From Methanorbis furvi (GTDB lineage: Archaea > Halobacteriota > Methanomicrobia > Methanomicrobiales > Methanocorpusculaceae), in NCBI RefSeq assembly GCF_032714615.1, contig NZ_JAWDKA010000001.1, positions 1 through 64,000 of the forward strand: a stretch of DNA of 64,000 nucleotides. Direction: 5' to 3'. Every line of letters begins with the position of its first letter. The stretch's first letter is position 1. A program made the position numbers and the translations under genes. Below are positions 1 through 64,000 of this stretch, piece after piece. Below the pieces are notes generated by a model that saw nothing but the letters and a program-made list of their open reading frames with translations, was not told the origin of the DNA and did not search any database.

Positions 1-739
1 CGTAGCCGTTGGTACGGTTTTTGACGAACTCTTCGTCAACCCATCCACGCTCGATGATCTGTTTCATGAGACAGTTGAGGAGCTGGATGTCGGTTCCCGG
101 GTAGTGCTGGATGTGCAGGTGGGCCTGTTTTGCAGTAGGCGTCATACGCGGGTCGCAGACGATGACGTGAGCGCCTTTGGCTTTGGCCTGCATCATTCTG
201 CGGGCTGCGAGCGGGTGGGCTTCGAAGTTGTTGGAACCGATAATGAACAGACAGTCGGTGATGGCAAGGTCGTCAAAAGAGTTGGTCGAGGCTCCGGAGC
301 CGAAGACCATGTTGAGGCCGGCGACGGTGGGGGCGTGACAGAGACGGGCACAGTGGTCGACGTTCGGAGTCTTGAGAACGACTCTGGCGAACTTCTGCAT
401 TGCGTAGTTGTCTTCGTTGCAACAGCGGGCAGAGGAGATGACAGCGATCTCGTCAGGCTTGTACTTGGCGAAGTTTTCTGCGACGACAGCGAGTGCTTCG
501 TCCCAGGTTGCGGTTTTGAACTGACCGGTTGCTTTGTCTTTGATCAGCGGGGTCTTGAGACGGTCTTCGGAGACGATGAACTCCCAGCCGTAGATTCCTT
601 TCGGGCAGAGTTTGCCTTCGTTGACCGGACCGCGCTGGCAGGGCTGGACGTCACAGATCTTGCCGTCTTTGACGACGAGATTAAAGGTACAGCCGGCACC
701 GCAGTACGGGCAGGTAGTGGTTACATACTTAATTTCCAT
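1..739 (-). CDS. fdhA: Formate dehydrogenase alpha subunit (F420-type), 3' part missing
   Basis: This is the molybdopterin catalytic subunit that oxidises formate to CO2 and, with FdhB, reduces F420 in the cytoplasm. The first 246 residues are visible and the rest lies left of the window. The N-terminus carries a 4Fe-4S site (C10, C13, C17, and a fourth Cys in KLCPKG). Residue 134, in CARLCHAP, is the position of catalytic Sec in E. coli FDH-H (CARVUHGP) and is Cys here, so no selenocysteine machinery is needed. The ATG at 737-739 has a GAGGT ribosome site 7 nt upstream and a TATA-like box further up. Formylmethanofuran dehydrogenase subunit B is a related alternative but lacks this N-terminal cluster arrangement. 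Confidence 0.9.
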   Translation of the reverse strand, partial: MEIKYVTTTCPYCGAGCTFNLVVKDGKICDVQPCQRGPVNEGKLCPKGIYGWEFIVSEDRLKTPLIKDKATGQFKTATWDEALAVVAENFAKYKPDEIAVISSARCCNEDNYAMQKFARVVLKTPNVDHCARLCHAPTVAGLNMVFGSGASTNSFDDLAITDCLFIIGSNNFEAHPLAARRMMQAKAKGAHVIVCDPRMTPTAKQAHLHIQHYPGTDIQLLNCLMKQIIERGWVDEEFVKNRTNGY

Positions 740-776
740 GGATAAACCTCGGATACTATAAACTCTGTAAAGAGGG

Positions 777-785
777 CATAAATAC
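777..785 (-). promoter_or_regulatory. TATA box for fdhA
   Basis: On the minus strand this reads GTATTTATG. Transcription starting about 26 nt downstream would give a leader of about 16 nt that contains the GAGGT ribosome site. A second AT-rich box at 755-764 lies too close to the start codon to leave room for that site. Confidence 0.45.
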
Positions 786-1048
786 CTATCCAGTTTTTTC
801 GATTTTTTGAGTGTTAACGGTGGGTTGAGGCTGAAACCACAGGGGTCTGAATTCAGTTTTCGCGGTTAATTTGATTTACCGGTTAAACACATCTACTGAT
901 AGGGCGCGCATTTCATCGATTTTGATCACAAATTTAGATCATGGAAGATAGTGTAAACCAAACACAATGAACAAGTAAATCATTTTCCAAAGTTGAGGGA
1001 AAATACGTAACTATACAGTTGTTAAAAATAGAGAAAAAAACGGATGCC

Positions 1049-1057
1049 AAAAAAAAA
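1049..1057 (-). terminator. Oligo-T tract after rubredoxin gene
   Basis: A run of nine A on the plus strand gives nine T in the transcript, 15 nt after the rubredoxin stop codon. Oligo-T tracts terminate transcription in archaea. No hairpin precedes it. Confidence 0.45.
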
Positions 1058-1071
1058 TTATTGAAGAAAAT

Positions 1072-1245
1072 TTAGTCCTCGATCTTGCGGAAAAGACCGG
1101 GCTTACTTTTCGGGATCATGCAGGTAGGACATTTCCAGGTAACAGGAACATCCTCATACTTGGTTCCTGCCGGAATACCATGCTTGGGGTCACCCAGATC
1201 CTCATCATAGATGTATGCACAGAAAATGCACAGATATTTTGCCAT
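1072..1245 (-). CDS. Rubredoxin
   Basis: A 57-residue one-iron electron carrier. C6-x2-C9 near the N-terminus and the W37-K-C39-P-x-C42 motif are the two iron-binding knuckles of rubredoxin, and the length is typical (about 53 residues). The ATG is preceded by GGGAGAT at good spacing. It follows the uncharacterised gene at 1294-1839 by 48 bp on the same strand, so the two may be co-transcribed. In methanogens rubredoxin commonly feeds oxygen-detoxifying flavoproteins; its partner here is not visible. Confidence 0.92.
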   Translation of the reverse strand: MAKYLCIFCAYIYDEDLGDPKHGIPAGTKYEDVPVTWKCPTCMIPKSKPGLFRKIED

Positions 1246-1293
1246 GATCTCATATCTCCCAACGTCGATAAATATTCTGGGGTTGAGGCACCC

Positions 1294-1839
1294 TTAGCTC
1301 TTATCCTGCATTTCTTCGCGAATTTCGCTGATATGCATAATATCATCGTAATTTTTGCCGCACAGACAGTAGTCATGCTTGTCAACCGCATAGACCGGAT
1401 AGCGGACAACATCTTCAGGGACAGGATTGACAGTCAGGCGGTTCATATTGAGCAGATCCTCAGGCCGGTAACCGATCGTTTTACAGACATGATTGAAGTC
1501 GCGGATCCAACCGCGAAGGTCACGCACATCATTCATATCCCATTTGAAGATCTGGTAGAGCAGCATGTAGGCATCGCGTTCAAGAATCACCTGGGAAAGT
1601 TCCTGGCTCTGGGTGAAGTAGAAGCCTAAGAAAGATCGCACGTCACGCACCTGCTGGGCTGACTCGTACGTTGCCGCACGCATCTCGCGGGCGGTCTCAA
1701 GACGATCCTGATCATCAATTTTTCCGCCGAGGCGCCCGACCTCTTTGGAAATATCTTTGAGATCAATCTCGATATTCTCCAGATCACCGAGGACATCTTC
1801 GAACTTCTTATACAGCTCGACGCCGAAGAATGCCTCCAT
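1294..1839 (-). CDS. Uncharacterised cytoplasmic protein upstream of rubredoxin
   Basis: I do not recognise this protein. From the chosen start it has 181 residues, is acidic, and is probably helical in its first half (a heptad-like stretch with ENIEID and LKDISKEVGRL). The C-terminal part has a C-L-C-G motif and ends in a charged helix. No signal peptide or membrane segment is seen. The frame could open at 1881, but the TATA box at 1886-1891 would place the transcript start near 1863. The ATG at 1837-1839 has GGTGA five bases upstream and is preferred. It is followed by rubredoxin, which suggests a redox or iron-related role (inference only). Confidence 0.7.
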   Translation of the reverse strand: MEAFFGVELYKKFEDVLGDLENIEIDLKDISKEVGRLGGKIDDQDRLETAREMRAATYESAQQVRDVRSFLGFYFTQSQELSQVILERDAYMLLYQIFKWDMNDVRDLRGWIRDFNHVCKTIGYRPEDLLNMNRLTVNPVPEDVVRYPVYAVDKHDYCLCGKNYDDIMHISEIREEMQDKS

Positions 1840-1885
1840 GTATTCACCGTTCTTTGTCATTGGTACAATATTTGTCAGCAACGAA

Positions 1886-1891
1886 TATAAA
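1886..1891 (-). promoter_or_regulatory. TATA box of the unknown gene / rubredoxin pair
   Basis: TTTATA on the minus strand (plus TATAAA), about 47 nt upstream of the preferred start at 1839. It argues against the longer reading frame that begins at 1881. Confidence 0.45.
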
Positions 1892-1946
1892 CAATTAGTT
1901 CGAGAATGCAGAAATCATTAAATATCGGAATAATGGCCATTTATCC

Positions 1947-1955
1947 ATATTTAAA
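1947..1955 (+). promoter_or_regulatory. TATA box of the cysteine desulfurase gene
   Basis: ATATTTAAA, with an expected transcript start near 1977. This leaves a 26-nt leader to the ATG at 2003, or a leaderless GTG start at 1976. Confidence 0.45.
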
Positions 1956-2002
1956 AACAGATGTAATCTTTATTAGTGAGAAAAACAAAACTCAACCAAC
2001 CA

Positions 2003-3211
2003 ATGGCAGCATTCGACCCTGAACTTATACGCGGCGACTTCCCGATTCTACAGAAACTAATCTATCTGGACAACGCCGCAACCTCTCTTTCCCCACGTCA
2101 GGTAGTCGAAGCACAGAATGATGCCGAGTACAACTATCGTGCCAACGTCGGGCGGGGAATTCACCGTCTCTCCCGCATCGCAACCCACCAGTATCTGGAA
2201 GCGCACGAAACACTCAAACGGTTTTTCGGCGGAGAGAACGGAACGCTGGCCTTCACGAAAAACACCACCGAAGCGATAAACACCGTCTCGCTCGGACTTC
2301 GCTGGAACAAAACCGACCGAATTGTTACAACCATCCAGGACCATCACTCCAACCTTCTTCCCTGGTATCGGTTGAAGAATGAGGGAAGGGTTGCAGAAGT
2401 TGACGTAGTCAGAGGTCTTTCCGGCGTGATTTTGCCTGAGGATGTTGAGGCATGCATCACGAAGGACACGCGGCTTGTTGCGATCGGTCATGCCTCCAAT
2501 GTGTTTGGAACGATTACCGAGGCAGAAGAGATTGCAAAGATCTGCAAGGATTACGGTGTTCTCCTGCTGCTTGACGGAGCACAGACTGCGCCCCATCTCC
2601 CCCTAAACTTGGAAAAACTCGGCTGCGACTTCTTCTGTTTCTCAGGACACAAGATGCTCGGCCCCATGGGAACCGGAGGACTTTGGATAAGCCCGGATGT
2701 CGCAGAACCGGATATTCCGGCACCGCTTTTCGCCGGCGGAGGAATGGTTGCACAGGTAGATGGAACCTCGTTTACCCGCGTTGAAGGGCATGCACGCTTT
2801 GAGGCAGGAACCCAGAATGTTATCGGAGCGGTCGGTCTTGCAGAAGCCGCACGATATCTAATGCGGCTTGGCATGGAAAATGTCGCAGACCACAGTGCTG
2901 ACCTTGCGAGGAGAATGATCTCAGGACTTTCGGAGATTCCCGGAGTTCACGTCTACACACCAAGTGGCGTGCCTTTAATCGGAACGGTTTCGTTTACGCT
3001 TGAGGATGTGCATCCCCACGAGGTCGCCTATCTTCTTGACGAGGCGGCAGGCATTATGGTCAGGTCAGGAGAACACTGCTGTCAGCCGTTAATGAAAGGT
3101 CTCAGACTTGCGGGTGGAACAGTGAGGGCGAGTGCCTACTGCTACAACAGCGAGGATGACATCGATATGCTGACTGCAACGGTCGAAGAGATTGCAGGGA
3201 TGGTGAAGTAA
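2003..3211 (+). CDS. SufS-type cysteine desulfurase
   Basis: A PLP enzyme that converts cysteine to alanine and holds the sulfur as a persulfide for Fe-S clusters, cofactors or thiolation. The PLP lysine is in FCFSGHKMLGP (about K217). The acceptor cysteine is in the class II signature VRSGEHCCQP (about C359), here doubled. The N-terminus (FDPELIRGDFPILQ) matches SufS enzymes, which supports the ATG at 2003; an in-frame GTG at 1976 would add nine residues. The stop codon is two bases before the FdhD-like gene, so the pair is one operon. In E. coli a cysteine desulfurase passes sulfur to FdhD for formate dehydrogenase, and fdhA lies 1.3 kb away. Confidence 0.9.
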   Translation: MAAFDPELIRGDFPILQKLIYLDNAATSLSPRQVVEAQNDAEYNYRANVGRGIHRLSRIATHQYLEAHETLKRFFGGENGTLAFTKNTTEAINTVSLGLRWNKTDRIVTTIQDHHSNLLPWYRLKNEGRVAEVDVVRGLSGVILPEDVEACITKDTRLVAIGHASNVFGTITEAEEIAKICKDYGVLLLLDGAQTAPHLPLNLEKLGCDFFCFSGHKMLGPMGTGGLWISPDVAEPDIPAPLFAGGGMVAQVDGTSFTRVEGHARFEAGTQNVIGAVGLAEAARYLMRLGMENVADHSADLARRMISGLSEIPGVHVYTPSGVPLIGTVSFTLEDVHPHEVAYLLDEAAGIMVRSGEHCCQPLMKGLRLAGGTVRASAYCYNSEDDIDMLTATVEEIAGMVK

Positions 3212-3213
3212 GA

Positions 3214-3849
3214 ATGACAAAATCTATCGAAGAAAAACCTGTGCAGATTATTATCAACGGCCGAGCCGCAATGACGCTGATGACATCAGCAGAAGATCCC
3301 AAGGATCTTGTGACCGGCCATATTTTTACGGAACGTGTGGTGGAGACGTATGCAGATATTACTTCCATACACCGCGACGGAAGCCAGGTCAGTGTGGTGA
3401 CGTCAAAGCCGTTTGGAATATTGCTCTCCCGAAAGACCGTGCTTGCCGGATGCGGAGGGGCTTCGTCGTTTCTTGATTCAGGAAGGCTTGGACAACTGAC
3501 TGCCGGTTTTACTCCTTCAAAGGAAGAGATTTCCCGCAGTTTTGATCAGCTCCCAGCGTCTCTCTGGTACAGCGGCGGACTTTTTGCGAAGGATGGTACC
3601 CTGCTCGCAGCAGTCGAGGATGTCAGCTCCCAGAATGTTCTCGACCGGCTTATCGGTCACGGACTAACGCTTGGAACAGTATTTTCCGAGACCTACGTAG
3701 TCCTCATCGGTAATCTGATGACCGAAACGGTCCGAAAAGCGATCATCGCAAAAATTCCGTTCATCGCAGTTTCGGGTGATGTGACCGCGACCGCTGCAAA
3801 GACGGCAAAAGAGGCAAATCTTACGCTTGTTCACGTGAATAATCGGTAA
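3214..3849 (+). CDS. fdhD: FdhD-like sulfurtransferase for formate dehydrogenase
   Basis: A 211-residue FdhD-family protein, somewhat shorter than E. coli FdhD (about 277). FdhD relays persulfide sulfur to the molybdenum cofactor of formate dehydrogenase. The C-terminal half keeps the FdhD core: GGLFAKDGTLLAAVEDVSSQ matches the GGxHxAALxDxxGxLLxxxEDV region. The usual CGxC loop appears as LAGCGGASS with one cysteine, and DVGRHN is altered to DVSSQN, so it is a diverged member. It is translated two bases after the cysteine desulfurase, which suggests direct sulfur hand-over. Divergence leaves some doubt whether it serves FdhA or another molybdo/tungsto-enzyme. Confidence 0.8.
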   Translation: MTKSIEEKPVQIIINGRAAMTLMTSAEDPKDLVTGHIFTERVVETYADITSIHRDGSQVSVVTSKPFGILLSRKTVLAGCGGASSFLDSGRLGQLTAGFTPSKEEISRSFDQLPASLWYSGGLFAKDGTLLAAVEDVSSQNVLDRLIGHGLTLGTVFSETYVVLIGNLMTETVRKAIIAKIPFIAVSGDVTATAAKTAKEANLTLVHVNNR

Positions 3850-3861
3850 TATTTTTTCAAA

Positions 3862-3925
3862 TTGGAGTTACGCGATGAATTTCATCGTCTGAGATTTTTC
3901 TGTCCTTGGTCTCGCTTGGAGTAAC
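3862..3925. repeat. Family C repeat, copy 1
   Basis: The segment begins GGAGTTACGCGATGAA and ends CGCTTGGAGTAAC. It shares long blocks with 40808-40875 (TGAATTTCAT, TTTTTTGTCCTTGG) and with the left part of 14885-15000 (GGAGTTACGCG, CTCGCTTGGAGTAAC). No coding potential. Confidence 0.6.
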
Positions 3926-3933
3926 TTCTGTTT

Positions 3934-4155
3934 ATTTTGATACCATCTCTCACTTCTCACAATATTTGGAAGAGGAGAGGAGTTGATGATTTTTCCTATC
4001 CAGACAATACACACATTTATATACTTTTAGAAAGAAATATATAACACGAGAGTACTTACGGAGCACTATCTACTGTTTTGAAAGTCTGCGGGATTTTTTT
4101 TGGTTTGTGTTGGTCTGATATTTTTCGATTGAGAAGTGAGAGATGGTATCAAAAT
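3934..4155. mobile_element. MITE-like element with perfect 26-bp terminal inverted repeats
   Basis: Bases 3934-3959 are the exact reverse complement of 4130-4155, so a 222-bp segment is bounded by perfect 26-bp inverted repeats. The interior is AT-rich, has no ORF, and contains TATA-like strings (TTTATATAC, ATATATAAC). No target-site duplication is evident. No second copy was noticed in the window, and no transposase gene is present. Confidence 0.65.
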
Positions 4156-4293
4156 GATGGTGGGTAGAACCAATATAAAAATACACATGCCACCTTAATA
4201 TATATGAATAATTCATTTTTTCAAAAATAATCACCTATAAAAATATACCCAATAACATTAATAAATAAAAACGGCCAAAGAAAGATCATACAC

Positions 4294-4827
4294 ATGGTAA
4301 CAGATATTTCTGAAAAAAGGAAAGGAGTGGACACGTATCTCAAGATACCACTTCTGGGTGGAGCCGTCATCGGTTTTGCCGCAGCACTCATTCAGGCGCT
4401 TTTGTTTGCCGCTGGCGGACCACAGGCGTATGGATTTTGTGTCGCATGCCACAGCCGTGACTTAATCAACTACGTAACAAACTCCCTCACCGGAAGCAAC
4501 CTTTTTCTTGCACCCTTTTCCGCAAACGCAGTTGCTGCAGGAACTCTGCCGGTCTTAACCATCATCGGCGTATTAGTTGGAGCAGCAGGAGCAGCAGTTC
4601 TCTACAAAGAGTTCAGAGTCAAAAAAGGCGACGCAAAAAGTTACGCAGTCTATGGAATCGGCGGAATCCTCTTCATGATCTTCGCACTCTGTATGGGAGC
4701 ATGCCCGTACCGCCTTGCACTCAGAATCGGTTACGGCGACCTCGTTGCAGTCTTCGGACTCATCGCACTCATCGTCGGAGTATTCATCGGCATCAAAATC
4801 GCCATGAAAAGAATGGAGGGAAAATAA
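4294..4827 (+). CDS. YeeE/YedE-family sulfur transporter, first half-protein
   Basis: A 177-residue integral membrane protein with about five hydrophobic segments after a short charged N-terminus. It carries half of the YeeE/YedE fold: a first cysteine motif (GFCVACHSRD, two Cys) and a second (MGACPYRLALR) that match the SGFC...R-D and GGCP-LR motifs of the family. Characterised YeeE (TsuA) imports thiosulfate through conserved cysteines and is one chain of about 350 residues; here the two halves are separate genes, one base apart. First gene of a six-gene sulfur operon. An AT-rich TATA-like region (TTAATAAATA) lies about 35 bp upstream. Confidence 0.85.
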   Translation: MVTDISEKRKGVDTYLKIPLLGGAVIGFAAALIQALLFAAGGPQAYGFCVACHSRDLINYVTNSLTGSNLFLAPFSANAVAAGTLPVLTIIGVLVGAAGAAVLYKEFRVKKGDAKSYAVYGIGGILFMIFALCMGACPYRLALRIGYGDLVAVFGLIALIVGVFIGIKIAMKRMEGK

Positions 4828-4828
4828 C

Positions 4829-5350
4829 ATGGTTGACGGATTCTTAATTCCCAAAGAAACAGCAGTACTGCTTGTACCAATCGCAACGATCATCCTCGGA
4901 CTTGTCATCGGATGGCTTGGTCAGAGAAGCGGATTCTGTTCAATCGGCGGTATTCGCGACTACATGCTCTTCCGCCAGACCCGTCTCCTCAAAGGATACA
5001 TCGCACTCATCATCTCAGCATTCGTCTTCTACTTCATCTTCTCCTTAATCGTTCCCGCAGCAATTCCCAAATTCTTCTGGTGCCTTCAGGAAGGACAGCT
5101 CTTCACCGCAATCGGTGGAGCTCCGGCAGTAGGTACTGTAGGAGTCATCATCCTCATGATCATCGGCGGAATCTTCGTTGGAATTATTGGAACACTCCTT
5201 GGCGGATGCCCGTTGCGTCAGTTGGTAATGACCTCGGAAGGAAACATGAAATCCCTGATCTTCGTGGTCGGCATGCTTGCAGGTGCAGTCATCTTCACCG
5301 CACTTCTCTCCCCATGGATCGTACAAGCGTTTACCGCAATAGGACTCTGA
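4829..5350 (+). CDS. YeeE/YedE-family sulfur transporter, second half-protein
   Basis: A 173-residue membrane protein, the counterpart of the preceding gene. It has the better-conserved motifs SGFCSIGGIRD and LGGCPLRQLVM, each with the cysteine expected to pass a sulfur anion along the pore. About five transmembrane segments are apparent. The two halves probably assemble into one transporter of thiosulfate or another sulfur species; the substrate is inferred from TsuA and from the TusA and OsmC neighbours. The start codon is one base after the preceding stop. Confidence 0.87.
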   Translation: MVDGFLIPKETAVLLVPIATIILGLVIGWLGQRSGFCSIGGIRDYMLFRQTRLLKGYIALIISAFVFYFIFSLIVPAAIPKFFWCLQEGQLFTAIGGAPAVGTVGVIILMIIGGIFVGIIGTLLGGCPLRQLVMTSEGNMKSLIFVVGMLAGAVIFTALLSPWIVQAFTAIGL

Positions 5351-5360
5351 AGGAAAAATC

Positions 5361-5585
5361 ATGACAGAAAAATTAGACATCACCGGAAAAGTCTGTCCGA
5401 TCTGTCTTCTGGCAGTAGACAAAGAGCTGAAAAAACTCTCTTCAGGCGAAGAACTCGTTGTAGTATGCGACCACGCACCCGCAGCTACAGCATCCATTCC
5501 CGAGTACTGCGAAAACAGAAACCACAGATGCAGTGTAAAAATGATTGAAAACGGACTTTGGGAAATCAGTATCACTAAGAACTGA
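5361..5585 (+). CDS. TusA-type sulfur carrier protein
   Basis: A 74-residue TusA/SirA-family protein with the CPxC motif (GKVCPICLLAVDKELKKL) at residues 12-15 and the usual beta-alpha-beta layout. TusA proteins carry sulfur as a persulfide on the first Cys. It sits ten bases after the transporter half-gene, the arrangement known from YeeE-TusA pairs, where the carrier picks up imported sulfur. The ATG has AAGGA six to ten bases upstream. Confidence 0.9.
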   Translation: MTEKLDITGKVCPICLLAVDKELKKLSSGEELVVVCDHAPAATASIPEYCENRNHRCSVKMIENGLWEISITKN

Positions 5586-5603
5586 GAAACCAAATAGATT
5601 AGG

Positions 5604-5816
5604 ATGATACCTGACTTCCGTGAAGAATCGTGTACTTATCTAATGCTGAGGCTGAAAGTTGCCTTAAAAAAAGAAAAAGGCGCTTTCAGTTTTCTCGGTA
5701 CATCGACACAGGTGAAAACAGTGGAAGGATCATTTCCTGCAAGCGGTTATACAGTCAGCTCCACAAAAAAAGGAGATGACTGCTATCTTATCACATTGTC
5801 ATTAACAGAAACCTGA
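5604..5816 (+). CDS. Degenerate TusA-like protein
   Basis: A 70-residue protein that looks like a second TusA-fold protein. D-F-R-x-x-S-C followed by LMLRLKVALKK aligns with the D-x-R-G-x-x-C-P-x-P-LLKLKKAL start of TusA, with the Cys kept (residue 10) and the prolines lost. The end, GYTVSSTKKGDDCYLITLSL, matches the last two strands. The alignment is by eye and the match is modest. It follows the canonical TusA by 18 bp, so it may be a second acceptor or a dimer partner. An internal ATG at 5643 would remove the Cys region, so the first ATG is preferred. Confidence 0.65.
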   Translation: MIPDFREESCTYLMLRLKVALKKEKGAFSFLGTSTQVKTVEGSFPASGYTVSSTKKGDDCYLITLSLTET

Positions 5817-5856
5817 AGTCATCACATCTACAAAAATATTTGGAGAATATACGCAA

Positions 5857-6381
5857 ATGTCACTCAACAATATCGATATAGCACAGGTAAAGCAGTACGA
5901 GGCCGAGATAAAGGCTGACGACAACGAAGCATTGTTCACGACCAAGATGAGCGGAACCTGGCAGTTCGACGAGAACGGCCCACAGTTTACAGCAGACGCA
6001 AAGACCGACGCAGGACCGGTCACGTTTGCGTTAGCCCACCCGAACTTCGAGAAGCTTGGCAACTATCCGTCACCAATGGCATATGGTCTGTTCTGGATCT
6101 GCGGATGTGCTTCGGCTACTTTCATGACCGCCGCAGCAAAACGAGGAATCAAGATCGATGCTCTGCACACCGACATCGAAGCTGACCTCGATTATCATGC
6201 ACAGTTCCAGCTTGGCGACCAGCCTCTGGTTGGCGCGTACAGAGTTACGTTCAATGTAACGAGCGCACAGGCAACCGATGAGGAGATCGAGAGCCTGAAA
6301 CAGGCGGCATATAACGGATGCATGGCGCTGTTTACGGTGAGAAATGCAATTCCGTTAACCGTTTCTGCAAAGAGAGCATGA
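5857..6381 (+). CDS. OsmC-like protein
   Basis: A 174-residue OsmC/Ohr-superfamily protein. The two redox-active cysteines of the fold are visible: one in WICGCASATFM (about residues 82-84) and one in YNGCMALFTVRNAIP (about residue 156). Classical OsmC reduces organic hydroperoxides, and OsmC-like proteins next to TusA or YeeE genes are thought to handle sulfur or selenium. It is embedded in the sulfur operon, and its last codons overlap the next gene by four bases (ATGA), so translation is coupled. Confidence 0.88.
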   Translation: MSLNNIDIAQVKQYEAEIKADDNEALFTTKMSGTWQFDENGPQFTADAKTDAGPVTFALAHPNFEKLGNYPSPMAYGLFWICGCASATFMTAAAKRGIKIDALHTDIEADLDYHAQFQLGDQPLVGAYRVTFNVTSAQATDEEIESLKQAAYNGCMALFTVRNAIPLTVSAKRA

Positions 6382-6857
6382 CGCTCCCTTCCTATTTTTC
6401 CATTCCGGAAAATCTCGACTGTGCCCAATTACAAATTCAGGCTGAAGAACTTTTCAACAGCGGACAGTTCTACTGTTCTGAGATTGTGGTGAAAATGATT
6501 AGAGACACCTTCTGTCCGTCAGTTTCAGATGAGATTATTGCGGCCGCATCAGGTTTTCCTGTTGGCATGGGCGGCGGAGGATGCACGTGTGGAGCGGTTG
6601 CAGGAGGGATTATGGCTCTTGGTCTTGTTTTCGGCAGAACAAAACCTGAGGAGAAAGCAAAATCAGCAGAGTGTATGAAGTATGCACGTGAGCTTCACGA
6701 CAGGTTCCGCAAAGAAAACACGTCGGTGTGCTGTCGGGTGCTGACAAAAAATATGCTCGAAGACTCGCCGGAACGTAAGAAACAGTGTGCTGAACTTACC
6801 GGCGAGGTTGTTGAGATTGTTACCGAGATTATTCAGAGAGAAGCAAAAGCACCGTAA
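6378..6857 (+). CDS. C_GCAxxG_C_C family redox protein
   Basis: A 159-residue protein of the C_GCAxxG_C_C family (TIGR01909), whose members carry conserved cysteines and often sit beside redox or metal-handling genes. The signature is GGGGCTCGAVAGGIMALGL, flanked by an early Cys in FYCSEIVVKM and later Cys in TSVCCRVL and KKQCAEL. The ATG at 6378 overlaps the OsmC stop (ATGA); the frame is open further upstream but that stretch lies inside osmC. It is the last gene of the operon. The function is not established; a thiol/disulfide or sulfur-carrier role fits the context. Confidence 0.85.
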   Translation: MTLPSYFSIPENLDCAQLQIQAEELFNSGQFYCSEIVVKMIRDTFCPSVSDEIIAAASGFPVGMGGGGCTCGAVAGGIMALGLVFGRTKPEEKAKSAECMKYARELHDRFRKENTSVCCRVLTKNMLEDSPERKKQCAELTGEVVEIVTEIIQREAKAP

Positions 6858-6866
6858 TAGTGCAAC

Positions 6867-6874
6867 CAAAAAAA
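6867..6874 (-). terminator. Oligo-T tract after hpt
   Basis: Eight A on the plus strand give eight T in the hpt transcript, 13 nt after its stop codon. Confidence 0.4.
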
Positions 6875-6886
6875 AGTACGGGAAAT

Positions 6887-7405
6887 TTATCGTACGATGC
6901 CCACGTACGGCAGGTTTCGGTACTTCTGATCCCAGTCAAGCCCGTATCCCACAACGAAATCATCGCCGATGGAAAATCCGATGTACTCTCCCTCGAACGG
7001 AACGACCCGGCACTCATGTTTGTCCAGTAGCGAACATACCGCAATTGATGCAGGATTGCGATCAAGCATCAGCTGTTTTACATGGCTGAGCGTTCTGCCG
7101 GTATCAATCACATCCTCAATAATAATTACATGCTTTCCGGCGATTGCCTCTTCGGGCACATCCAGTTTCATCACTAAATTTCCGGTCGAGTTTTTTCCCT
7201 CATAACTTTTTGCCTGAATGAACTCCATGAACACCGGAAGGGTCACGCGTTTCGCAAGTTCGCAGGCAAAGAAGCAGGCGCCTTTCAGAGTACAGAGAAA
7301 TATGATCTCTTTTCCTGCGTAATCGTGATCGATGCTCTCTGCCAGTTCTTTGATGCGTGCGTTGATTTTTTCCTCAGAAATCAAAACGTCGATAGTATCC
7401 GCCAT
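6887..7405 (-). CDS. hpt: Hypoxanthine (guanine) phosphoribosyltransferase
   Basis: A 172-residue purine-salvage enzyme that transfers phosphoribose from PRPP to hypoxanthine or guanine. The PRPP-binding motif is IIIEDVIDTGRTLSH (VxxxEDxxDTGxT), with the LKGACFFACEL loop at the N-terminal side and VVGYGLDW near the end. The family N-terminus begins MADTIDVLIS, so the start is the ATG at 7403-7405. The frame opens 47 codons further upstream, but that extension reads through repeat-like DNA at 7483-7530. Confidence 0.92.
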   Translation of the reverse strand: MADTIDVLISEEKINARIKELAESIDHDYAGKEIIFLCTLKGACFFACELAKRVTLPVFMEFIQAKSYEGKNSTGNLVMKLDVPEEAIAGKHVIIIEDVIDTGRTLSHVKQLMLDRNPASIAVCSLLDKHECRVVPFEGEYIGFSIGDDFVVGYGLDWDQKYRNLPYVGIVR

Positions 7406-7482
7406 ACAACTCTGCTGATCTATTGCACAAATCCGCCAATAACTCTGCCGGTAAAAAAATGTAGTGATATCACTACACAATT

Positions 7483-7530
7483 TATTTCCGTGCTGTTTTT
7501 TTCGGTGAAATTTCCGTGGTCGGCAGGACG
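7483..7530. repeat. Family A repeat remnant (one arm)
   Basis: TTTCCGTGCTGTTTTTTTCG and GAAATTTCCGTGG resemble the right arm of the family A inverted repeats (for example 16080-16110), but the left arm and the CGTGGGCGG end are missing. Confidence 0.45.
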
Positions 7531-7552
7531 TAATAAACAAAGCCAAATATTT

Positions 7553-7562
7553 GAAAAAAAAA
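7553..7562 (-). terminator. Oligo-T tract after carB
   Basis: A run of A on the plus strand gives a T tract about ten bases after the carB stop codon. Confidence 0.4.
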
Positions 7563-7571
7563 GTTTTGAAA

Positions 7572-10500
7572 TTATTCAGCGTGATAGTGGCTGAGCGGTT
7601 CGATCGTGATCGTATTCGTCTTCATCGACTCGATTGCAAGTGCTGCTGCCTCTGCTCCGAAGATGGTTGTGATGTAGGGGATACTGTAATCGATCGTCGC
7701 CCGCATGATCTGGAAGTGATCAGCCCGTGCATTTTTGTCGCCCGGCGTATTGATGATCAGATCAATATCAGCCGCACGGATCATATCAATAATGTTCGGC
7801 GAACCCTCCTGCACTTTTCTGACCAGATTCATCTTGATGCCCTGCTGATCCATGAACTTGACCGTTCCGTCAGTTCCGTAGAGCGAGAATCCGAGGTCGG
7901 CGAGCTTCTTTGCGATCGGCAGAATCTCATTCTTCTGCTGATTGGTTACTGAGATGAACACCTTTCCTTTCAGCGGAAGTTTGTTGTCTGCCGCCTGACT
8001 TGCCTTGTAGAAAGCGCGGCCGAAGTCATAATCGATACCGATGACCTCACCCGTACTCTTCATCTCAGGGCCGAGAATCGGATCAACACCCGGCAGTCGG
8101 GAGAATGGCAGGAGAACTTCTTTGACCGCGACATGCTTGATCTCTTTTTCCTGATACGGCATGTCTGCAAGCTTCTTGCCAAGCATCGCCTTTGCTGCAA
8201 TCTTTGCAAGCGGAAGGCCGGTTGCCTTTGCCACGAACGGAACCGTTCGGCTTGCACGCGGGTTTGCCTCAAGAACATAGATCGTTCCATTGTGCAGAGC
8301 GTACTGAATGTTGATAAGACCAACCACGCCAAGCGAGAGCGCAATCTTTCTGGTATAGTTTTTCACCGTCTCAATCTGTTCCTGCGTTAAGGTCTGGGTT
8401 GGAATCACACAGGCTGAGTCTCCGGAGTGAACACCGGCCTCCTCAATGTGCTCCATGATTCCGCCAATCAGAACATCTGTTCCGTCACTGACCGCGTCCA
8501 CATCAAGCTCGGTTGCATTGTCGAGGTATCTGTCGATCAGCACCGGATGGGTGTTTGACACTCTGACTGCTTCTTTGATGTAGGTCTGCAGCTCAAGTTC
8601 GTCATGGACAAGTTCCATCGCACGGCCGCCGAGAACATAGCTCGGGCGAACGAGAACCGGGTAGCCGATCCGCTTTGCGATCTCGTACGCCTCTTTTTCC
8701 GAGTATGCGGAACCGTTCGCAGGGGACGGAATGCCGTCTTTTTCGAGGAGAACACTGAACCGGTTTCTGTCCTCAGCAACATCCATGTTGTCAGGACTCG
8801 TTCCAAGAATCTTTGTCTTCAGACCGAACAGCTTGATCTCTTCCTGAATCGGAATCGCAAGGTTCACCGAGTTCTGTCCGCCAAACTGTACCATCACGCC
8901 GTCGTAGTCTCCTTTCCTGAGAATGTTAACCACGTCTTCGAGCTGCATGGGTTCAAAGTAGAGCCGATCAGAAGTGTCGAAGTCTGTTGAGACGGTCTCA
9001 GGATTATTGTTGAGAATGTGGACCTCGATGCCTTCTTCACGCAGCGACTTGACCGCATGCACTGTACAGTAATCGAACTCAATACCCTGACCGATACGAA
9101 TCGCACCGGAACCGAGAATGAGTACCTTCTTCTTCGGCGAGTCACGCAGTTCGCACTCCTGCTCCCAGGTGGAGTAGTAGTAGGGCGTCTTTGCCGGGAA
9201 CTCTGCTGCGCAGGTGTCCACCATCTTGTAGGTCGGGAGACCGACGAGGCTTTCGATCTTATAGATGTTCCATCCGGTAAGTTCGCGAATCTCGGCGTTC
9301 GAGAAGCCGAACTTCTTCGCGGTCTTGACCAGCTCTTCGGTCGGGTGTTCGCGCAGCTCAAGCTCGATGTCAACGACATGCTGGATCTTTTCTAAGAAGA
9401 ACGGTTCGATCTGGGTCAGCTGGTGAACCTCATCGATCGTCATGCCGAGCCGGAACGCATCGAACAGTGTCGGGAACCGTTCGTCGGTCGGGCGCGAGAG
9501 GATCATTCTGATCTCGTTGATGTCGGTGTGGTGGTAAATGTCGGTGTCAAGAGAACGAAGCGCCTTCTTGAATCCTTCTTCAACCGTTCTGCCGATTGCC
9601 ATGACCTCGCCCGTACTTTTCATCGCTGTGGTGAGGGTCCGGTCAGCAGTCTTGAACTTGTCAAACGGCCAGCGGGAAACTTTGACCACAACATAATCGA
9701 CTGCCGGCTCAAAGCATGCGGGCGTTGTGCCGGTAACGGTGTTGGTGATCTCATCAAGCCGCATACCGATCGCAATCTTTGCGGCAACTCTTGCAATCGG
9801 GTAACCGGTTGCTTTTGATGCGAGTGCCGAGCTTCGCGAGACACGCGGGTTTACTTCGATGATCCGGTAGTCGCCGTTTTTGAATGCGAACTGGATGTTG
9901 CACCCTCCCTGAATGTTGAGGGATCTGATGATCTTGATCGCAGCTCTGCGCATGATGCCGAACTGGTCAGCAGTCAGCGTGAGAATCGGTGCGACTACGA
10001 CAGACTCGCCGGTGTGTACACCCATCGGGTCAACATTTTCCATTCCGCAGATGATGATACAGGTGTCGGCTGCGTCACGCATAACTTCGAACTCGATCTC
10101 GTTCCAGCCTTTGACCGACTCTTCGATCAGCACCTGGTGGACACGGGACTTGGTAAGACCGTGCTCAACAATTTTTCTGAGTTCCTCTTTGGTTGCGGCA
10201 ACTCCTCCGCCGCTGCCGCCAAGGGTGTATGCGGGACGGATGATTGCCGGAAGGCCGACGACGGCGAATGCTTCTTCGAGCTGTTCCATCTTGGTTAAGA
10301 TGAAACTTCGCGGGACCGGTTCACCGATCTCGACCATGAGATTTTTGAACATCTCACGGTCTTCGCCGTGATAGATTGCTTCAAGCGGTGTTCCAAGAAT
10401 CTGAACGCCTTCAAGAGCGCCCATCTCGTAGAGCTCTGCTGTAAGGTTGAGACCGGTCTGGCCGCCCATACCGGAAAGAATTCCGTCCGGCTTTTCCTTC

Positions 10501-10736
10501 TTGATGATCTCGGCAATTATCTCGGCCTTCAGCGGCTCGACATAGACTTTGTCCGCGGTTTCCGGGTCGGTCTGGATCGTTGCCGGGTTGGAGTTGACCA
10601 GTACGACCTCGATGCCTTCTTCGCGGACGGCTTTACATGCCTGGCTTCCTGCGTAGTCGAACTCTGCAGCCTGTCCAATCTGAATCGGTCCGGAACCAAT
10701 TAAGAGGACTTTTTTGAGTGTTGGATTTTTAGGCAT
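7572..10736 (-). CDS. carB: Carbamoyl-phosphate synthase large subunit
   Basis: A full-length enzyme of 1054 residues that makes carbamoyl phosphate from bicarbonate, ATP and the ammonia delivered by CarA, for pyrimidine and arginine synthesis. Two homologous ATP-grasp halves are visible. The first begins KKVLLIGSGPIQIGQ, the second KKVLILGSGAIRIGQG (around residue 535). The C-terminus carries an MGS-type allosteric domain (KVFISVTNQQKNEIL, LYGTDGT). The ATG at 10734-10736 is inside the carA stop region (ATGCCTAA), an 8-base overlap that couples translation. A longer open frame upstream is discarded because it lies inside carA. Confidence 0.96.
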   Translation of the reverse strand: MPKNPTLKKVLLIGSGPIQIGQAAEFDYAGSQACKAVREEGIEVVLVNSNPATIQTDPETADKVYVEPLKAEIIAEIIKKEKPDGILSGMGGQTGLNLTAELYEMGALEGVQILGTPLEAIYHGEDREMFKNLMVEIGEPVPRSFILTKMEQLEEAFAVVGLPAIIRPAYTLGGSGGGVAATKEELRKIVEHGLTKSRVHQVLIEESVKGWNEIEFEVMRDAADTCIIICGMENVDPMGVHTGESVVVAPILTLTADQFGIMRRAAIKIIRSLNIQGGCNIQFAFKNGDYRIIEVNPRVSRSSALASKATGYPIARVAAKIAIGMRLDEITNTVTGTTPACFEPAVDYVVVKVSRWPFDKFKTADRTLTTAMKSTGEVMAIGRTVEEGFKKALRSLDTDIYHHTDINEIRMILSRPTDERFPTLFDAFRLGMTIDEVHQLTQIEPFFLEKIQHVVDIELELREHPTEELVKTAKKFGFSNAEIRELTGWNIYKIESLVGLPTYKMVDTCAAEFPAKTPYYYSTWEQECELRDSPKKKVLILGSGAIRIGQGIEFDYCTVHAVKSLREEGIEVHILNNNPETVSTDFDTSDRLYFEPMQLEDVVNILRKGDYDGVMVQFGGQNSVNLAIPIQEEIKLFGLKTKILGTSPDNMDVAEDRNRFSVLLEKDGIPSPANGSAYSEKEAYEIAKRIGYPVLVRPSYVLGGRAMELVHDELELQTYIKEAVRVSNTHPVLIDRYLDNATELDVDAVSDGTDVLIGGIMEHIEEAGVHSGDSACVIPTQTLTQEQIETVKNYTRKIALSLGVVGLINIQYALHNGTIYVLEANPRASRTVPFVAKATGLPLAKIAAKAMLGKKLADMPYQEKEIKHVAVKEVLLPFSRLPGVDPILGPEMKSTGEVIGIDYDFGRAFYKASQAADNKLPLKGKVFISVTNQQKNEILPIAKKLADLGFSLYGTDGTVKFMDQQGIKMNLVRKVQEGSPNIIDMIRAADIDLIINTPGDKNARADHFQIMRATIDYSIPYITTIFGAEAAALAIESMKTNTITIEPLSHYHAE

Positions 10737-11790
10737 CTGGGATTCCTCTGTACATGATGTCGTAGATTGGTTTTTCCGCTCCGTCGTGAACAGCGTCGTG
10801 TTCGGGGTGGAACTGCACACAGTAGATGCCGAGGTCATTGTTGACAAATCCCTCGACTGAGTGATCATTTAAGTTGACGCAGGATACTTCGCATCCTTCC
10901 GGCAGGCTGTCGCCATTGACTGCGTAGCCGTGGCTCTGGAAGGTGACGGCGACCGAGCCGTCGGAGAATTTTACCGGCTGGCTTGCGCCGCGGTGGCCGA
11001 GTTTGAGTTTATCCACCGTTCCGCCAAGTGCGCAGGCAATGATCTCGGTTCCCATGCAAACGCCCTGCACCGGAATGGTTCCAAGAATATCTTTGACCGT
11101 TGCGACTGCTTTGGGTGCGGCGAACGGATAGCCGGGACCGTTTGTGACAAAGAGTGCCTGCGGTTTTCCGGCAAGGATTACATCGGCCGGAGTTCCGTAC
11201 GGGTAGACAGTGAGATCTGCGCCGCGATTATTCAGGCTCTGGAGAATGGATTTTCTACAGCCAAGATCAAGCACTGCGATCTTTTTTCCTGAGCCTTTGA
11301 TATGATAGGTTTCTTTGCAGGTGACGTCTGGGATCAGCTCGCGGGTTTCCTGAACCGGTGCGTGCTGGGCGAGCCGGACTGCTTCGTGTCCGTCGTCAGA
11401 GCCGGTAAGGAGTGCGGCACGCATGACACCATGTTCTCTGAGTTTGATGGTGAGCATACGGGTGTCAACTCCTTCGATTCCGATCAGTCCGTTCTCCTCG
11501 AAGTACTGCGCCAGAGTAGGCTCGTGCTTAGGGAACTCGCAAAGCTCGCGGACAACTGCGCCCGCTGCATGTACTTTGCTGCTCTGGAGCTGATCGGGGT
11601 TTGCGCCATAGTTTCCGACAAGCGGGTAGCCGAACATCAGGAGCTGTCCTGCCGCGCTTGGGTCACTGAGGGCTTCCATGTATCCGTTGGATACGAGGGT
11701 GACTACCATTTCACCGATTGCAACGCCTTCAACGCCGAATCCGCTGCCGGTAATGATAGTTCCGTCTTCAAGTCCTAAGACCGCCTTCAT
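10729..11790 (-). CDS. carA: Carbamoyl-phosphate synthase small subunit
   Basis: The 353-residue glutaminase subunit that releases ammonia from glutamine for CarB. The N-terminal CarA domain starts MKAVLGLEDGT. The C-terminal class I amidotransferase has its nucleophile in VQGVCMGTEIIA and the His/Glu pair in VQFHPEHD. Note that the usual GICLGHQ elbow reads GVCMGTE. A second ATG four codons upstream (11800-11802) lies close to the transcript start expected from the AT-rich box near 11828, so a leaderless start there is possible. The family N-terminus favours 11790. First gene of carAB. Confidence 0.93.
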   Translation of the reverse strand: MKAVLGLEDGTIITGSGFGVEGVAIGEMVVTLVSNGYMEALSDPSAAGQLLMFGYPLVGNYGANPDQLQSSKVHAAGAVVRELCEFPKHEPTLAQYFEENGLIGIEGVDTRMLTIKLREHGVMRAALLTGSDDGHEAVRLAQHAPVQETRELIPDVTCKETYHIKGSGKKIAVLDLGCRKSILQSLNNRGADLTVYPYGTPADVILAGKPQALFVTNGPGYPFAAPKAVATVKDILGTIPVQGVCMGTEIIACALGGTVDKLKLGHRGASQPVKFSDGSVAVTFQSHGYAVNGDSLPEGCEVSCVNLNDHSVEGFVNNDLGIYCVQFHPEHDAVHDGAEKPIYDIMYRGIPDA

Positions 11791-12052
11791 GTTTTGTACC
11801 ATCTACATGTCGGTTGCGAGGGATAATAAGATTAATCTATGATTACTATTGAGTATCTTTTACTAAATATTTTGTAATTCTAAAAAATATATATTTTCAA
11901 TAATAACCCAATAGCAACCCAAAAATTTATGTGTTTTTTTGAATCCGGTTCGGTGTTGTGTTGTTGGTATCGTGAATAGCCCGGAATGAAAAAAATGCAA
12001 AACCGATATAGTCGATAGATGTTTCTCTTCCGGCGCTCAAAACTACTTACAC

Positions 12053-12091
12053 ATGTCTGAATCACTGAAGCGGCGGTGCAGCCTGGTATGA
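12053..12091 (+). other. Possible 12-codon leader ORF before dph2
   Basis: An ATG at 12053 opens a 12-residue frame whose TGA overlaps the proposed dph2 ATG (ATGA). It could couple translation of dph2, or it could be chance in a short leader. Confidence 0.25.
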
Positions 12092-13035
12092 TTCCGCTTT
12101 CGGATCTGATCGATGACCTTCACGCAAGAAACGCACAGCGGGTCGCCGTCCAGCTGCCGGAGGGCCTGAAGCCGGGAACCGCAATGCTTGCAAACGCTCT
12201 GCGAGCCGAAGGGTTTGAGGTTGTCATCTCTGGCGATGCATGCTGGGGCGCGTGCGATCTCGCGCTCGACGCACTTTGTGATGCTGATGTACTGGTGCAC
12301 ATCGGCCACACGCCGGTCACAAATCAGGAAAATGTGATCTATATTCCCTTCCATCAGGACATTGACATCGAAACCCTTGCCTCCGCAGTTCCGACTCTCT
12401 CGAACTTTGGAAAAGTCGGAGTCGTGACAACGATTCAGCACGCCCACCAGACTGACGACATCGTTCGATGGCTGAACGATCACGGTGTCTGCGCCACTAC
12501 TGGCGCAGGATCATCCCGCACTCCGCTCGCAGGTCAGGTACTCGGCTGCACGTATGCATCAGCAAAGACAGCGGACGCTGACGCCTATCTGTTTATCGGA
12601 ACCGGTGTGTTTCATGCAATCGGCGTCTCGCTTGCAACCGCAAAGCCGACGTTCGCCCTTGATCCCTACGCTGAAGGAGGCATACAGGAGGTCTCGGCGG
12701 ACAGACTGCTGCGCAAACGGTTTGTGCAGATTGAAAAAGCAAAGTCTGCACAAAATTTCGGCATCCTGCTCTCCGCCAAATCCGGTCAGTGCAGAAAAGA
12801 TCTGGCAAAGTATCTTGAAAGCCTCACCGACAAAGCCTCGATCATTCTCATCCGCGAGGTCTCGGAGATGCAGCTGCGCAACCTCGGCTTTGACGCTTAC
12901 GTGAACACGGCATGCCCGCGGCTTGCGCTTGATGATCAGAGCAGATTTCCGGTACCTGTGCTTTCGCCCGCCGAGTTTGAGATTGTGCTCGGGCTTCGGT
13001 CCTGGGATGACTACGCAATTGACGAGATAGAATAA
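12088..13035 (+). CDS. dph2: Diphthamide synthase Dph2 (radical SAM-like 3-amino-3-carboxypropyl transferase)
   Basis: The archaeal enzyme for the first step of diphthamide synthesis: it transfers a 3-amino-3-carboxypropyl group from SAM to a histidine of elongation factor 2. The three widely spaced cysteines that bind the 4Fe-4S cluster are visible, in GDACWGACDLA, VLGCTYAS and NTACPRLALDD. The length (about 315 residues) is usual. An in-frame GTG at 12076 would add four residues. It is followed by a methyltransferase gene after four bases and an MFS gene, probably one operon. Confidence 0.9.
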   Translation: MIPLSDLIDDLHARNAQRVAVQLPEGLKPGTAMLANALRAEGFEVVISGDACWGACDLALDALCDADVLVHIGHTPVTNQENVIYIPFHQDIDIETLASAVPTLSNFGKVGVVTTIQHAHQTDDIVRWLNDHGVCATTGAGSSRTPLAGQVLGCTYASAKTADADAYLFIGTGVFHAIGVSLATAKPTFALDPYAEGGIQEVSADRLLRKRFVQIEKAKSAQNFGILLSAKSGQCRKDLAKYLESLTDKASIILIREVSEMQLRNLGFDAYVNTACPRLALDDQSRFPVPVLSPAEFEIVLGLRSWDDYAIDEIE

Positions 13036-13039
13036 AAAT

Positions 13040-13645
13040 ATGAAACTCCGCCAGCTTGAGATACAGCTTCAAAAGATCAAAGGCTTCGACCGGCCTGACG
13101 CATCATTCGAGCAGTACATGACGCCCGCAACGCTTGCGGCACGCATGCTGTTTCACGCAAACATGAACGGCGACATCGAAGGTGCCCGCGTCTGCGACCT
13201 TGGATGCGGAACCGGCATGCTTGCAGTTGGTGCTGCACTGCTCGGGGCCGAAGTGACTGCCGTTGATTTTGATTCTGCGGCACTTGCTGTTGCCCGCGAA
13301 AATGCCGAGGCGTTCGATATCGAGATTACATTCATCGAGCATCGTATTGGGGGAGCCGCTCCGCTTGAAATCACTGCCGACACTGTCGTGATGAACCCGC
13401 CATTTGGCGCACAAAAGGAGCACGCCGACCGGCCGTTCATCGACACAGCTCTCGCGATCGCCCCAACCTGCTACGGCATATTCAATGCAGGGAGTATCCC
13501 GTTTCTCTCAGCCTACACAAAAGGCCGTGCCAGAATGGTGGAAAAAATTGCTGCAAGTCTGGTAATCCCCAGGCAGTTTGCGTTCCACACCAAAGACTCT
13601 CTGGAGATCCCTGTTGAAATTGTGCATCTGGAAAGGATAGAATGA
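13040..13645 (+). CDS. METTL5-like RNA/DNA adenine N6-methyltransferase
   Basis: A 201-residue class I SAM-dependent methyltransferase. The SAM-binding motif is CDLGCGTGMLAVGA (about residues 53-66), the acidic motif II is AVDFDSAAL, and the catalytic NPPF motif in VMNPPFGAQKEHAD marks an N6-adenine enzyme. Small archaeal proteins with this layout resemble METTL5, which methylates small-subunit rRNA. The target here is inferred. It is tightly linked to dph2 (4 bp), and its stop overlaps the next gene's start by four bases. Confidence 0.85.
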   Translation: MKLRQLEIQLQKIKGFDRPDASFEQYMTPATLAARMLFHANMNGDIEGARVCDLGCGTGMLAVGAALLGAEVTAVDFDSAALAVARENAEAFDIEITFIEHRIGGAAPLEITADTVVMNPPFGAQKEHADRPFIDTALAIAPTCYGIFNAGSIPFLSAYTKGRARMVEKIAASLVIPRQFAFHTKDSLEIPVEIVHLERIE

Positions 13646-14823
13646 ACGAACTTGCAAAACGTATCTCCGTCCTTGCCGCAGGGCACGGGGCAGTTGACTT
13701 CTATCTGCCGGTGATCTCAGCGAGCCTGCCGGTACTAATTCCGGTTTTTGCCTCGCAGGGAATCACCTCATACGCGATGGCAGGATTTCTGGTAACAGCT
13801 ATCACGCTCACGCTTGCAGTGGTTCAGCCGCTCGCCGGCTGGCTGCAGGACAATGGGAAATGGACGATCGGTGCCAGCTGGTCAGTGCTGATGACCGCAG
13901 TTGCCATCAGCATGTTTGCGTTCATCCAAAACTACTGGATTCTTCTGATCCTCGCAGTTGTTGCGGGAATCGGCAACTCGATGTTTCATCCGAATGCATA
14001 TCAGCAGATCTATCAGTTCTCCACACCCGCAAACCGGGGAACTCTCCTGTCCCTGTTTTCCGTGGGCGGCAGTTTCGGATACGGGGCAGCACCACTTGTT
14101 GCCGGCGCACTTCTGGTGTGGGCCGGCCTTCCGGGTCTCATCTATCTGATAATTCCAGGAATTATTGTGACCGCCATTCTCTTCCGGTTCCCGCAAAAAC
14201 CTGAACTCGTGAAAAAAGAGGACAGAGCAGCAGCTTCGGGCACTTCAACCGGATGGAGACGGGCAGGAATGATGCTTGGGATTAGTTCGATGCGAACCTG
14301 GGTCTACTACGGTTTTCTGGCATTTGCAACGGTCTACCTCACTACGTATGCAGGCATCCCTTACTTCTATGCAACGCTGTTTGTGACCGGTATGTTTTAT
14401 GCAGGAATGATTGCGACTCTTGTCGCAGGATTTTCTTCCGATCGGTTTGGTCGAAAGGAGATACTTTTGATCTCCTACGCCTGTTCGATTCCTGCATACC
14501 TGGGAATTTTCCTGCTCCCTGCCCCTCTGTCCCTTGTGTCACTTCTTGCAGCAGGATTTTTCCTGATGGCTCCGGCAACAATTGAGATCGCAACCGTGCA
14601 GGAGATGATGCCGGGCAGTGTCGGGTTTGCGTCAGGTATTGTGATCGGCATTCCGCAGGCATTGAGTGCGGTGTCGATTGTAGTGATCGGTGCTCTTGCC
14701 GATAGTATCGGCATGCCGACTGCCCTCACCTGGCAGGTTGTGTTTATGGGGCTCGCGGTTGTGTGCTGTTTTGCCCTGCCGTATCCGATGAAATATTTCC
14801 GCAGAAAAGTTCTCTCGAAGTAG
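13642..14823 (+). CDS. MFS transporter, fosmidomycin-resistance (Fsr) type
   Basis: A 393-residue major facilitator with about 12 hydrophobic segments in two halves split by a charged loop (PQKPELVKKEDRAA). The N-terminal GHGAVDFYLPVISASLPVL and the GNSMFHPNAYQ segment are typical of Fsr-like exporters, as is FSSDRFGRKE at the start of the second half. It probably exports a drug or metabolite; the substrate is unknown. Translation is coupled to the methyltransferase by an ATGA overlap. Confidence 0.85.
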   Translation: MNELAKRISVLAAGHGAVDFYLPVISASLPVLIPVFASQGITSYAMAGFLVTAITLTLAVVQPLAGWLQDNGKWTIGASWSVLMTAVAISMFAFIQNYWILLILAVVAGIGNSMFHPNAYQQIYQFSTPANRGTLLSLFSVGGSFGYGAAPLVAGALLVWAGLPGLIYLIIPGIIVTAILFRFPQKPELVKKEDRAAASGTSTGWRRAGMMLGISSMRTWVYYGFLAFATVYLTTYAGIPYFYATLFVTGMFYAGMIATLVAGFSSDRFGRKEILLISYACSIPAYLGIFLLPAPLSLVSLLAAGFFLMAPATIEIATVQEMMPGSVGFASGIVIGIPQALSAVSIVVIGALADSIGMPTALTWQVVFMGLAVVCCFALPYPMKYFRRKVLSK

Positions 14824-14824
14824 A

Positions 14825-14881
14825 GAAAATTTTGTGGAAATTTTTTTTTGAAAAATATTTTTGAAAAATATTTTTTTTCTT
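14825..14881 (+). terminator. T-rich termination region after the dph2 operon
   Basis: Runs of nine and eight T occur within 60 bases of the MFS stop codon, separated by GAAAAATATTTTTGAAAAATA blocks that also form weak inverted repeats. Confidence 0.45.
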
Positions 14882-14884
14882 AAT

Positions 14885-15000
14885 TGGAGTTACGCGGTGT
14901 GAAATAGCATAAGGAAAAAGAATTCTTTGACTGTGGCCTCGCTTGGAGTAACCACCTACAGAATAATCCCAAACAATGAAACTCATCACCGCGTAACTCC
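14885..15000. repeat. Family C inverted repeat, copy 2
   Basis: GGAGTTACGCGGTG at 14886-14899 is the exact reverse complement of 14987-15000, giving a 115-bp inverted-repeat element between two convergent genes. The left half also contains CTCGCTTGGAGTAAC, as in the copy at 3862-3925. Confidence 0.6.
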
Positions 15001-15079
15001 TCATGAGAAAAAATTCTCTCGAAATAAAAAAAAAAAGTTTTGCAGAATTTTTTTTGAAAAATATTTTTTGAAAAAATAA

Positions 15080-15778
15080 TTAATCTCTTCTCAGAAGAAG
15101 AGCAGCTGCCGCAAGACCGATCAGTACTCCTGCGAGCGGCACCGGAGATTTCGTTGGTGCGGCCGGTGCAAAAGTTGTGGCTGTTGTTGTCGGAACTGTG
15201 GTAACAACAACTGTCGGGGTCTCTGTTGGGGCGGCTTTGCCAAGCGTTACACGAATGGTCTCCGTGTTTCCGGCACTCAGCACATAATTATTTTTCGTCA
15301 TCGTATTGTAGCCGTCCTTCTCAAACCTGAACGTGTGAGTGCCAGGAGCATAACCGGCAAGCTGCAGTCCTCCATCCTTCAGCGGCGGAACAGTTCCCGC
15401 ATACACATCATCCACATATACGCGAACACCATCAGGATCGCTGTACACAATCACGCCTGCAATCGAGGTGTTCTTCATCAGATTTGCCGTGACCGAAGCA
15501 ACGCCAGAGCCCTGGGGCTTCACATACAAATCAGGAACAACATACTCATCATATCCGGCAAGAACTGCACGAACTTCATAATGTCCCTCATAATAATCAG
15601 GAGCACTCACCGGTGTTTTTCCCTTGTACACACCGTCAATATAGACATCAGCGTACGGCGGGCTGGACTGCACTGTAATGAAGTTCGTATTTTCTATTAC
15701 CGAGGCATTTGCTGCCGCTGCCGGAGCGATCAGCAGGAGGGCAGCAATCAGACAAAATATACACAGATGTTTCAGCAT
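15080..15778 (-). CDS. PEGA-domain surface protein
   Basis: A 232-residue secreted protein. A signal peptide occupies about residues 1-23 (hydrophobic core, then AAAA-N). Two PEGA domains follow (ITVQSSPPYADVYIDGVYKG and VIVYSDPDGVRVYVDDVYAG), then a Thr/Pro-rich linker and a C-terminal hydrophobic segment that ends in LLLRRD. The TKSPVP-membrane-RR tail resembles a sorting signal and is shared with other proteins of the window. PEGA domains are small beta-sandwiches of archaeal and bacterial cell envelopes; the ligand is unknown. Probably attached to the cell envelope. Confidence 0.85.
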   Translation of the reverse strand: MLKHLCIFCLIAALLLIAPAAAANASVIENTNFITVQSSPPYADVYIDGVYKGKTPVSAPDYYEGHYEVRAVLAGYDEYVVPDLYVKPQGSGVASVTANLMKNTSIAGVIVYSDPDGVRVYVDDVYAGTVPPLKDGGLQLAGYAPGTHTFRFEKDGYNTMTKNNYVLSAGNTETIRVTLGKAAPTETPTVVVTTVPTTTATTFAPAAPTKSPVPLAGVLIGLAAAALLLRRD

Positions 15779-15878
15779 GGAACGTCTCCGTCTCCCAAAG
15801 GAAGTGATTACAAAAATAGTGGACGCGGCCGCATAAGTAGTATTTGATCAAAAAAGTTGGTGTTGCCCATTGTTTGTT

Positions 15879-16172
15879 GCTCCGCCCACGGAAAAACGAG
15901 ACGCATGCCTTCGGCCTGCTTACCGCTCCGCGGGAGCACACGGAATTTTACAGAAAAAAAACATCACTGAGCAGACGTGAACAGCACGGAAGTAAAATAA
16001 TTATTTTCTTCATTTCTTTTTTTATCATATCTCCGCCTCCGATATTTTAAAAAATCTATTTCCGTGATGTTCACGTCTGCTCCGTGATGTTTTTTTCCGT
16101 GAAATTTCCGTGTGCTCCCGCGGAGCGGTAAGCAGGCCGAAGGCATGCGTCTCGTTTTTCCGTGGGCGGAGC
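15879..16172. repeat. Family A long inverted repeat, copy 1 (294 bp, with module)
   Basis: The ends GCTCCGCCCACGGAAAAACG and CGTTTTTCCGTGGGCGGAGC are exact reverse complements. The arms run about 125 bp each and include the CATCAC.GAGCAGACGTGAAC block. Both arms contain the module GCATGCCTTCGGCCTGCTTA and its complement, absent from most other family A copies. An extra tail to about 16205 (GCGTTAGTTACCCATAAACG) recurs at 37601, 51340 and, inverted, before 54215. Confidence 0.85.
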
Positions 16173-16225
16173 TACGACGTGCGTTAGTTACCCATAAACG
16201 AATTTATTGGCAAAGCCAAAAAAAT

Positions 16226-17113
16226 TTAGCGCCTGAAAAAGATCAGGCAGCCGGCCACCGCAAGCACTCCGGCAAATATTGGCACAACTCCTGCGGGAGA
16301 CTGAGTCGGCGTTGGTACAGCAGATGCCGGGTTCAGATACGCAGTCTGTCTCACCGTCTCTCCTGCAGAAACCGTCATCGTTGACTGCCATGCCATATAC
16401 CCGTCATGACTGATCAACACACTGTAACTCCCAGGCACAAATCCTGAAAGCGTGAGCGGTGTATAGCCGCGGAACTCATTGTTCACGGACACAGTCGCAC
16501 CGGACGGCGAAGAATCAAGCATCATCGAAGCAGTCGTTGCCGGTCCCGAAGACGTCTGCGTCGGCGTCGGCGTTGCGATTGGAACGAGGTTGACATTGGT
16601 CAGAGGAGTTCCGTACCCGGCCGGTGTATTATAATCAGTCACCGTGTAGGGTTTGTAGCCGGCAAGCTCAAAGCGTATCGTATGAGTGCCAGGAATCAGA
16701 TCCGCAATCTGCAGACCACCGTAGTGTGTCGTCCCGCAAAAGACATCATCCACATAGACCGAAGCGCCGGTTGGCGAACTGTCCACAATGAGACCTCCCA
16801 TGTTCACTGACTTCTGCAAGTCTGCCGACATTGGAACTGTATTCGCACTGGACCCTCCGGGAATGTAGACATTTTCCACCACATACACATTATATCCTGC
16901 CTTCACCACACGAACCGTGTAGGTTCCCTGCAAAATATTTACAAATGCATTGTTCGTCTGACCAACGTACATATCTCCCACGTAGACATCAGCGCCGGAC
17001 GGTGATGATACCACGGAGAGTGCTCCGGTTTCCCCCTCTGCCGCAGACGCGGGGAGTGCGAACACGAGGAGAATCAGCAGCAGGGCCAGAGCTGCAATCA
17101 TGGATTTTCTCAT
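16226..17113 (-). CDS. PEGA-domain surface protein (three repeats)
   Basis: A 295-residue secreted protein with a signal peptide (residues 1-24, ending ASA). Three PEGA domains are marked by SSPSGADVYVGD, SSPTGASVYVDD and SSPSGATVSVNN. A short Pro/Thr linker and a C-terminal hydrophobic segment ending FFRR follow. Each PEGA unit ends with a G-Y aromatic turn (KAGYNVYV, LAGYKPYT, HDGYMAWQ). It shares its tail plan (TQSP, hydrophobic stretch, RR) with the other envelope proteins here. Function unknown beyond an envelope location. Confidence 0.85.
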   Translation of the reverse strand: MRKSMIAALALLLILLVFALPASAAEGETGALSVVSSPSGADVYVGDMYVGQTNNAFVNILQGTYTVRVVKAGYNVYVVENVYIPGGSSANTVPMSADLQKSVNMGGLIVDSSPTGASVYVDDVFCGTTHYGGLQIADLIPGTHTIRFELAGYKPYTVTDYNTPAGYGTPLTNVNLVPIATPTPTQTSSGPATTASMMLDSSPSGATVSVNNEFRGYTPLTLSGFVPGSYSVLISHDGYMAWQSTMTVSAGETVRQTAYLNPASAVPTPTQSPAGVVPIFAGVLAVAGCLIFFRR

Positions 17114-17232
17114 AGCAGTCTATTCAGCATGGTCACGCATATAAGTTATGCTGATGCCAAAATCAGATGGAAAGAAAATGCTATTTATCTTTGGTGTCCT
17201 ATTGGTATACTATCACTAAAACTGGTGAACAT

Positions 17233-18117
17233 ATGGAATTCAACGGTGTAATACTCGAAGACACATATGCAGAAGGCTTCCCGGTGTGGGTCGCCCGTGT
17301 CGTAATCACTGCAGTATCGAAGGAATGGGCATACAAGGCAGCAACCGAAGCAACCGGTTTTGCAACCTCCACGATTGGATGTCCGTGCGAAGCAGGCATT
17401 GAAAAGTTCCTCTCGGCATCCGAGACTCCGGACCACCGCCCTGGCTACTCAATCCTGATCTGCTGCGGCAAGAAGGCACTCAAGGAACAGGTTCTTGAAC
17501 GCATTGCAGAATGTGTCCTGACCGCACCGACCACCGCAGTCTTCAACGGCAAAGCAGGATCTGAAGAGATCATTCCGGTCAAGCTCCACTTCTTCGGCGA
17601 CGGCTATGAGTCCAAGGTCGAGGTTGGCGGTATCCAGTGCTGGTCCATCCCAATCATGGGCGGCGACTTCATCATTGAGGAGGAGGTCGGCGCAGTCAAA
17701 GGTGTCGCAGGCGGCAACTTCTTGATCATGGGCGACTCCCAGATGTCTGCACTGGTTGCAGCAGAAGCTGCAGTCACGGCAATTGCCGATGTCCCGGGTT
17801 GTATCACTCCGTTCCCGGGAGGCGTTGTCTCTTCAGGTTCCAAGGTCGGCTCCAAGAAGTACAAGTTCATGGGCGCATCCACCAACGAAAAGTTCTGTCC
17901 GTCCATCGCAGCCAAAGTCGAGGACACCGAGATTCCGGCAGGCGTCAAGGCAGTCTACGAAATTGTCATTGACGGTGTCGATGTGGCAAGCGTAAATGCA
18001 GCAATGAAGGCAGGCGTTCAGGCAGCATGCAGAGTTCCGGGTGTCGTCAAGATCACCGCAGGAAACTATGGCGGCAACCTCGGCCCGTTCAAGTTCCAGC
18101 TCAAAGACTGCATCTAA
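17233..18117 (+). CDS. ftr: Formylmethanofuran--tetrahydromethanopterin formyltransferase
   Basis: A 294-residue cytoplasmic enzyme that moves the formyl group from methanofuran to H4MPT, the second step of methanogenesis from CO2. The N-terminus MEFNGVILEDTYAEGFPVW and the block TSTIGCPCEAGIE are characteristic of Ftr; the C-terminus NYGGNLGPFKFQL also matches. The ATG at 17233 has GGTGA six bases upstream; a more upstream ATG at 17167 is rejected because the family starts here. It stands alone as a transcription unit and has a T-rich terminator. Confidence 0.97.
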   Translation: MEFNGVILEDTYAEGFPVWVARVVITAVSKEWAYKAATEATGFATSTIGCPCEAGIEKFLSASETPDHRPGYSILICCGKKALKEQVLERIAECVLTAPTTAVFNGKAGSEEIIPVKLHFFGDGYESKVEVGGIQCWSIPIMGGDFIIEEEVGAVKGVAGGNFLIMGDSQMSALVAAEAAVTAIADVPGCITPFPGGVVSSGSKVGSKKYKFMGASTNEKFCPSIAAKVEDTEIPAGVKAVYEIVIDGVDVASVNAAMKAGVQAACRVPGVVKITAGNYGGNLGPFKFQLKDCI

Positions 18118-18144
18118 ATATTTTCTTCATTTCTTTTTTTTTAT
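18118..18144 (+). terminator. T-rich terminator of ftr
   Basis: TATTTTCTTCATTTC followed by nine T directly after the ftr stop. The same TATTTTCTTCATTTC string recurs in the centres of the family A copies at 15879 and 18145. Confidence 0.5.
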
Positions 18145-18325
18145 AGCTCCGCCCACAGAAAAGCGGAACACACAGAATTTCACTGAAGTAAAAAAAATAT
18201 TTTCTTCATTTCTATTTTATCACAACTTCGCACAGGAAATTCTAAAAATCTATTTCCGTGATGTTCACGTCTGCTCCGTGATGTTTTTTCCGTGAAATTT
18301 CCGTGTACTCCGATTTTCCGTGGGC
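18145..18325. repeat. Family A long inverted repeat, copy 2 (asymmetric)
   Basis: The left arm keeps only AGCTCCGCCCACAGAAAAGC to AATTTCACTGAA and lacks the GAGCAGACGTGAAC block. The right arm is full length (TTTCCGTGATGTTCACGTC to CCGTGGGC). It lies between ftr and the DUF1890 gene. Confidence 0.75.
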
Positions 18326-18399
18326 TGTTCATGAATAAAAAACAAAACCACCCACAGACCAATATTTATCCCTTCTAAGCGCCACTAGTACAATCACGT

Positions 18400-18864
18400 A
18401 TGACCGCTGAAGTGCTCCTCCTATTAGGGTGCCCGCAGATTCCGGTCCAGTCGCCGATTGCTCTCTATATTGCTGATTTCATAAACGATCTCGGCAAAAC
18501 CCTGGTACTCGCTGCAAACCCGTCGGCAAAACAGCTGATCGTGGCAAGCGACCCGAAAAAATACTACATCAAAGAGTACCGCGACGTTGACCGGACCATT
18601 AGTGATCTTGCGGACGGCAAAGTCAGCTACCCGCTGATAATCTCCCTGATTCACAATGACGCAGGACTTACCTACACCGCAACCGCCGCAGCTCTTGCGC
18701 CAAAATCTGTAATGGTCACCATCCTGTTTGGCGAACATGCTTACGACATCGCTCAGGAGATTGAATTTCCTGCAGAAAAAGTTGTAGCACCGGTTACACA
18801 CAACACAAAACCGCTTCTTGCAAAAATCGACGAGGTTCTGGAATGGGCTGCCTTGAAAATATGA
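18400..18864 (+). CDS. DUF1890-family methanogen protein
   Basis: A 154-residue soluble protein that I match to DUF1890, a family of methanogens with no assigned reaction. It begins with a short hydrophobic strand and a Cys (EVLLLLGCPQIPVQSP), then alternating strands and helices suggestive of a Rossmann-like fold (SVMVTILFGEH). It overlaps the DUF1894 gene, the usual pairing for these two families. Its position just after ftr and its restriction to methanogens suggest a role near C1 metabolism, but this is inference. Confidence 0.75.
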   Translation: MTAEVLLLLGCPQIPVQSPIALYIADFINDLGKTLVLAANPSAKQLIVASDPKKYYIKEYRDVDRTISDLADGKVSYPLIISLIHNDAGLTYTATAAALAPKSVMVTILFGEHAYDIAQEIEFPAEKVVAPVTHNTKPLLAKIDEVLEWAALKI

Positions 18865-19127
18865 ACTACGAAGTCCTGGCGAAAAACTGCAGTTTCAAAG
18901 AAGCCAGAGACATCATCAAAAGCAACAGCACCGAAAAGTATGAAGTCCCGCCCGGATTCAAACTGCTCGAAAAACCCTTGATGGGAATCCCGCCGGTCAT
19001 CGTCGGCGTCAAAGACGAAAAACTGATCTACGGGTACACAAAACCGTGCCACGGAACCTTCGTTGTGGTCGTCGAAGACCCGGAAGGCGTGGACATGGTT
19101 CGCAAAAACGGCAAACCTGTGTGGTAA
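18843..19127 (+). CDS. DUF1894-family methanogen protein
   Basis: A 94-residue protein matching DUF1894, the regular partner of DUF1890. It has a Cys near each end (GCLENMNYEVLAKNCSF; TKPCHGTFVVVVE). Two starts are possible: ATG at 18843, inside the DUF1890 gene, or ATG at 18861, forming an ATGA overlap with its stop. The first keeps GCLE and is reported here; the second has the more usual geometry. Function unknown. Confidence 0.72.
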   Translation: MGCLENMNYEVLAKNCSFKEARDIIKSNSTEKYEVPPGFKLLEKPLMGIPPVIVGVKDEKLIYGYTKPCHGTFVVVVEDPEGVDMVRKNGKPVW

Positions 19128-19131
19128 ATCC

Positions 19132-19692
19132 ATGCTGGAGTACCTCATCCCCACTCTTTTAATCGCAGTCGGCCTTGCGATGGATGCATTTTCCGTCTCG
19201 CTCGCAGGAGGCGCATCACTCAAAAAAGATGTTCTCAAGACCGCTCTTACCGCTGGTCTTCTGTTCGGATTTTTCCAGTTTGCGATGCCTTTGATCGGCT
19301 ACGTGATTGGTGTTCCGATCACCAACCTCATCGACCCGTACGGATACTGGATCGTCTTTTTCCTCTTTTTGTTTGTCGGAGGAAAAATGATCTACGACGC
19401 ACTCTTTGGCGGCGAAGAAGCCGGCATTGATCTCACCGGCTGGAAAGTTCTCGCAGTTCTTGCGATCGCCACAAGCATCGACGCACTTGCGATCGGTGTA
19501 AGTTATGCACTGCTCGGCCAGGAAATTTTTCTCGCCGCGATCATCATCGGTATTGTCACGTTTGTGTTTTCTTTTGTCGGCGTTGTTGCCGGCAGTAAAC
19601 TCGGGGATGCGTTTGGCAACAAGATGGAGATCTTCGGCGGCATTATTCTCATTCTGATCGGCTGCAAGTTTTTGCTGGAAAATATTTTGTGA
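19132..19692 (+). CDS. mntP: Putative manganese efflux pump MntP
   Basis: A 186-residue membrane protein with six predicted transmembrane helices. The two acidic signatures of MntP are visible, AVGLAMDAFSVSLAGG in helix 1 and IATSIDALAIGVSYAL in helix 4, with a central acidic loop (DALFGGEEAGID). MntP exports Mn2+ in bacteria; the archaeal role is assumed. The start at 19132 lies four bases after the DUF1894 stop; the open frame upstream lies inside that gene. It ends one base before the convergent surface-protein gene. Confidence 0.92.
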   Translation: MLEYLIPTLLIAVGLAMDAFSVSLAGGASLKKDVLKTALTAGLLFGFFQFAMPLIGYVIGVPITNLIDPYGYWIVFFLFLFVGGKMIYDALFGGEEAGIDLTGWKVLAVLAIATSIDALAIGVSYALLGQEIFLAAIIIGIVTFVFSFVGVVAGSKLGDAFGNKMEIFGGIILILIGCKFLLENIL

Positions 19693-19693
19693 G

Positions 19694-20779
19694 TCAGCGG
19701 CGGAGCACCACTGCTACCGCAGCTCCCAATACAAAAATTCCTGCAAACATGAATGATGATGACTCCTGCGGAGGGGTTGGAACGCTCGCGGTTCTGATGG
19801 GGACGGTTGTTGGCTGTGTGACAACTTCAGTTGTCGCGGTCGGCGTCGGCGTTCCAAAAACTTCGTCTGGGAGTTTGGTCACATTCTCTGCAAAACCTAC
19901 GGCATAGTAGGAAAATCCCGGAGACTTTGCCGCATACCAGTCCATTCCTGCCTGCTGTCCCTCCCCTTCCCAGACATAGGAGGTCTCAAGTTTTTCCCAT
20001 GCATTGGTGTAGCGGAGAAGCTCGATGTCATATCTTGGATCAAATCCTGCATCAGTTACCACACCTACCGGTACACCGAAGAGGAAATCAACCTCTTTGA
20101 TCGAGGCGGTCGGAATATTTTCAACCTTCATGTCGTAGAGGGCAGTGTAGGGCTGGGCCGGAGTCGGGATCGGGTTTGCAGATTTCTGCGGGATCATTAC
20201 AATTTCCGCGTTCTGGGGAATGACTGCACCGTTTGTGGTCACCGAGATGAGGCGGATGTAGGGTGCGTCATAGGGATTTCCAAACGTGAACTGTGCTGTG
20301 GTCCCTCCGTTGAGAATGATTGGATATGCATCAGAGAAGAGGAGGGTGTACTGATTTGGATGTTTTGCATAGATGGAGTCCTGATACGAGTCGCCGCCGA
20401 CGTCTCCCACGTTCAGCTGGAGAGTGATTGTCTGTGGAGCGCCGTTCGTGTAGTAGACTGCCGGGACATGATAGGTTATGCTGAACAGTCCCTGCACGTT
20501 ACCGAAGTTCAGCTGGACGATCTCTTTTCCTGATGGTTTGATTAAGTAGAGATTTGGAACGGTGGTGTCCCAGGTTCCGCCCGGGTACTGGGTTGCCCCG
20601 ATCCATACCGTACTGCCGTACGGGATGATGACGGTTGAGCCGTTCGGATACACCTGCACCGGGGACGAGTCGTCGTAACCGGAAAAAGATACGGTGAGGG
20701 TGTTGTCATATTCCACTGCTGCCGCAGGGCTTGCAAGAAGAAGGAGTATTACACAGAGCAGGAGGTATCGATGATGCAT
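19694..20779 (-). CDS. Surface protein with PGF-pre-PGF domain and C-terminal sorting tail
   Basis: A 361-residue secreted protein with a signal peptide (residues 1-21, ending AAA). Its C-terminal region KEVDFLFGVPVGVVTDAGFD ... SPGFSYYAVGF matches the PGF-pre-PGF domain that precedes archaeosortase sorting signals. A Thr/Pro linker follows, then a hydrophobic stretch ending VVLRR. The N-terminal 200 residues are beta-rich and not recognised. By family knowledge such proteins are processed and lipid-anchored at the S-layer. The canonical PGF tripeptide is not present in the tail, which reads ESSSFMFAG. Confidence 0.8.
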   Translation of the reverse strand: MHHRYLLLCVILLLLASPAAAVEYDNTLTVSFSGYDDSSPVQVYPNGSTVIIPYGSTVWIGATQYPGGTWDTTVPNLYLIKPSGKEIVQLNFGNVQGLFSITYHVPAVYYTNGAPQTITLQLNVGDVGGDSYQDSIYAKHPNQYTLLFSDAYPIILNGGTTAQFTFGNPYDAPYIRLISVTTNGAVIPQNAEIVMIPQKSANPIPTPAQPYTALYDMKVENIPTASIKEVDFLFGVPVGVVTDAGFDPRYDIELLRYTNAWEKLETSYVWEGEGQQAGMDWYAAKSPGFSYYAVGFAENVTKLPDEVFGTPTPTATTEVVTQPTTVPIRTASVPTPPQESSSFMFAGIFVLGAAVAVVLRR

Positions 20780-20806
20780 ACCAGTCCATTTTCCGTCTGA
20801 GATTAT

Positions 20807-21304
20807 TTATGTATCTGATAGACCAAGCAGTGAGCTGGTGCGGTTCATCGACTCCTGCATTCGAGTAAATGCCCCGTCCCAGTCGATGTTGTTGATGGTT
20901 TTGTTTTTGTCTCTGTTGGTTAGCGGCATGTTGAAAATATTGTCCATGAATGCGGTGAGGTTCGGGCTTTCGTCGTTGATCTCAGGCATTGTAAGTCCGG
21001 AGTCATTCACAAATGACATGTTGAGAGCACCTTCAGGATTCAGAATTCCTGCGGCAATGTCGTCGGCCTCTGCTTTTGTTACGCCGTCTTTAGAGAAGAC
21101 CATGCCGAACAGTTCGATTTTGACATTGAATTTGTCCTGAATGGAGGTGTTGGAGAACATATTTTCGTAGACCGGTGTTATGGTAATTTTTCCGATCGAC
21201 TGGTTGCCAAGCGTGATGTCGGTTGTCTGGTCCCCGATACATCCTGCGGAAAGTATGGTGAGGACGAGGATTGCAATGACGCTCGCGGCAACCGAAATTT
21301 TCAT
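20807..21304 (-). CDS. Small lipoprotein of unknown function
   Basis: A 165-residue protein with a signal peptide and lipobox (LTILSAGC, Cys about residue 22), so it is predicted to be lipid-anchored outside the membrane. The mature part is hydrophilic with several N-x-S/T sites (NQS, NTS, NMS, NLT, NKT, NRT) that could be N-glycosylated. No known domain was recognised. It lies 27 bp upstream of the PGF-pre-PGF surface protein gene on the same strand, so the two may form an operon. Confidence 0.75.
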   Translation of the reverse strand: MKISVAASVIAILVLTILSAGCIGDQTTDITLGNQSIGKITITPVYENMFSNTSIQDKFNVKIELFGMVFSKDGVTKAEADDIAAGILNPEGALNMSFVNDSGLTMPEINDESPNLTAFMDNIFNMPLTNRDKNKTINNIDWDGAFTRMQESMNRTSSLLGLSDT

Positions 21305-21357
21305 GCAAAGGTTGTTGCATGTGAGCAGGAATAAAGATTTGCCGGGGGTATTTGTGA

Positions 21358-21375
21358 GCCGCCCACGGAGCTATG
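21358..21375. repeat. Family A end remnant
   Basis: GAGCCGCCCACGGAGCTATG joins a left end (CCGCCCACGG) to the GAGCTA normally found outside the right end, as if the body of an element had been deleted. Confidence 0.35.
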
Positions 21376-21413
21376 ATCAAAACACCAACAAAAAAAGAAA
21401 AAAAATATTTTTC

Positions 21414-22880
21414 TCACTTCGCCATGATATCCATCACAATCTTACCGTACGCCGGTCTTGTGATAAGGACACCAATCAGAATACCAAGGATGCTGATGAT
21501 CGCAAAACCCTTGAGGGTCGAGAGGTCCATCAGGATCAACGGGAACATTGCGATGATAACCGTTGCCGCAGATGTCGTGATGATAGTCAGTGCCCGTGTC
21601 AGCCGCTTCATATACAAAGCCTGTGACGGAACTTTTCCTTCATGCACCACCTCATCAGTGATGATCACCAGCTGATCAATACCAGTTCCAAGAACCGCGA
21701 TCAATGCAGCAATCGCCGCAATATCCAGCTGCTGGATGAAGACTGCAATACCGAGCAGGATGATAATCTCTGCAACGTTTGTTGCAATCATCGGCAGAAC
21801 AATCTCAATTACCCGGTAACGGAGATAAACCATAACCGCAACCGCCGCAAGTGCGGCAATACCTGCAATCAGACAGACGATCTTAAAGTAGTCGCCCAGC
21901 GTCGCAGACGTTGATCCGGATCCTGCGATCTCCACCTGCACCGGCAGTGCGCCTGCACGTAAGTGAATCTCCAGCTCCTGAGCCTGCTTCTGTCCTGCCT
22001 CGCCCGAACCGGTTCCGGCATACAGACTGTTCACCGCATGGGTTGCAATCTGCATCGCAAGATCATTCGAGAGCGGGGCACTGTAAACCTCCTCGCCATC
22101 CAGATACATATTCAGATTATGTGCCTGCGGGTTGGTGGTAGCTCCGTACTGAATCGCTGCCTGCTGCAGAGCCTTTGCTCCGTCATTGTTGATGTTGAAT
22201 CCGACACCCCAGTTGTTGGAACCTGCCGGATTCTGCGTCGGGTTCTGCACAGATGCGACCGCATCGCCGTAGAGGACATGAGCGGTCTCGTTACCCGAGG
22301 TAACGATTCTGATCTCAAAGAGACCCTGCTTGCCGACGAGCTGCTGGGCGGTCTGCATGTCAACGCCCGCCATCTCAATGCGGACATACTGGGAAACACC
22401 GTTCGTGTTGGCCAGAGTATTGACTTTCACGTCGCTTGTTCCAAGACTGTTGACCTTGGACTCAAGAATTCGTTTGACGGTATCTGCGGTCGCGGAGCTG
22501 ACACCTTTTTCGTAACCGATGAAGGTCGCGCCTGCCGCTTCAACTGCGGCACGAAGTTCTTCTTCGGTTGCCTTCTTCTGGACCTCCAGATGATACTGAT
22601 CTATTGGTATCACGGTGCAGTCAAGCTCAGCTCCCATCTTTTCGGCAACTGTATTTACATCAGCCCCGGAACCGATCGTGACAACTTCTGCCTGGAACTC
22701 AAGCTGAATCCATGAACCTCCGTCGAGGTCCAGACCGAACTGGAGGTTGGTCATTGCGTCACCGCGGTCGCCGAACGGAACAAAGATTGCGATAAGGGAG
22801 ATGATGACAAGGATGATGACCAGAAGGACGCGCACGTCCTTGATGGTTGACAGCCATCCTGATGATTTCTTTTCGCTCAT
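21414..22880 (-). CDS. secD: Protein-export membrane protein SecD
   Basis: A 488-residue archaeal SecD with an N-terminal transmembrane helix, a large extracytoplasmic domain (FGLDLDGGSWIQLEF, VRIEMAGVDMQTAQQLVGKQG), and five further helices. The motif GTGIDQLVIITDE, conserved in archaeal SecD, is present. With SecF it supports Sec-dependent export. The start overlaps the secF stop by four bases. A-rich sequence after the stop supplies an oligo-T terminator. Confidence 0.95.
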   Translation of the reverse strand: MSEKKSSGWLSTIKDVRVLLVIILVIISLIAIFVPFGDRGDAMTNLQFGLDLDGGSWIQLEFQAEVVTIGSGADVNTVAEKMGAELDCTVIPIDQYHLEVQKKATEEELRAAVEAAGATFIGYEKGVSSATADTVKRILESKVNSLGTSDVKVNTLANTNGVSQYVRIEMAGVDMQTAQQLVGKQGLFEIRIVTSGNETAHVLYGDAVASVQNPTQNPAGSNNWGVGFNINNDGAKALQQAAIQYGATTNPQAHNLNMYLDGEEVYSAPLSNDLAMQIATHAVNSLYAGTGSGEAGQKQAQELEIHLRAGALPVQVEIAGSGSTSATLGDYFKIVCLIAGIAALAAVAVMVYLRYRVIEIVLPMIATNVAEIIILLGIAVFIQQLDIAAIAALIAVLGTGIDQLVIITDEVVHEGKVPSQALYMKRLTRALTIITTSAATVIIAMFPLILMDLSTLKGFAIISILGILIGVLITRPAYGKIVMDIMAK

Positions 22881-23779
22881 GATTTCGACCCCTTAATCTT
22901 TGGTTTATTTGCAGCAGGCTGTTTGGTGTTCTCCTCTTTTTCCATATAGATGCGGAGAACTCCTGCGTTGAACGCCCAGGTGAAGATCATATCGCAGATC
23001 AGACCAATGATCAGAACCGCCGCAATATTGTAGAGCGTCGGCACCTGGCCGATCAGGGCAACGATAAACATGGCAACAATTGCCCCGAGCGTTGTGGTGG
23101 TCATGATGAATCCGGTGTGGAATGCACCTGCCATTTTGTCGGCAAGTTTTCCCTGGCGTTTGAGTACTTTACTCGTGAGCAGAATGTTGCTGTCAACCGA
23201 GTAACCAATCAGCATGAGAAGTGCTGCGGTGGTTGCAAGGGAGAGTTCGATTCCGACAACGTTCATGACGCCTGCGGTGATGGTGATGTCGGCGACTCCG
23301 GCAAACACGACTGTTGCTGCAGGGATGAGTTTGCGGAACGCAATAAAGACTACAACTGCCATGCCGATGAAGGCGAAGAGGATTGCGATCATCGCCTGGG
23401 ACTGGAGTGTTGCGCCAAAGCTTGCACCAATCTGGTCGATGCTTGCGTCAGGGTATTTGGCGAGTGTGTCTTCGTTGAACTGCATCATCTCTTCGTTGGA
23501 CATGGGTCCGAACTTGAGGTAGTATCCTCCGCTGCCGACTCCTTCGTCAATGGATTTTATGGGATAGTCTGCGTAGTATGCAGCGATCTGTTCTTTGGTA
23601 TCGGTGGTGTGAATTGTCACGGCGGTACCGCCGGCAAAGTCGATGCCGGGGGTGACGGGCATGCCGGTGGTCACGAAGGTGAATCCGACGATGGCCGCGG
23701 CAACAAGAAAGATCAAAAACGGGATGAGCATCATCCGTTTCGGATCATATTTGTTGATATCATACCGGGGTAGTTCCAT
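22877..23779 (-). CDS. secF: Protein-export membrane protein SecF
   Basis: A 300-residue SecF with the D-G motif region TPGIDFAGGTAVTIHT, an extracytoplasmic domain, and six helices. The VGYSVDSNI-like motif, here LIGYSVDSNILLTSKVLKRQ, marks the SecD/SecF transmembrane domain. First gene of a secFD operon. Its C-terminus is charged (KQPAANKPKIKGS). Confidence 0.95.
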   Translation of the reverse strand: MELPRYDINKYDPKRMMLIPFLIFLVAAAIVGFTFVTTGMPVTPGIDFAGGTAVTIHTTDTKEQIAAYYADYPIKSIDEGVGSGGYYLKFGPMSNEEMMQFNEDTLAKYPDASIDQIGASFGATLQSQAMIAILFAFIGMAVVVFIAFRKLIPAATVVFAGVADITITAGVMNVVGIELSLATTAALLMLIGYSVDSNILLTSKVLKRQGKLADKMAGAFHTGFIMTTTTLGAIVAMFIVALIGQVPTLYNIAAVLIIGLICDMIFTWAFNAGVLRIYMEKEENTKQPAANKPKIKGSKS

Positions 23780-23861
23780 AGCTTAGTAGTATTGATTTTC
23801 AAAGGATAAAAGAAAGCCCCTGAGGGGTTGGTGATCTCCGCAGGAAAAAAAGAAAAGATGA

Positions 23862-24680
23862 TTATTGTTTTGGTTCGTCGGGATTCATGCCTTTTTGTGC
23901 TTTCATGTCGGCGACGGTGGCGTTGGGGTGGTGGTATCTTGGCCGGTCGTCGGTTTTTCCTCCGCAGGAGATGGCTTCGACCGGGCAGAACTGCAGGCAG
24001 GCGAGGCATCCTTCACAGTGGTCGAGCCACTGTTTTTTGCCTTTTGCAAGTGCTTCGATGTTGTTGACCGGGCATACATCGCGGCAGATGAGGCAGCCGT
24101 TGCAGCTTGGGCTGACGACGAATTTTTTGCCGAATGTGTGAATTCTTTTGATGAATGGTTTGTACATCACGAACTTGAGGATTTTTCCCGGGATGGTGAG
24201 GTCGATTGGTCTGGGCTGGCGTTTGCCAACGGCATCGACGAGGACGGCAACTTTTCTGAGTGCGTCTTCACGGATGATTTTTTGTTCCGGTTTTGCGGGC
24301 GGCGCAGACATGGGGATGTAGTTGTCCGGCATCTGAATCCACCATGCAGCGTTGAGGTCGTGACCGCTTGTTTTGGTGAGGGCTGCAATCTGTTTGGTGG
24401 GTGAGCCGAATTTTCCTCCTTCGGTGACGACGGAGAAGACGTAACCTGCTTCTTTGAGGTCAAGGATTTTGAAGAAGTTTACGACGATGTTCGGCAGGCC
24501 GAGCGCATACATCGGGTAGACGATGCCGATGTTTGCGTCTTTTGGCGCATGGATCATTTCGCCTTTGAGCATGAGCATGGGGATGGGGACGAGTTCTGTG
24601 TCAGCCAGCCGGTCGGCTATGGCTTTTGCAACCGCAAGGCTGTTGCCAGTACCGGTAAAGTAGTAGAGTATTGTTTTCAT
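23862..24680 (-). CDS. Flavodoxin-ferredoxin fusion protein (EFR1 family)
   Basis: A 272-residue cytoplasmic electron-transfer protein. The N-terminal flavodoxin-like domain has the phosphate loop YYFTGTGNSLAVAKAIA at residues 6-22. The C-terminal part has two 4Fe-4S motifs, CNGCLICRDVCPV and CEGCLACLQFCPV. Such EFR1-type proteins are thought to pass electrons between ferredoxin and flavin partners. The start at 24680 is preferred: the TATA box near 24739 places the transcript start at about 24713, downstream of the alternative ATG at 24725. Confidence 0.88.
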   Translation of the reverse strand: MKTILYYFTGTGNSLAVAKAIADRLADTELVPIPMLMLKGEMIHAPKDANIGIVYPMYALGLPNIVVNFFKILDLKEAGYVFSVVTEGGKFGSPTKQIAALTKTSGHDLNAAWWIQMPDNYIPMSAPPAKPEQKIIREDALRKVAVLVDAVGKRQPRPIDLTIPGKILKFVMYKPFIKRIHTFGKKFVVSPSCNGCLICRDVCPVNNIEALAKGKKQWLDHCEGCLACLQFCPVEAISCGGKTDDRPRYHHPNATVADMKAQKGMNPDEPKQ

Positions 24681-25098
24681 GGTGGTGATCGGCCGGTCTT
24701 TTTGGTATAGGTATGAGGCCGGCATTCCTCCTGTGAATATATTTGTCGGATGGGTGGTTATAGATTGTGCTAGGGAAGATTTTTGTTTATTCAAATGTGA
24801 TTAATGGGATTTTATTGCACTCAGAATTCCTTGGAAAGATTAGAGGGATGTAGTCTATGATCTCTTGGGCGACTGCCTAACACTTTTTTCCTCCCCGATG
24901 TTTTTCTCTTCTTTTCTTACTGTACTGTACTTTGAAGTACAGTACATAGTAGTAGTAGAGAAAATAATTTGAAAAAAATCGACACATAAGTGATGTCACG
25001 AGCTCATCTCATTCAGATTTTTTCTGAAAAATGTAGATGGTTGAGATATATAAATCGCCTTCCTGCAATCCGTTCACCATTTTTCAGCAAAACACAAA
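24681..25098. other. Gap upstream of the EFR1 gene
   Basis: It contains the TATA box for the EFR1 gene (about 24735-24743), the 26-nt palindrome, a TAG triplet run (TAGTAGTAGTAG), and AT-rich sequence with fragments resembling family B arms. No gene was recognised. Confidence 0.4.
24921..24946. promoter_or_regulatory. Perfect 26-nt palindrome
   Basis: TGTACTGTACTT at 24921-24932 is the exact reverse complement of 24935-24946, with two bases between. No T tract follows, so it looks more like an operator or hairpin than a terminator. It lies 240 bp upstream of the flavodoxin-ferredoxin gene. Confidence 0.45.
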
Positions 25099-25228
25099 TA
25101 AAATCGCCATTGGTGATTTTTTTATTCCGCGAAGCGGTGAGCAGGCCGAAACGACTCCTGAAAGGAGGAGTTGAACACGACGGAACGGCGTGTGGAAGGC
25201 ATGTGATTCGCGCCATTCGCGTTTCAAA
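25099..25228. repeat. Family B repeat, copy 1 (with module)
   Basis: Starts with AAAATCGCCATTGGTGATTT, continues into the module GCGAAGCGGTGAGCAGGCCG, then ACGACTCCTGAAAGGAGGAG, and ends ATTCGCGCCATTCGCGTTTC. The same order occurs at 61767-61938. Its end is three bases from the stop codon of the DMT transporter gene. Confidence 0.7.
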
Positions 25229-25231
25229 TTC

Positions 25232-26110
25232 TCATCCTAACACCTTCTCCTTACTCCGATACACATACATCTCTCCTGCCATAGCGCCCCCTAAGATCAG
25301 TACCGCTCCAAAGATCTGCACCGGCAGCATCACCTCTCCAAGCAGCAGTACTGAGAACACAACAGCCGACAACGGCTCAAGATATCCGCAGATGGATACA
25401 GTCTGAATCGGTAGATGACCGATTGAAGAAAAATACAAATAACAGCAGATGCCGGTATTGAACACACCAAGGATCAAAATCGGCAGCCAATCACTTGCTG
25501 CAATCTCGAACGAAAAGCTTCCGCCGATACATATCATAAACGCAACGGTCGCAAGAAAACTAAAGATCAGCTGCCATGTCGCATTCTCCAGCCCACCGAT
25601 ATGTACCGCTTTTTTCGTACAGATAACCATCGCCGCATGCATCACCGCAGACATCGCCCCGCAAAACAGTCCCCAGCCGTTTCCCCCTGCCAACAAAACA
25701 TCGCCGTTCACAAAAAATGTCCCGAACAACACAACAACAAAACTTGCAATGCCCACCCATGTCAGCTTCTCGCGGAACAAAATCGGCGCAAACAGCATAA
25801 CAATAACCGGCCCGCAGTAGTAGGCAAGTGAGGAAACACTCACACCAATCAGCTGGTACGCCTCATACAAAAATATCCAGCTTGCCCCCATCGCAACACC
25901 GGATGCTGCAACATACAAAAAATCCCGCTTGTATTGAAGGAACGTAAACTTTTTTCGCAGGCCAAGAAAGACCGAGAGCAGCACAACACTGCCGATGAGC
26001 GTCCGCAAGAATACAATCTGATCACTGGGAAGAGAGATGTAGCTCGCCACAACTCCATTCAAACCAAACAGAATCAGCGAAACGACGTACGCAGCGTAAG
26101 CCCCATTCAT
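25232..26110 (-). CDS. EamA/DMT-family transporter
   Basis: A 292-residue membrane protein with ten predicted helices in two EamA repeats of five. Typical features are a first helix with LFGLNGVVAS, a loop FLRTLIGSVVLL, and the second-repeat segment YLEPLSAVVFSVLLLGE. Members export amino acids, nucleotides or drugs; the substrate is unknown. It is divergent from the LysR-type regulator gene with a 99-bp spacer, the usual layout for a transporter controlled by its neighbour. Confidence 0.88.
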   Translation of the reverse strand: MNGAYAAYVVSLILFGLNGVVASYISLPSDQIVFLRTLIGSVVLLSVFLGLRKKFTFLQYKRDFLYVAASGVAMGASWIFLYEAYQLIGVSVSSLAYYCGPVIVMLFAPILFREKLTWVGIASFVVVLFGTFFVNGDVLLAGGNGWGLFCGAMSAVMHAAMVICTKKAVHIGGLENATWQLIFSFLATVAFMICIGGSFSFEIAASDWLPILILGVFNTGICCYLYFSSIGHLPIQTVSICGYLEPLSAVVFSVLLLGEVMLPVQIFGAVLILGGAMAGEMYVYRSKEKVLG

Positions 26111-26143
26111 TCGCTACACATATCTCTCTTTAGCTATTTAAAG

Positions 26144-26191
26144 ATTACAAAAACAAATGTTTTATTAGTTTTAAATTACAAAAACGGATGT
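26144..26191. promoter_or_regulatory. Direct repeats in the DMT/LysR intergenic region
   Basis: ATTACAAAAACAAATGT at 26144-26160 recurs as ATTACAAAAACGGATGT at 26175-26191. The spacing is 31 bp, close to three helical turns. This is a candidate binding site for the adjacent LysR-type regulator or a paired promoter element. Confidence 0.45.
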
Positions 26192-26209
26192 ATTGGTGGC
26201 GAAAACCGC

Positions 26210-27076
26210 ATGGATATGAACATTCAAAAGTATCAGGCATTCATCAAAACTGTGGAGTCAGGCAGCTTCACCAAAGCAGCCGAGGCACTCGGCTGCTCCC
26301 AGTCGGGAATCAGCCGAATGATCCATGATCTCGAAACCGAATGGAAGGTAGCACTGCTTGAACGAAGCCGTGCCGGAGTGAGGCTCACCTCCGAAGGACT
26401 CAAACTTCTGCCGCATGCTCAACGCGTCTGCGACGAGTTTCAGAAACTCCAGATGCAGATGAACGAACTGAATGGATTGGAAACCGGCCTCATCAGGATT
26501 GGAACATTCTCCAGCGTCGCAACCCACTGGCTGCCGAACATCATCAAAGAGTTCCAGAAGGATTACCCGAACATCGATTACGAACTGCTGCTCGGCGACT
26601 ACACCGAGATTGAGCGATGGATTCTGGAGGGCCGCGTGGACTGCGGGTTCCTCCGTCTCCCCACTCATCCTGACTTAGAAACAATTTTTCTCGAACAGGA
26701 TCAGCTGCGTGTGATCCTGCCTGAGGATCACCGTCTCGCGGACTGCGAAAAATTTCCGGTTCAGGCACTTTGTGATGATCCATTTATGCTTCTGGAGAAA
26801 GGGGCGAAGGCAGAGATCTCCGAGATCTTTGAGAGAAATCATCTGACGCCAAAGGTACACTTCACGACATGGGATGACTACGCGATCATGTCGATGGTCG
26901 AGAGCGGGCTTGGCATCAGCATCCTGCCGCAGCTGATTCTCCGGCGTGTCCCCTATAAAATTGCTGCAAAGGAACTGAACGTTCCTGCGTTCCGCAACAT
27001 CGGCATTGCTCTCCGTGATACCAAAACTGCGTCTCTTGCGGTCAAGCGGTTTCTGGAGTACCTGAAGTATCGGTGA
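26210..27076 (+). CDS. LysR-type transcriptional regulator
   Basis: A 288-residue regulator. The N-terminal winged helix covers residues 1-62, with the typical LysR sequence FIKTVESGSFTKAAEALGCS followed by QSGISRMIHDLE and the wing LLERSRAGVRLTSEG. A coiled linker helix and a periplasmic-binding-like effector domain follow (LIRIGTFSSVATHWLPNIIK; GLGISILPQL). The ATG at 26210 begins at the domain edge; another ATG lies two codons later. It probably controls the divergent DMT transporter. LysR proteins are uncommon in archaea. Confidence 0.9.
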   Translation: MDMNIQKYQAFIKTVESGSFTKAAEALGCSQSGISRMIHDLETEWKVALLERSRAGVRLTSEGLKLLPHAQRVCDEFQKLQMQMNELNGLETGLIRIGTFSSVATHWLPNIIKEFQKDYPNIDYELLLGDYTEIERWILEGRVDCGFLRLPTHPDLETIFLEQDQLRVILPEDHRLADCEKFPVQALCDDPFMLLEKGAKAEISEIFERNHLTPKVHFTTWDDYAIMSMVESGLGISILPQLILRRVPYKIAAKELNVPAFRNIGIALRDTKTASLAVKRFLEYLKYR

Positions 27077-27079
27077 CGT

Positions 27080-28171
27080 CTACTCATCGATGAACTTCAG
27101 CAGTTCAAACAGTCTGGTGTTCACATAGATCCGCTCCTTTCCGATCCGTATCGATGCAAGAATGCCAGTATCTTCGAGGGCCTTCAGATACTTCATCGCG
27201 GTCTGCCGGTTTCCAATACCGATATCAACAAGAAAAGCAGGTTTGCAGTACGGCTGAAGAAATATTTCTTCAACTAAATCATACGAGTAAATCTTCGGCA
27301 GACGCTCTTTACAGATCTCAATCGTTTCATCCATCAGGGATTTGATCGCCTGAATCCGGTCATAGGTCCAGTCAGCGGTTTCCCTGACCGCGTTCAACAT
27401 GAAAACAATCCACTCCTCCCACTCCTCGTTCTCGGTAACTTGCCGAAGTCGATGGTAATATTCGGATTTGTGCTGGATGATATGCCGGCTGAGGTAGAGT
27501 ATCGGGATATCGAGGAGATCTTGATCGATCAGGTATAATATATTCAGAATTCTCCCTGTCCTTCCGTTCGCATCCCCGAACGGATGTATTGCTTCAAACT
27601 GATAGTGAATTAGTGCGAGACGAATCAGCGGGTCAGGTTCCCTGTCGCCGTTTATGTACTCTTCCAGATGGTGTATCAGATCTTCGAGAATGATTGGATC
27701 ATCCGGAGGAGTGTACACGCGTCCTTCCGGGCCTTTGATGTAAGTATCTGCGCCCGCTCTTCGTCGATCAACCTCATGATCCAGCAGAACGGAACAGACA
27801 CGGGTCAGCAGTATTTCTCCGAGTTTTTTTCCGGACTTTAATTCGCCGACGCCGACAGCGAGTGCTTCCCGGTACCGAAGCACCTCCTTTGTTGCCGGAT
27901 CTGATATTTCCTCAGGAACCGAGAGTGCAGTGTAGAGGGCATTACTGGTGGTGAAAATATTTTCAATTCTGGAACTCGCAGTTGCTTCGAGTAACGGGAT
28001 GGAGCTGATGAGGATCCTCTGGTTTGGAATGAGTTTGCCTGCTTCCCGCATCCGTGCAAGAGATGTTTTTGCTTCAGCACAGGCTCTCCATATCCGAATC
28101 GTCTCAATCTCAGCCTCCGGTGGAAGATTTGGCATGGTATTGTAGGGGGTGTTCGGATCTGTGTGCGCCAT
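27080..28171 (-). CDS. Fic-family protein (AMP transferase) with N-terminal inhibitory motif
   Basis: A 363-residue Fic protein. The catalytic motif HPFGDANGRTGR (about residue 195) provides the His and the phosphate-binding loop for AMP transfer to a hydroxyl side chain of a target protein. An N-terminal S-S-R-I-E-N sequence (around residue 68) fits the [S/T]xxxE[G/N] inhibitory helix, so it is a self-inhibited class II Fic. A beta-hairpin (GPEGRVYTPPDD) precedes the core, and a winged-helix region lies at the C-terminus (IGNRQTAMKYLKALEDTGIL). The target is unknown. It converges with the LysR gene with only three bases between. Confidence 0.9.
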   Translation of the reverse strand: MAHTDPNTPYNTMPNLPPEAEIETIRIWRACAEAKTSLARMREAGKLIPNQRILISSIPLLEATASSRIENIFTTSNALYTALSVPEEISDPATKEVLRYREALAVGVGELKSGKKLGEILLTRVCSVLLDHEVDRRRAGADTYIKGPEGRVYTPPDDPIILEDLIHHLEEYINGDREPDPLIRLALIHYQFEAIHPFGDANGRTGRILNILYLIDQDLLDIPILYLSRHIIQHKSEYYHRLRQVTENEEWEEWIVFMLNAVRETADWTYDRIQAIKSLMDETIEICKERLPKIYSYDLVEEIFLQPYCKPAFLVDIGIGNRQTAMKYLKALEDTGILASIRIGKERIYVNTRLFELLKFIDE

Positions 28172-28208
28172 TGTCTCTTTGAATAATATTGTTTACCACC
28201 CATATCTA

Positions 28209-28346
28209 TCTGTCGAAGAAATCAAAAAATATCGACACGAGTTGTCGGACGTGTTCACCGCGTATACAGATGTGTTTGCATCTGTCGAAAAAATTGAAAA
28301 TTTTCGACACGAGTTATTGGACGTGTTCACCACGTATACAGATGTG
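28209..28346. repeat. Tandem duplication of a ~67-bp unit
   Basis: TCTGTCGAAGAAATC...GTATACAGATGTG (from 28209) is repeated as TCTGTCGAAAAAATTG...GTATACAGATGTG (ending 28346). Shared blocks include TCGACACGAGTT and GGACGTGTTCACC. The open frames over it mirror the repeat and do not look like a gene. Confidence 0.65.
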
Positions 28347-28398
28347 CGCACATGTGCGTACAGAAAAAATGTGCTGTCGCAGGAAAAAAGTGAACTAT

Positions 28399-28749
28399 TT
28401 TTTTCAATAGGACTTACGTGGTGTGTGGTGTCAAAAAATTTAGTCTGTTTTTTTTCTGAAAAATGTGAACAGGTTAGTGGTGAGTGGATTTTACTTGGAA
28501 AAACCAACCACAGATTCACACAGATTCCAAATTTGCCAATCGCTGTTATCTTGCGTTCGGTCGGGACTCCGGCTAATCGCCTGCGTCCTTCTCGACCTCA
28601 CTGGATAACAGCTGGCAAATTTATCGGTTTTATGTTGGAGTGGTGAGTATGGTTTTTTTTCTCATCGTACCTCCCTCGATTACACTTTTCAGAAAAAAAG
28701 AAACTAAATTTTTTTTGACACCACACCGCGCAACTTCTGTTAGAAAAAA
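28399..28749. mobile_element. Element with imperfect ~45-bp terminal inverted repeats and inner hairpin
   Basis: The left end (28399-28442, including GTGGTGTCAAAAAATTTAG) is matched in reverse complement by 28704-28747 (CTAAATTTTTTTTGACACCA and following CACCGCGCAACTTCTG). Inside, AAATTTGCCA...GCTGTTATC (28529-28550) pairs with GATAACAGCTGGCAAATTT (28604-28622) around a GC-rich 53-nt loop. The outer ends weakly resemble the family C arm. No ORF of note; it could be a MITE or a structured RNA. Confidence 0.5.
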
Positions 28750-28783
28750 GGACGAAAATATTTCATGATGTCACCCACATACG

Positions 28784-29011
28784 ATGAATGAGAAAAAAAT
28801 GGCGCATAAAGAAAAAATACAAAAAAACAATCGCATGAGAAAACCGGTAAACATCACATTGCCGGAGGAGTGCATTGCATTTGTTCGAGAAAATGGAATT
28901 AATCTATCCCAGTTCGTAGAAATGGCGATCAAAAATTTCATCTCCGAGATTGAAACTCACTCAGAAAGAGAAATAGTAGGTCTCGTATTGTTCTCACAAA
29001 TAAAATCATAA
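28784..29011 (+). CDS. Small ribbon-helix-helix-like protein
   Basis: A 75-residue basic protein. KPVNITLPEECIAFVRENG followed by INLSQFVEMAIKNFISE has the strand-helix-helix pattern of ribbon-helix-helix DNA-binding proteins (NITLPEE as the DNA-contacting strand). In-frame ATGs at 28799 and 28835 are alternative starts; the last would leave 58 residues that still include the whole fold. It stands alone between repeat DNA and a tRNA gene. It might be a regulator or an antitoxin without its toxin. No ribosome site is clear. Confidence 0.6.
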   Translation: MNEKKMAHKEKIQKNNRMRKPVNITLPEECIAFVRENGINLSQFVEMAIKNFISEIETHSEREIVGLVLFSQIKS

Positions 29012-29025
29012 AATCGTTTGAAAAG

Positions 29026-29099
29026 TGCTGCGAGAGGGATCCGAACCCCCGACCTCGGGATTATGAGTCCCGCGCCCTAACCAGCTAGGCCACCGCAGC
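29026..29099 (-). tRNA. tRNA-Met (CAT anticodon), probably elongator
   Basis: A complete 74-nt cloverleaf on the minus strand: acceptor GCTGCGG/TCGCAGC with discriminator A, D stem GCCT/GGGC, anticodon stem CGGGA/TCCCG with loop CTCATAA (anticodon CAT), and T arm GGGGG-TTCGGAT-CCCTC. The CCA end is not encoded and there is no intron. The anticodon stem ends in A-U next to the loop rather than three G-C pairs, which argues against the initiator. A CAT-reading isoleucine tRNA cannot be fully excluded. Confidence 0.9.
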
Positions 29100-29167
29100 A
29101 AGAAGTGCATTACAAGAAGGATGTTTCCAAATATATACGTTACTGATTTTATTCCAAAAAAGAAGGG

Positions 29168-30666
<1,499 letters not shown>

Positions 30667-30670
<4 letters not shown>

Positions 30671-32409
30671 TTCACCACCACGAGAACGTCGCCGCTCTGT
30701 ACAACCGCACCGTTCTCCACAAAGATCTCCGTAACCGTTCCGTCAACCGGACTGACCACCGGGTTTTCCATCTTCATGGCCTCCAGCACGAGAAGAGTGT
30801 CGCCTGCCGAAACCTTCTGACCCATCTGTACCTTAATGTCAAGCACCATTCCCTGAATACTGCTCTTCACACCACCCGGCACATCGCCGCGGGAGGTCTG
30901 GCGTTTCCCTGGCTCCGAGCTGCCGGCAGAGACCGACTCGCCTTCGACCGACAGAATCCTGACCATGAACACCTCGCCGTCAACCTCAACCTCCATCGAT
31001 CGTGGGATATCAATGTCAACCGCGGGCGCTGCCGCAGCACCCGCAGGTGCAACGGCAGGGAGTGCCTCTGCGGTCTTCTCGCCTTTCAGGAATGCCGGGG
31101 CAATTGCCGGATAGAGAATGTAGGTCAGGACATCCTCCTCCTTTTTGATCAGACCCTGCGACTCGGCATCGGTCTTCATCTTATCATAGATCGGGCCAAG
31201 CGTATCTGCCGGGCGGCAGTCGATGCGTTCCTCATCACCGATAATTGATGTGACCAGCGCATTATCGAGTGGAGCCGGAGACTTTCCGTACATTCCCTTC
31301 AGATAGTCGCGGACCTCGTTGGTCACCGTCTTGTACCTGCCGCCCATCAGAACATTGAGAACAGCCTGGGTTCCGACAATCTGCGAGGTCGGCGTGACCA
31401 GCGGCGGGTATCCAAGATCTTTTCTGACCACCGGAATTTCGAGCAGCACATCATCCATCTTGTCAAGTGCTCCCTGTTCTTTGAGCTGGGAGACAAGGTT
31501 TGAGATCATACCGCCCGGGAGCTGATAGATCAGAACATCGCTGTCGATCCGAACCGAGATCGGGTTGATGAGACAGTCATATTTGCAGCGGACTGCGGAC
31601 GCTTCGTTCTTGATGTCACGGAGAACGGAAAGGGAGATACCGGTGTCGCGTTCGGTACCGATCAAGGATGCGACGATACTTTCGGTTGCAGGCTGTGAGG
31701 TTCCGCCGGCGAACGGGGACATGGCGGTGTCAAGGATATCGACTCCTGCCTCAACAGCTGCCTGATAACTCATCGGGGCAATGCCGCTTGTTGAGTGGGT
31801 GTGCAGACAGACTGGGATATCGATGCGTCTCTTAATGCCGGTGATCAGTTCGCGGGTTGCCTCCGGCATGATGAGTCCTGCCATATCTTTGATACAGATG
31901 GAGTTGCAGCCGAGGCTGTAGAGCTCTTCGGCCATGTCGATGAACGTCTCTGTACTGTGGACCGGACTTGTGGTATAGCTGATGGTTCCCTGCAGATGTT
32001 TTCCTTCATTCTGGACAGCAGTCATTGAACGCGTCATATTGCGGATATCGTTGAGCGCGTCAAATACACGGAAAACGTCGATACCATTCGATGCCGCAGC
32101 GGCAACGAACTTGTCAACGACGTCGTCTGGGTAGTGTTTGTAGCCGACCAGGTTCTGGCCGCGAAGCAGCATCTGTATTGGTGTCTTGACGAAGATCTGT
32201 TTCAGATCCCGCAGACGTTTCCATGGATCATCATTCAGATATCTGATACAGGTGTCAAAGGTGGCACCTCCCCATGCTTCGACTGACCAGAAGCCCGCCT
32301 TCTCCATCGCCGTTGCGAGGTCGATCATATCTTCGGTACGCATCCTCGTTGCGGCGAGCGACTGATGTGCGTCCCGAAGGGTTGTGTCCGTAATGTAAAG
32401 CTTTGTCAT
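30667..32409 (-). CDS. pycB: Pyruvate carboxylase subunit B (carboxyltransferase and biotin carrier)
   Basis: A 580-residue subunit. The N-terminal carboxyltransferase TIM barrel starts ITDTTLRDAHQSLAATRMR, with metal ligands expected in DTTLRD and LHTHSTSG and the Lys in CIKDMAG. A linker rich in Ala/Pro leads to the C-terminal biotin carrier domain, with the biotinylated lysine in LEAMKMENP. It transfers CO2 from biotin to pyruvate. It precedes pycA in one operon. Biotin is supplied and attached by genes 2-5 kb to the right (bioY-ecf, bioB, birA). Oxaloacetate decarboxylase alpha is the related alternative, but pairing with PycA decides. Confidence 0.93.
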
Positions 32410-32624
32410 GGTTGTCTCCCGTTCTGCATCATGAGTGCAGCTTATCTAAACCTATACTGTTTTGGAATGAAAAGATAAAAAAGTAGTCCTGATTGATTCG
32501 GCCTATTCTGCCTCTTGCCAAAGAGTATTATAGAGTGAATCACTACACAAAAATGATTTCACCGGAAAAATACGAATCTGATTATACATTCGGTTATGGG
32601 TAAAACACTGTTTGGGATTGATGA
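32410..32624. other. Gap upstream of pycB
   Basis: Contains the pycB promoter region (AT-rich near 32440-32480) and no recognisable gene. No BirA-box-like sequence was found here. Confidence 0.35.
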
Positions 32625-32790
32625 GCCGCCCACGGAAAAACGGAGTACACGGAAATTTCACGGAAAAAAACATCACGGAGCAGACGAAAACACCACAGAA
32701 ATCAATTTTTCCGAATTCCGTGATGTTCTCGTCTGCTCCGTGATGTTTTTTCCGTGAAATTTCCGTGTACTCCGTTTTTCCGTGGGAGGC
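32625..32790. repeat. Family A long inverted repeat, copy 3 (compact)
   Basis: Arms of about 70 bp: GCCGCCCACGGAAAAACGGA at the left, TCCGTTTTTCCGTGGGAGGC at the right, with the GAGCAGACGA/TCGTCTGCTC block inside. The right end is six bases from the ecfT stop codon. Confidence 0.85.
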
Positions 32791-32795
32791 AAGAC

Positions 32796-33440
32796 TTAAG
32801 AGGCAATACTGAAAAATACGACCGCGGCAATGCATGCGACGCAGAGTATTTTGACGTTATCAGCTCGTGCATGAGAAAACGAAGGGATGTACGTACCTCC
32901 TGAGATGTAGCCTCTTCTTGCAAGAAGTGACCCGACATTTTTTGCACGCGCAAGAGATAACAGCAGAACACCAAGCATGAGGGAGGGAACGGTTTTTGTG
33001 TTGAGCTTTTGTTCTTTGATCGTAAGAGCGGTTTTCATGTGAGAGAAATCGTCTGCGATGCCTGCAAGAAACTGCATGGAGAGTTCAGCGGTGAGTCCGA
33101 GATCAAATCCAAGTCTGTTGCCAAACGCCCAGACACCAAGATCCAGAAACTCCCCGGATTTTCGTGCAGCGCCAACCCAGAATGCCAAGAGCAGGAGTGC
33201 GAAAATTTTTGCGGCATAAATGAATCCATCACCGCTGCCCGTGAGTGTCAAAACAAGGCCGGGAAATCCTGCGGTGAGAATACTTACCGGCAGCACAAGT
33301 TTCCAGGATATTTTTGCAAATGTTTCGCGTGAACAGAACACCAGCCACCAGAGAAGCGCAAGAGCCGCACCAAAAATTCCGGAGAATGCAACAAGCGAGA
33401 GGACGATGACTGATACAAGACGAATCCTTGCATCACTCAT
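32796..33440 (-). CDS. ecfT: ECF transporter T component (biotin uptake)
   Basis: A 214-residue membrane protein with about five hydrophobic segments and the coupling-helix signature near its C-terminal third, where LARAKNVGSLLARRGY matches the A-R-G motif of EcfT/CbiQ/BioN proteins. EcfT couples the ATPases to the S component. The start at 33440 overlaps the ATPase gene by eight bases; a longer open frame upstream lies inside that gene. Last gene of the bioY-ecfA-ecfA'-ecfT operon. Confidence 0.85.
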   Translation of the reverse strand: MSDARIRLVSVIVLSLVAFSGIFGAALALLWWLVFCSRETFAKISWKLVLPVSILTAGFPGLVLTLTGSGDGFIYAAKIFALLLLAFWVGAARKSGEFLDLGVWAFGNRLGFDLGLTAELSMQFLAGIADDFSHMKTALTIKEQKLNTKTVPSLMLGVLLLSLARAKNVGSLLARRGYISGGTYIPSFSHARADNVKILCVACIAAVVFFSIAS

Positions 33441-33999
33441 GATGAACGCCCCCTGCCGAAATCCTCCAGTGTTCGGCATTGTCCGGCACATTTTCAGTTT
33501 CATGGGAAAACACCAGTGTTGTGCCGCGCCGCATTTCCAGAAGTGTGGTGAGGATTGGTTTTGCAGACATATCCAAGGATGCGTAAGGCTCGTCAAGGAT
33601 CAACAGATCCGGTTCCCGCGAAAACACACAGGCAAGTTCGAGGCGCCGCAGCTCTCCGCGGGAGAGGGTGATCGGGTCGCGGTCTGACGCCTGCACGCCG
33701 AGCAAGCCGAACGGCTCTTCGGTACCGAAGACTTTCCATGATGCAATTTCTTCAGAAACCGTCGAGCCGGTCACGTGATACTCGGGAAACTGCATGAGGA
33801 GAACTGGTCTGCTTTCGAACCCATCATGTCGAACGACTCCTGCGTCCGGAGCCAGAAGCCCTGCCGCTGCAAGGGCGAGTGTTGTTTTGCCGGAGCCGAC
33901 TTTTCCTGAAAACAGATGCAGCCCTTCCTGAAATGTTTCGTTCACAGAGAGCGTGAATTCATCCCGCGAAATTTTGACAGAGTCAAAAAAAAGTTTCAT
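33433..33999 (-). CDS. ECF transporter ATPase A' (biotin uptake)
   Basis: A 188-residue ABC ATPase, short for the family (usual about 280). Walker A is GKVGSGKTTLA, the signature is TLSRGELRRLELA, and Walker B is LLILDEPYASLD, followed by the switch His in LVFSHE. The Q-loop glutamine is in LLMQFPEYHV. It probably forms a heterodimer with the next ATPase. It overlaps both neighbours (ATGA at the start, eight bases at the end). Confidence 0.88.
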   Translation of the reverse strand: MKLFFDSVKISRDEFTLSVNETFQEGLHLFSGKVGSGKTTLALAAAGLLAPDAGVVRHDGFESRPVLLMQFPEYHVTGSTVSEEIASWKVFGTEEPFGLLGVQASDRDPITLSRGELRRLELACVFSREPDLLILDEPYASLDMSAKPILTTLLEMRRGTTLVFSHETENVPDNAEHWRISAGGVHHE

Positions 34000-34595
34000 G
34001 GCTCACTCACTCTGCCTTGGACAAGTTCGAGAGTCTGATCCGCACGCTGAATAATTTTTTTCGCATGCGTGCTCCAGAGTACGTGCGGACAGTCTGATTC
34101 TCTGATGATTGTGAAAAGTTCTGCAGAGGTTTGTGGATCAAGATGCGAGTCAGGTTCATCCATCACCAGCAGAACTGGTTTTGCAACAAGTGCGGTCGCA
34201 ACACCGATGAGCATTTTTTCTCCGCCGGAAAGTGTTTTACATTCGCGATTCAGAAGGTGGGTGATGTTGAGTATTTCGGCAACCGCCAATACTGATTCAA
34301 AAATTTCATCAGAACTTTTTCCGGCAAACCGCAGAGGTGATGCGATCTCATCCCGCACAACAGAAAATATCATGTGACGGTCCGGAAACTCTGAGACATA
34401 CCCGACCTCACACTCTCTTGGATTTTTTCCGTCGATTGAAACGGTTCCGGTTTTCGGGAGGGAAAGTCCGGCACAGATGCGAAGAAATGTTGTTTTTCCT
34501 GCTCCGTTATCTCCGACAACTGCGGTTATCCCAGGAGCGAGCGAGAGTTCCGGGATCTCAAGTATCCCGGATCTGATCTCTTCAAAAGAGATCAT
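33996..34595 (-). CDS. ECF transporter ATPase A (biotin uptake)
   Basis: A 199-residue ABC ATPase. Walker A is GDNGAGKTTFLRI, the signature KTLSGGEKMLIGVA, Walker B VLLVMDEPDSHLD, and the switch His is in LWSTHAKK. The start at 34595 overlaps the bioY stop by four bases; a longer open frame to 34736 lies inside bioY. Pairs with the A' protein to power EcfT and BioY. Confidence 0.88.
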   Translation of the reverse strand: MISFEEIRSGILEIPELSLAPGITAVVGDNGAGKTTFLRICAGLSLPKTGTVSIDGKNPRECEVGYVSEFPDRHMIFSVVRDEIASPLRFAGKSSDEIFESVLAVAEILNITHLLNRECKTLSGGEKMLIGVATALVAKPVLLVMDEPDSHLDPQTSAELFTIIRESDCPHVLWSTHAKKIIQRADQTLELVQGRVSEP

Positions 34596-35122
34596 AGCAG
34601 ATCTATTCCTGATTTCCGCAGCCGAAGTACGATCACTTCGATGACTGCGAATTTGATCACATCTCCTATCACAAACGGCAGAACACAGGCAACAAAAGCC
34701 GCGACTACGGACGCACCGGTTGAGATCATAAACCATCCGGCACCAAAGAGATAGCTGCCGACGCCGAACAGAACAAGCGCGAGAATGTCGAACCGGACGG
34801 ATTTTTTCTCAAACAACAGTCCGGCAACTCCTGACATGAGGAAAAAACCGATCAGAAATCCTCCGGTGGGCCCGAGCAGCACACCGATTCCTGCCGTTCC
34901 GTTGTGAAAAATCGGCAGCCCGAGCGTTCCAAGCAGCACATACAGTCCTACGGGAATTACTGCGTACCGTTTCATGACTGCTGCTGCGAGCAGCATGAAA
35001 AAATTCTGCATGGTGAAGGGAATCATCATGATCGGAATGGATATCCATCCTCCGACTGCAATGAGGGCAACGAAGACGGCCGAGAAGGCAATCAGTTGTG
35101 AACGTTTTTCATTCCCGTACAT
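34592..35122 (-). CDS. bioY: Biotin transporter substrate-binding subunit BioY
   Basis: A 176-residue membrane protein with six predicted helices. BioY signatures visible are the first-helix end AVGGWISIPIMMIPFTMQNF, the segment GVLLGPTGGFLIGFF, and a C-terminal half with GDVIKFAVI. BioY binds biotin and works with the EcfA/A'/T module encoded right after it. First gene of the operon. A BirA-box-like palindrome starts two bases upstream of its start codon, so the operon is probably repressed when biotin is abundant. Confidence 0.93.
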   Translation of the reverse strand: MYGNEKRSQLIAFSAVFVALIAVGGWISIPIMMIPFTMQNFFMLLAAAVMKRYAVIPVGLYVLLGTLGLPIFHNGTAGIGVLLGPTGGFLIGFFLMSGVAGLLFEKKSVRFDILALVLFGVGSYLFGAGWFMISTGASVVAAFVACVLPFVIGDVIKFAVIEVIVLRLRKSGIDLL

Positions 35123-35124
35123 TA

Positions 35125-35156
35125 TTGTAAACTATTTATTTGGCATAAGTTCACAA
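35125..35156. promoter_or_regulatory. BirA-box-like biotin operator between bioY and bioB
   Basis: TTGTAAAC (35125-35132), 16 bases, then GTTCACAA (35149-35156). This is an inverted repeat with one mismatch and the half-site and spacing of the known BirA operator (TTGTAAACC-N14/16-GGTTTACAA). It overlaps the TATA-like CTATTTATT of bioB and abuts the bioY start, so one protein bound here could silence both divergent units. The BirA in this window has an N-terminal helix-turn-helix. Confidence 0.75.
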
Positions 35157-35174
35157 TAAAGATAGAGGTTGGCA

Positions 35175-36146
35175 ATGAGTGTCATAGATCAGATGCAGGA
35201 AAAAGTTCTGAGCGGCGGAGAGCTGACAAGAGAGGATGCGCTGTCCCTCTCAAAGGAGAATCATGCTCCTCTTGCGGTCGCGGCGAATGAGATCCGCGAA
35301 CACTTCTGCGGAAAATCATTTGATCTTTGCATGATTTTAAATGCAAAATCCGGCGGATGTTCTGAGGACTGTATCTACTGTGCCCAGTCAGTACATTACT
35401 CCCAAGGGACTTCATCCTCCGGCATAAAAGACATCACGCCGCATCTTTTCAGAATTGCTGAAAATTATTCTCTGGGTGCTAACCGCTGCGGGTTTGTCAC
35501 CGCCGGAAAAACACTGAGTGGTGATGAGCTGGAAACTCTTCTGACCAACTACCGGTCAGTTCAAAAGATCTGCAAAATTTCCCTCTGCGCTTCCCATGGT
35601 CTGCTGGCCGGTTCAGATCTCAGGCGGCTGAGGGAGGCAGGAGTCACCAGATATCATGCAAATCTGGAGACGTCCAGAAATTATTTTCCAAAAATTTGCA
35701 CAACGCATTCGTATGATGACAAGATAGCAGTGATCAAAGCAGCACAAGAGGCAGGACTTGAGGTATGCAGCGGCGGAATTTTCGGAATCGGTGAGACCGT
35801 GACTGATCGTATCGATATGGCGCTGGAGCTTCGGGGACTTGGGATAAAATCTGTTCCAATCAACATCCTGCATCCGATTCCGGGAACCCCGCTCGAGAAT
35901 GCGAAGCCACTCGGACTTTTTGACGCGAGAAAAATTGTTTCCCTGTATCGTTTTCTTTTGCCTGATGCAAAAATCCGCATCGCGGGCGGCCGCGGACTTC
36001 TGCCAAATGCCGACAGCGAGCTGTTCACTGCCGGTGCAAATGCTGCAATCTCTGGAGACATGCTGACGACTGCGGGTGTTTGTCTTTTGGAGGATGTGAA
36101 AATGATTGCTGAGCTTGGGTTTACTGCGGACTGTGTGAGAATTTGA
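35175..36146 (+). CDS. bioB: Biotin synthase
   Basis: A 323-residue radical SAM enzyme that inserts sulfur into dethiobiotin. The CxxxCxxC motif is in GGCSEDCIYCAQS (about residues 55-62), and a C-terminal NHx-like region and IRIAGGRGLLPN match BioB. The ATG at 35175 has AGAGG six bases upstream; a TTG two codons earlier is less likely. It is divergent from bioY across the BirA-box-like operator. No bioF, bioA or bioD is in the window, so dethiobiotin or biotin may be taken up. The stop codon TGA lies within the start of a family B repeat. Confidence 0.93.
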   Translation: MSVIDQMQEKVLSGGELTREDALSLSKENHAPLAVAANEIREHFCGKSFDLCMILNAKSGGCSEDCIYCAQSVHYSQGTSSSGIKDITPHLFRIAENYSLGANRCGFVTAGKTLSGDELETLLTNYRSVQKICKISLCASHGLLAGSDLRRLREAGVTRYHANLETSRNYFPKICTTHSYDDKIAVIKAAQEAGLEVCSGGIFGIGETVTDRIDMALELRGLGIKSVPINILHPIPGTPLENAKPLGLFDARKIVSLYRFLLPDAKIRIAGGRGLLPNADSELFTAGANAAISGDMLTTAGVCLLEDVKMIAELGFTADCVRI

Positions 36147-36346
36147 AACGCGAAGAGCACGAATCGCATGCCTTTGGCCTGCTTACCGCTTCGCGGAATA
36201 GCGCGAATGAAAAAAACCGCCAATAGCGATTTTTCAGAAAAATATCTGTACATCTCGAAACGAAGAATTTCGTCTAAAAAATAAGTAATTACAATCAATA
36301 TTGAAAAATCGCCATTGGCGATTTTTATTCGCGCTATTTGCGTTTA
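36142..36346. repeat. Family B inverted repeat, copy 2 (with module)
   Basis: Starts TTTGAAACGCGAA (contains the bioB stop) and ends ATTCGCGCTATTTGCGTTTA. Inside are the module CGCATGCCTTTGGCCTGCTT and two copies of the CGCCAAT.GCGATTT / AAATCGCCATTGGCG palindrome arms. It fills the gap between the convergent bioB and birA genes. Confidence 0.75.
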
Positions 36347-36355
36347 AAAAAATAG

Positions 36356-37342
36356 TTAGAGCATGAAGCAGTCGCCCGCAATAACGCGTTCGACCTCGCC
36401 ACCGTCACGGTGGACGATCAAAGCTCCGTGCTCATCAATATCGATAGCCTCTCCATCGAAGCTCTCCCGTACCGTCCGGATGCGGACGCGGCGGTGCAGG
36501 GTGCAGGACAGACTCCGCCACTCGCGGAACAGCGGTTCGGTCTCTCCTTTCAGCACCATATTATAGCGGCGTTCAAACTCCTTGAGGAATCTTGCAAAGA
36601 ACTCCGCCCGCTCCACCTCATGACCGAGCTCGTCGGAGATGGACGTAACCAGATTGGAAATATTCGGCATCGTCTTCTCCACCGAGACATTTACATCAAT
36701 ACCGACACCGACCAGACAGTAGCGGAGAATATCATCATCTGCGGTAAGCTCAATCGTCATGCCGGCAACTTTTTTGTCGCCGATAAACACATCGTTCGGC
36801 CACTTGATCAGTGCCGAAAGCCCGAACTCCTGACGAATTGCACGCGCCAGTGCAAGGGAACCTGCCATCATAATAGTGAACGTCTGATCAACATTGAGTT
36901 TGGGCATCAGCACAATTGTTGCCCAGATGCCGCCCTCAGGACTCATCCAGACGCGGTTCATTCTTCCGATGCCGCCGGTCTGCTGTTCTGCGACAAGCAC
37001 CGTTCCCGGGGCCACCTCATCGCCGACCTCGTGCAGCAGCTGGCGTGCAAGTGCATCGGTTGACGGAACCTGTTCAAAGTGATGCATCTCCTGACCGATG
37101 ACCTGGGTCTTGAGGTACCGCTTCACTTCATAGGGAAGCAGAAGCCATGACCGTTTCTCCAGCGAGTAGCCTGTCTTTGGCTGTGCATCTATCCGGTATC
37201 CGATCTCGCGAAGAAGATTCACATATTTCCACACGGCGGTACGGGTAATCCCAAGGCGTTCGCTGATAACCTCTCCCGGCACCGGATGGCCAATACCGGC
37301 CTCATCAAGGATCCGCAGAACATCAAATAGTGTCTGTGTCAT
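36356..37342 (-). CDS. birA: Bifunctional biotin ligase / biotin repressor
   Basis: A 328-residue protein. The N-terminal winged helix (residues 1-65: GEVISERLGITRTAVWKYVN, then GYRIDAQPKTGYSL) is the DNA-binding part of BirA repressors. The ligase domain follows with QQTGGIGRMNRVWMSPEGG in place of the usual GRGRxGRxW loop, and the lysine in IKWPNDVFIGDKKVAGM. A short C-terminal SH3-like domain completes it. It would attach biotin to PycB and, as in E. coli, repress biotin genes through the operator at 35125-35156. The altered GRGRxGR loop is noteworthy. Confidence 0.93.
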   Translation of the reverse strand: MTQTLFDVLRILDEAGIGHPVPGEVISERLGITRTAVWKYVNLLREIGYRIDAQPKTGYSLEKRSWLLLPYEVKRYLKTQVIGQEMHHFEQVPSTDALARQLLHEVGDEVAPGTVLVAEQQTGGIGRMNRVWMSPEGGIWATIVLMPKLNVDQTFTIMMAGSLALARAIRQEFGLSALIKWPNDVFIGDKKVAGMTIELTADDDILRYCLVGVGIDVNVSVEKTMPNISNLVTSISDELGHEVERAEFFARFLKEFERRYNMVLKGETEPLFREWRSLSCTLHRRVRIRTVRESFDGEAIDIDEHGALIVHRDGGEVERVIAGDCFML

Positions 37343-37450
37343 AACCGCTCCGCTCCGGGTTTTTCATCCGGAACATCTATAGTATCAATCTATGGGTTAG
37401 ATCATGAAGAAGATTTCGTTCAAAACGGCGTTGCATTTTTAATTCTGAGT

Positions 37451-37625
37451 CGCCCACGGAAAAACGGAACACACAGAATTTCACGAAAAAACATCACGGA
37501 GCAGACGAGAACATCACAGAATTCAAAAAAAATTATTTCCGTGATGTTCACGTCTGCTCCGTGATTTTTCCGTGTCTGTTCCGTTTTTTCCGTGGGCGGA
37601 GCTACGACGAGTGTTAGTTGCCAGT
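37451..37625. repeat. Family A long inverted repeat, copy 4, with tail
   Basis: Left end CGCCCACGGAAAAACGGAAC, right end TTTTTTCCGTGGGCGGAGC at about 37582-37602, arms about 65 bp. The tail TACGACGAGTGTTAGTTGCC up to 37622 matches the tails at 16172 and 51340 and runs into the end of the next gene. Confidence 0.8.
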
Positions 37626-37626
37626 A

Positions 37627-38220
37627 TCAGAATCTAAACGTCTGACCCTCTGCACCAAACTGTTTGAGGAACGCGTCCGCCGGATACTCATGGGCGGTTG
37701 CGAGCAGCAGGGTTCCTTCGCCTATTTTGCACTCAACAAAAACCGGACAGCCGTTCTCAGCAACAGCTATCGGTTTGCCGGAGTATTTGGTAAACCAGCC
37801 GTCGGTTGGAAACGCGTTCGTGTCATAACCATCGAACAACGACTTCCAAGGCGATGACTCATCGATGGTAAGCTTATGCTCGGCAAACTCAAAGTGGTAC
37901 TCCACCTCGACCGGCAGCCAGTTGTACGGATTGCCGGAGTTTGCCGAATCTGCTGCTCCGTAAACAAACAGCCGTCCGCCTTCTTCGAGATACTCCTCCA
38001 CGCGGTCAGAGACCGCACGAAGAGCAGGAAGGAGTTTGGAGTACTGCAGATTGCCAAAGCCGGTTGGAATTATTACGCCTGAGTAGTTTCCTTTGTAGAA
38101 CGGGGCCGCAAGCATCAGAGGCGTTACCGCCTCGCAGTATCCGCAGGAATCTTCGACAAGACGATGGAACATCATTTTGCTGTCCCAGAATACCGCAACA
38201 TGACCTGAGTTTTCATTCAT
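37627..38220 (-). CDS. Conserved hypothetical protein in the rtcB operon
   Basis: A 197-residue soluble protein that I do not recognise with certainty. The first half reads like an amidotransferase or ThuA-like flavodoxin fold: a strand, then GNYSGVIIPTGFGNLQYSKL, and EEYLEEGGRLFVYGAADS where class I amidotransferase-like proteins have a strand and turn. The end (GEGTLLLATAHEYPADAFLKQF) also resembles that group. No catalytic Cys/His pair is evident. It overlaps the rtcB stop by four bases, so it is translated with RtcB, which hints at an RNA-related or regulatory role. Confidence 0.75.
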   Translation of the reverse strand: MNENSGHVAVFWDSKMMFHRLVEDSCGYCEAVTPLMLAAPFYKGNYSGVIIPTGFGNLQYSKLLPALRAVSDRVEEYLEEGGRLFVYGAADSANSGNPYNWLPVEVEYHFEFAEHKLTIDESSPWKSLFDGYDTNAFPTDGWFTKYSGKPIAVAENGCPVFVECKIGEGTLLLATAHEYPADAFLKQFGAEGQTFRF

Positions 38221-39656
38221 CCTTTGATCACTCCAAGAGGCCGGAACCGGGCAACGATGCGGGAAATTCCCGCATCATGCACAACCTGCACAACCTCGCT
38301 GCTGGGCTTGTAAACATCCGGCGCCTCCTCGGCAATTGCCGCCGCGTTTGGTGCCCGCACAATAATTCCGCGCCTGGCAAGATCATGTGCAACCATATCT
38401 CCGGTGAGATTTTTCTTGGCTGATGATCTGCTCTGGACACGTCCAGCGCCATGGCAGGTACTGCCGAACGTCTTTTCCATTGCACCCGCAGTTCCTGCAA
38501 GAAGATAGGAGGAGGTACCCATACTTCCGGGAATGATGACCGGTTGGCCGACGTCGCGGAACTCCTGCACAATCTCTTTTCTGCCGGGGCCAAAGGCGCG
38601 GGTCGCGCCCTTGCGGTGAACACAGACGCGGCGGCGTGGCCCGCCGCATGAGATATCATGCTCTTCCCACTTTGCCACATTGTGGGCAACATCATAGACG
38701 AGCGGCATCTCTTCATAGCTGATGCCGAACTTTTTCGCGAAAAGTTCGCGGACCAGATGCGTAATCACCTGACGGTTTGCCCATGCATAATTGGCAGACG
38801 CTGCCATTGCACCGAAGTAGGCCTCGCCCTCAGGCGAATGAAGCGGTGCGCAGGCAAGCTGACGGTCGGGCAGACGAATCCCGTACTTTTTTGTCGCCTC
38901 TTCAAGGACCTGCAGATGATCGGTACAGACCTGATGGCCAAGACCGCGTGACCCGCAGTGGATCATAACACAGATCTGATCTTCGGCAACACCGAATGTT
39001 TTCGCCGTAGCTTCATCAGCGATCTCATCGATTACCTGCACTTCAAGAAAATGGTTGCCGGACCCAAGCGTTCCGCACTGGGGCACTCCTCTCTGCCGTG
39101 CTTTCTTGCTGACAAACTCGATCTCAGCTCCCGGCATTGCACCATTCTCCTCACATCTGCTGATGTCACTTTTCATACCATAGCCAAGCTCAACCGCATT
39201 TTTTGCGCCGTCAGTAAGCATTGAAGAGAGATCATTCTGCGATAGCCGCACCGGACTTTTTGAGCCGACCCCGGTAGGCACGGTTTCATACAGGCTTTCG
39301 ACAAGTTCTTTCATGTCAGGGATGTCGGCAAGTGTGAGGGGTGTTGTGATCATCCGAACCCCGCAGTTGATATCAAACCCGACGCCGCCCGGGGAAATAA
39401 TGCCGGTCTCTTCATCAAACGCTGCAACGCCGCCGATGGGAAATCCGTATCCCCAGTGAATGTCAGGCATGCCAAGCGAGTTGCAGAGAATACCCGGCAG
39501 TGTCGCAACGTTTGCCAGCTGGGTCAGCGCTCCTTCTTCGAGGCCCTTTGCCAGACTCTCGGAGAGGAAAAACCTGCCCGGCACCCGCATGCCGGGAACG
39601 AAATTTGTGGGAATTTCCCATTCGGAATCTGCTATGTGCTGAATTTTTTCGTTCAT
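38217..39656 (-). CDS. rtcB: RNA-splicing ligase RtcB
   Basis: A 479-residue GTP/Mn2+-dependent ligase that joins tRNA exons with 2',3'-cyclic phosphate and 5'-OH ends. Motifs are GGVGFDINCGVRMI (metal Asp/Cys near residue 95), GTLGSGNHFLEVQ, MIHCGSRGLGHQV and the C-terminal HGAGRVQSRSSAKK, whose His accepts GMP. It follows archease by three bases, its activating factor, and precedes the hypothetical gene with a 4-base overlap. Confidence 0.96.
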   Translation of the reverse strand: MNEKIQHIADSEWEIPTNFVPGMRVPGRFFLSESLAKGLEEGALTQLANVATLPGILCNSLGMPDIHWGYGFPIGGVAAFDEETGIISPGGVGFDINCGVRMITTPLTLADIPDMKELVESLYETVPTGVGSKSPVRLSQNDLSSMLTDGAKNAVELGYGMKSDISRCEENGAMPGAEIEFVSKKARQRGVPQCGTLGSGNHFLEVQVIDEIADEATAKTFGVAEDQICVMIHCGSRGLGHQVCTDHLQVLEEATKKYGIRLPDRQLACAPLHSPEGEAYFGAMAASANYAWANRQVITHLVRELFAKKFGISYEEMPLVYDVAHNVAKWEEHDISCGGPRRRVCVHRKGATRAFGPGRKEIVQEFRDVGQPVIIPGSMGTSSYLLAGTAGAMEKTFGSTCHGAGRVQSRSSAKKNLTGDMVAHDLARRGIIVRAPNAAAIAEEAPDVYKPSSEVVQVVHDAGISRIVARFRPLGVIKG

Positions 39657-39659
39657 GAT

Positions 39660-40073
39660 TCAGATGTCAAAGATGATGATGAGTTCATAGCCATGCGCGT
39701 TTTTTTCAAACGAGATGCCTGAGTACGAGATGCCTTTTACGCCGATGCCGCCCGCATGTTTTTTCCGGTCAAAGAGAACTCCAGAGACATTGCCGCTGAC
39801 CGTTGTTTCACAAACGACAAGATCAAAGGATGTTGGAACAAGGTACTCGGTCTCGGTGAGAAACAGGAGTTCGGAGAGAAAATTAACAAATGTCTCTTCT
39901 GCATCCTTTCCTTCTGCCTCGATCGGAAAGGAGACCTCTCCTTTCTCGCGGGAGTATTCGCCGTAGAGTGTTGCAGCAAGAGCAAATCCGCTCTCTATGT
40001 ACAACTCGGTAAGCGTCGGCGCTGAAATTTTCATCCGCACGTCGGCGGTGTGATCGAGCTCTTCAAAGGTCAT
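39660..40073 (-). CDS. Archease (RtcB activator)
   Basis: A 137-residue archease. It starts MTFEELDHTADVRMKI, the family's F-x-x-x-D-H-T-A-D signature with a metal-binding Asp. The centre has ETFVNFLSELLFLTETE. The C-terminus reads VKGISYSGISFEKNAHGYEL with a final I-F-D-I. Archease speeds RtcB guanylation and broadens its cofactor use. The ATG at 40073 is at the family start; a longer frame begins within the upstream gene, with whose end it overlaps by 11 bases. Confidence 0.93.
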   Translation of the reverse strand: MTFEELDHTADVRMKISAPTLTELYIESGFALAATLYGEYSREKGEVSFPIEAEGKDAEETFVNFLSELLFLTETEYLVPTSFDLVVCETTVSGNVSGVLFDRKKHAGGIGVKGISYSGISFEKNAHGYELIIIFDI

Positions 40074-40344
40074 CGTTTTCGGTGTAGAGAATGCGGGGCA
40101 CAAGCCGCATATTGATCTCACTAATCCACTGGACCTGATAGCGCGAGATGTAGATCAGATGATCCCCTGCTTTGATCGGGATGTCACTGGGTTTTACCGG
40201 AGTAATTTTGATCGGCATAAGTGTAGGCCCGCTGCATGAGGTGCTGATGCGGAAATCGCCGCCGCGTTTGTCCATATAGGCGATCACCTCGTCGGTGACG
40301 GTAATATGGGAGAGGGGACGGGGGCCGTCCTGTTGTATATCCAT
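40063..40344 (-). CDS. Small conserved hypothetical protein upstream of archease
   Basis: A 93-residue protein of unknown family. Residues 20-55 (VIAYMDKRGGDFRISTSCSG followed by PTLMPIKITPVKPSDI) give a helix then a Gly/Ser-rich turn with a single Cys, and the last third (GDHLIYISRYQVQWISEI) is strand-rich. The start MDIQQDGPR is chosen because the frame upstream has no further plausible start near the gap. It overlaps archease by 11 bases, so it belongs to the RNA-ligase operon. No function can be assigned. Confidence 0.65.
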   Translation of the reverse strand: MDIQQDGPRPLSHITVTDEVIAYMDKRGGDFRISTSCSGPTLMPIKITPVKPSDIPIKAGDHLIYISRYQVQWISEINMRLVPRILYTENDDL

Positions 40345-40387
40345 TCTGTATTTATTGGGGTTTGCCCCACAAAAAAGTTGAGGGAGG

Positions 40388-40705
40388 CTAGACCGCGGTT
40401 GCGATCGCCTGTTCAATAACATCAACGTACTGTTCTTTGACTTCGTATACCCCGACTGTTCCGTCAGGGCCGCGGCGTGTAGAGAGAATTCCGAGTTTCG
40501 CGGCGATCGTGCCGACCATCGATGCAATCGAGTGGTAACTGACACTAAACCGCTCTGCCAACGTCTCGTGAATCTGTGCGACCGTCAATGATTTTGCGCG
40601 GATAAACAGGCTCAGCAACTCTTTTCTGATGCCGGATTTGTCGCGTGCAAGATACTTGTGAAGTCGTTCCTCTATCTCTTTTCGCAGGTCTGAACGAGAT
40701 AGCAT
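40388..40705 (-). CDS. Winged-helix protein (DUF2551-like)
   Basis: A 105-residue DNA-binding-like protein. After a helical N-terminus (DLRKEIEERLHKYLARDKSG) comes a winged-helix pattern, SLTVAQIHETLAERFSVSYH then SIASMVGTIAAKLGIL, and a wing TRRGPDGTVGVYEV. This resembles DUF2551, a methanogen family, by recall. It lies 43 bp upstream of the archease/rtcB operon on the same strand and could be its first gene and regulator. An AT-rich promoter region (TTTAATTTATTTTAAACATA) lies directly upstream. Confidence 0.7.
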   Translation of the reverse strand: MLSRSDLRKEIEERLHKYLARDKSGIRKELLSLFIRAKSLTVAQIHETLAERFSVSYHSIASMVGTIAAKLGILSTRRGPDGTVGVYEVKEQYVDVIEQAIATAV

Positions 40706-40807
40706 ATCTTTTAATTTATTTTAAACATATAAATAAGTATCGACAGTTGTCGTATTTTCTACGAAAACCACTGAACAGACAGGATTTTTTGTGAAATTAT
40801 GTGATAC

Positions 40808-40875
40808 CGCAGGACTTCCGCGGTGATGAATTTCATTGCTGGATTTTTTTGTCCTTGGCCTCACTCAGAGCAAAC
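40808..40875. repeat. Family C repeat, copy 3 (degenerate)
   Basis: GGACTTCCGCGGTGATGAAT, then TTTCATTGCTGGATTTTTTT and GTCCTTGGCCTCACTCAGAG, in the same order as 3862-3925. Only one arm of the inverted repeat is clear. Confidence 0.5.
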
Positions 40876-40956
40876 ACGGAGTACACGAAAATATCAATAA
40901 TAAAAAAATCGGAAAATGAACGAATTCATATTCTCCCAATGCAAAAGAAGTACTGA

Positions 40957-41559
40957 ATGGTCTGCCTACTCTACGAATACCTCCTCAGGCGTAAGCTTGA
41001 TGAGAATATGTTTCCGGAAGAGATCTGCTTCATGCTCAGCGAAGCGGATTTTCTTGCAAACCCGGGGCGGGTAGAAACGGTTTGCCGGTGGTGTATGGAT
41101 TTCCCGGCAATCAAAAAGATCATCTTTCACATCAGCTCGAAAAATCCAAACTCCCAAAAAGAGATGACACCTCTCCTCCAAAATCTTGCTGACACCGCAA
41201 TCGTTCGCATAAGTACGCCGTCCGGCGAAGAGACCTTTGGTACCGGCCAGCCTGAAATTCTTCTCGTCGTCGGACGAAGCGGCCGCGAAGAGATAACAGA
41301 CGCAATTATACAGATCGCAAAAGAAGAGATCGACCCTGCCGAAATTACCGAAGAGACCATCGAATCACATCTCCGCTATCAGGTAAACCCGGACTTTGTC
41401 ATCAAAACAGGCGGCAGCCACCTGACAGACTTTTTGATCTGGCAGTCTGTGTACTCGGAACTCTTTTTCACCGATGTCAACTGGAACAGATTCAGACGTT
41501 TAGATCTGCTTCGTGCACTTCGCGACTACCAGACACGGATAAGGCGATACGGTCAGTAG
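40957..41559 (+). CDS. Cis-prenyltransferase-like subunit without N-terminal catalytic motif
   Basis: A 200-residue protein of the UppS fold. The C-terminal third is well conserved: PDFVIKTGGSHLTDFLIWQ, then SVYSELFFTDVNWNRFRRLD and LLRALRDYQTRIRRYG, which carries the R-x-G end important for catalysis and dimer contact in cis-prenyltransferases. The N-terminal region that should contain the catalytic Asp (xxxDGNxRW) and the diphosphate-binding Arg is replaced by MVCLLYEYLLRRKLDENMF. It resembles NgBR/Nus1-type partners of a catalytic subunit; the catalytic candidate is the gene at 47744-48511. Three bases separate it from the DUF1848 gene. Confidence 0.85.
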   Translation: MVCLLYEYLLRRKLDENMFPEEICFMLSEADFLANPGRVETVCRWCMDFPAIKKIIFHISSKNPNSQKEMTPLLQNLADTAIVRISTPSGEETFGTGQPEILLVVGRSGREEITDAIIQIAKEEIDPAEITEETIESHLRYQVNPDFVIKTGGSHLTDFLIWQSVYSELFFTDVNWNRFRRLDLLRALRDYQTRIRRYGQ

Positions 41560-41562
41560 AAT

Positions 41563-42465
41563 ATGATCATCTCTGCGAGCAGACGAACCGACATCCCTGC
41601 ACATTTTCCTGAATGGTTCTGCCAAAGACTCGCCGAAGAATTCTGCCTCGTGCGTAACCCGTACTCAAAGAAAATTACTCACGTCTCCCTGAAAAAAGAG
41701 GACGTTGATGCAGTTGTATTCTGGACAAAAAATGCCGGACCAATGCTTTCGCATTTATCCAAAATCGATGCAAGCAGTATTCCATACTATTTTCAGTACA
41801 CCATAACACCGTACGGCCCTGAGATTGAAACAAATCTGAACAAAGATCACTGCATCGAAAATTTTCTTGCACTCTCAAGCATCATCGGAAAAGATCGCGT
41901 ACTCTGGCGGTACGACCCGATACTTATCACGAAAAAATATTCAACATCGTTTCACGAGAAAGCATTTGAAAAATTCTGTGAAAAATTTTCAGACGCAACC
42001 TCACGCTGCACCATCAGTTTTGTTGACAGTTATCCCTCCTCACCATTTCGTGAGTGCACGATCTCTGAAAAAAATTTTCTTGCGGAAAAATTTTCTGTGA
42101 CCGCAAAAAATTTTGGAATCCCGCTCATGTCATGCGCGGAAGGGGAGGGACTCAGGACCTTTGGCATCACCCCTGCATCCTGCATCGACAAAGATCTGTG
42201 CGAAAAATTGTGCGGCTCACCGCTCACAGTCAAAAAAGATCCGCAGCAGCGACCCTCATGCGGATGTGTAAAAAGTGTTGACATTGGCGGATACCATACC
42301 TGCAGAAACGGATGCCTCTACTGTTATGCATGCGGGGGGAAAATGCCGGAGACACATGACCAACACTCACCGCTCATCTCAGGATTTCCGAATGAAAATG
42401 AACTCATATCGCATAATAATATACCAAATTCATCAGATTGTCAGACACGATTGTCTTTTAAATAA
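41563..42465 (+). CDS. DUF1848-family protein with Cys cluster
   Basis: A 300-residue protein of DUF1848. It starts MIISASRRTDIPAHFPEW, the family's signature, and keeps VFWTKNAGPM and DRVLWRYDPI. The C-terminal part has many cysteines (ASCIDKDLCEKLC, CGCVKSVDIGGYHTC, CRNGCLYCYACGG), and the last group resembles a radical-SAM-like or other Fe-S cluster site. The biochemical role is unknown. It may be co-transcribed with the cis-prenyltransferase-like gene. Confidence 0.85.
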   Translation: MIISASRRTDIPAHFPEWFCQRLAEEFCLVRNPYSKKITHVSLKKEDVDAVVFWTKNAGPMLSHLSKIDASSIPYYFQYTITPYGPEIETNLNKDHCIENFLALSSIIGKDRVLWRYDPILITKKYSTSFHEKAFEKFCEKFSDATSRCTISFVDSYPSSPFRECTISEKNFLAEKFSVTAKNFGIPLMSCAEGEGLRTFGITPASCIDKDLCEKLCGSPLTVKKDPQQRPSCGCVKSVDIGGYHTCRNGCLYCYACGGKMPETHDQHSPLISGFPNENELISHNNIPNSSDCQTRLSFK

Positions 42466-42551
42466 TCGAAAACAATTGTCTTTGTATTTAATTATAATAA
42501 AAACATTTTTGTAACAATGTATATAAATAATCGGCTTAAATCATTAAGAAT

Positions 42552-44225
42552 ATGAAAAGGCGATGGGTACTCCTGTGTGCGATTATTGTAGTATGCATCA
42601 TTGTGTGCAGTATTTTTGCAGTATGCCATCTGCCGCCCAGTCCCGAGCCGCGTCAGGCAAACATTTCTGACGAGATGCGGGAAACATTGGATGAACTTCA
42701 GGGCTTCATGGTGGAAAAAACCAAAGAGATCAACACCGACATGCGGCAAGCCTCATTCGCACTTTCCGGAGTCACGGATGAAAAAGAGGCTGTCGACATT
42801 TTGTACGAACTCTACTGGGAGCATCCTGAAGGCCCGGGTATTTACCGGACAAATGCCGAAGGCGAGATTATCACCACAGTGCCGTACAGAATCATGACTG
42901 ATGCTCTCAACAACCCTGAGCTTCGGGCAATCAACGAAAAATCATTTTCAAACAAGACTGATCTGATACTGGAAGGGCCTGTCTACACCCAGTCTTACGG
43001 CATGGTGTTGGCTTTTATGATGCCGGTATATACCGAAGACGGCAAGTACGACGGATACATCTGCCTCGGTCAGTCTCCTGATGAAATTCTGCTTGATCAT
43101 CTGTCCCCATATACGGCAAACTCCAGTGAACGCTACGATATATCGATAATCCGTCCTGACGGTACTATTCTGTGGCATCCGAACACCGATCTGATCGGAA
43201 AGAGCATCTACACATCACATCTGTTTGATGAGTTCAGAGATGATATACTGCCGATTCTGGAAAAACCCGAAGGAGAAACTTCGTACCGGTATCGGGGGCT
43301 TGGCTATGACCAGACCATTCTTGAAAAAGATGCGGTGTGGAAGACCGTGATGGTTGATGAAACGGCGTACCGTGTAATTTTGGCAACCTATCAGTATGCC
43401 GAACCCGAGGTTGTGTTTCCAACAAATATGACGGATATGCATCTGCAGAATATTGTGCGGTCCATGTACCTCTATGCAGGTTCCCACACAAAAGAGCAGA
43501 CGTTTAAGGCAATCAATGATCCAAAAGGACCGTTTGCTGAAAAAGGAGTTATCGCGTTTGCCTATAATATGGATGGAACGCTGCTTGCCCACTCCACCCT
43601 TCAGTATCTGATCGGAGAAAAGCGGCTGGGTTACCGGGGAGCCTACAGTATCCTTACTCCGGTTACCGGTATGATCAACCGTGCTTCACAGGGTGGAGGG
43701 TTTACACATTATTACACGGCGGTTCCGTACACTGATCATCTGGCAACCTTTGATCTCTGTTATGTTCTGCCGGTGGATGATACCTGGTTTGTCGGTGCGG
43801 CGATGCCGGTAAACAATACGCTGTTCACCTACGATACCGGAGTCAGGGATGATATGCACCAAAATCTGGAGACTGCCAGAAAGTACCTCAACACATATGG
43901 AAAGGAGAAGACGATTGAAGAGATGATGAACCCGTCCGGTTTTTTCCATACGAACAATATTCCGGTGTTTGCCGGAGATTATAATGGAACCATGCTCACG
44001 GATGCAGATATTTTCCCCCTCAAAGCCGGTGAGAATTCTTTTTCGATGATTTCGTACCATGGCGGGTCTGCCGGCAGGGAGCTGGTGATTCTGGCAAAGT
44101 CTGGAGGAGGGTACACACTTTATGATACTGACAAGGGTATTTACATGATCTATGTTGAGCCGGTGGATGATACTTGGTATATGGGAAGCAGTTTGCGGGT
44201 GGGTGATTCCCATCCTTTAACCTGA
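42552..44225 (+). CDS. Membrane-anchored extracytoplasmic Cache-domain protein
   Basis: A 557-residue protein with an N-terminal transmembrane anchor or signal (residues 5-25) and then only extracytoplasmic sequence. Residues about 40-240 form a dCache-like unit (ISIIRPDGTILWHPNTDLIG is the second-lobe signature). Two further Cache-like units follow (AFAYNMDGTLLAHSTLQYLI; PVFAGDYNGTMLTDADIFPL, each ending VDDTWFVGAAMPV or VDDTWYMGSSLRV). There is no histidine kinase, methyl-accepting or other output domain, so it is a binding protein or co-receptor rather than a complete sensor. TATA-like TATATAAATA lies near 42520-42530. Twelve bases separate it from the pilin-like gene. Confidence 0.82.
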   Translation: MKRRWVLLCAIIVVCIIVCSIFAVCHLPPSPEPRQANISDEMRETLDELQGFMVEKTKEINTDMRQASFALSGVTDEKEAVDILYELYWEHPEGPGIYRTNAEGEIITTVPYRIMTDALNNPELRAINEKSFSNKTDLILEGPVYTQSYGMVLAFMMPVYTEDGKYDGYICLGQSPDEILLDHLSPYTANSSERYDISIIRPDGTILWHPNTDLIGKSIYTSHLFDEFRDDILPILEKPEGETSYRYRGLGYDQTILEKDAVWKTVMVDETAYRVILATYQYAEPEVVFPTNMTDMHLQNIVRSMYLYAGSHTKEQTFKAINDPKGPFAEKGVIAFAYNMDGTLLAHSTLQYLIGEKRLGYRGAYSILTPVTGMINRASQGGGFTHYYTAVPYTDHLATFDLCYVLPVDDTWFVGAAMPVNNTLFTYDTGVRDDMHQNLETARKYLNTYGKEKTIEEMMNPSGFFHTNNIPVFAGDYNGTMLTDADIFPLKAGENSFSMISYHGGSAGRELVILAKSGGGYTLYDTDKGIYMIYVEPVDDTWYMGSSLRVGDSHPLT

Positions 44226-44237
44226 GGAGGAAGAGAT

Positions 44238-44663
44238 ATGAACGTATGTGCACACGCAAATATCTATGAGATACAGTCTGCCAGACCGGGGGGGTTTTCC
44301 CTGCTGGTTGGTGCCATTCTTATTGCAGGCATTATTTTTGGAATGGTGTTTGTAGGAATTATGGCGATGGACAAAATTGTTGAGAAGGTGGAGAGTAATG
44401 CGGCGGTAACGGTGCATCTGCATGGGGATGATATTGAGGTGATGATCCTTTCCAGCTCATTTGCAGAGGAAATTATTTCCATTGAGGTCTCGATCGACGG
44501 AGTTTCTGATAGCAGAATGGTAATACCGGTCACGCTCGGGACTCCGGTATTCTGTGATGATATTGCTGTGGGAGTTACGGGATCAAAGTTTGTTGTGATC
44601 AATGCGATGTTTGCGGATGGAACGTCTGCTGTTATTCATTACACAAGAGTGCAGTTCTCGTAA
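44238..44663 (+). CDS. Pilin-like membrane-anchored protein
   Basis: A 141-residue protein: a short polar N-terminus (about 20 residues, ending SARPGG), one strong hydrophobic helix (FSLLVGAILIAGIIFGMVFV), then a beta-rich extracellular domain. This is the plan of archaeal type IV pilin-like proteins, and the next gene encodes a prepilin peptidase. The cleavage motif before the helix is not canonical, so the assignment is tentative. A strong ribosome site (GAGGAGG) precedes the ATG. It follows the Cache protein gene and is probably in its operon. Confidence 0.62.
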   Translation: MNVCAHANIYEIQSARPGGFSLLVGAILIAGIIFGMVFVGIMAMDKIVEKVESNAAVTVHLHGDDIEVMILSSSFAEEIISIEVSIDGVSDSRMVIPVTLGTPVFCDDIAVGVTGSKFVVINAMFADGTSAVIHYTRVQFS

Positions 44664-44680
44664 AACTTTTTTTTTATTTT
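44664..44680. terminator. T-rich spacer between convergent pilin-like and peptidase genes
   Basis: AACTTTTTTTTTATTTTTTA immediately follows the pilin-like stop codon and would terminate the plus-strand unit. Confidence 0.5.
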
Positions 44681-45451
44681 TTATCCGAGTAGGATCATCA
44701 ATATTGCGTCTGAGAGGCTGTAGCCGAAGAGTGCAAGGATGTAGCCGAGAGTGATGGGAATCATGAACGGGATGCCGTAGGTGATCCAGACGTTCCCCGC
44801 ACGCCGGTAGAGGTCAAGTTCGTTTGCGTACTTTTCCGGGTATTCGCGAAGGTTGCGGATTGAGAGAGCGGAACTTTTTTTCAGAGCGCGGACGGAGCTT
44901 GATGCAGGGAGAAACTCTCTTGTGATTTCGTCACCGTCGGTGATCTCTTCGGCGACAAATCCGAAGTGTCTGGTGATGGTGTCGCCTGAGACCGGCATGC
45001 CTGAACACATCAGCCAGAAGGGGGCTTTTTGTCTGCGAAGAATATTTTGTATGAGGAGGGCGAGCGGTATGAGGAGGGCGATGACGCCTGCGTTCAGAAG
45101 GGTTGAGAGGGCAAGCGAGGGAACAATCCATATGGCGAACGGTGTTACGGGGACGGTTGCTGCAAGGAGGATCATTGCTTTTGCATCAGCCCAGCCGAAC
45201 ATACCTGCTTTGGCAAACACCCACATCATGATACAGACGATTACCGAGGTTGCAAGGATGCTTGCTGAAAGTGCTGAGGGCTGAAGGAACTGCTGATACC
45301 AGAAGTATAGGGCTGCAATTCCTCCGATGACTGCTGCCGGGTACCAGGTTGTGGTCAGGACCGTGCGGGTTTTGATGTCCTGCCATGATGCGTAGAGGAA
45401 TGTTATGAGAACCGCGATTGCGGAGATGGCAAGAGGCAGGAGTTCATACAT
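44681..45451 (-). CDS. A24-family prepilin/preflagellin peptidase
   Basis: A 256-residue membrane aspartyl protease with about seven hydrophobic segments. The two catalytic aspartates are expected in ASWQDIKTRTV (about residue 25) and in GMFGWADAKAMIL (GxGD-like motif, G-W-A-D). A soluble loop of about 75 residues (GDTITRHFGFVAEEITDGDE onward) is inserted before the last helices. It would cleave class III signal peptides of archaeal pilins or archaellins. It converges with the pilin-like gene. Confidence 0.87.
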   Translation of the reverse strand: MYELLPLAISAIAVLITFLYASWQDIKTRTVLTTTWYPAAVIGGIAALYFWYQQFLQPSALSASILATSVIVCIMMWVFAKAGMFGWADAKAMILLAATVPVTPFAIWIVPSLALSTLLNAGVIALLIPLALLIQNILRRQKAPFWLMCSGMPVSGDTITRHFGFVAEEITDGDEITREFLPASSSVRALKKSSALSIRNLREYPEKYANELDLYRRAGNVWITYGIPFMIPITLGYILALFGYSLSDAILMILLG

Positions 45452-45522
45452 TATGCAAATAGTTGGATGTGAAAGAATTTGAAATTTTAGCGAGAGGGCT
45501 TTGCAATTTTATCGTATGAGCC

Positions 45523-45553
45523 TCGCCCACGGAAAAGCGGAACACACAGAAAT
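45523..45553. repeat. Family A single left arm
   Basis: TCGCCCACGGAAAAGCGGAA followed by CACACAGAAAT; no right arm follows, so this is a truncated copy between two genes. Confidence 0.6.
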
Positions 45554-45590
45554 AATCACCACAAAGCCGTAGTGTTGGAAAAAATAGAAA

Positions 45591-45971
45591 TTATTTGAAG
45601 ATCTCTGCTGCTTCGGTTTTGCCGTAGACATAGGACGGCATGCCGGCAAGCATGAAGGTGACACGGAGAGCCTCTTCTACTTCGGCCATGGTGACGCCGA
45701 GGTGTTTTGCTCCCTGAAGTTGTGCGTGCAGTGCGTGGTCGTCACGCATTGATGCGGCGATTGCGATTGCCATCAGTTTTTTCTGTTTGCGGGAAAGTGC
45801 CCCGTCAGACCAGATGTAGTTGTCAAGCTTCAAAACCGCCTCATGCATTGCAGGGTCAGATTTTGCGAGATCGCGGAAGAAGACCGGAACGTGGCCGATA
45901 TTTTCCTCAAGTTGTTTCATGTCGCCAGCTTTGTAGTTGTGGCCACCGCAGGGTATTTTTTGTTCGGTCAT
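45591..45971 (-). CDS. Carboxymuconolactone decarboxylase-family protein without CxxC
   Basis: A 126-residue all-helical protein of the CMD/AhpD fold. MAIAIAASMRDDHALHAQLQGAKHLG (given here in part) matches the core helix, where AhpD-type peroxidase partners have CxxC-x3-H. Here the two cysteines are replaced (R-D-D-H-A-L-H), leaving the His, so disulfide chemistry is not possible at this site. ALSRKQKKLMAIAIAAS and VTMAEVEEALRVTFMLAG are also typical. The N-terminus holds one Cys (KIPCGGHN). Function unknown, perhaps binding rather than redox. Confidence 0.85.
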   Translation of the reverse strand: MTEQKIPCGGHNYKAGDMKQLEENIGHVPVFFRDLAKSDPAMHEAVLKLDNYIWSDGALSRKQKKLMAIAIAASMRDDHALHAQLQGAKHLGVTMAEVEEALRVTFMLAGMPSYVYGKTEAAEIFK

Positions 45972-46050
45972 GATTGTCTCACCTATTTCATATATCTGCA
46001 GGTTTTGATATTAGCCTTTTAGGTGGTGGCAATTTTGTGGGATGACGATG

Positions 46051-46183
46051 CCGCCCACGGAAAAACAGAAAGCACGGAATTACACGGAAATATTGTTTCA
46101 AAGATGGATTCCGTGATGTTTTTTGTCTGCTCCGTGATGTTTTTTTGTGAAATTTCCGTGTACTCAGTGTGTTCCGTGGGCGA
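46051..46183. repeat. Family A long inverted repeat, copy 5 (short, decayed)
   Basis: Left end CCGCCCACGGAAAAACAGAA, right end GTGTGTTCCGTGGGCG. The centre keeps CCGTGATGTTTTTTGTCTGC but the left GAGCAGACG block is gone. Confidence 0.7.
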
Positions 46184-46215
46184 CTGCGAAGGAGATTTTT
46201 CCGTATCCCAGATTT

Positions 46216-46224
46216 TTTTATACT
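46216..46224 (+). promoter_or_regulatory. TATA box of the flavoprotein gene
   Basis: TTTTTATAC, 28 bases before the ATG at 46248, which implies a leaderless or nearly leaderless transcript and excludes the longer open frame to the left. Confidence 0.5.
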
Positions 46225-46247
46225 CGCTAAACCCAATACAACCAGTA

Positions 46248-46856
46248 ATGACAAAAAAAGTGCTGGCGCTGTTCGGGAGCAATCTCATCGGAGGAAACAC
46301 CGATAAACTCCTGACACAGGCGATCAAAGGAGTTGAGGACGCCGGCTGTACGGTCGAGCGAATCAATGTTGCCCATCTGAATGCAGGTCCCTGCAACCAG
46401 ACCTACTCCTGCATGATAGAACCAACCTGCGCAATCGAGGACGACATGAAGGATGCCTACCGGAAAATAAAACAGGCGGACGGCATCATTATTGCAACGC
46501 CGGTGATGACCTACGGAGTTCCGGGCGCACTGAAATCATTTATGGACCGGTGCCAGCCGTTTTACATGGCAAAATACTACCGCAAACAGCCGTTCATCAC
46601 ACCCGAACATGTGAAAATCCGCAGAACACTCTTCATCTGCATCGGAGGAATGAAGGATCCTGATATTTTTACCGGGCCTGTTCTTACGACAAAGGCATTC
46701 TGTGCAATTGTGGATGCGAAATATTCCGACGAACTGCTGCAGAACGATATGGATACCATTCTAAATGTCGAGAAAAAACCAGAGCTTCTCGCAGCGGCGT
46801 ACGAGAAGGGAAAAGCCCTCGGTGAACGTATCGTAAAAATGCGGGATGGGGAGTAA
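46248..46856 (+). CDS. NADPH-dependent FMN reductase / Isf-like flavoprotein
   Basis: A 202-residue flavodoxin-like protein. The FMN phosphate loop is GSNLIGGNTDKLL at residues 10-22, and ATPVMTYGVPGALKSFMDRC is the second FMN loop. A Cys group, GPCNQTYSCMIEPTCAIEDDM, lies where iron-sulfur flavoproteins (Isf) carry four cluster ligands. Only three Cys with different spacing are present, so a 4Fe-4S cluster is uncertain. It probably reduces quinones, oxygen species or another electron acceptor. It stands alone between a repeat and a convergent lipoprotein gene. Confidence 0.85.
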   Translation: MTKKVLALFGSNLIGGNTDKLLTQAIKGVEDAGCTVERINVAHLNAGPCNQTYSCMIEPTCAIEDDMKDAYRKIKQADGIIIATPVMTYGVPGALKSFMDRCQPFYMAKYYRKQPFITPEHVKIRRTLFICIGGMKDPDIFTGPVLTTKAFCAIVDAKYSDELLQNDMDTILNVEKKPELLAAAYEKGKALGERIVKMRDGE

Positions 46857-46863
46857 CTCTCCC

Positions 46864-47712
46864 TTACCATCGCGGTGCATAAGGAATACCGGTATTCACC
46901 GTAATATTCACCATTTTTTTCACCACATATCCCTTGGTATCAACAGCGACCACGGAAATATTTGTTTTTCCCGAGATGGTTGGAACGGAAACGATCGTGA
47001 TATGATTTTGCAGAGGCGTAGAAACAATCCCGGTCGACCAGTCACCTGTATAGGGCTCTTTATAATAATCTTTATAGAAATTACTCTGGACCTCAGCTTC
47101 CCTGAGACCATATTTGCTGAGAATTCTCACATCAACCAGGATATGATGCGGCACCACGTCCCCCCAGAAGACTGCACCCTCCTGCGGAGATAGAATCTCT
47201 ACTTTGATCTGTTCATCCGTGTCGTCTGCGGGAAAGGTAACGCCCTCAAACATCAGCGGGATGTCGGTTATGCTCAGCGATCTATTCATAAACGGAACCG
47301 ACCCGTTCAGATTTGCCGCCTCATTCCACTTCTGATAAATGCGGCTCATCTCCTCATAAGACGGCGGATGCTCTGCATCGACGTAGAGAACGATGGTCTG
47401 ATCCATCTCCTTCCAGCCAAGAACGGGTCCGTTCGGATACCATGTCTCGTTCATGAATTCTCGAAGTTCTGCCATAACCGGATTATCATGATACGAATCA
47501 GCCAAAAGACGAACCATCCACGAATCTTTTTGTGGAGCTCCAAAGGATTGAATAACCTGACTTTTTGAATCGTCCGCAATTGGAATCTCCGTAGGTTTGC
47601 CTGAGATTGGCGGTTGTGTTGCGTTATCTACATCATTTGTTCCGATACATCCCGCAGAACAGATAAAACAAACAATCATTACCGCCAGAAAAACAGTCCG
47701 CCATCCTGCCAT
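46864..47712 (-). CDS. Lipoprotein of unknown function
   Basis: A 282-residue protein with a signal peptide and lipobox (CFICSAGC, Cys about residue 22), so it should be lipid-anchored outside the membrane. The mature part is Asn/Ser/Thr-rich with several N-x-S/T sites. Its C-terminal 110 residues (VEILSPQEGAVFWGDVVPHH onward) look like an Ig-like or bacterial big-domain fold, with NISVVAVDTKGYVVKKMVNI as final strands. The N-terminal domain is not recognised. Confidence 0.75.
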   Translation of the reverse strand: MAGWRTVFLAVMIVCFICSAGCIGTNDVDNATQPPISGKPTEIPIADDSKSQVIQSFGAPQKDSWMVRLLADSYHDNPVMAELREFMNETWYPNGPVLGWKEMDQTIVLYVDAEHPPSYEEMSRIYQKWNEAANLNGSVPFMNRSLSITDIPLMFEGVTFPADDTDEQIKVEILSPQEGAVFWGDVVPHHILVDVRILSKYGLREAEVQSNFYKDYYKEPYTGDWSTGIVSTPLQNHITIVSVPTISGKTNISVVAVDTKGYVVKKMVNITVNTGIPYAPRW

Positions 47713-47743
47713 GCCAGAGTATTGTTGGTCAGGATTCTTAATA

Positions 47744-48511
47744 TTATGCGGACAACCCGCTCATCCGCTCATCATAAACCCGGAGCGCCCGGAGCATATC
47801 CACGTACCGGAACTCGGGCCAGGTCGGTGTACAGAAACAGACCGCCGCTTCATTGCCGTTCGCCATCCAGGGAAGAAAGTTCGAAGTCCGGCGATCATTT
47901 GCCGTGCGAATGATCAGATCAACAGGCGGCATGGAAATACCCTGATACATATTTTCTGTCACGAGTTCAGGCGTAATCTGACTCACGGGAATACTTCCGT
48001 CCCGCACAGCAGCCACAATTTTTTTCGCAGTTGCCACAATCTCATTTCTTCCGCCGTAGGCGATGGCAATATGCACAAAAAATCTGGAATGATCTTTCGT
48101 TGCAACTTCCGTCTCCTCAATTATTTGCAGAAGCTCGTCATCAAGAAGTGCCCGATCCCCGATAATCGTTATATTGATCTCATTTTTGTAGACACGTTCA
48201 TCAGTCAGCAGCCGCGAAAACGTATCCATAAACAACAGATGAAGCTCGGCCTTCTCTTCTTCAGGCCTTCTGAAATTTTCTGTTGAAAACGCAAAAAATG
48301 TCACATGACGGATGCCGAGTTCGCCCATCCAGTCAAGCACCCTCTCGCTCGTATCAGCACCAAGACGGTGGCCGTAGCTGGTATCCATCCCCCGCGATTT
48401 TGCAAACCTTCGGTTGCCGTCCTGAATAATTGCGACATGACTTGGGATATGCAAAAGCTTTCCACGAAGCCTCTTCGCATACACCGCTTCGGCAACCGAC
48501 CGGATACTCAC
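47744..48511 (-). CDS. uppS: Cis-prenyltransferase catalytic subunit (UppS family)
   Basis: A 255-residue enzyme that builds long-chain cis-polyprenyl diphosphate, the glycan carrier lipid precursor. The catalytic N-terminal motif HVAIIQDGNRRFAKSRG contains Asp31 and the diphosphate-binding Arg residues; TFFAFSTENFRRP and FVHIAIAYGGRNEIV are also canonical. The C-terminal part departs from the family: IIRTANDRRTSNFLPWMANG and AAVCFCTPTWPEFRY replace the usual RTSGE...NFLLWQxAYSELYF, and the R-x-G end is missing (ERMSGLSA). It may therefore need the partner at 40957-41559. Its start overlaps the radical SAM gene by four bases. Confidence 0.88.
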   Translation of the reverse strand: MSIRSVAEAVYAKRLRGKLLHIPSHVAIIQDGNRRFAKSRGMDTSYGHRLGADTSERVLDWMGELGIRHVTFFAFSTENFRRPEEEKAELHLLFMDTFSRLLTDERVYKNEINITIIGDRALLDDELLQIIEETEVATKDHSRFFVHIAIAYGGRNEIVATAKKIVAAVRDGSIPVSQITPELVTENMYQGISMPPVDLIIRTANDRRTSNFLPWMANGNEAAVCFCTPTWPEFRYVDMLRALRVYDERMSGLSA

Positions 48512-49512
48512 TGCGGGATCACCTCAACAATCATCCCGTCGTTCGGATACCGCTCGATAATTTTTCGCTCGCCGCCGAACTTGCGGGGGATTTTTCGCAT
48601 CTGCTGCCAGTCGAGCTCGATCGTCCCGTCATCCATCTCCTCATAGTAGCTGCCGGCCTTCAGACAGGGAAGGATCATCTCCAGATCTGCCCCCGGGTCC
48701 ATCGAGCCGTACATCACGGTGCCGTCGTCGGTTATCATATCAAACGGCCGTGCGGAGTTCATCGCAATCCGTTTCAGCCGTTCACGCAGCTGAACCGAAT
48801 CCTTGAACGTCGAGGTACAGTAGTGAACCTTCGGATGACCGTTGATCTCGCCCGCCCACTTCGTCGAACCCTTGATCGCATTGCAGAGAGGATTCTCCGG
48901 CTCAAGTTTTCTCGCCCGCATCGCTTCTGCACAACTGTCTCCCCACTCCAGCTGATTGATGTTGAAAAAGTCAAGACTGTCCAGCAGCGGGAAAAAGTGG
49001 CGAAGGCCTGCGAGTGACGGAACCTCAATTCCCACACAAAATCCCATTCTTTTCGCATTCGCAATAGACTCAGGGAACTTGGAGGTCATAATGCCGGCCC
49101 ACTCCTCGTGCGGAGGATGCATCCGAATCTCATCAACACAGGGCCGCAGGGCTGCGAGTTCCTCCTCAGTTGGGGCATGGCCGGTGTAGAGATGAATATG
49201 GTGGTCAGGACCGAAGTGGTTTTTCAGATACGTACAAAACTCAACCACGCGGTCGAGTTCCAGCAGCGGCTCGCCGCCGGTAACTCCGGTGCCAAGCGCG
49301 TCCATCACTTCTGCTTCAGGAATTGCTTCTTCAGGCGTTGTTATTTTTTGATCGTTCGCAAAAATAACATCCACATTTTTGCGTTCCTCAGAGAGCGGAC
49401 AGTACCAGCAGTCGCGATCGCATTTTCCGGTGATGAACAGCACCAGCTTCGCTCCCTGATAACAGAGCCTACATCCCTCGCTGAGATTTTTTGGAAGTTT
49501 GTCCTTTGCCAT
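48508..49512 (-). CDS. Radical SAM protein in the lysS-uppS operon
   Basis: A 334-residue radical SAM enzyme. An N-terminal Cys pair (GCRLCYQGAKLVLF) precedes the cluster motif GKCDRDCWYCPL (CxxxCxxC), and TGVTGGEPLLELD follows as the GGEP motif. Further cysteines occur in the C-terminal half (NINQLEWGDSC, KVHYCTSTFKD). The extra N-terminal Cys resembles enzymes of the PFL-activating/pyruvate-formate lyase activase-like group, but the substrate is unknown. It sits between lysS and uppS with one base and a 4-base overlap respectively. Confidence 0.85.
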   Translation of the reverse strand: MAKDKLPKNLSEGCRLCYQGAKLVLFITGKCDRDCWYCPLSEERKNVDVIFANDQKITTPEEAIPEAEVMDALGTGVTGGEPLLELDRVVEFCTYLKNHFGPDHHIHLYTGHAPTEEELAALRPCVDEIRMHPPHEEWAGIMTSKFPESIANAKRMGFCVGIEVPSLAGLRHFFPLLDSLDFFNINQLEWGDSCAEAMRARKLEPENPLCNAIKGSTKWAGEINGHPKVHYCTSTFKDSVQLRERLKRIAMNSARPFDMITDDGTVMYGSMDPGADLEMILPCLKAGSYYEEMDDGTIELDWQQMRKIPRKFGGERKIIERYPNDGMIVEVIPQ

Positions 49513-49513
49513 A

Positions 49514-51019
49514 TTATGCGGCCATCTCTTTCAACCGGGCGAGTGTTGCCTCGCGGCCGATTGCTTCTAAGAACCAGCCAAGCCTCGGGCCGCGGTCAGC
49601 TCCGAGGAATGCACGGTAGATTGCGGTGAACAGCTCTTTTCCGGTAACTCCGGCGGCTGCGGCTGCGTCATAAACTGCGTTGTGCAGGACGTCTGCTTTC
49701 CACTCGCCTGCGGCAACTGCTGCTGCGTAGGCAGCGACTGCTGCCTTGACGTTTGCCGGTTCTGCTGCGGCAACGTCTGGAAGGATCTGCTGAATTGCAA
49801 ACTTCACATCCTCGGGCGCGTACAGTTCGAGCCATCTCTTCGCACGATCTGCCTGGTCCATCACTGCATGTTCGTCCACAATTGCGTAGCCGCTGCGCTT
49901 GAGGATATCAAAGATCGCATCATCGGTCTGGGCAATCTGCACGACTGCGACCATGTGACGGAACGGAATGGTTGTCTGGGGAGAAGCAATCTTGGAGAGT
50001 TCGTACTCGCGTGACTCGCCTGCTGCTGCGGCACGGTCGTACTCGTCGATGAGTCTGAGCAGCCCCATTCCCGGATCGAACTCAATCGTCTTGTCGGGTT
50101 TGGTCTTTGCAATCAGGAAGCGAAGAACCTCAGGCGGTACGATCTCGAGCATGTCGCGGATGGTGAGAACGACTCCTTTGGATGAGTGCATCTCGCCGCG
50201 TCCTTTGAGGCTGATCCATTCGTAGGTTACCGGCATCGGGGCGTTGTAGCCGTAGATATCTTTGGTGATGTATTTGCCGGTGTCGTACGATCCTCCGGGT
50301 GAGGCGTGATCTTTGCCGAAGGGTTCGATGGTTACGCCGTAGACCGACCAGCGCATCGGCCAGTCAACACGCCAGACAAGTTTTCCTTCGCCTTTGGAGT
50401 AGTCGGAGACTCCTTCGTGACCGCAGGAACATTTGTAGGTGACCGTGTGTTTTTCTGCATCATGCGAAAGGATGGTTGCCCGTGAGATGGTGCCGCACTC
50501 CCCGCAGATCGGATAGTACGGAGTCCAGCCTTCCTCAAGTTTTCTGCCGGAGACTCTCTCAAGGATCTCTTTGATCTCTTCTGCATGGACAAGAGCGAGT
50601 CTGATCTGTTCGGTGAACATGCCGGAGCGGTAGGCTTCGCTTGTCCGAATAATGCGGGGATGAATATCAAGTTCCTGAATTGCGGAGAGGAACGGGTCAA
50701 GGAAGTGTTCTGCGTAGCTTTTGTGTTTGCCGCACGGACAGGGGATGTCTGAGACCGGCCATCCGATATATTTTTCGTAGGAGGCGGGGAGGAATGGGTA
50801 TACTTTGCGGAGTGGATCGAAGTCGTCAGCCACATAGACGAGTTCTGCGTCAACACCGCGGCTTTTCAGTGCCTTGAAGATCATGTCTCCGGTCATGATT
50901 TCACGCATGTTTCCAAGGTGAATTGGTCCGGATGGAGTGATTCCTGTGGCGATCAGCTGGTGTTTGTCGGCCGGAACGCCGGAGGCTCTGGCGTCAGCCC
51001 AGTGGATTTTTTCATTCAC
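49514..51019 (-). CDS. lysS: Lysyl-tRNA synthetase, class I
   Basis: A 501-residue class I LysRS, the form common in methanogens. The HIGH motif is GPIHLGN (about residues 31-37) and the KMSKS motif is GEMHSSKG (about 279-286). A four-Cys zinc site lies between them (CGECGTISRA and CSCGHEG). The start is GTG at 51017-51019, with GGAG about ten bases upstream (AGGAGTACAAAAGC); an ATG nearby is out of frame. It leads an operon with the radical SAM gene and uppS. Confidence 0.95.
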   Translation of the reverse strand: MNEKIHWADARASGVPADKHQLIATGITPSGPIHLGNMREIMTGDMIFKALKSRGVDAELVYVADDFDPLRKVYPFLPASYEKYIGWPVSDIPCPCGKHKSYAEHFLDPFLSAIQELDIHPRIIRTSEAYRSGMFTEQIRLALVHAEEIKEILERVSGRKLEEGWTPYYPICGECGTISRATILSHDAEKHTVTYKCSCGHEGVSDYSKGEGKLVWRVDWPMRWSVYGVTIEPFGKDHASPGGSYDTGKYITKDIYGYNAPMPVTYEWISLKGRGEMHSSKGVVLTIRDMLEIVPPEVLRFLIAKTKPDKTIEFDPGMGLLRLIDEYDRAAAAGESREYELSKIASPQTTIPFRHMVAVVQIAQTDDAIFDILKRSGYAIVDEHAVMDQADRAKRWLELYAPEDVKFAIQQILPDVAAAEPANVKAAVAAYAAAVAAGEWKADVLHNAVYDAAAAAGVTGKELFTAIYRAFLGADRGPRLGWFLEAIGREATLARLKEMAA

Positions 51020-51128
51020 GCTTTTGTACTCCTGTGGATATATAATTGATATTTATGTGATCTCAATTGAGATATATCTCTTGATTGCCCAACTACCCTC
51101 TTCATCAGATTTTCATCTTTATCCATGA

Positions 51129-51375
51129 GCCGCCCACGGAAAAACGGAACACACGGAATTTTCACAGAAAAAACATCACGGAGCAGACGTGAACATCACG
51201 GAATTCTCATTCGAAAAAAAGTATTTTCGTACTCTCATAAAATAATTTTTGATTGTCTTTTAAATTTCCGTGTTGTTCACGTCTGCTCCGTGATGTTTTT
51301 CTGTGAAAATTCCGTGTGTTCCGTTTTTCCGTGGGCGGAGCTACAACGAACGTTGGTTGCCAATAAACGAATTTA
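51129..51375. repeat. Family A long inverted repeat, copy 6, with tail
   Basis: Left end AGCCGCCCACGGAAAAACGG, right end CCGTTTTTCCGTGGGCGG at about 51321-51338, and arms of about 80 bp around a longer centre. The tail AGCTACAACGAACGTTGGTT and CCAATAAACGAATTTATGG (to 51375) matches the tails at 16172 and, inverted, 54178. It lies in the lysS/ogt intergenic region. Confidence 0.85.
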
Positions 51376-51432
51376 TGGACAACATCTCCAGCACCCATAA
51401 TGCTTAAACCGCTTCACGCTCATGGTGTAATT

Positions 51433-51897
51433 ATGCGCCGGATGTACTATTACCAGACACCCATCGGGAAAATCGGCATGGCGGAAGAGGATGGATTCAT
51501 CACCAATCTCTGGTTTCCCGGAACCCCCGCGCCAATAGACGCGGATTTGTGGGAGACGCCGGTTCTCAAACGCGCCGCAAAACAGCTTGGCGGATACTTT
51601 GCCGGAGGAAAACATCCGTTCACAATTCCTCTTGCCCCCAAAGGAACAGAGTTCATGCAAAGCGTCTGGGCCGAGCTGCAAAAAATTCCCTGCGGCACAA
51701 CCGTGAGCTATCAGGAGATTGCAGAGCGGATCGGCAAAAAGAATGCAGCCCGGGCAGTGGGACTTGCCAACAACAAAAATCCGATTCCAATTCTGATTCC
51801 CTGTCATCGTGTTATCGGAAAAAACGGGCAGCTGACCGGGTACCGCGGTGGACTTGCGATGAAGCAGAAGCTGCTGGACCTGGAAAAGTCAGGGTAG
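51433..51897 (+). CDS. ogt: Methylated-DNA--protein-cysteine methyltransferase
   Basis: A 154-residue suicide enzyme that removes methyl groups from O6-methylguanine. The acceptor cysteine is in PILIPCHRVIGKNG (about residue 123), preceded by GTTVSYQEIAERIGKKNAAR (DNA-binding helix with the arginine finger) and followed by LTGYRGGLAMKQKLL. The start MRRMYYYQTPIG is chosen; another ATG is three codons on. The open frame extends 11 codons upstream without family similarity. It is flanked by two family A repeats. Confidence 0.93.
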   Translation: MRRMYYYQTPIGKIGMAEEDGFITNLWFPGTPAPIDADLWETPVLKRAAKQLGGYFAGGKHPFTIPLAPKGTEFMQSVWAELQKIPCGTTVSYQEIAERIGKKNAARAVGLANNKNPIPILIPCHRVIGKNGQLTGYRGGLAMKQKLLDLEKSG

Positions 51898-51920
51898 GTT
51901 TTGCGCCTTTTTTGATGGGG

Positions 51921-52164
51921 AGCCCACGGAAAAACGGAGTACACGGAAATTTCACAGAAAAAAACATCACGGAGCAGACGTGAACATCACGGAATTCTCA
52001 TTCGAAAAAATATTTTCATACTTTCACAAAATAATTTTTGATTTTTTTTGATAATTTCCGTGACGTTCACGTCTGCTCCGTGATGTTTTTTTCCGTGAAA
52101 TTCAGTGTGTTCCGATTTTCCTGCGAAGCAGTGAGCAGGCCGAAGGCATGCGAATCGTGGGCGA
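51921..52164. repeat. Family A long inverted repeat, copy 7 (module in one arm)
   Basis: Left end AGCCCACGGAAAAACGGAGT; right end interrupted by CTGCGAAGCAGTGAGCAGGC and CGAAGGCATGCGAATC, the shared module, before the terminal GTGGGCGA. The module is in the right arm only, unlike copy 1. Confidence 0.8.
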
Positions 52165-52217
52165 CTGAACAATAAAGGAGCAAAAATACTTATCAGCTCT
52201 CAAGTCAATCATCCAGT

Positions 52218-52376
52218 ATGTGTTCCGCAGGCGGACCAATTGAGGTCGACCTCAACGACCCCCTCAAAGACAGAGGGAAAAAGTATCGGTGCAATGATTG
52301 CGGCCAGACGTTTACCGGCTTAGGCAAACACCCCATGTGCCCGTCATGCCAGTCCGAAAACGTCACCGAGATCTAA
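52218..52376 (+). CDS. Zinc-ribbon microprotein
   Basis: A 52-residue protein with two CxxC knuckles, YRCNDCGQTF and MCPSCQSENV, separated by about 14 residues, a rubredoxin-like zinc ribbon. The N-terminus carries another Cys (MCSAGG) and an acidic stretch. The ATG has no strong ribosome site. Its stop TAA is one base before the next ATG, so the two genes are co-translated. Such microproteins often bind nucleic acids or partner proteins; no specific function can be given. Confidence 0.75.
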   Translation: MCSAGGPIEVDLNDPLKDRGKKYRCNDCGQTFTGLGKHPMCPSCQSENVTEI

Positions 52377-52377
52377 G

Positions 52378-52881
52378 ATGCCAAAAACCATCCGGATTCC
52401 GTTTACCGGAGACAAACCGATTTTGATTAGAGGACGCTCTGCCTTTTTGCTTGTCGCACGCGCGAAAGAAAAGTTTCCTCTGGTGATTGAAACCGACACA
52501 GAAGAACTGGTTCAGGGAGTTTTTCCTGACGATCTGATTGTGGTCTCCGCTCCCGAAGGCGGCGAGGTAATGCCGGCACTCTATCTTTTGGAGATGGTAG
52601 CGACGCATCACCTGCCGGTGATTGCTCTTGGAAAAAATCATCCGGCAAGCCGCCGCATCTCATACGTCGTATCGGCCGCAGAAAAAATTGAGATGCGATG
52701 TGATATCAGACGAGGCACACATCCTGAACAGCATCTGCTCTGCACAGCAGACGAGTTTGCCGGAATGATTCTGTTCGCCGAAAAAAACAGTCTCGTGATC
52801 GAAAACTGCCGCGAGGAAATTTCTGCGTCGCAGCTGGTGTGGGAGATCTCGGTTGCCGAAATTCACCACAACTTTGACTGA
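52378..52881 (+). CDS. Conserved hypothetical protein
   Basis: A 167-residue protein that I do not recognise. It has an early beta-rich part (TIRIPFTGDKPILIRGRSAF; FPLVIETDTEELVQGVFPDD), a Cys in MRCDIRRGTHPEQHLLC, and a C-terminus of alternating strands and helices. There is no signal or membrane segment. It is coupled to the zinc-ribbon gene and overlaps the convergent radical SAM gene by 19 bases at the 3' end. Confidence 0.68.
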   Translation: MPKTIRIPFTGDKPILIRGRSAFLLVARAKEKFPLVIETDTEELVQGVFPDDLIVVSAPEGGEVMPALYLLEMVATHHLPVIALGKNHPASRRISYVVSAAEKIEMRCDIRRGTHPEQHLLCTADEFAGMILFAEKNSLVIENCREEISASQLVWEISVAEIHHNFD

Positions 52882-53747
52882 ACATCTTTTTTCTTTCCCA
52901 AAATTCTGGCATCGATCTCTTCGTGTCTGAAGAGAAGACCGCATTTTTCGCACGTGCGGACAAATGTTTCCAGAAGTCCCGGCTCTTTTGAGCAGCACCA
53001 GTAGGATTTGCCGTAGGTTTTTTCGTACTGCTCGCGAACCCTTGGAAAATGTTCGTCGAGTCGTTCGTAGAAGTAGGTTCGCTGACGGTCACGCAGCGAG
53101 ACCGCGAAGTTTTTTTCTGCATAGACCCAAGCTGCCCCTGCGTTCGCCGCACGTTCCACGATCTCGGTGATATTTTCTCTGGTGTCGGTGATGAACGGGA
53201 GGGTTGGGAGAAGGATTACTCCGCACAAAATATTTTCCGCGGAAAGTTTTTCGATTGCTCTAAATCGGTCCGAGGAGGAGGGGGCATGCGGTTCGATCGT
53301 TTTCGCAATCGCGTCGCTTGCGGCGGTGATGGTGATGTTTACTGCTGCGGGAGAGTGTTCGCTGATTGCGGCAAAGAGGTCGATGTCGCGGCAGACGAGA
53401 TCGGATTTGGTGAGTGCAACAACGCCGAAGTGATATCGATCACAGAGCAGGAGAAATCCGCGGGTGAGTTCCAGGGTTTTTTCGAGCGGGTTGTAAGGGT
53501 CGCTCATCGCTCCGGTAATGATCGCTCCCTTCTTTTTCCTTGCAGGTAATTCCTGTTCGAGAATTTTGAGAGCGTTGTCTTTTGCCCGGACGGTTGGAAA
53601 ATCATCAATGCGATAGCATTCGCTTCGGCTGTCGCAGTATATGCAGTTGTGGGAACAGCCGCGGTAGAGATTTGCGGTGTAATTGGTTGCAAACCATCCG
53701 TTTTCGCGGTATGCGGAGAGGATGGTTTTTGCGGGGATTGTCTGCAT
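52863..53747 (-). CDS. Radical SAM protein, SPL-like
   Basis: A 294-residue radical SAM protein related to spore photoproduct lyase. The cluster motif is RGCSHNCIYCDSRSECY (CxxxCxxC), preceded by NLY and followed by GAMSDPYNPLEKTLELTRG, both family hallmarks. A C-terminal Cys group (YGKSYWCCSKEPGLL; TFVRTCEKCGLLF) may bind a second cluster or zinc. The start at 53747 matches the family N-terminus (IPAKTILSAYRENGWF), and the TATA-like box near 53780 supports it; the earlier ATG at 53795 is less likely. The reaction is unknown for these archaeal members. Confidence 0.87.
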   Translation of the reverse strand: MQTIPAKTILSAYRENGWFATNYTANLYRGCSHNCIYCDSRSECYRIDDFPTVRAKDNALKILEQELPARKKKGAIITGAMSDPYNPLEKTLELTRGFLLLCDRYHFGVVALTKSDLVCRDIDLFAAISEHSPAAVNITITAASDAIAKTIEPHAPSSSDRFRAIEKLSAENILCGVILLPTLPFITDTRENITEIVERAANAGAAWVYAEKNFAVSLRDRQRTYFYERLDEHFPRVREQYEKTYGKSYWCCSKEPGLLETFVRTCEKCGLLFRHEEIDARILGKKKDVQSKLW

Positions 53748-54177
53748 GGATGAATTGAATGGTACTTTGGTTTTTTGGTATATGGCATTTTCCAACTTTT
53801 GGGTGAATTATTTCCGATTATGGGGAGTCTTCGGCCTTGGCCAATGAATCCCACGCAACTGTGGCAGAGAACACCAGAGATGTGCCAAAATAACCTCATA
53901 TATGCCTTAAATCACCAATTCTTACCCCACACTCAGCAGAACACATGTTTTTCAGACGATGAATCACCCTACCCGTCACCAAAAGAGCCTCTATTCCTAT
54001 ATATAGGTCTCGCTAAAAAGCCGTACAGAACAGAAATTCCAACCAGGTTTTCAATCAAAATGGCAGTGTTCTCATCTCAGGCTCAATACATGAAGCTACA
54101 TTGGGGAGTTAGCCACGAAGTACCTCTAAAATAAGCCAGATTTGGACTTATTTTTCCCATCAACCATTGGTTTTTTC
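53748..54177. other. Gap with no recognised gene
   Basis: About 430 bp with two good TATA-like strings (CATATATGCC near 53898 and CTATATATAGG near 54000). One plus-strand frame of 119 codons (53775-54134) crosses it but has no recognisable family, no ribosome site and an unusual composition for this genome, so it is not called. A small RNA is possible; nothing in the sequence proves it. Confidence 0.35.
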
Positions 54178-54375
54178 CCATAAATTCGTTTACTGGCAAC
54201 TAACGTTCATAGTAGCTCCGCCCACGGAAAAATGGAGCACACGGAAATTTCACAGAAAAAAAACATCACGGAGCAGACGTGAACATCACGGAAATGAATT
54301 GTTTTCGAATTCAGTGTTGTTCTCGTCTGCTCCGTGATGTTTTTATTTCCGTGTGCTCCGTTTTTCCGTGGGAGG
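54178..54375. repeat. Family A long inverted repeat, copy 8, with inverted tail
   Basis: The tail CATAAATTCGTTTACTGGCA and ACTAACGTTCATAG precedes the left end GCTCCGCCCACGGAAAAATG (54215). The right end is GTTTTTCCGTGGGAGGC at about 54359-54375. Arms about 65 bp. The tail is here on the left, so tail and element travel as a unit in either orientation. Confidence 0.82.
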
Positions 54376-54416
54376 CAGGAATTAATAGACCACATCCCGG
54401 CCAATCTCAAAAAAAA

Positions 54417-55868
54417 TTATTTTTTATATCCTTCAAGCATCAGCGTCGCGATATTTTTCACCGGAAGGCCAGTCACCTGATGCAGATGGAACTCGCAGAA
54501 CGGACAGACCGTCACAATATAATCTGCCCCCGTCTCCTTTACCATCTCGGCGCGAACCGCACCAATAGCCGCAGCTTCTTCAGGCCGCCCGGACTTCACT
54601 CCGCCACCTGCACCACAGCAGCGGGCAGGCATATCCACAAACTTCTCGGCAACCGACTCCAGCAGCTCCCGCGGCTGTTCACTGATGCCCTGACCGCGGA
54701 GAAGATGGCAGGGATCATGATAGGTGTAGGTTCCTTCAACTTTTTTCGGCGGGACGAAGCCGATTTCTGCAAGATACTCGGTGATGTCGGCGACACGGAA
54801 CGGCGTGTCATAATCATTCTTCAGCGTCGACCCGCATCCTGCGCACATCGTAAGAACGGTGTCAACGCCGGTCTTCACGAACGCATCGATGTTGCGTTTC
54901 TGCAGTTCGGGAACAAAACCCGAAAGTCCGGTTCTGATAAGCGGCGAGCCGCAGCAGACCTGATCTTTGGGAATGATAACTCTGATACCGTTCAGCCGGA
55001 GGACCTCCATCGCATCAAGCGCAGGCTGAATTACCCGCCCGTTGAACATACAGCCGACGAAAAATCCCACCGTCGCCCGCACCTCGCCGTACGGCTCGAT
55101 GACCTCGGGCACGCGTTCGAGGAACGGCGTCTCTTTGCGCTCAACCGAACGTCCGGTGTCCTCAACAAGTTTTGCAAGAGCACGATGCGCCGGCAGGGAA
55201 AGGCCGCGCTTTGCCGCCTCGGCCCGAAGTTTTTCCACCGCCTTTCTTGGAGTCTCGATCTCCTTTGGACAGACCTCAACACACTTGTGACAGGTCGTGC
55301 AGGCGAACAGACCCTTATCGATTGCTTCAGTAATTCTGTCGGCGGTGTCGCGGGGATCAAGATTCAGCCGCTGCTCCTGACGCATCACCGTAGGGCCTGC
55401 ATACTCTGACGCAGCGAACGCCGGGCAGGAGGAGATGCAGCTGTAACACTCAATGCATTCGCGGAGCGGTTTGATCTCTTCAACCGCCTCTTGTGAAATG
55501 CCGCACTCGCATCCGCAGGCCGGAGCGGCCGTTCCGGTTCCCGGATTCAGCCAGGCGATCTGTGCCATGACCGGCGCAATATCGGTGATGAGATCACGGA
55601 TGCGGGGGAGTTCGAGCGGCTCGATCAGATCGCCGTCGCGTGCCTCCTCCATGCAGGCAAGTACTGGCTCGCCGTTGACGCGAACCGAACATGACCCGCA
55701 CTGGCCTGCCCGGCAGCAGTGCCGGTAACCAAGCGTTGGATCAAGTTGGTCGCGAACCTCGTCAAGCACGTTCAGCACGCGGGCACCTTTTTCCACGTGA
55801 ACCTCGTACTCTTCAACGTGGGGGGCCGCGTCCACATTCGGATCAAACCGTGAGATGCGGACCTTCAT
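54417..55868 (-). CDS. tfrB: Thiol:fumarate reductase (CoM/CoB) subunit B
   Basis: A 483-residue subunit of the methanogen enzyme that reduces fumarate to succinate with CoM-SH and CoB-SH, giving the heterodisulfide. The N-terminus is a 2Fe-2S ferredoxin-like domain (GYRHCCRAGQCGSCSV). The middle has two 4Fe-4S motifs (CIECYSCISSCPAF; CTTCHKCVEVCPKE). The C-terminus has two CCG domains like heterodisulfide reductase HdrB (VCCGSPLIRTGLSG; MPARCCGAGGGVKSG). The start is the ATG at 55868, overlapping tfrA by four bases; the longer open frame lies inside tfrA. Confidence 0.93.
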   Translation of the reverse strand: MKVRISRFDPNVDAAPHVEEYEVHVEKGARVLNVLDEVRDQLDPTLGYRHCCRAGQCGSCSVRVNGEPVLACMEEARDGDLIEPLELPRIRDLITDIAPVMAQIAWLNPGTGTAAPACGCECGISQEAVEEIKPLRECIECYSCISSCPAFAASEYAGPTVMRQEQRLNLDPRDTADRITEAIDKGLFACTTCHKCVEVCPKEIETPRKAVEKLRAEAAKRGLSLPAHRALAKLVEDTGRSVERKETPFLERVPEVIEPYGEVRATVGFFVGCMFNGRVIQPALDAMEVLRLNGIRVIIPKDQVCCGSPLIRTGLSGFVPELQKRNIDAFVKTGVDTVLTMCAGCGSTLKNDYDTPFRVADITEYLAEIGFVPPKKVEGTYTYHDPCHLLRGQGISEQPRELLESVAEKFVDMPARCCGAGGGVKSGRPEEAAAIGAVRAEMVKETGADYIVTVCPFCEFHLHQVTGLPVKNIATLMLEGYKK

Positions 55869-57496
55869 ACCCTTCCCTCCAGAATCTCGATGCCTGATCT
55901 TTCCGGCGAGAAGAACGTGTGGCCGAAGGGCGAGTTCTCGTTCGTCCACGGCGTCTTGATGTCGGTCCGCGTGTGGGCACCGCGTGACTCGCGGCGCAGG
56001 AGAGCACCGTCGATGATCATCGATGCAACGAGCAGCATGTTCTCGGTGATGACAGCGTCCGCAATCTCCCGCGGTGAGTTGATCTTCAACGGAGTCGCCC
56101 GAAGTTTTGCAATGTCGCGTTCGGCGACCCTGAGATCGAGTTCGTTTCGATAGATGCCGACATTCTTCCACATCAGCATCTTCATCGTTCTCCGAACATC
56201 GGCTGATGCGGCTGTCCCGGAGTAAAGTGCGGCAACTTTTTTCTCGGCTGCTTCAATCTGATCATAATCGATTCGATGCTTTGCCGAGGGCTCGGCAGCA
56301 CCTGCTGCGACTCCCGCCCGTCTTCCAAACACCTGAGTGTCTGCGAGTGCGTTGCCGCCGAGCCGGTTTCCTCCGTGAACGCCGCCGGTCACTTCGCCTG
56401 CGGCGAAGAGACGCGGCAGTGTGGTGGCGGCATCCGGCGTTATTCGCAGTCCGCCCATGAAGTGGTGGGCGGTTGGTGCGACCTCCATTGGTTCGGTTCT
56501 GATGTCGGTGCCGAACTTGAGGAACTGTTCCAGCATCAATGGGAGTCTCGTTTCGATCTGCTCTTTAGGGAGGTGGGTTACGTCGAGCCAGACGCCGCCG
56601 TGTTCGGTGCCGCGTCCTTCGAGAACTTCAGTCGCGATCGATCGGGCGACGACGTCGCGGGTTGAGAGCTCCATTCGTGCGGGATCGTACTTTTCCATGA
56701 ACCGTTCGCCGACACTGTTTTTGAGAACTCCGCCTTCGCCTCTGACCGCTTCGGTGATGAGCCGGCCGCGGGTGTCGTAAGGGTAGACCGCTCCGGTCGG
56801 ATGAAACTGGACCTGTTCCATGTCGATGAGTTCAGCTCCGGCCCGGTAACCGAGAGCGTAACCGTCGCCGGTTCCGGCGGTGGAGTTGGTTGTGGTGTCG
56901 TACACCTGTCCGGCCCCTCCAGTTGCAAGAACGACTGCGTCGGCAGTGATGATTCCCAGTTCTCCTTCGCGGTCGCAGGTGATTGCGCCGGCAACTTCAC
57001 TGCCGTTTTTGAGCAGGTCGATGACCGTCAGCTCGTCACGAATCTCAACCGGTGAGCCGCGGAGTTTTTCAAGCAGAGTCATGACGATTTCATGGCCGGT
57101 GTGATCTCCTGCGTAACAGGTGCGGGGAAACCGCTGGCCGCCGAACGGCCGCTGGGCTACTTCGTTGTCGCAGGTGAGATCAAAGACCGCTCCCCAAGTA
57201 AACAGGTCGCGGATCCGGTCAGGAGATTCGCGTGCGAGTACTTCTACAAGGGCGGGGTCGTTCAAGAATGCCCCTCCTTTGAGTGTGTCTTCGTAATGCG
57301 TGGCAACCGAGTCTGCGTTTCTCATTACCGCGTTGTATCCGCCTTCGGCCATGACCGTGCAGCCGCCTTTGCCGGTGATGGTTTTTGATACGATGATGGT
57401 GTCGCCGGATGCGGACGCATCGACTGCGGCACGAATTCCTGCACCGCCAGACCCGATGACGAGCACGTGGCAGTCGCTTCTGTTTTCGATTCCCAT
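55865..57496 (-). CDS. tfrA: Thiol:fumarate reductase (CoM/CoB) flavoprotein subunit A
   Basis: A 543-residue FAD subunit that binds and reduces fumarate. The dinucleotide motif is HVLVIGSGGAGIRAAVDAS at residues 9-27, the FAD-binding GGCTVMAEGGYNAV follows, and the active-site segment is VQFHPTGAVYP with TEAVRGEGG. The Arg-containing HGGNRLGGNALADTQVFGRR is the second FAD contact. The ATG has GAGGGG five bases upstream. First gene of tfrAB. It links the pyruvate carboxylase branch to succinate in biosynthesis. Confidence 0.95.
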   Translation of the reverse strand: MGIENRSDCHVLVIGSGGAGIRAAVDASASGDTIIVSKTITGKGGCTVMAEGGYNAVMRNADSVATHYEDTLKGGAFLNDPALVEVLARESPDRIRDLFTWGAVFDLTCDNEVAQRPFGGQRFPRTCYAGDHTGHEIVMTLLEKLRGSPVEIRDELTVIDLLKNGSEVAGAITCDREGELGIITADAVVLATGGAGQVYDTTTNSTAGTGDGYALGYRAGAELIDMEQVQFHPTGAVYPYDTRGRLITEAVRGEGGVLKNSVGERFMEKYDPARMELSTRDVVARSIATEVLEGRGTEHGGVWLDVTHLPKEQIETRLPLMLEQFLKFGTDIRTEPMEVAPTAHHFMGGLRITPDAATTLPRLFAAGEVTGGVHGGNRLGGNALADTQVFGRRAGVAAGAAEPSAKHRIDYDQIEAAEKKVAALYSGTAASADVRRTMKMLMWKNVGIYRNELDLRVAERDIAKLRATPLKINSPREIADAVITENMLLVASMIIDGALLRRESRGAHTRTDIKTPWTNENSPFGHTFFSPERSGIEILEGRV

Positions 57497-57616
57497 GGTT
57501 TCCCCTCTTCAGTTATGTATAGTAGGCCGCAGAAGATAAATTCCTGTATAGCTGCGGGTTTGTATATGATGATCTGTCCAAAAAATTCATGAAAGGTTAC
57601 TGACAATTATGGTAGT

Positions 57617-58258
57617 ATGGGCCAGAAGTCATTGCCTGCTGGAAAACTGTTGTCCCGTGGTATTCCATCAGTTCTGATTAGTCTGTGCTGTTTTGGTTTT
57701 GTGATCTCAGGTGTTTTCTTCGCAGCAGCAGGCAGCATGGGGTTGACAACTTTGTTGTCTGATATCTGGACGATGTATGGGCTCTCTTGTCTGTATCTTT
57801 TGTCGTTTGCCGGCGGTCTTTTCTGGGTCCTTCGCTCCCGTCCGGCAAAATGGTACTATGCTGTTCCGTTTCTTGTGGGAATGCCGGCCCTTGCATTTGC
57901 TTCGTTCCATCTTACGTCGATGTCATCGTGGATTTCTGATCTCGGAATCACAACTCCGGCATATTTTGCGTTTCCGGTTGCGTTTCTTCTTTTCTCTCTG
58001 CTGCTTGCCTATCCACTCTCATCCACATATCGGGAGGTTATTCTCGTACTCACGGGTCTTTCGATTTTGTGGGAGATCTTTTCTCTCGCCGCGTTCGGGT
58101 TGTCTGCGGTCTCACCGTACTTTTTAGAATATTTTTCCACTGACCCAAACATGCTGATGTTTCTCCGAGGGGCTGGAGGCTATCTTATTCTCTTCCCTCT
58201 GACCGGTTTGTTTCTGATTGGCGATACTGTGGAGCGGTTAAAAGAGGATGACAGCTGA
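57617..58258 (+). CDS. Membrane protein of unknown function
   Basis: A 213-residue protein with six predicted membrane segments and short charged loops (LRSRPAKWYY). The N-terminus is basic (GQKSLPAGKLLSRG) and the C-terminus acidic (VERLKEDDS). No family was recognised. It is transcribed towards the convergent PEGA protein gene (28 bp). Confidence 0.65.
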   Translation: MGQKSLPAGKLLSRGIPSVLISLCCFGFVISGVFFAAAGSMGLTTLLSDIWTMYGLSCLYLLSFAGGLFWVLRSRPAKWYYAVPFLVGMPALAFASFHLTSMSSWISDLGITTPAYFAFPVAFLLFSLLLAYPLSSTYREVILVLTGLSILWEIFSLAAFGLSAVSPYFLEYFSTDPNMLMFLRGAGGYLILFPLTGLFLIGDTVERLKEDDS

Positions 58259-58284
58259 GATTACTCAGCTGTTTTTTCATGAAT

Positions 58285-59166
58285 TTACGGTCGTCTCAGG
58301 AGAACTGCTGCCGCTCCGAGAATTGCCAGTGCCGCAAGCGGGGCCGGGCTTTTGGTTGGTGCGGGCGGAACAGTTTCGGTTGGAGACGCCGTTTTTGTCG
58401 GGAGTTCAGTTGCGGTTGCAGTCTCTACTGGGATCAGGACAAGCTTTGCGCGAACATCGGTGACGTCTCCTGCTTTGTAGACATTCGAGACCTCATACAC
58501 CTCATAGCCGTCTTTGTAGAAGCTCAGCGTGCGGGTTCCCGGCAGCACTTCAGAGATCTGCAGCCAGTCGTTTCCTGACGGTGTGGTTCCTATGTAGTCA
58601 TTGTCCAGAAACACCACAGCTCCTGCTGGGTCTGAGCCGACACGGATTCCTGCAAGGCGCGTGTCCTTCGTCTGGTCAGAGTAGACGCCGACAATTTTGT
58701 CGGAGATGACCTCAACTGAAGTGACAAAATCATGATAGCCTGCCTTTACCACGCGGACTTCATGAGTCGTCGGAGAGAGATTGGGAATGGTTACGGTTCC
58801 TGACTTCACGCTCGCATAGTACATGTCATCGATGTAGACATCGACTTCGGGCATGGTGGATGTTACACCAATTGAGCCGGGCGACTTGTAAAAATGCATC
58901 ACTGCATCAACATAGGTGGTCTCTCCCGAGTTCACGTACACCATATCAGACCAGGGGAAGTACTCGGATGACTGGATGGTGACCAGATGCCCTCCGGGCT
59001 GGACCATAGCAGTTCCGGGCGAGTCCATCACACACTTGTTGTCGATGTAGATCTGGCCGCCGGTCGGGTTTGTGGTGACTGCGATGTATCCTGCTTCGTC
59101 TGCAAGTACCGGGACTATGCAGATTGTTGCTATAAGGATTATCAGAAATGGAATTATTTTTTTCAT
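58285..59166 (-). CDS. PEGA-domain surface protein (three repeats)
   Basis: A 293-residue secreted protein. The start MKKIIPFLIILIATICIV gives a clean signal peptide ending VLA; the open frame to the left is repeat DNA. Three PEGA-like domains follow (TTNPTGGQIYIDN; TSTMPEVDVYIDD; GSDPAGAVVFLDN), then a Thr/Pro linker and the tail APTKSPAPLAALAILGAAAV ending LLRRP, which is nearly the tail of the protein at 15080-15778. Probably exposed on the cell envelope. Confidence 0.85.
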   Translation of the reverse strand: MKKIIPFLIILIATICIVPVLADEAGYIAVTTNPTGGQIYIDNKCVMDSPGTAMVQPGGHLVTIQSSEYFPWSDMVYVNSGETTYVDAVMHFYKSPGSIGVTSTMPEVDVYIDDMYYASVKSGTVTIPNLSPTTHEVRVVKAGYHDFVTSVEVISDKIVGVYSDQTKDTRLAGIRVGSDPAGAVVFLDNDYIGTTPSGNDWLQISEVLPGTRTLSFYKDGYEVYEVSNVYKAGDVTDVRAKLVLIPVETATATELPTKTASPTETVPPAPTKSPAPLAALAILGAAAVLLRRP

Positions 59167-59234
59167 ATGTGATTGAATAGGCGTCGTCTGGATGTTAAGG
59201 TGTCGATCGTCTGAAAAATTTTCGTATGTGAGAT

Positions 59235-59370
59235 TTTGAAACGCGAATGGCGCGAATAAAAAATCGCCAATGGCGATTTTTAGGGTGCTACTAAAATTAT
59301 TTATTATTAGATGAAGAGATCCATTCAGGGAGTAACAATATTTTTTTATTCGCGCTATTCGCGTTTCAAA
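59235..59370. repeat. Family B inverted repeat, copy 3 (simple form)
   Basis: TTTGAAACGCGAATGGCGCG at the left and CGCGCTATTCGCGTTTCAAA at the right, with the palindrome AAATCGCCAATGGCGATTTT next to the left arm. No module. 136 bp, between two PEGA protein genes. Confidence 0.8.
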
Positions 59371-59386
59371 AAAAAATAAAAAAAAA

Positions 59387-60685
59387 TTAGTTTGTCCGGC
59401 GGAGGACAAGGACTGCCGCAAGACCGATCACTCCTGCGAATGCAAGAATCGGGAACGATGACTGTGACGGCGTTGGCACGACCGCAGTGGTGAGCGGCAC
59501 ATCCATCGTCACAGTCTGTCCTGCGACGAAGTTCACATACTCGGTCCAGTCATTGTATCCGCTGAGCTGCAGAAGCAGAGTGTGGCGTCCTTCCGGGATG
59601 TCGGAAAGATAGAGCGGCGTGTATCCGCGGAATACATTGTCCACATACACCTCAGCGCCCGAAGGCGTTGAGTCCATACTCAGTGCCGCGTTGCCGGACG
59701 GAGTCGGCGAGCTTTGGACAAGAGTGATGCTCAGTGTCCTGACCTCGTTTGGCGAGAGGGTTACTGAGGAGGTGTAGGTGTTGTATCCATCCTTCTTGAG
59801 CATGATCGAGTGCGTTCCTGATGAGAGCGGGCCGACATTCAGGTAACTGACTGACGAGCCTGACGAATAAGCAGTGTTGCCCATGTAGGTTCCGTCCACA
59901 TAGACTGCAGCTCCCGCAGGTGTGGAAGTGATTCTGAGGTAGGCATCAGAACTTGATACCAGATTCACATTCATGTATGCCGTACTGCCTGCGCCCACAC
60001 TTATCGTCTGGGTGTAGACATTGTATCCGGAGAGGACAAGTTTCACGTTGTGCGAGGTTCCCGACGTGACGGTGATGACAGCCGGCGTTGTGTCATAGTA
60101 GTTTCCGTCGACATAGATGTTTGCGCCGCTCGGATAGGACTGGACGTTAATGTAGCCATAGCTGACTGCACTTCCAAGAGTTGCGGACACATAAGTGGTC
60201 TGGCCGTTTGATACCGAGTAGGTTCCGTAGAACGTGTTGTATCCCGGTTTTTCGAGACGGACCGAGTGGGTTCCCGAGTCAACAGATACAGTCAGCGGGG
60301 TTGTTCCTTTGTAGTTCCCGTCCACATAGGCGTTCGCTCCTGACGGAGAGGAGGAAATGTCAAGGTAGCCGTTCTGCACAATCGGGGTAAGGTATGCATC
60401 TACGGTGATGTACTCTCCGGTTGTTACGTCGCCGACGTACTGGTGATAGTCATAATAGCCGCTTTTGGATACGGTTATGTCATGACTGACAGGAGTTCCT
60501 GTTGTGTAAACGGTGATGTAGCAGGGTGTTGTGCCCTCGTATACTCCCGCGTCATAGACGCTCGCACCTGACGGGGAGGATGTGACGTAAATTGTTGCGG
60601 TGTCCCCGCCGACGTTGGCGGCTGCCGGGATTACGCATAATGCTGCTGCGATCAGCAACACCAACACAAGATGAGATATTCTCAT
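59387..60685 (-). CDS. PEGA-domain surface protein (five repeats)
   Basis: A 432-residue secreted protein: signal peptide (residues 1-22, ending AAA), then five consecutive PEGA domains with core strings SSPSGASVYDAG, SSPSGANAYVDG, SYPSGANIYVDG, STPAGAAVYVDG and STPSGAEVYVDN. A tail of Pro/Ser and a hydrophobic stretch ending VLVLRRTN follow. The spacing of about 70-80 residues per repeat is regular, which suggests a rod-like stalk at the cell surface. It is in tandem with the three-repeat protein (same strand), separated by a family B repeat. Confidence 0.87.
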   Translation of the reverse strand: MRISHLVLVLLIAAALCVIPAAANVGGDTATIYVTSSPSGASVYDAGVYEGTTPCYITVYTTGTPVSHDITVSKSGYYDYHQYVGDVTTGEYITVDAYLTPIVQNGYLDISSSPSGANAYVDGNYKGTTPLTVSVDSGTHSVRLEKPGYNTFYGTYSVSNGQTTYVSATLGSAVSYGYINVQSYPSGANIYVDGNYYDTTPAVITVTSGTSHNVKLVLSGYNVYTQTISVGAGSTAYMNVNLVSSSDAYLRITSTPAGAAVYVDGTYMGNTAYSSGSSVSYLNVGPLSSGTHSIMLKKDGYNTYTSSVTLSPNEVRTLSITLVQSSPTPSGNAALSMDSTPSGAEVYVDNVFRGYTPLYLSDIPEGRHTLLLQLSGYNDWTEYVNFVAGQTVTMDVPLTTAVVPTPSQSSFPILAFAGVIGLAAVLVLRRTN

Positions 60686-60725
60686 AATATGTTACCATTG
60701 TGTGATAGGATAATATAATCTTTGG

Positions 60726-61040
60726 TTAACAGGAAAAAAGCCGCGTCAGGGCTTCTTCTCCCGAGACTCCCGGTTTTGCTCCGCGAAGTATTGCAGCTGG
60801 CGTTGCTGCGGCGACGTTTTTTCTCAGGAGCTCTTCAATGCTGGAGATACCGGTGACTTTTGCGGCAGGGATGCCGAGTTTTTCAAAGACCGAGAGGTCG
60901 AAGAATCCGCAGCCGAGAAATCCTTCGGATGTTTTTGCGAAGATGAGGTTTGCCGGACCGAGTTCGATGCAGTAGGCGTCGGCGGAAAAGTTGGGTGCGG
61001 TTAGTTTGGCGTGGTCGGGTGAGAGGTATTCGATGTTCAT
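60726..61040 (-). CDS. DUF1805-family protein
   Basis: A 104-residue protein that I match to DUF1805, a small archaeal and bacterial family of unknown role. Visible features are a beta-rich start (LGPANLIFAKTSEGFLGCGFFD), a helix (FEKLGIPAAKVTGISSIEEL), and LLRKNVAAATPAAILRGAKPG before the end. There is no signal peptide. It is divergent from the deformylase gene (95 bp). Confidence 0.8.
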   Translation of the reverse strand: MNIEYLSPDHAKLTAPNFSADAYCIELGPANLIFAKTSEGFLGCGFFDLSVFEKLGIPAAKVTGISSIEELLRKNVAAATPAAILRGAKPGVSGEEALTRLFSC

Positions 61041-61135
61041 AGTATGTTAGTATCTTGTATTGGTATGCTAAATGGATTTACCCATCAGGGACCATCCGCA
61101 AAATGTATCGAGATATACAGACCAAATACTATACT

Positions 61136-61645
61136 ATGATTCGGGAGATACGGCAGTACGGCGATCCGGTACTTTTTGGCACGGCAGAAACGGTGCCTGA
61201 GATCACACCGGAAGTGAGGGATATTTTAACGGACATGTGGGATACCATGGCGGCAAACCGATGCGTGGGCCTTTCCGCTCCGCAGATTGGTGTTTCGCTC
61301 AGACTGTTTGTGATAAACGCCGGTGGGGTGGTGATTCGCGGGGCAAATCCTGAGGTACTTTCTGTTGGGGCACTCGTTGAGGAGACGGAAGGGAGCCCTT
61401 GTGTTCCGGGCATTCAGCGTCCGGTCCGCCGTCCAAGAAAAATTGAAGTCCGGTATCTGGATGAGTCAGGCGTTGTAATTGAGTGCGAACTCAAAGGTGT
61501 TGCAGCCAGAGCATTTCTTCATGAAAAGGATCATCATGAAGGAAAACTGTTCATCGATCATCTCAAACCGGTTCAGCGAAAACTGATCCAAAAAGATCTT
61601 GATAAAATTGCCGCGAGCCAAACCCGGACTGAAATGGATATTTGA
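61136..61645 (+). CDS. def: Peptide deformylase-like protein with displaced metal-binding cysteine
   Basis: A 169-residue protein of the peptide deformylase fold. Motif 1 is VGLSAPQIG (GLAAxQ-like, residues 44-52) and motif 3 is LHEKDHHEG, with His129, Glu130 and His133 of HExxH. In motif 2 the usual EGCLS reads E85-G-S-P-C89: the metal-ligand Cys position is Ser and a Cys sits two residues on. Archaea start proteins with unformylated Met, so the substrate is uncertain; it might act on another formyl or acyl group. The start matches family N-termini (MIREIRQYGDPVL). Its stop codon lies in a family B repeat. Confidence 0.85.
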   Translation: MIREIRQYGDPVLFGTAETVPEITPEVRDILTDMWDTMAANRCVGLSAPQIGVSLRLFVINAGGVVIRGANPEVLSVGALVEETEGSPCVPGIQRPVRRPRKIEVRYLDESGVVIECELKGVAARAFLHEKDHHEGKLFIDHLKPVQRKLIQKDLDKIAASQTRTEMDI

Positions 61646-61938
61646 AACGCGAATAGCGCGAATAGCGCGAATGAAAAATCGCCAATGGCGATTTTTAAAT
61701 GATTTATTACTATTACTTATTTTCAGACTCATCTGGCTACTCAGAAGTACATTGATAATTTTTGAAAATCGCCATTGACGATTTTTTTATTCCGCGAAGC
61801 TGCGAAGCAGTGAGCACGACGGAACGGCGTGCGAAGCGGTGAGCAGGCCGAAACGACTCCTGAAAGAAGGAGTTAAACACGACGGAACGGCGTGTGGAAG
61901 GCATGCAATTCGCGCTATTCGCGCTATTCGCGTTTTAA
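61641..61938. repeat. Family B inverted repeat, copy 4 (long, with module)
   Basis: Starts TTTGAAACGCGAATAGCGCG (contains the deformylase stop) and ends CGCGCTATTCGCGTTTTAAA. Inside are the SGC palindrome CGCCAATGGCGATTT, its partner AAATCGCCATTGACG, the module GCGAAGCGGTGAGCAGGCCG twice in part, and ACGACTCCTGAAAGAAGGAG as at 25099-25228. Confidence 0.8.
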
Positions 61939-62050
61939 AACCCATCTTGTCCATACCTCACTGACCCATTTACTTTTTCAGATAAAATTGCCATAGCAAG
62001 TTGTCCCCAAACCAAAAACACATAATCTGTGAGAAACAGAACTACTCCTC

Positions 62051-62344
62051 ATGACAACCGCTCCTACCCCGGAAGAGATTGCAGCTCTTGTCCCAAAGAT
62101 CCGTGCGGACAGTGAAAAGTTTGCCAAACTGAAAGGTTGGACACTCAATCCCAATGATCCTATCACCGAATCCGTTCTGGAAGGACTTGCCCGCAACAAA
62201 CTGATGAGGGGAAAACGTTTCTGCCCCTGCCGGCTTCCGAGCGGTGACCCTGAAGTTGACAAACACTACATCTGTCCGTGCCGGGATCTCGAAGAGGATA
62301 TGGAGAGGGACGGCCACTGCCACTGTTATCTCTATATGAAATAA
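62051..62344 (+). CDS. Ferredoxin:thioredoxin reductase catalytic subunit
   Basis: A 97-residue catalytic FTR subunit that uses a 4Fe-4S cluster and a disulfide to pass ferredoxin electrons to thioredoxin. The three Cys motifs are CPC (RFCPCRLPSG), CPC (YICPCRDLEED) and CHC (HCHCYLYM), the full set of cluster ligands plus the redox disulfide. An FTR variable subunit is not nearby, as usual in methanogens. The start ATG is ten bases after a TATA-poor leader; an upstream promoter was not identified. Confidence 0.93.
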   Translation: MTTAPTPEEIAALVPKIRADSEKFAKLKGWTLNPNDPITESVLEGLARNKLMRGKRFCPCRLPSGDPEVDKHYICPCRDLEEDMERDGHCHCYLYMK

Positions 62345-62554
62345 TTTCACTCTGAAAATGGGTTTGTCCATAAATTTGTTTTTTATCAACCGATGTTTGT
62401 CACCGACCGCAGCTTCGCAGAAAAAAACTGAGCATGTGGAATTTTGCGGAACTCACGTTTGAAACGATATTTTTGCGTTATTCAGTTAATCTATGGGAGA
62501 TGGGATTTTATGGGCGGCACTTTTGGAAATAATCATCATTTTCCATGTGGTAAA
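62345..62554. other. Gap before the ABC binding-protein gene
   Basis: Contains no ORF or family A/B repeat. A short string (CGCAGCTTCGCAGAAAAAAA, GAACTCACGTTTGAAACG) faintly resembles family B ends. The promoter of the next gene lies at its right edge. Confidence 0.3.
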
Positions 62555-62555
62555 T

Positions 62556-62565
62556 AATTTATATT
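62556..62565 (+). promoter_or_regulatory. TATA box of the ABC binding-protein gene
   Basis: AATTTATATT, with an expected transcript start near 62587, one base before the ATG at 62588. This indicates a leaderless transcript and fixes the start codon. Confidence 0.6.
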
Positions 62566-62587
62566 GATTAAATCCTATGTTACTGGC

Positions 62588-63445
62588 ATGGATAAAAAAG
62601 TGCTCTATGGGATGGCAGGTCTCTGCCTTCTTTTCGCAGTCCTGATGGCTGGGTGTGTGACCACGCCGGGGGATGACGATAAGAAGACCTATATTGTCGG
62701 TATTGACGCTGATTACCCGCCGTTTTCGTACCTTGGCGACAATGGCCAGTTCATTGGTTTTGATGTTGAGTCGGTAAAGTGGATCGCTGAACAGCAGGGA
62801 TTCAATGTTGAGATTAAAGCTGTTGCATGGGACGGCATTATTCCGGCACTGCAGACCGGCAAGATTGACATGGTCTACTCGGGTATGACCATCACGCCGG
62901 AACGTGCGGAAAAAGTGAACTTCACAATCCCGTACTGGCAGGTGAACCAGGGTATTGCAGCAAAGAACGGCTCAACATTTACCGTTGAACAGTTCAAGAA
63001 CAATGAGCTGATAATTGGTGTACAGCGCAGCTGTTCTGCAGACCAGTGGATGCAGGACTTCTTTGGCGATGAGAAGTACAATCAGATGATAAAGGATGGA
63101 AAGATCAAACTCTATGATACCTTCCCGATGTCGATGGTTGCTCTTGAACAGGGACGTGTCCAGACCGTCATCTTCGATGACGTCAACATTGAGAACTACA
63201 TTACATCCAAGCCTGATCTGACAATTATCGGTGTCATTGAAACTGAAGAGTTCTATGGCGTTGCAGTTCGCAAGGATGATAACGAGCTTCGCGAGACGAT
63301 GAACGCGGGTCTTACCAAACTCATGAGCTCTGAGAAGTGGAACGAGCTTATTCAGAAGTACATTATCACTGAAGAGCCAACCGTTGTGCTGATCGAAGGG
63401 GAAACCACCCTGGATCTGACAAACGATACGGCAACTACTGCGTAA
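62588..63445 (+). CDS. Amino-acid ABC transporter substrate-binding lipoprotein
   Basis: A 285-residue extracytoplasmic solute-binding protein (family 3). The signal peptide ends in a lipobox, VLMAGC (Cys about residue 23). The mature start YIVGIDADYPPFSYLGDNGQ followed by FIGFDVESVKWIAE is typical for polar amino-acid binding proteins. GMTITPERAEKVNFTIPYW and the C-terminal MSSEKWNELIQKYI are also diagnostic. The permease and ATPase genes are not visible here. An intrinsic-type terminator follows. Confidence 0.92.
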   Translation: MDKKVLYGMAGLCLLFAVLMAGCVTTPGDDDKKTYIVGIDADYPPFSYLGDNGQFIGFDVESVKWIAEQQGFNVEIKAVAWDGIIPALQTGKIDMVYSGMTITPERAEKVNFTIPYWQVNQGIAAKNGSTFTVEQFKNNELIIGVQRSCSADQWMQDFFGDEKYNQMIKDGKIKLYDTFPMSMVALEQGRVQTVIFDDVNIENYITSKPDLTIIGVIETEEFYGVAVRKDDNELRETMNAGLTKLMSSEKWNELIQKYIITEEPTVVLIEGETTLDLTNDTATTA

Positions 63446-63455
63446 ACAGGGTTGC

Positions 63456-63489
63456 AATCTGCCAATCGGCAGATTTTCTTTTTTTATTT
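63456..63489 (+). terminator. Hairpin plus T-tract terminator
   Basis: AATCTGCC (63456-63463), loop AATC, GGCAGATT (63468-63475), then a T-rich tract to 63489. Perfect 8-bp stem ten bases after the stop codon; unusually bacterial-looking for this genome. Confidence 0.65.
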
Positions 63490-63636
63490 CCGCCCACGGA
63501 AAAACGGAGCACGCGGAATTTCACTGAAAAATATCACGAAGCAGACGTGAACATCACTGAATCCAAAAACAATTCATTTCCATGATGTTTTTTTCTGTAA
63601 TATTTTTCTGTGTGTTCAGTGTTTTCCGTGGGCGGA
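63490..63636. repeat. Family A long inverted repeat, copy 9 (decayed)
   Basis: Left end CCGCCCACGGAAAAACGGAG, right end GTTTTCCGTGGGCGG. Several substitutions break the arms (AATATCACGAAGCAGACGTG; TTCCATGATG). It fills the space between the binding-protein gene and purE. Confidence 0.75.
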
Positions 63637-63659
63637 AATAAAAAATAGTTAAAATAAAA

Positions 63660-64000
63660 TTACTGCATCAGCGAAAGAATTCTGTGCGCCATATGGGCAG
63701 CATTTTCTCCGCCGTCCACAGCCATACAGGCTACCGGCACACCTTTTGGCATCTGGGCGATCGAGAGCAGGGCATCAAGTCCGCCGGCAATTTTTCCTGA
63801 AACCGGAACACCGATCACAGGTTTTTCTGTTCGCGCCGCAACAACTCCCGGAAGTGCAGCAGACATACCGGCAATGCAGATGAAGATCTTCGCATCGCTC
63901 GCTTTCACATAGGAGTCAAGCCTGTCTGCATCGCGGTGCGCTGAGATAATCTGCATATCATAACTGATCTTATACTGCGCGAGAGTGCCAGTGACTTTAT
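63660..64000 (-). CDS. purE: N5-carboxyaminoimidazole ribonucleotide mutase PurE, 5' part missing
   Basis: The C-terminal 113 codons of PurE, which converts carboxyaminoimidazole ribonucleotide in purine synthesis; the start is to the right of the window. The motif ISAHRDADRLDSYV contains the active-site S-A-H-R. GMSAALPGVVAARTEKPVIG and PVSGKIAGGLDALLSIAQMP (the GLD/LSIVQMP loop) are diagnostic. The last residues read AAHMAHRILSLMQ. Confidence 0.93.
   Translation of the reverse strand, partial: KVTGTLAQYKISYDMQIISAHRDADRLDSYVKASDAKIFICIAGMSAALPGVVAARTEKPVIGVPVSGKIAGGLDALLSIAQMPKGVPVACMAVDGGENAAHMAHRILSLMQ

Follow-up and report, generated by a model that had tools for sequence, protein, structure and literature searches.

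Two genes of Methanorbis furvi, located in the first 64,000 nucleotides of contig NZ_JAWDKA010000001.1 (hereafter the window), very probably encode one subunit each of a single heteromeric cis-prenyltransferase, which would make the polyprenyl diphosphate precursor of the dolichyl-phosphate used in the AglB pathway. Archaeal N-glycosylation requires a long polyprenyl carrier, and the genes that synthesize this carrier are annotated singly, as UppS or isoprenyl transferase. The pair is an unusually well-supported new example of a known two-part enzyme, not a new kind of system. The evidence obtained directly consists of the complementarity of sequences and motifs, the fold, co-distribution, the single-clade origin of each subunit, gene linkage and a joint absence with AglB.

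Two proteins with complementary motifs

The original prediction had pointed to open reading frames at 47744-48511 and 40957-41559. Both were found at these positions; it had left out that the first lies on the minus strand and has a GTG start codon. This minus-strand gene (47744..48511) encodes subunit A, a predicted catalytic cis-prenyltransferase subunit of 255 aa without the RxG tail, which matches PF01255 (Pfam) with 209 bits (E=9e-62) over model positions 1-214 of 219. In a residue alignment (E. coli UppS numbering), A retains D26, G27, N28, R30, H43 and S71, as well as N74, R77, R194, R200, S202 and E213, so that the catalytic N-terminus is intact as had been proposed. The catalytic motif HVAIIQDGNRRF (residues 25-36, 48404..48439, minus strand) contains D31-G-N-R-R35, which shows no variation among 41 A proteins from across the phylum. 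R34 and R82, the counterparts of DHDDS R37 and R85, are invariant in the same 41 proteins.

Subunit A had also been thought to lack both the conserved C-terminal segment and the RxG end. The loss of RxG holds, but the segment is not lost: the last helix WPEFRYVDMLRALRVYDER is present and only the terminal tail is absent. The protein ends in RMSGLSA, about six residues beyond the core helix, and it carries neither a TLGG-like tail nor the DHDDS-type C-terminal helix-turn-helix domain for tetramerization. Its AlphaFold2 model (pLDDT 87.8) has TM-scores of about 0.8-0.86 to UppS and DHDDS. In many families, A bears 40-60 additional C-terminal residues (loci L167, L172, L173, L177, L178 and L181), an extension that is absent in the window's order (Methanomicrobiales) and is perhaps helical and comparable with the DHDDS C-terminal domain.

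Subunit B (40957..41559, plus strand, 200 aa) is a putative NgBR/Nus1-like non-catalytic subunit. Its PF01255 match (87 bits, E=1.6e-24) is confined to model positions 115-219, in the C-terminal half only. In the residue alignment (human NgBR sequence from PDB entry 6w2l, also used for the NgBR tree), B lacks D26, N28, R30, H43, N74 and R77, has K for R194 and H for R200, and retains E213 and the RxG tail (E. coli UppS numbering). This tail, R197-Y-G199-Q200 (41545..41556, plus strand), is followed by the stop codon. The B profile aligned with human NUS1 across profile positions 12-197, its whole length (E=3e-9). The AlphaFold2 model of B had a pLDDT of 86.8; among the 50 Foldseek matches listed for it, bacterial and plant enzymes came first and NUS1 did not appear, and the modelled structure points to the general cis-prenyltransferase fold and to nothing finer. 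By inspection, the N-terminus MVCLLYEYLLRRKLDENMFPEE has no long hydrophobic stretch that could serve as a membrane anchor. The window B is 73-74% identical to records labelled Methanocalculaceae or Methanocorpusculum. A scan of genome contigs returned only members of the order plus one bin labelled Lachnospiraceae; a record titled Lachnospiraceae bacterium (L060, JAKSRN010000254.1) contains a typical Methanocorpusculum-like B gene and is probably a mis-binned contig.

Distribution of the two subunits

The window's genome (95.8% complete) contains A and B and no third PF01255 gene. Since it also carries the gene of the AglB oligosaccharyltransferase, it should encode an enzyme that makes the carrier lipid, for which A and B are the sole candidates found. 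Within the order, PF01255 matches were present in 134 of 135 genomes, and 133 had two or more; the exceptions are G037, with none, and G045, which lacks A and has B at the end of a contig. A search of the phylum, very probably Halobacteriota, with the B profile gave matches in 389 of 392 genomes, and about 380 of these matched in at least two places. All 33 genomes sampled from 26 families outside the order, drawn from genomes with matches, combine an A type that has DGNRR with a single B type that does not.

The reciprocal motif loss of A and B is fixed across order and phylum. In an alignment of 27 pairs from the order, D31-G-N-R-R35 of A and R194, R196, R197 and G199 of B are invariant. DGNRR occurs in 136 of the 137 distinct A proteins, the exception being a degenerate copy, and is absent from all 157 distinct complete B proteins. 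In every one of these 157, a single residue follows the glycine and ends the chain; the three residues up to this glycine are a strict RxG in 151 and K/N/T-x-G in the remaining six. The description of B as a protein without the catalytic N-terminus and with a conserved C-terminal tail agrees both with the residue alignment and with the wider set. Among the A proteins, 131 of 137 have no RxG at or beside the canonical position, and six have a stray, non-conserved R-S-G one residue off it. A wide pattern had given an apparent RxG in 17 A proteins, most of them beyond the canonical place and six being the displaced R-S-G.

Four genomes contain A only (G207, G242, G276 and G400) and four B only (G271, G284, G379 and G045). 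All are drafts, most with many contigs, and these cases are probably assembly gaps, although a few, G379 for example, are of high completeness. Independent distribution of the two genes, which the original prediction had named as evidence against itself, was checked: genomes almost always have both, and one family (f12) has neither.

Several variants were also seen. A second, degenerate A copy adjoins an intact one in G112 (L183, 145-1071), and in family f15 (L217 and L218, from G152 and G143) B is very divergent and only 164-168 aa long, still ending in RRFG plus one residue. An extra A-type gene is borne by plasmid pMETEV01 of Methanohalobium evestigatum (L233), near a TnpB-family gene. Scattered genomes also encode a third cis-prenyltransferase, which is MM_0014-like and combines DGNRR with a TLGG/TMGG tail (L221-L224, in G154, G135, G127 and G004).

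Co-variation and proposed relation to N-glycosylation

In family f12 (G140, G149 and G158, 86-91% complete), neither a PF01255 protein nor AglB/STT3 was found, and AglB was present in all 11 other genomes tested. The carrier-lipid synthase and N-glycosylation appear to have been lost together in this family, a shared absence that represents one event and is thus suggestive only. In G171 (L243, family f21), the AglB gene (4175-6856) adjoins B (about 7188-7787), both on the minus strand.

Over 93 loci, the pairwise distances of A and of B were correlated at 0.85. Net of the distances of the radical-SAM gene, the correlation was 0.61 (partial Mantel p 0.0005, 93 loci), compared with 0.36 and 0.35 for the control pairs.

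Gene neighbourhood

The two genes lie 6.18 kb apart, matching the 6 kb given originally, and are transcribed convergently. Upstream of A, on the minus strand, Pfam identified lysS (49514-51019) and a radical-SAM gene (48508-49512) overlapping the beginning of A; the two form a probable operon (48508..51019). The order radical-SAM gene then A, often with lysS, is retained in relatives. The block between the convergent genes (41563..47712, Pfam) contains a DUF1848 gene after B, together with genes for a dCache protein, a small secreted/pilin-like protein, a prepilin peptidase, a CMD protein, an FMN reductase and a 282-aa hypothetical protein. In the window genus, this block lies between lysS-rSAM-A and B-DUF2551. 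Comparable blocks of about 3-9 kb separate A and B in close relatives, and there is none where A and B are adjacent. In one genome (G015, L246, 2122-8074), the DUF1848, dCache and pilin-like genes occur twice in tandem between B and A.

Genes for enzyme subunits are commonly co-directional, and convergent ones are unusual. Linked A-B loci were tail to tail in 40/41, 61/61 and 28/28 cases in three partly overlapping samplings of the order, and their stop codons are often less than 30 bp apart or overlapping. In other families, the genes were convergent in 12 of 13 linked genomes, a count by genome, the 17 loci recovered including repeats. The window keeps this common convergent orientation around its 6-kb insert. 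Because the genes are separated and oppositely oriented in the window genus, they share no operon there.

Proposed mechanism and alternative functions

As originally proposed, the two proteins resemble an NgBR/Nus1 plus DHDDS/Rer2 pair, a likeness supported by reciprocal motif loss throughout order and phylum and by their being the sole cis-prenyltransferase pair in the genome. Subunit A would hold the donor site, the IPP site and the hydrophobic tunnel and do the chemistry. Subunit B, predicted to have the same fold and no working active site, would dock at the canonical dimer interface and insert its C-terminal R-x-G-x tail into the active site of A. By analogy with NgBR, the main chain of RxG and the terminal carboxylate would contact the IPP-site phosphate and R34 and R82 of A. 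In the human enzyme, the carboxylate of the last NgBR residue, K293, is bound by DHDDS R37 and R85 (PMC7573591), and the end of B, fixed one residue after the glycine, recalls this terminus. The polyprenyl diphosphate product would be converted to archaeal dolichyl-phosphate and serve AglB-dependent N-glycosylation. We infer the physical complex, the dependence of activity on B, and the identity and length of the product; the choice of A and B as partners follows from their being the only two candidates in the genome. The turnover of human DHDDS/NgBR is about 400-500 times that of DHDDS by itself (PMC7573591; PMC6921004). Since DHDDS alone is weakly active as a homodimer (PMC6921004), A may likewise have some activity without B.

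Alternatively, A might work on its own as an active homodimer, B being a divergent paralogue that serves some other purpose, such as regulation or lipid binding. Every catalytic residue is indeed retained in A, and MM_0014-type enzymes act as homodimers without RxG, by means of a TLGG tail (PMC8131916). However, A has no such tail and belongs to a clade different from the MM_0014-like C type; moreover, B is retained along with A, the distances of the two covary, and the most conserved end of B is precisely the RxG tail that A is missing. We consider this explanation very improbable. Still less credit can be given to the idea that B is a pseudogene in decay or derives from A by duplication and truncation. 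The shorter length of B and its missing catalytic motif would fit, but B is intact, conserved throughout the phylum with strongly conserved C-terminal positions, and forms its own clade apart from A, a conservation that already refutes this candidate.

Ancestry of the pair

In a tree of 97 proteins, A formed one clade (support 100/93) and B another (100/100); the window A grouped with the other A proteins and not with the C clade. Human DHDDS joined A at 96/90 in this tree, whose outgroups were bacterial only, and the support for A plus DHDDS was 84/82 in a smaller tree to which NgBR was added. The best PDB match of the phylum A profile was also human DHDDS (252.6 bits; E. coli UppS scored 240.0). 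The grouping of DHDDS with A is not claimed as settled, because the outgroups were bacterial and included neither archaeal homodimers nor other archaeal phyla. NgBR had a branch length of 4.6, which deprives its placement of meaning, and did not join B, and the AU test gave p 0.125 for B plus NgBR and p 0.371 for DHDDS plus NgBR. With such a branch and such values, neither grouping is claimed.

These results bear on two views of origin. NgBR/DHDDS and the archaeal pair may derive from one ancient heteromer, the split being pre-eukaryotic and inherited from archaea, which we regard as rather unlikely. The heteromer may instead have arisen separately in these archaea and in eukaryotes, the resemblance of B to NgBR being convergence, and to this we give an even chance. 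Convergence is consistent with the very long NgBR branch, its placement away from B, and an AU test that neither supports nor rejects B and NgBR as one clade; the preference of the A profile for DHDDS over the bacterial enzymes and the joining of DHDDS to A, with its lower support in the smaller tree, argue against it. A convergent origin concerns history, not function, and is compatible with A and B forming one heteromeric enzyme.

Mutations in NgBR and DHDDS cause human disease. Single-gene annotation hides the fact that neither product likely works alone in this phylum, and assays of one gene at a time would give a misleading picture. Should the pair go back to the ancestor of the phylum, it would provide small models, seemingly lacking a membrane anchor, for the activation of DHDDS by NgBR, and the origin of the eukaryotic heteromer would become testable. 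Three points are apparently new, although priority is uncertain: the distribution across the phylum, the convergent arrangement of the two genes and the grouping of A with human DHDDS. No statement of the first two was found in the accessible literature, the key subscription papers lying outside the search, and the split is not mentioned in the available part of a 2016 phylogenomic survey of these enzymes (PMC5088576).

Comparison with known cis-prenyltransferases

Bacterial homodimeric UppS shares its fold and catalytic residues with A and its RxG tail with B. In UppS, however, the active site and RxG are on one chain, whereas the window splits them over two proteins; neither of these has both the DGN-R active site and RxG, and no third PF01255 gene was found in the 95.8%-complete genome. 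The MM_0014-type homodimer (C type) resembles A in having PF01255 and DGNRR without RxG, but it forms a distinct clade, has a TLGG/TMGG tail, occurs in only some genomes and is missing from the window's genome.

The human DHDDS/NgBR and yeast Rer2/Nus1 enzymes show the same division of features. Their catalytic subunit, like A, has DGNRR and no RxG, and NgBR and Nus1, like B, lack the catalytic residues and end in R-x-G-x; the profiles follow the same division, that of B spanning NUS1 and that of A preferring DHDDS. Unlike NgBR, the window B appears on inspection to have no membrane-anchor stretch, and unlike DHDDS, the window A lacks the helix-turn-helix C-terminal domain that makes the heterotetramer. 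The product is also expected to be shorter than in human and yeast, as the M. mazei enzyme makes C45-50 (PMC8131916).

The closest known system is in Methanosarcina, for which the original prediction had named a similar pair. This pair is real: M. mazei MM_0618/MM_1083 is described as a heteromeric cis-prenyltransferase (Emi et al. 2019, as cited in PMC8131916), and M. acetivorans UPPS is listed as part of a heteromer in a 2019 figure legend (PMC6921004). The M. mazei pair was compared by its description in that citing source, and sequences of family f8 represented Methanosarcinaceae in the tree. In contrast to M. mazei, the window's genome has this pair only and no MM_0014-type homodimer, its A and B genes lie a few kb apart in convergent orientation, and its A has no C-terminal extension. 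As far as the description goes, MM_0618/MM_1083 resembles the window pair in consisting of archaeal cis-prenyltransferase paralogues that act as one enzyme for a glycosyl carrier lipid, and the A and B types of Methanosarcinaceae (family f8, via Methanohalobium evestigatum) share the A and B clades of the window proteins.
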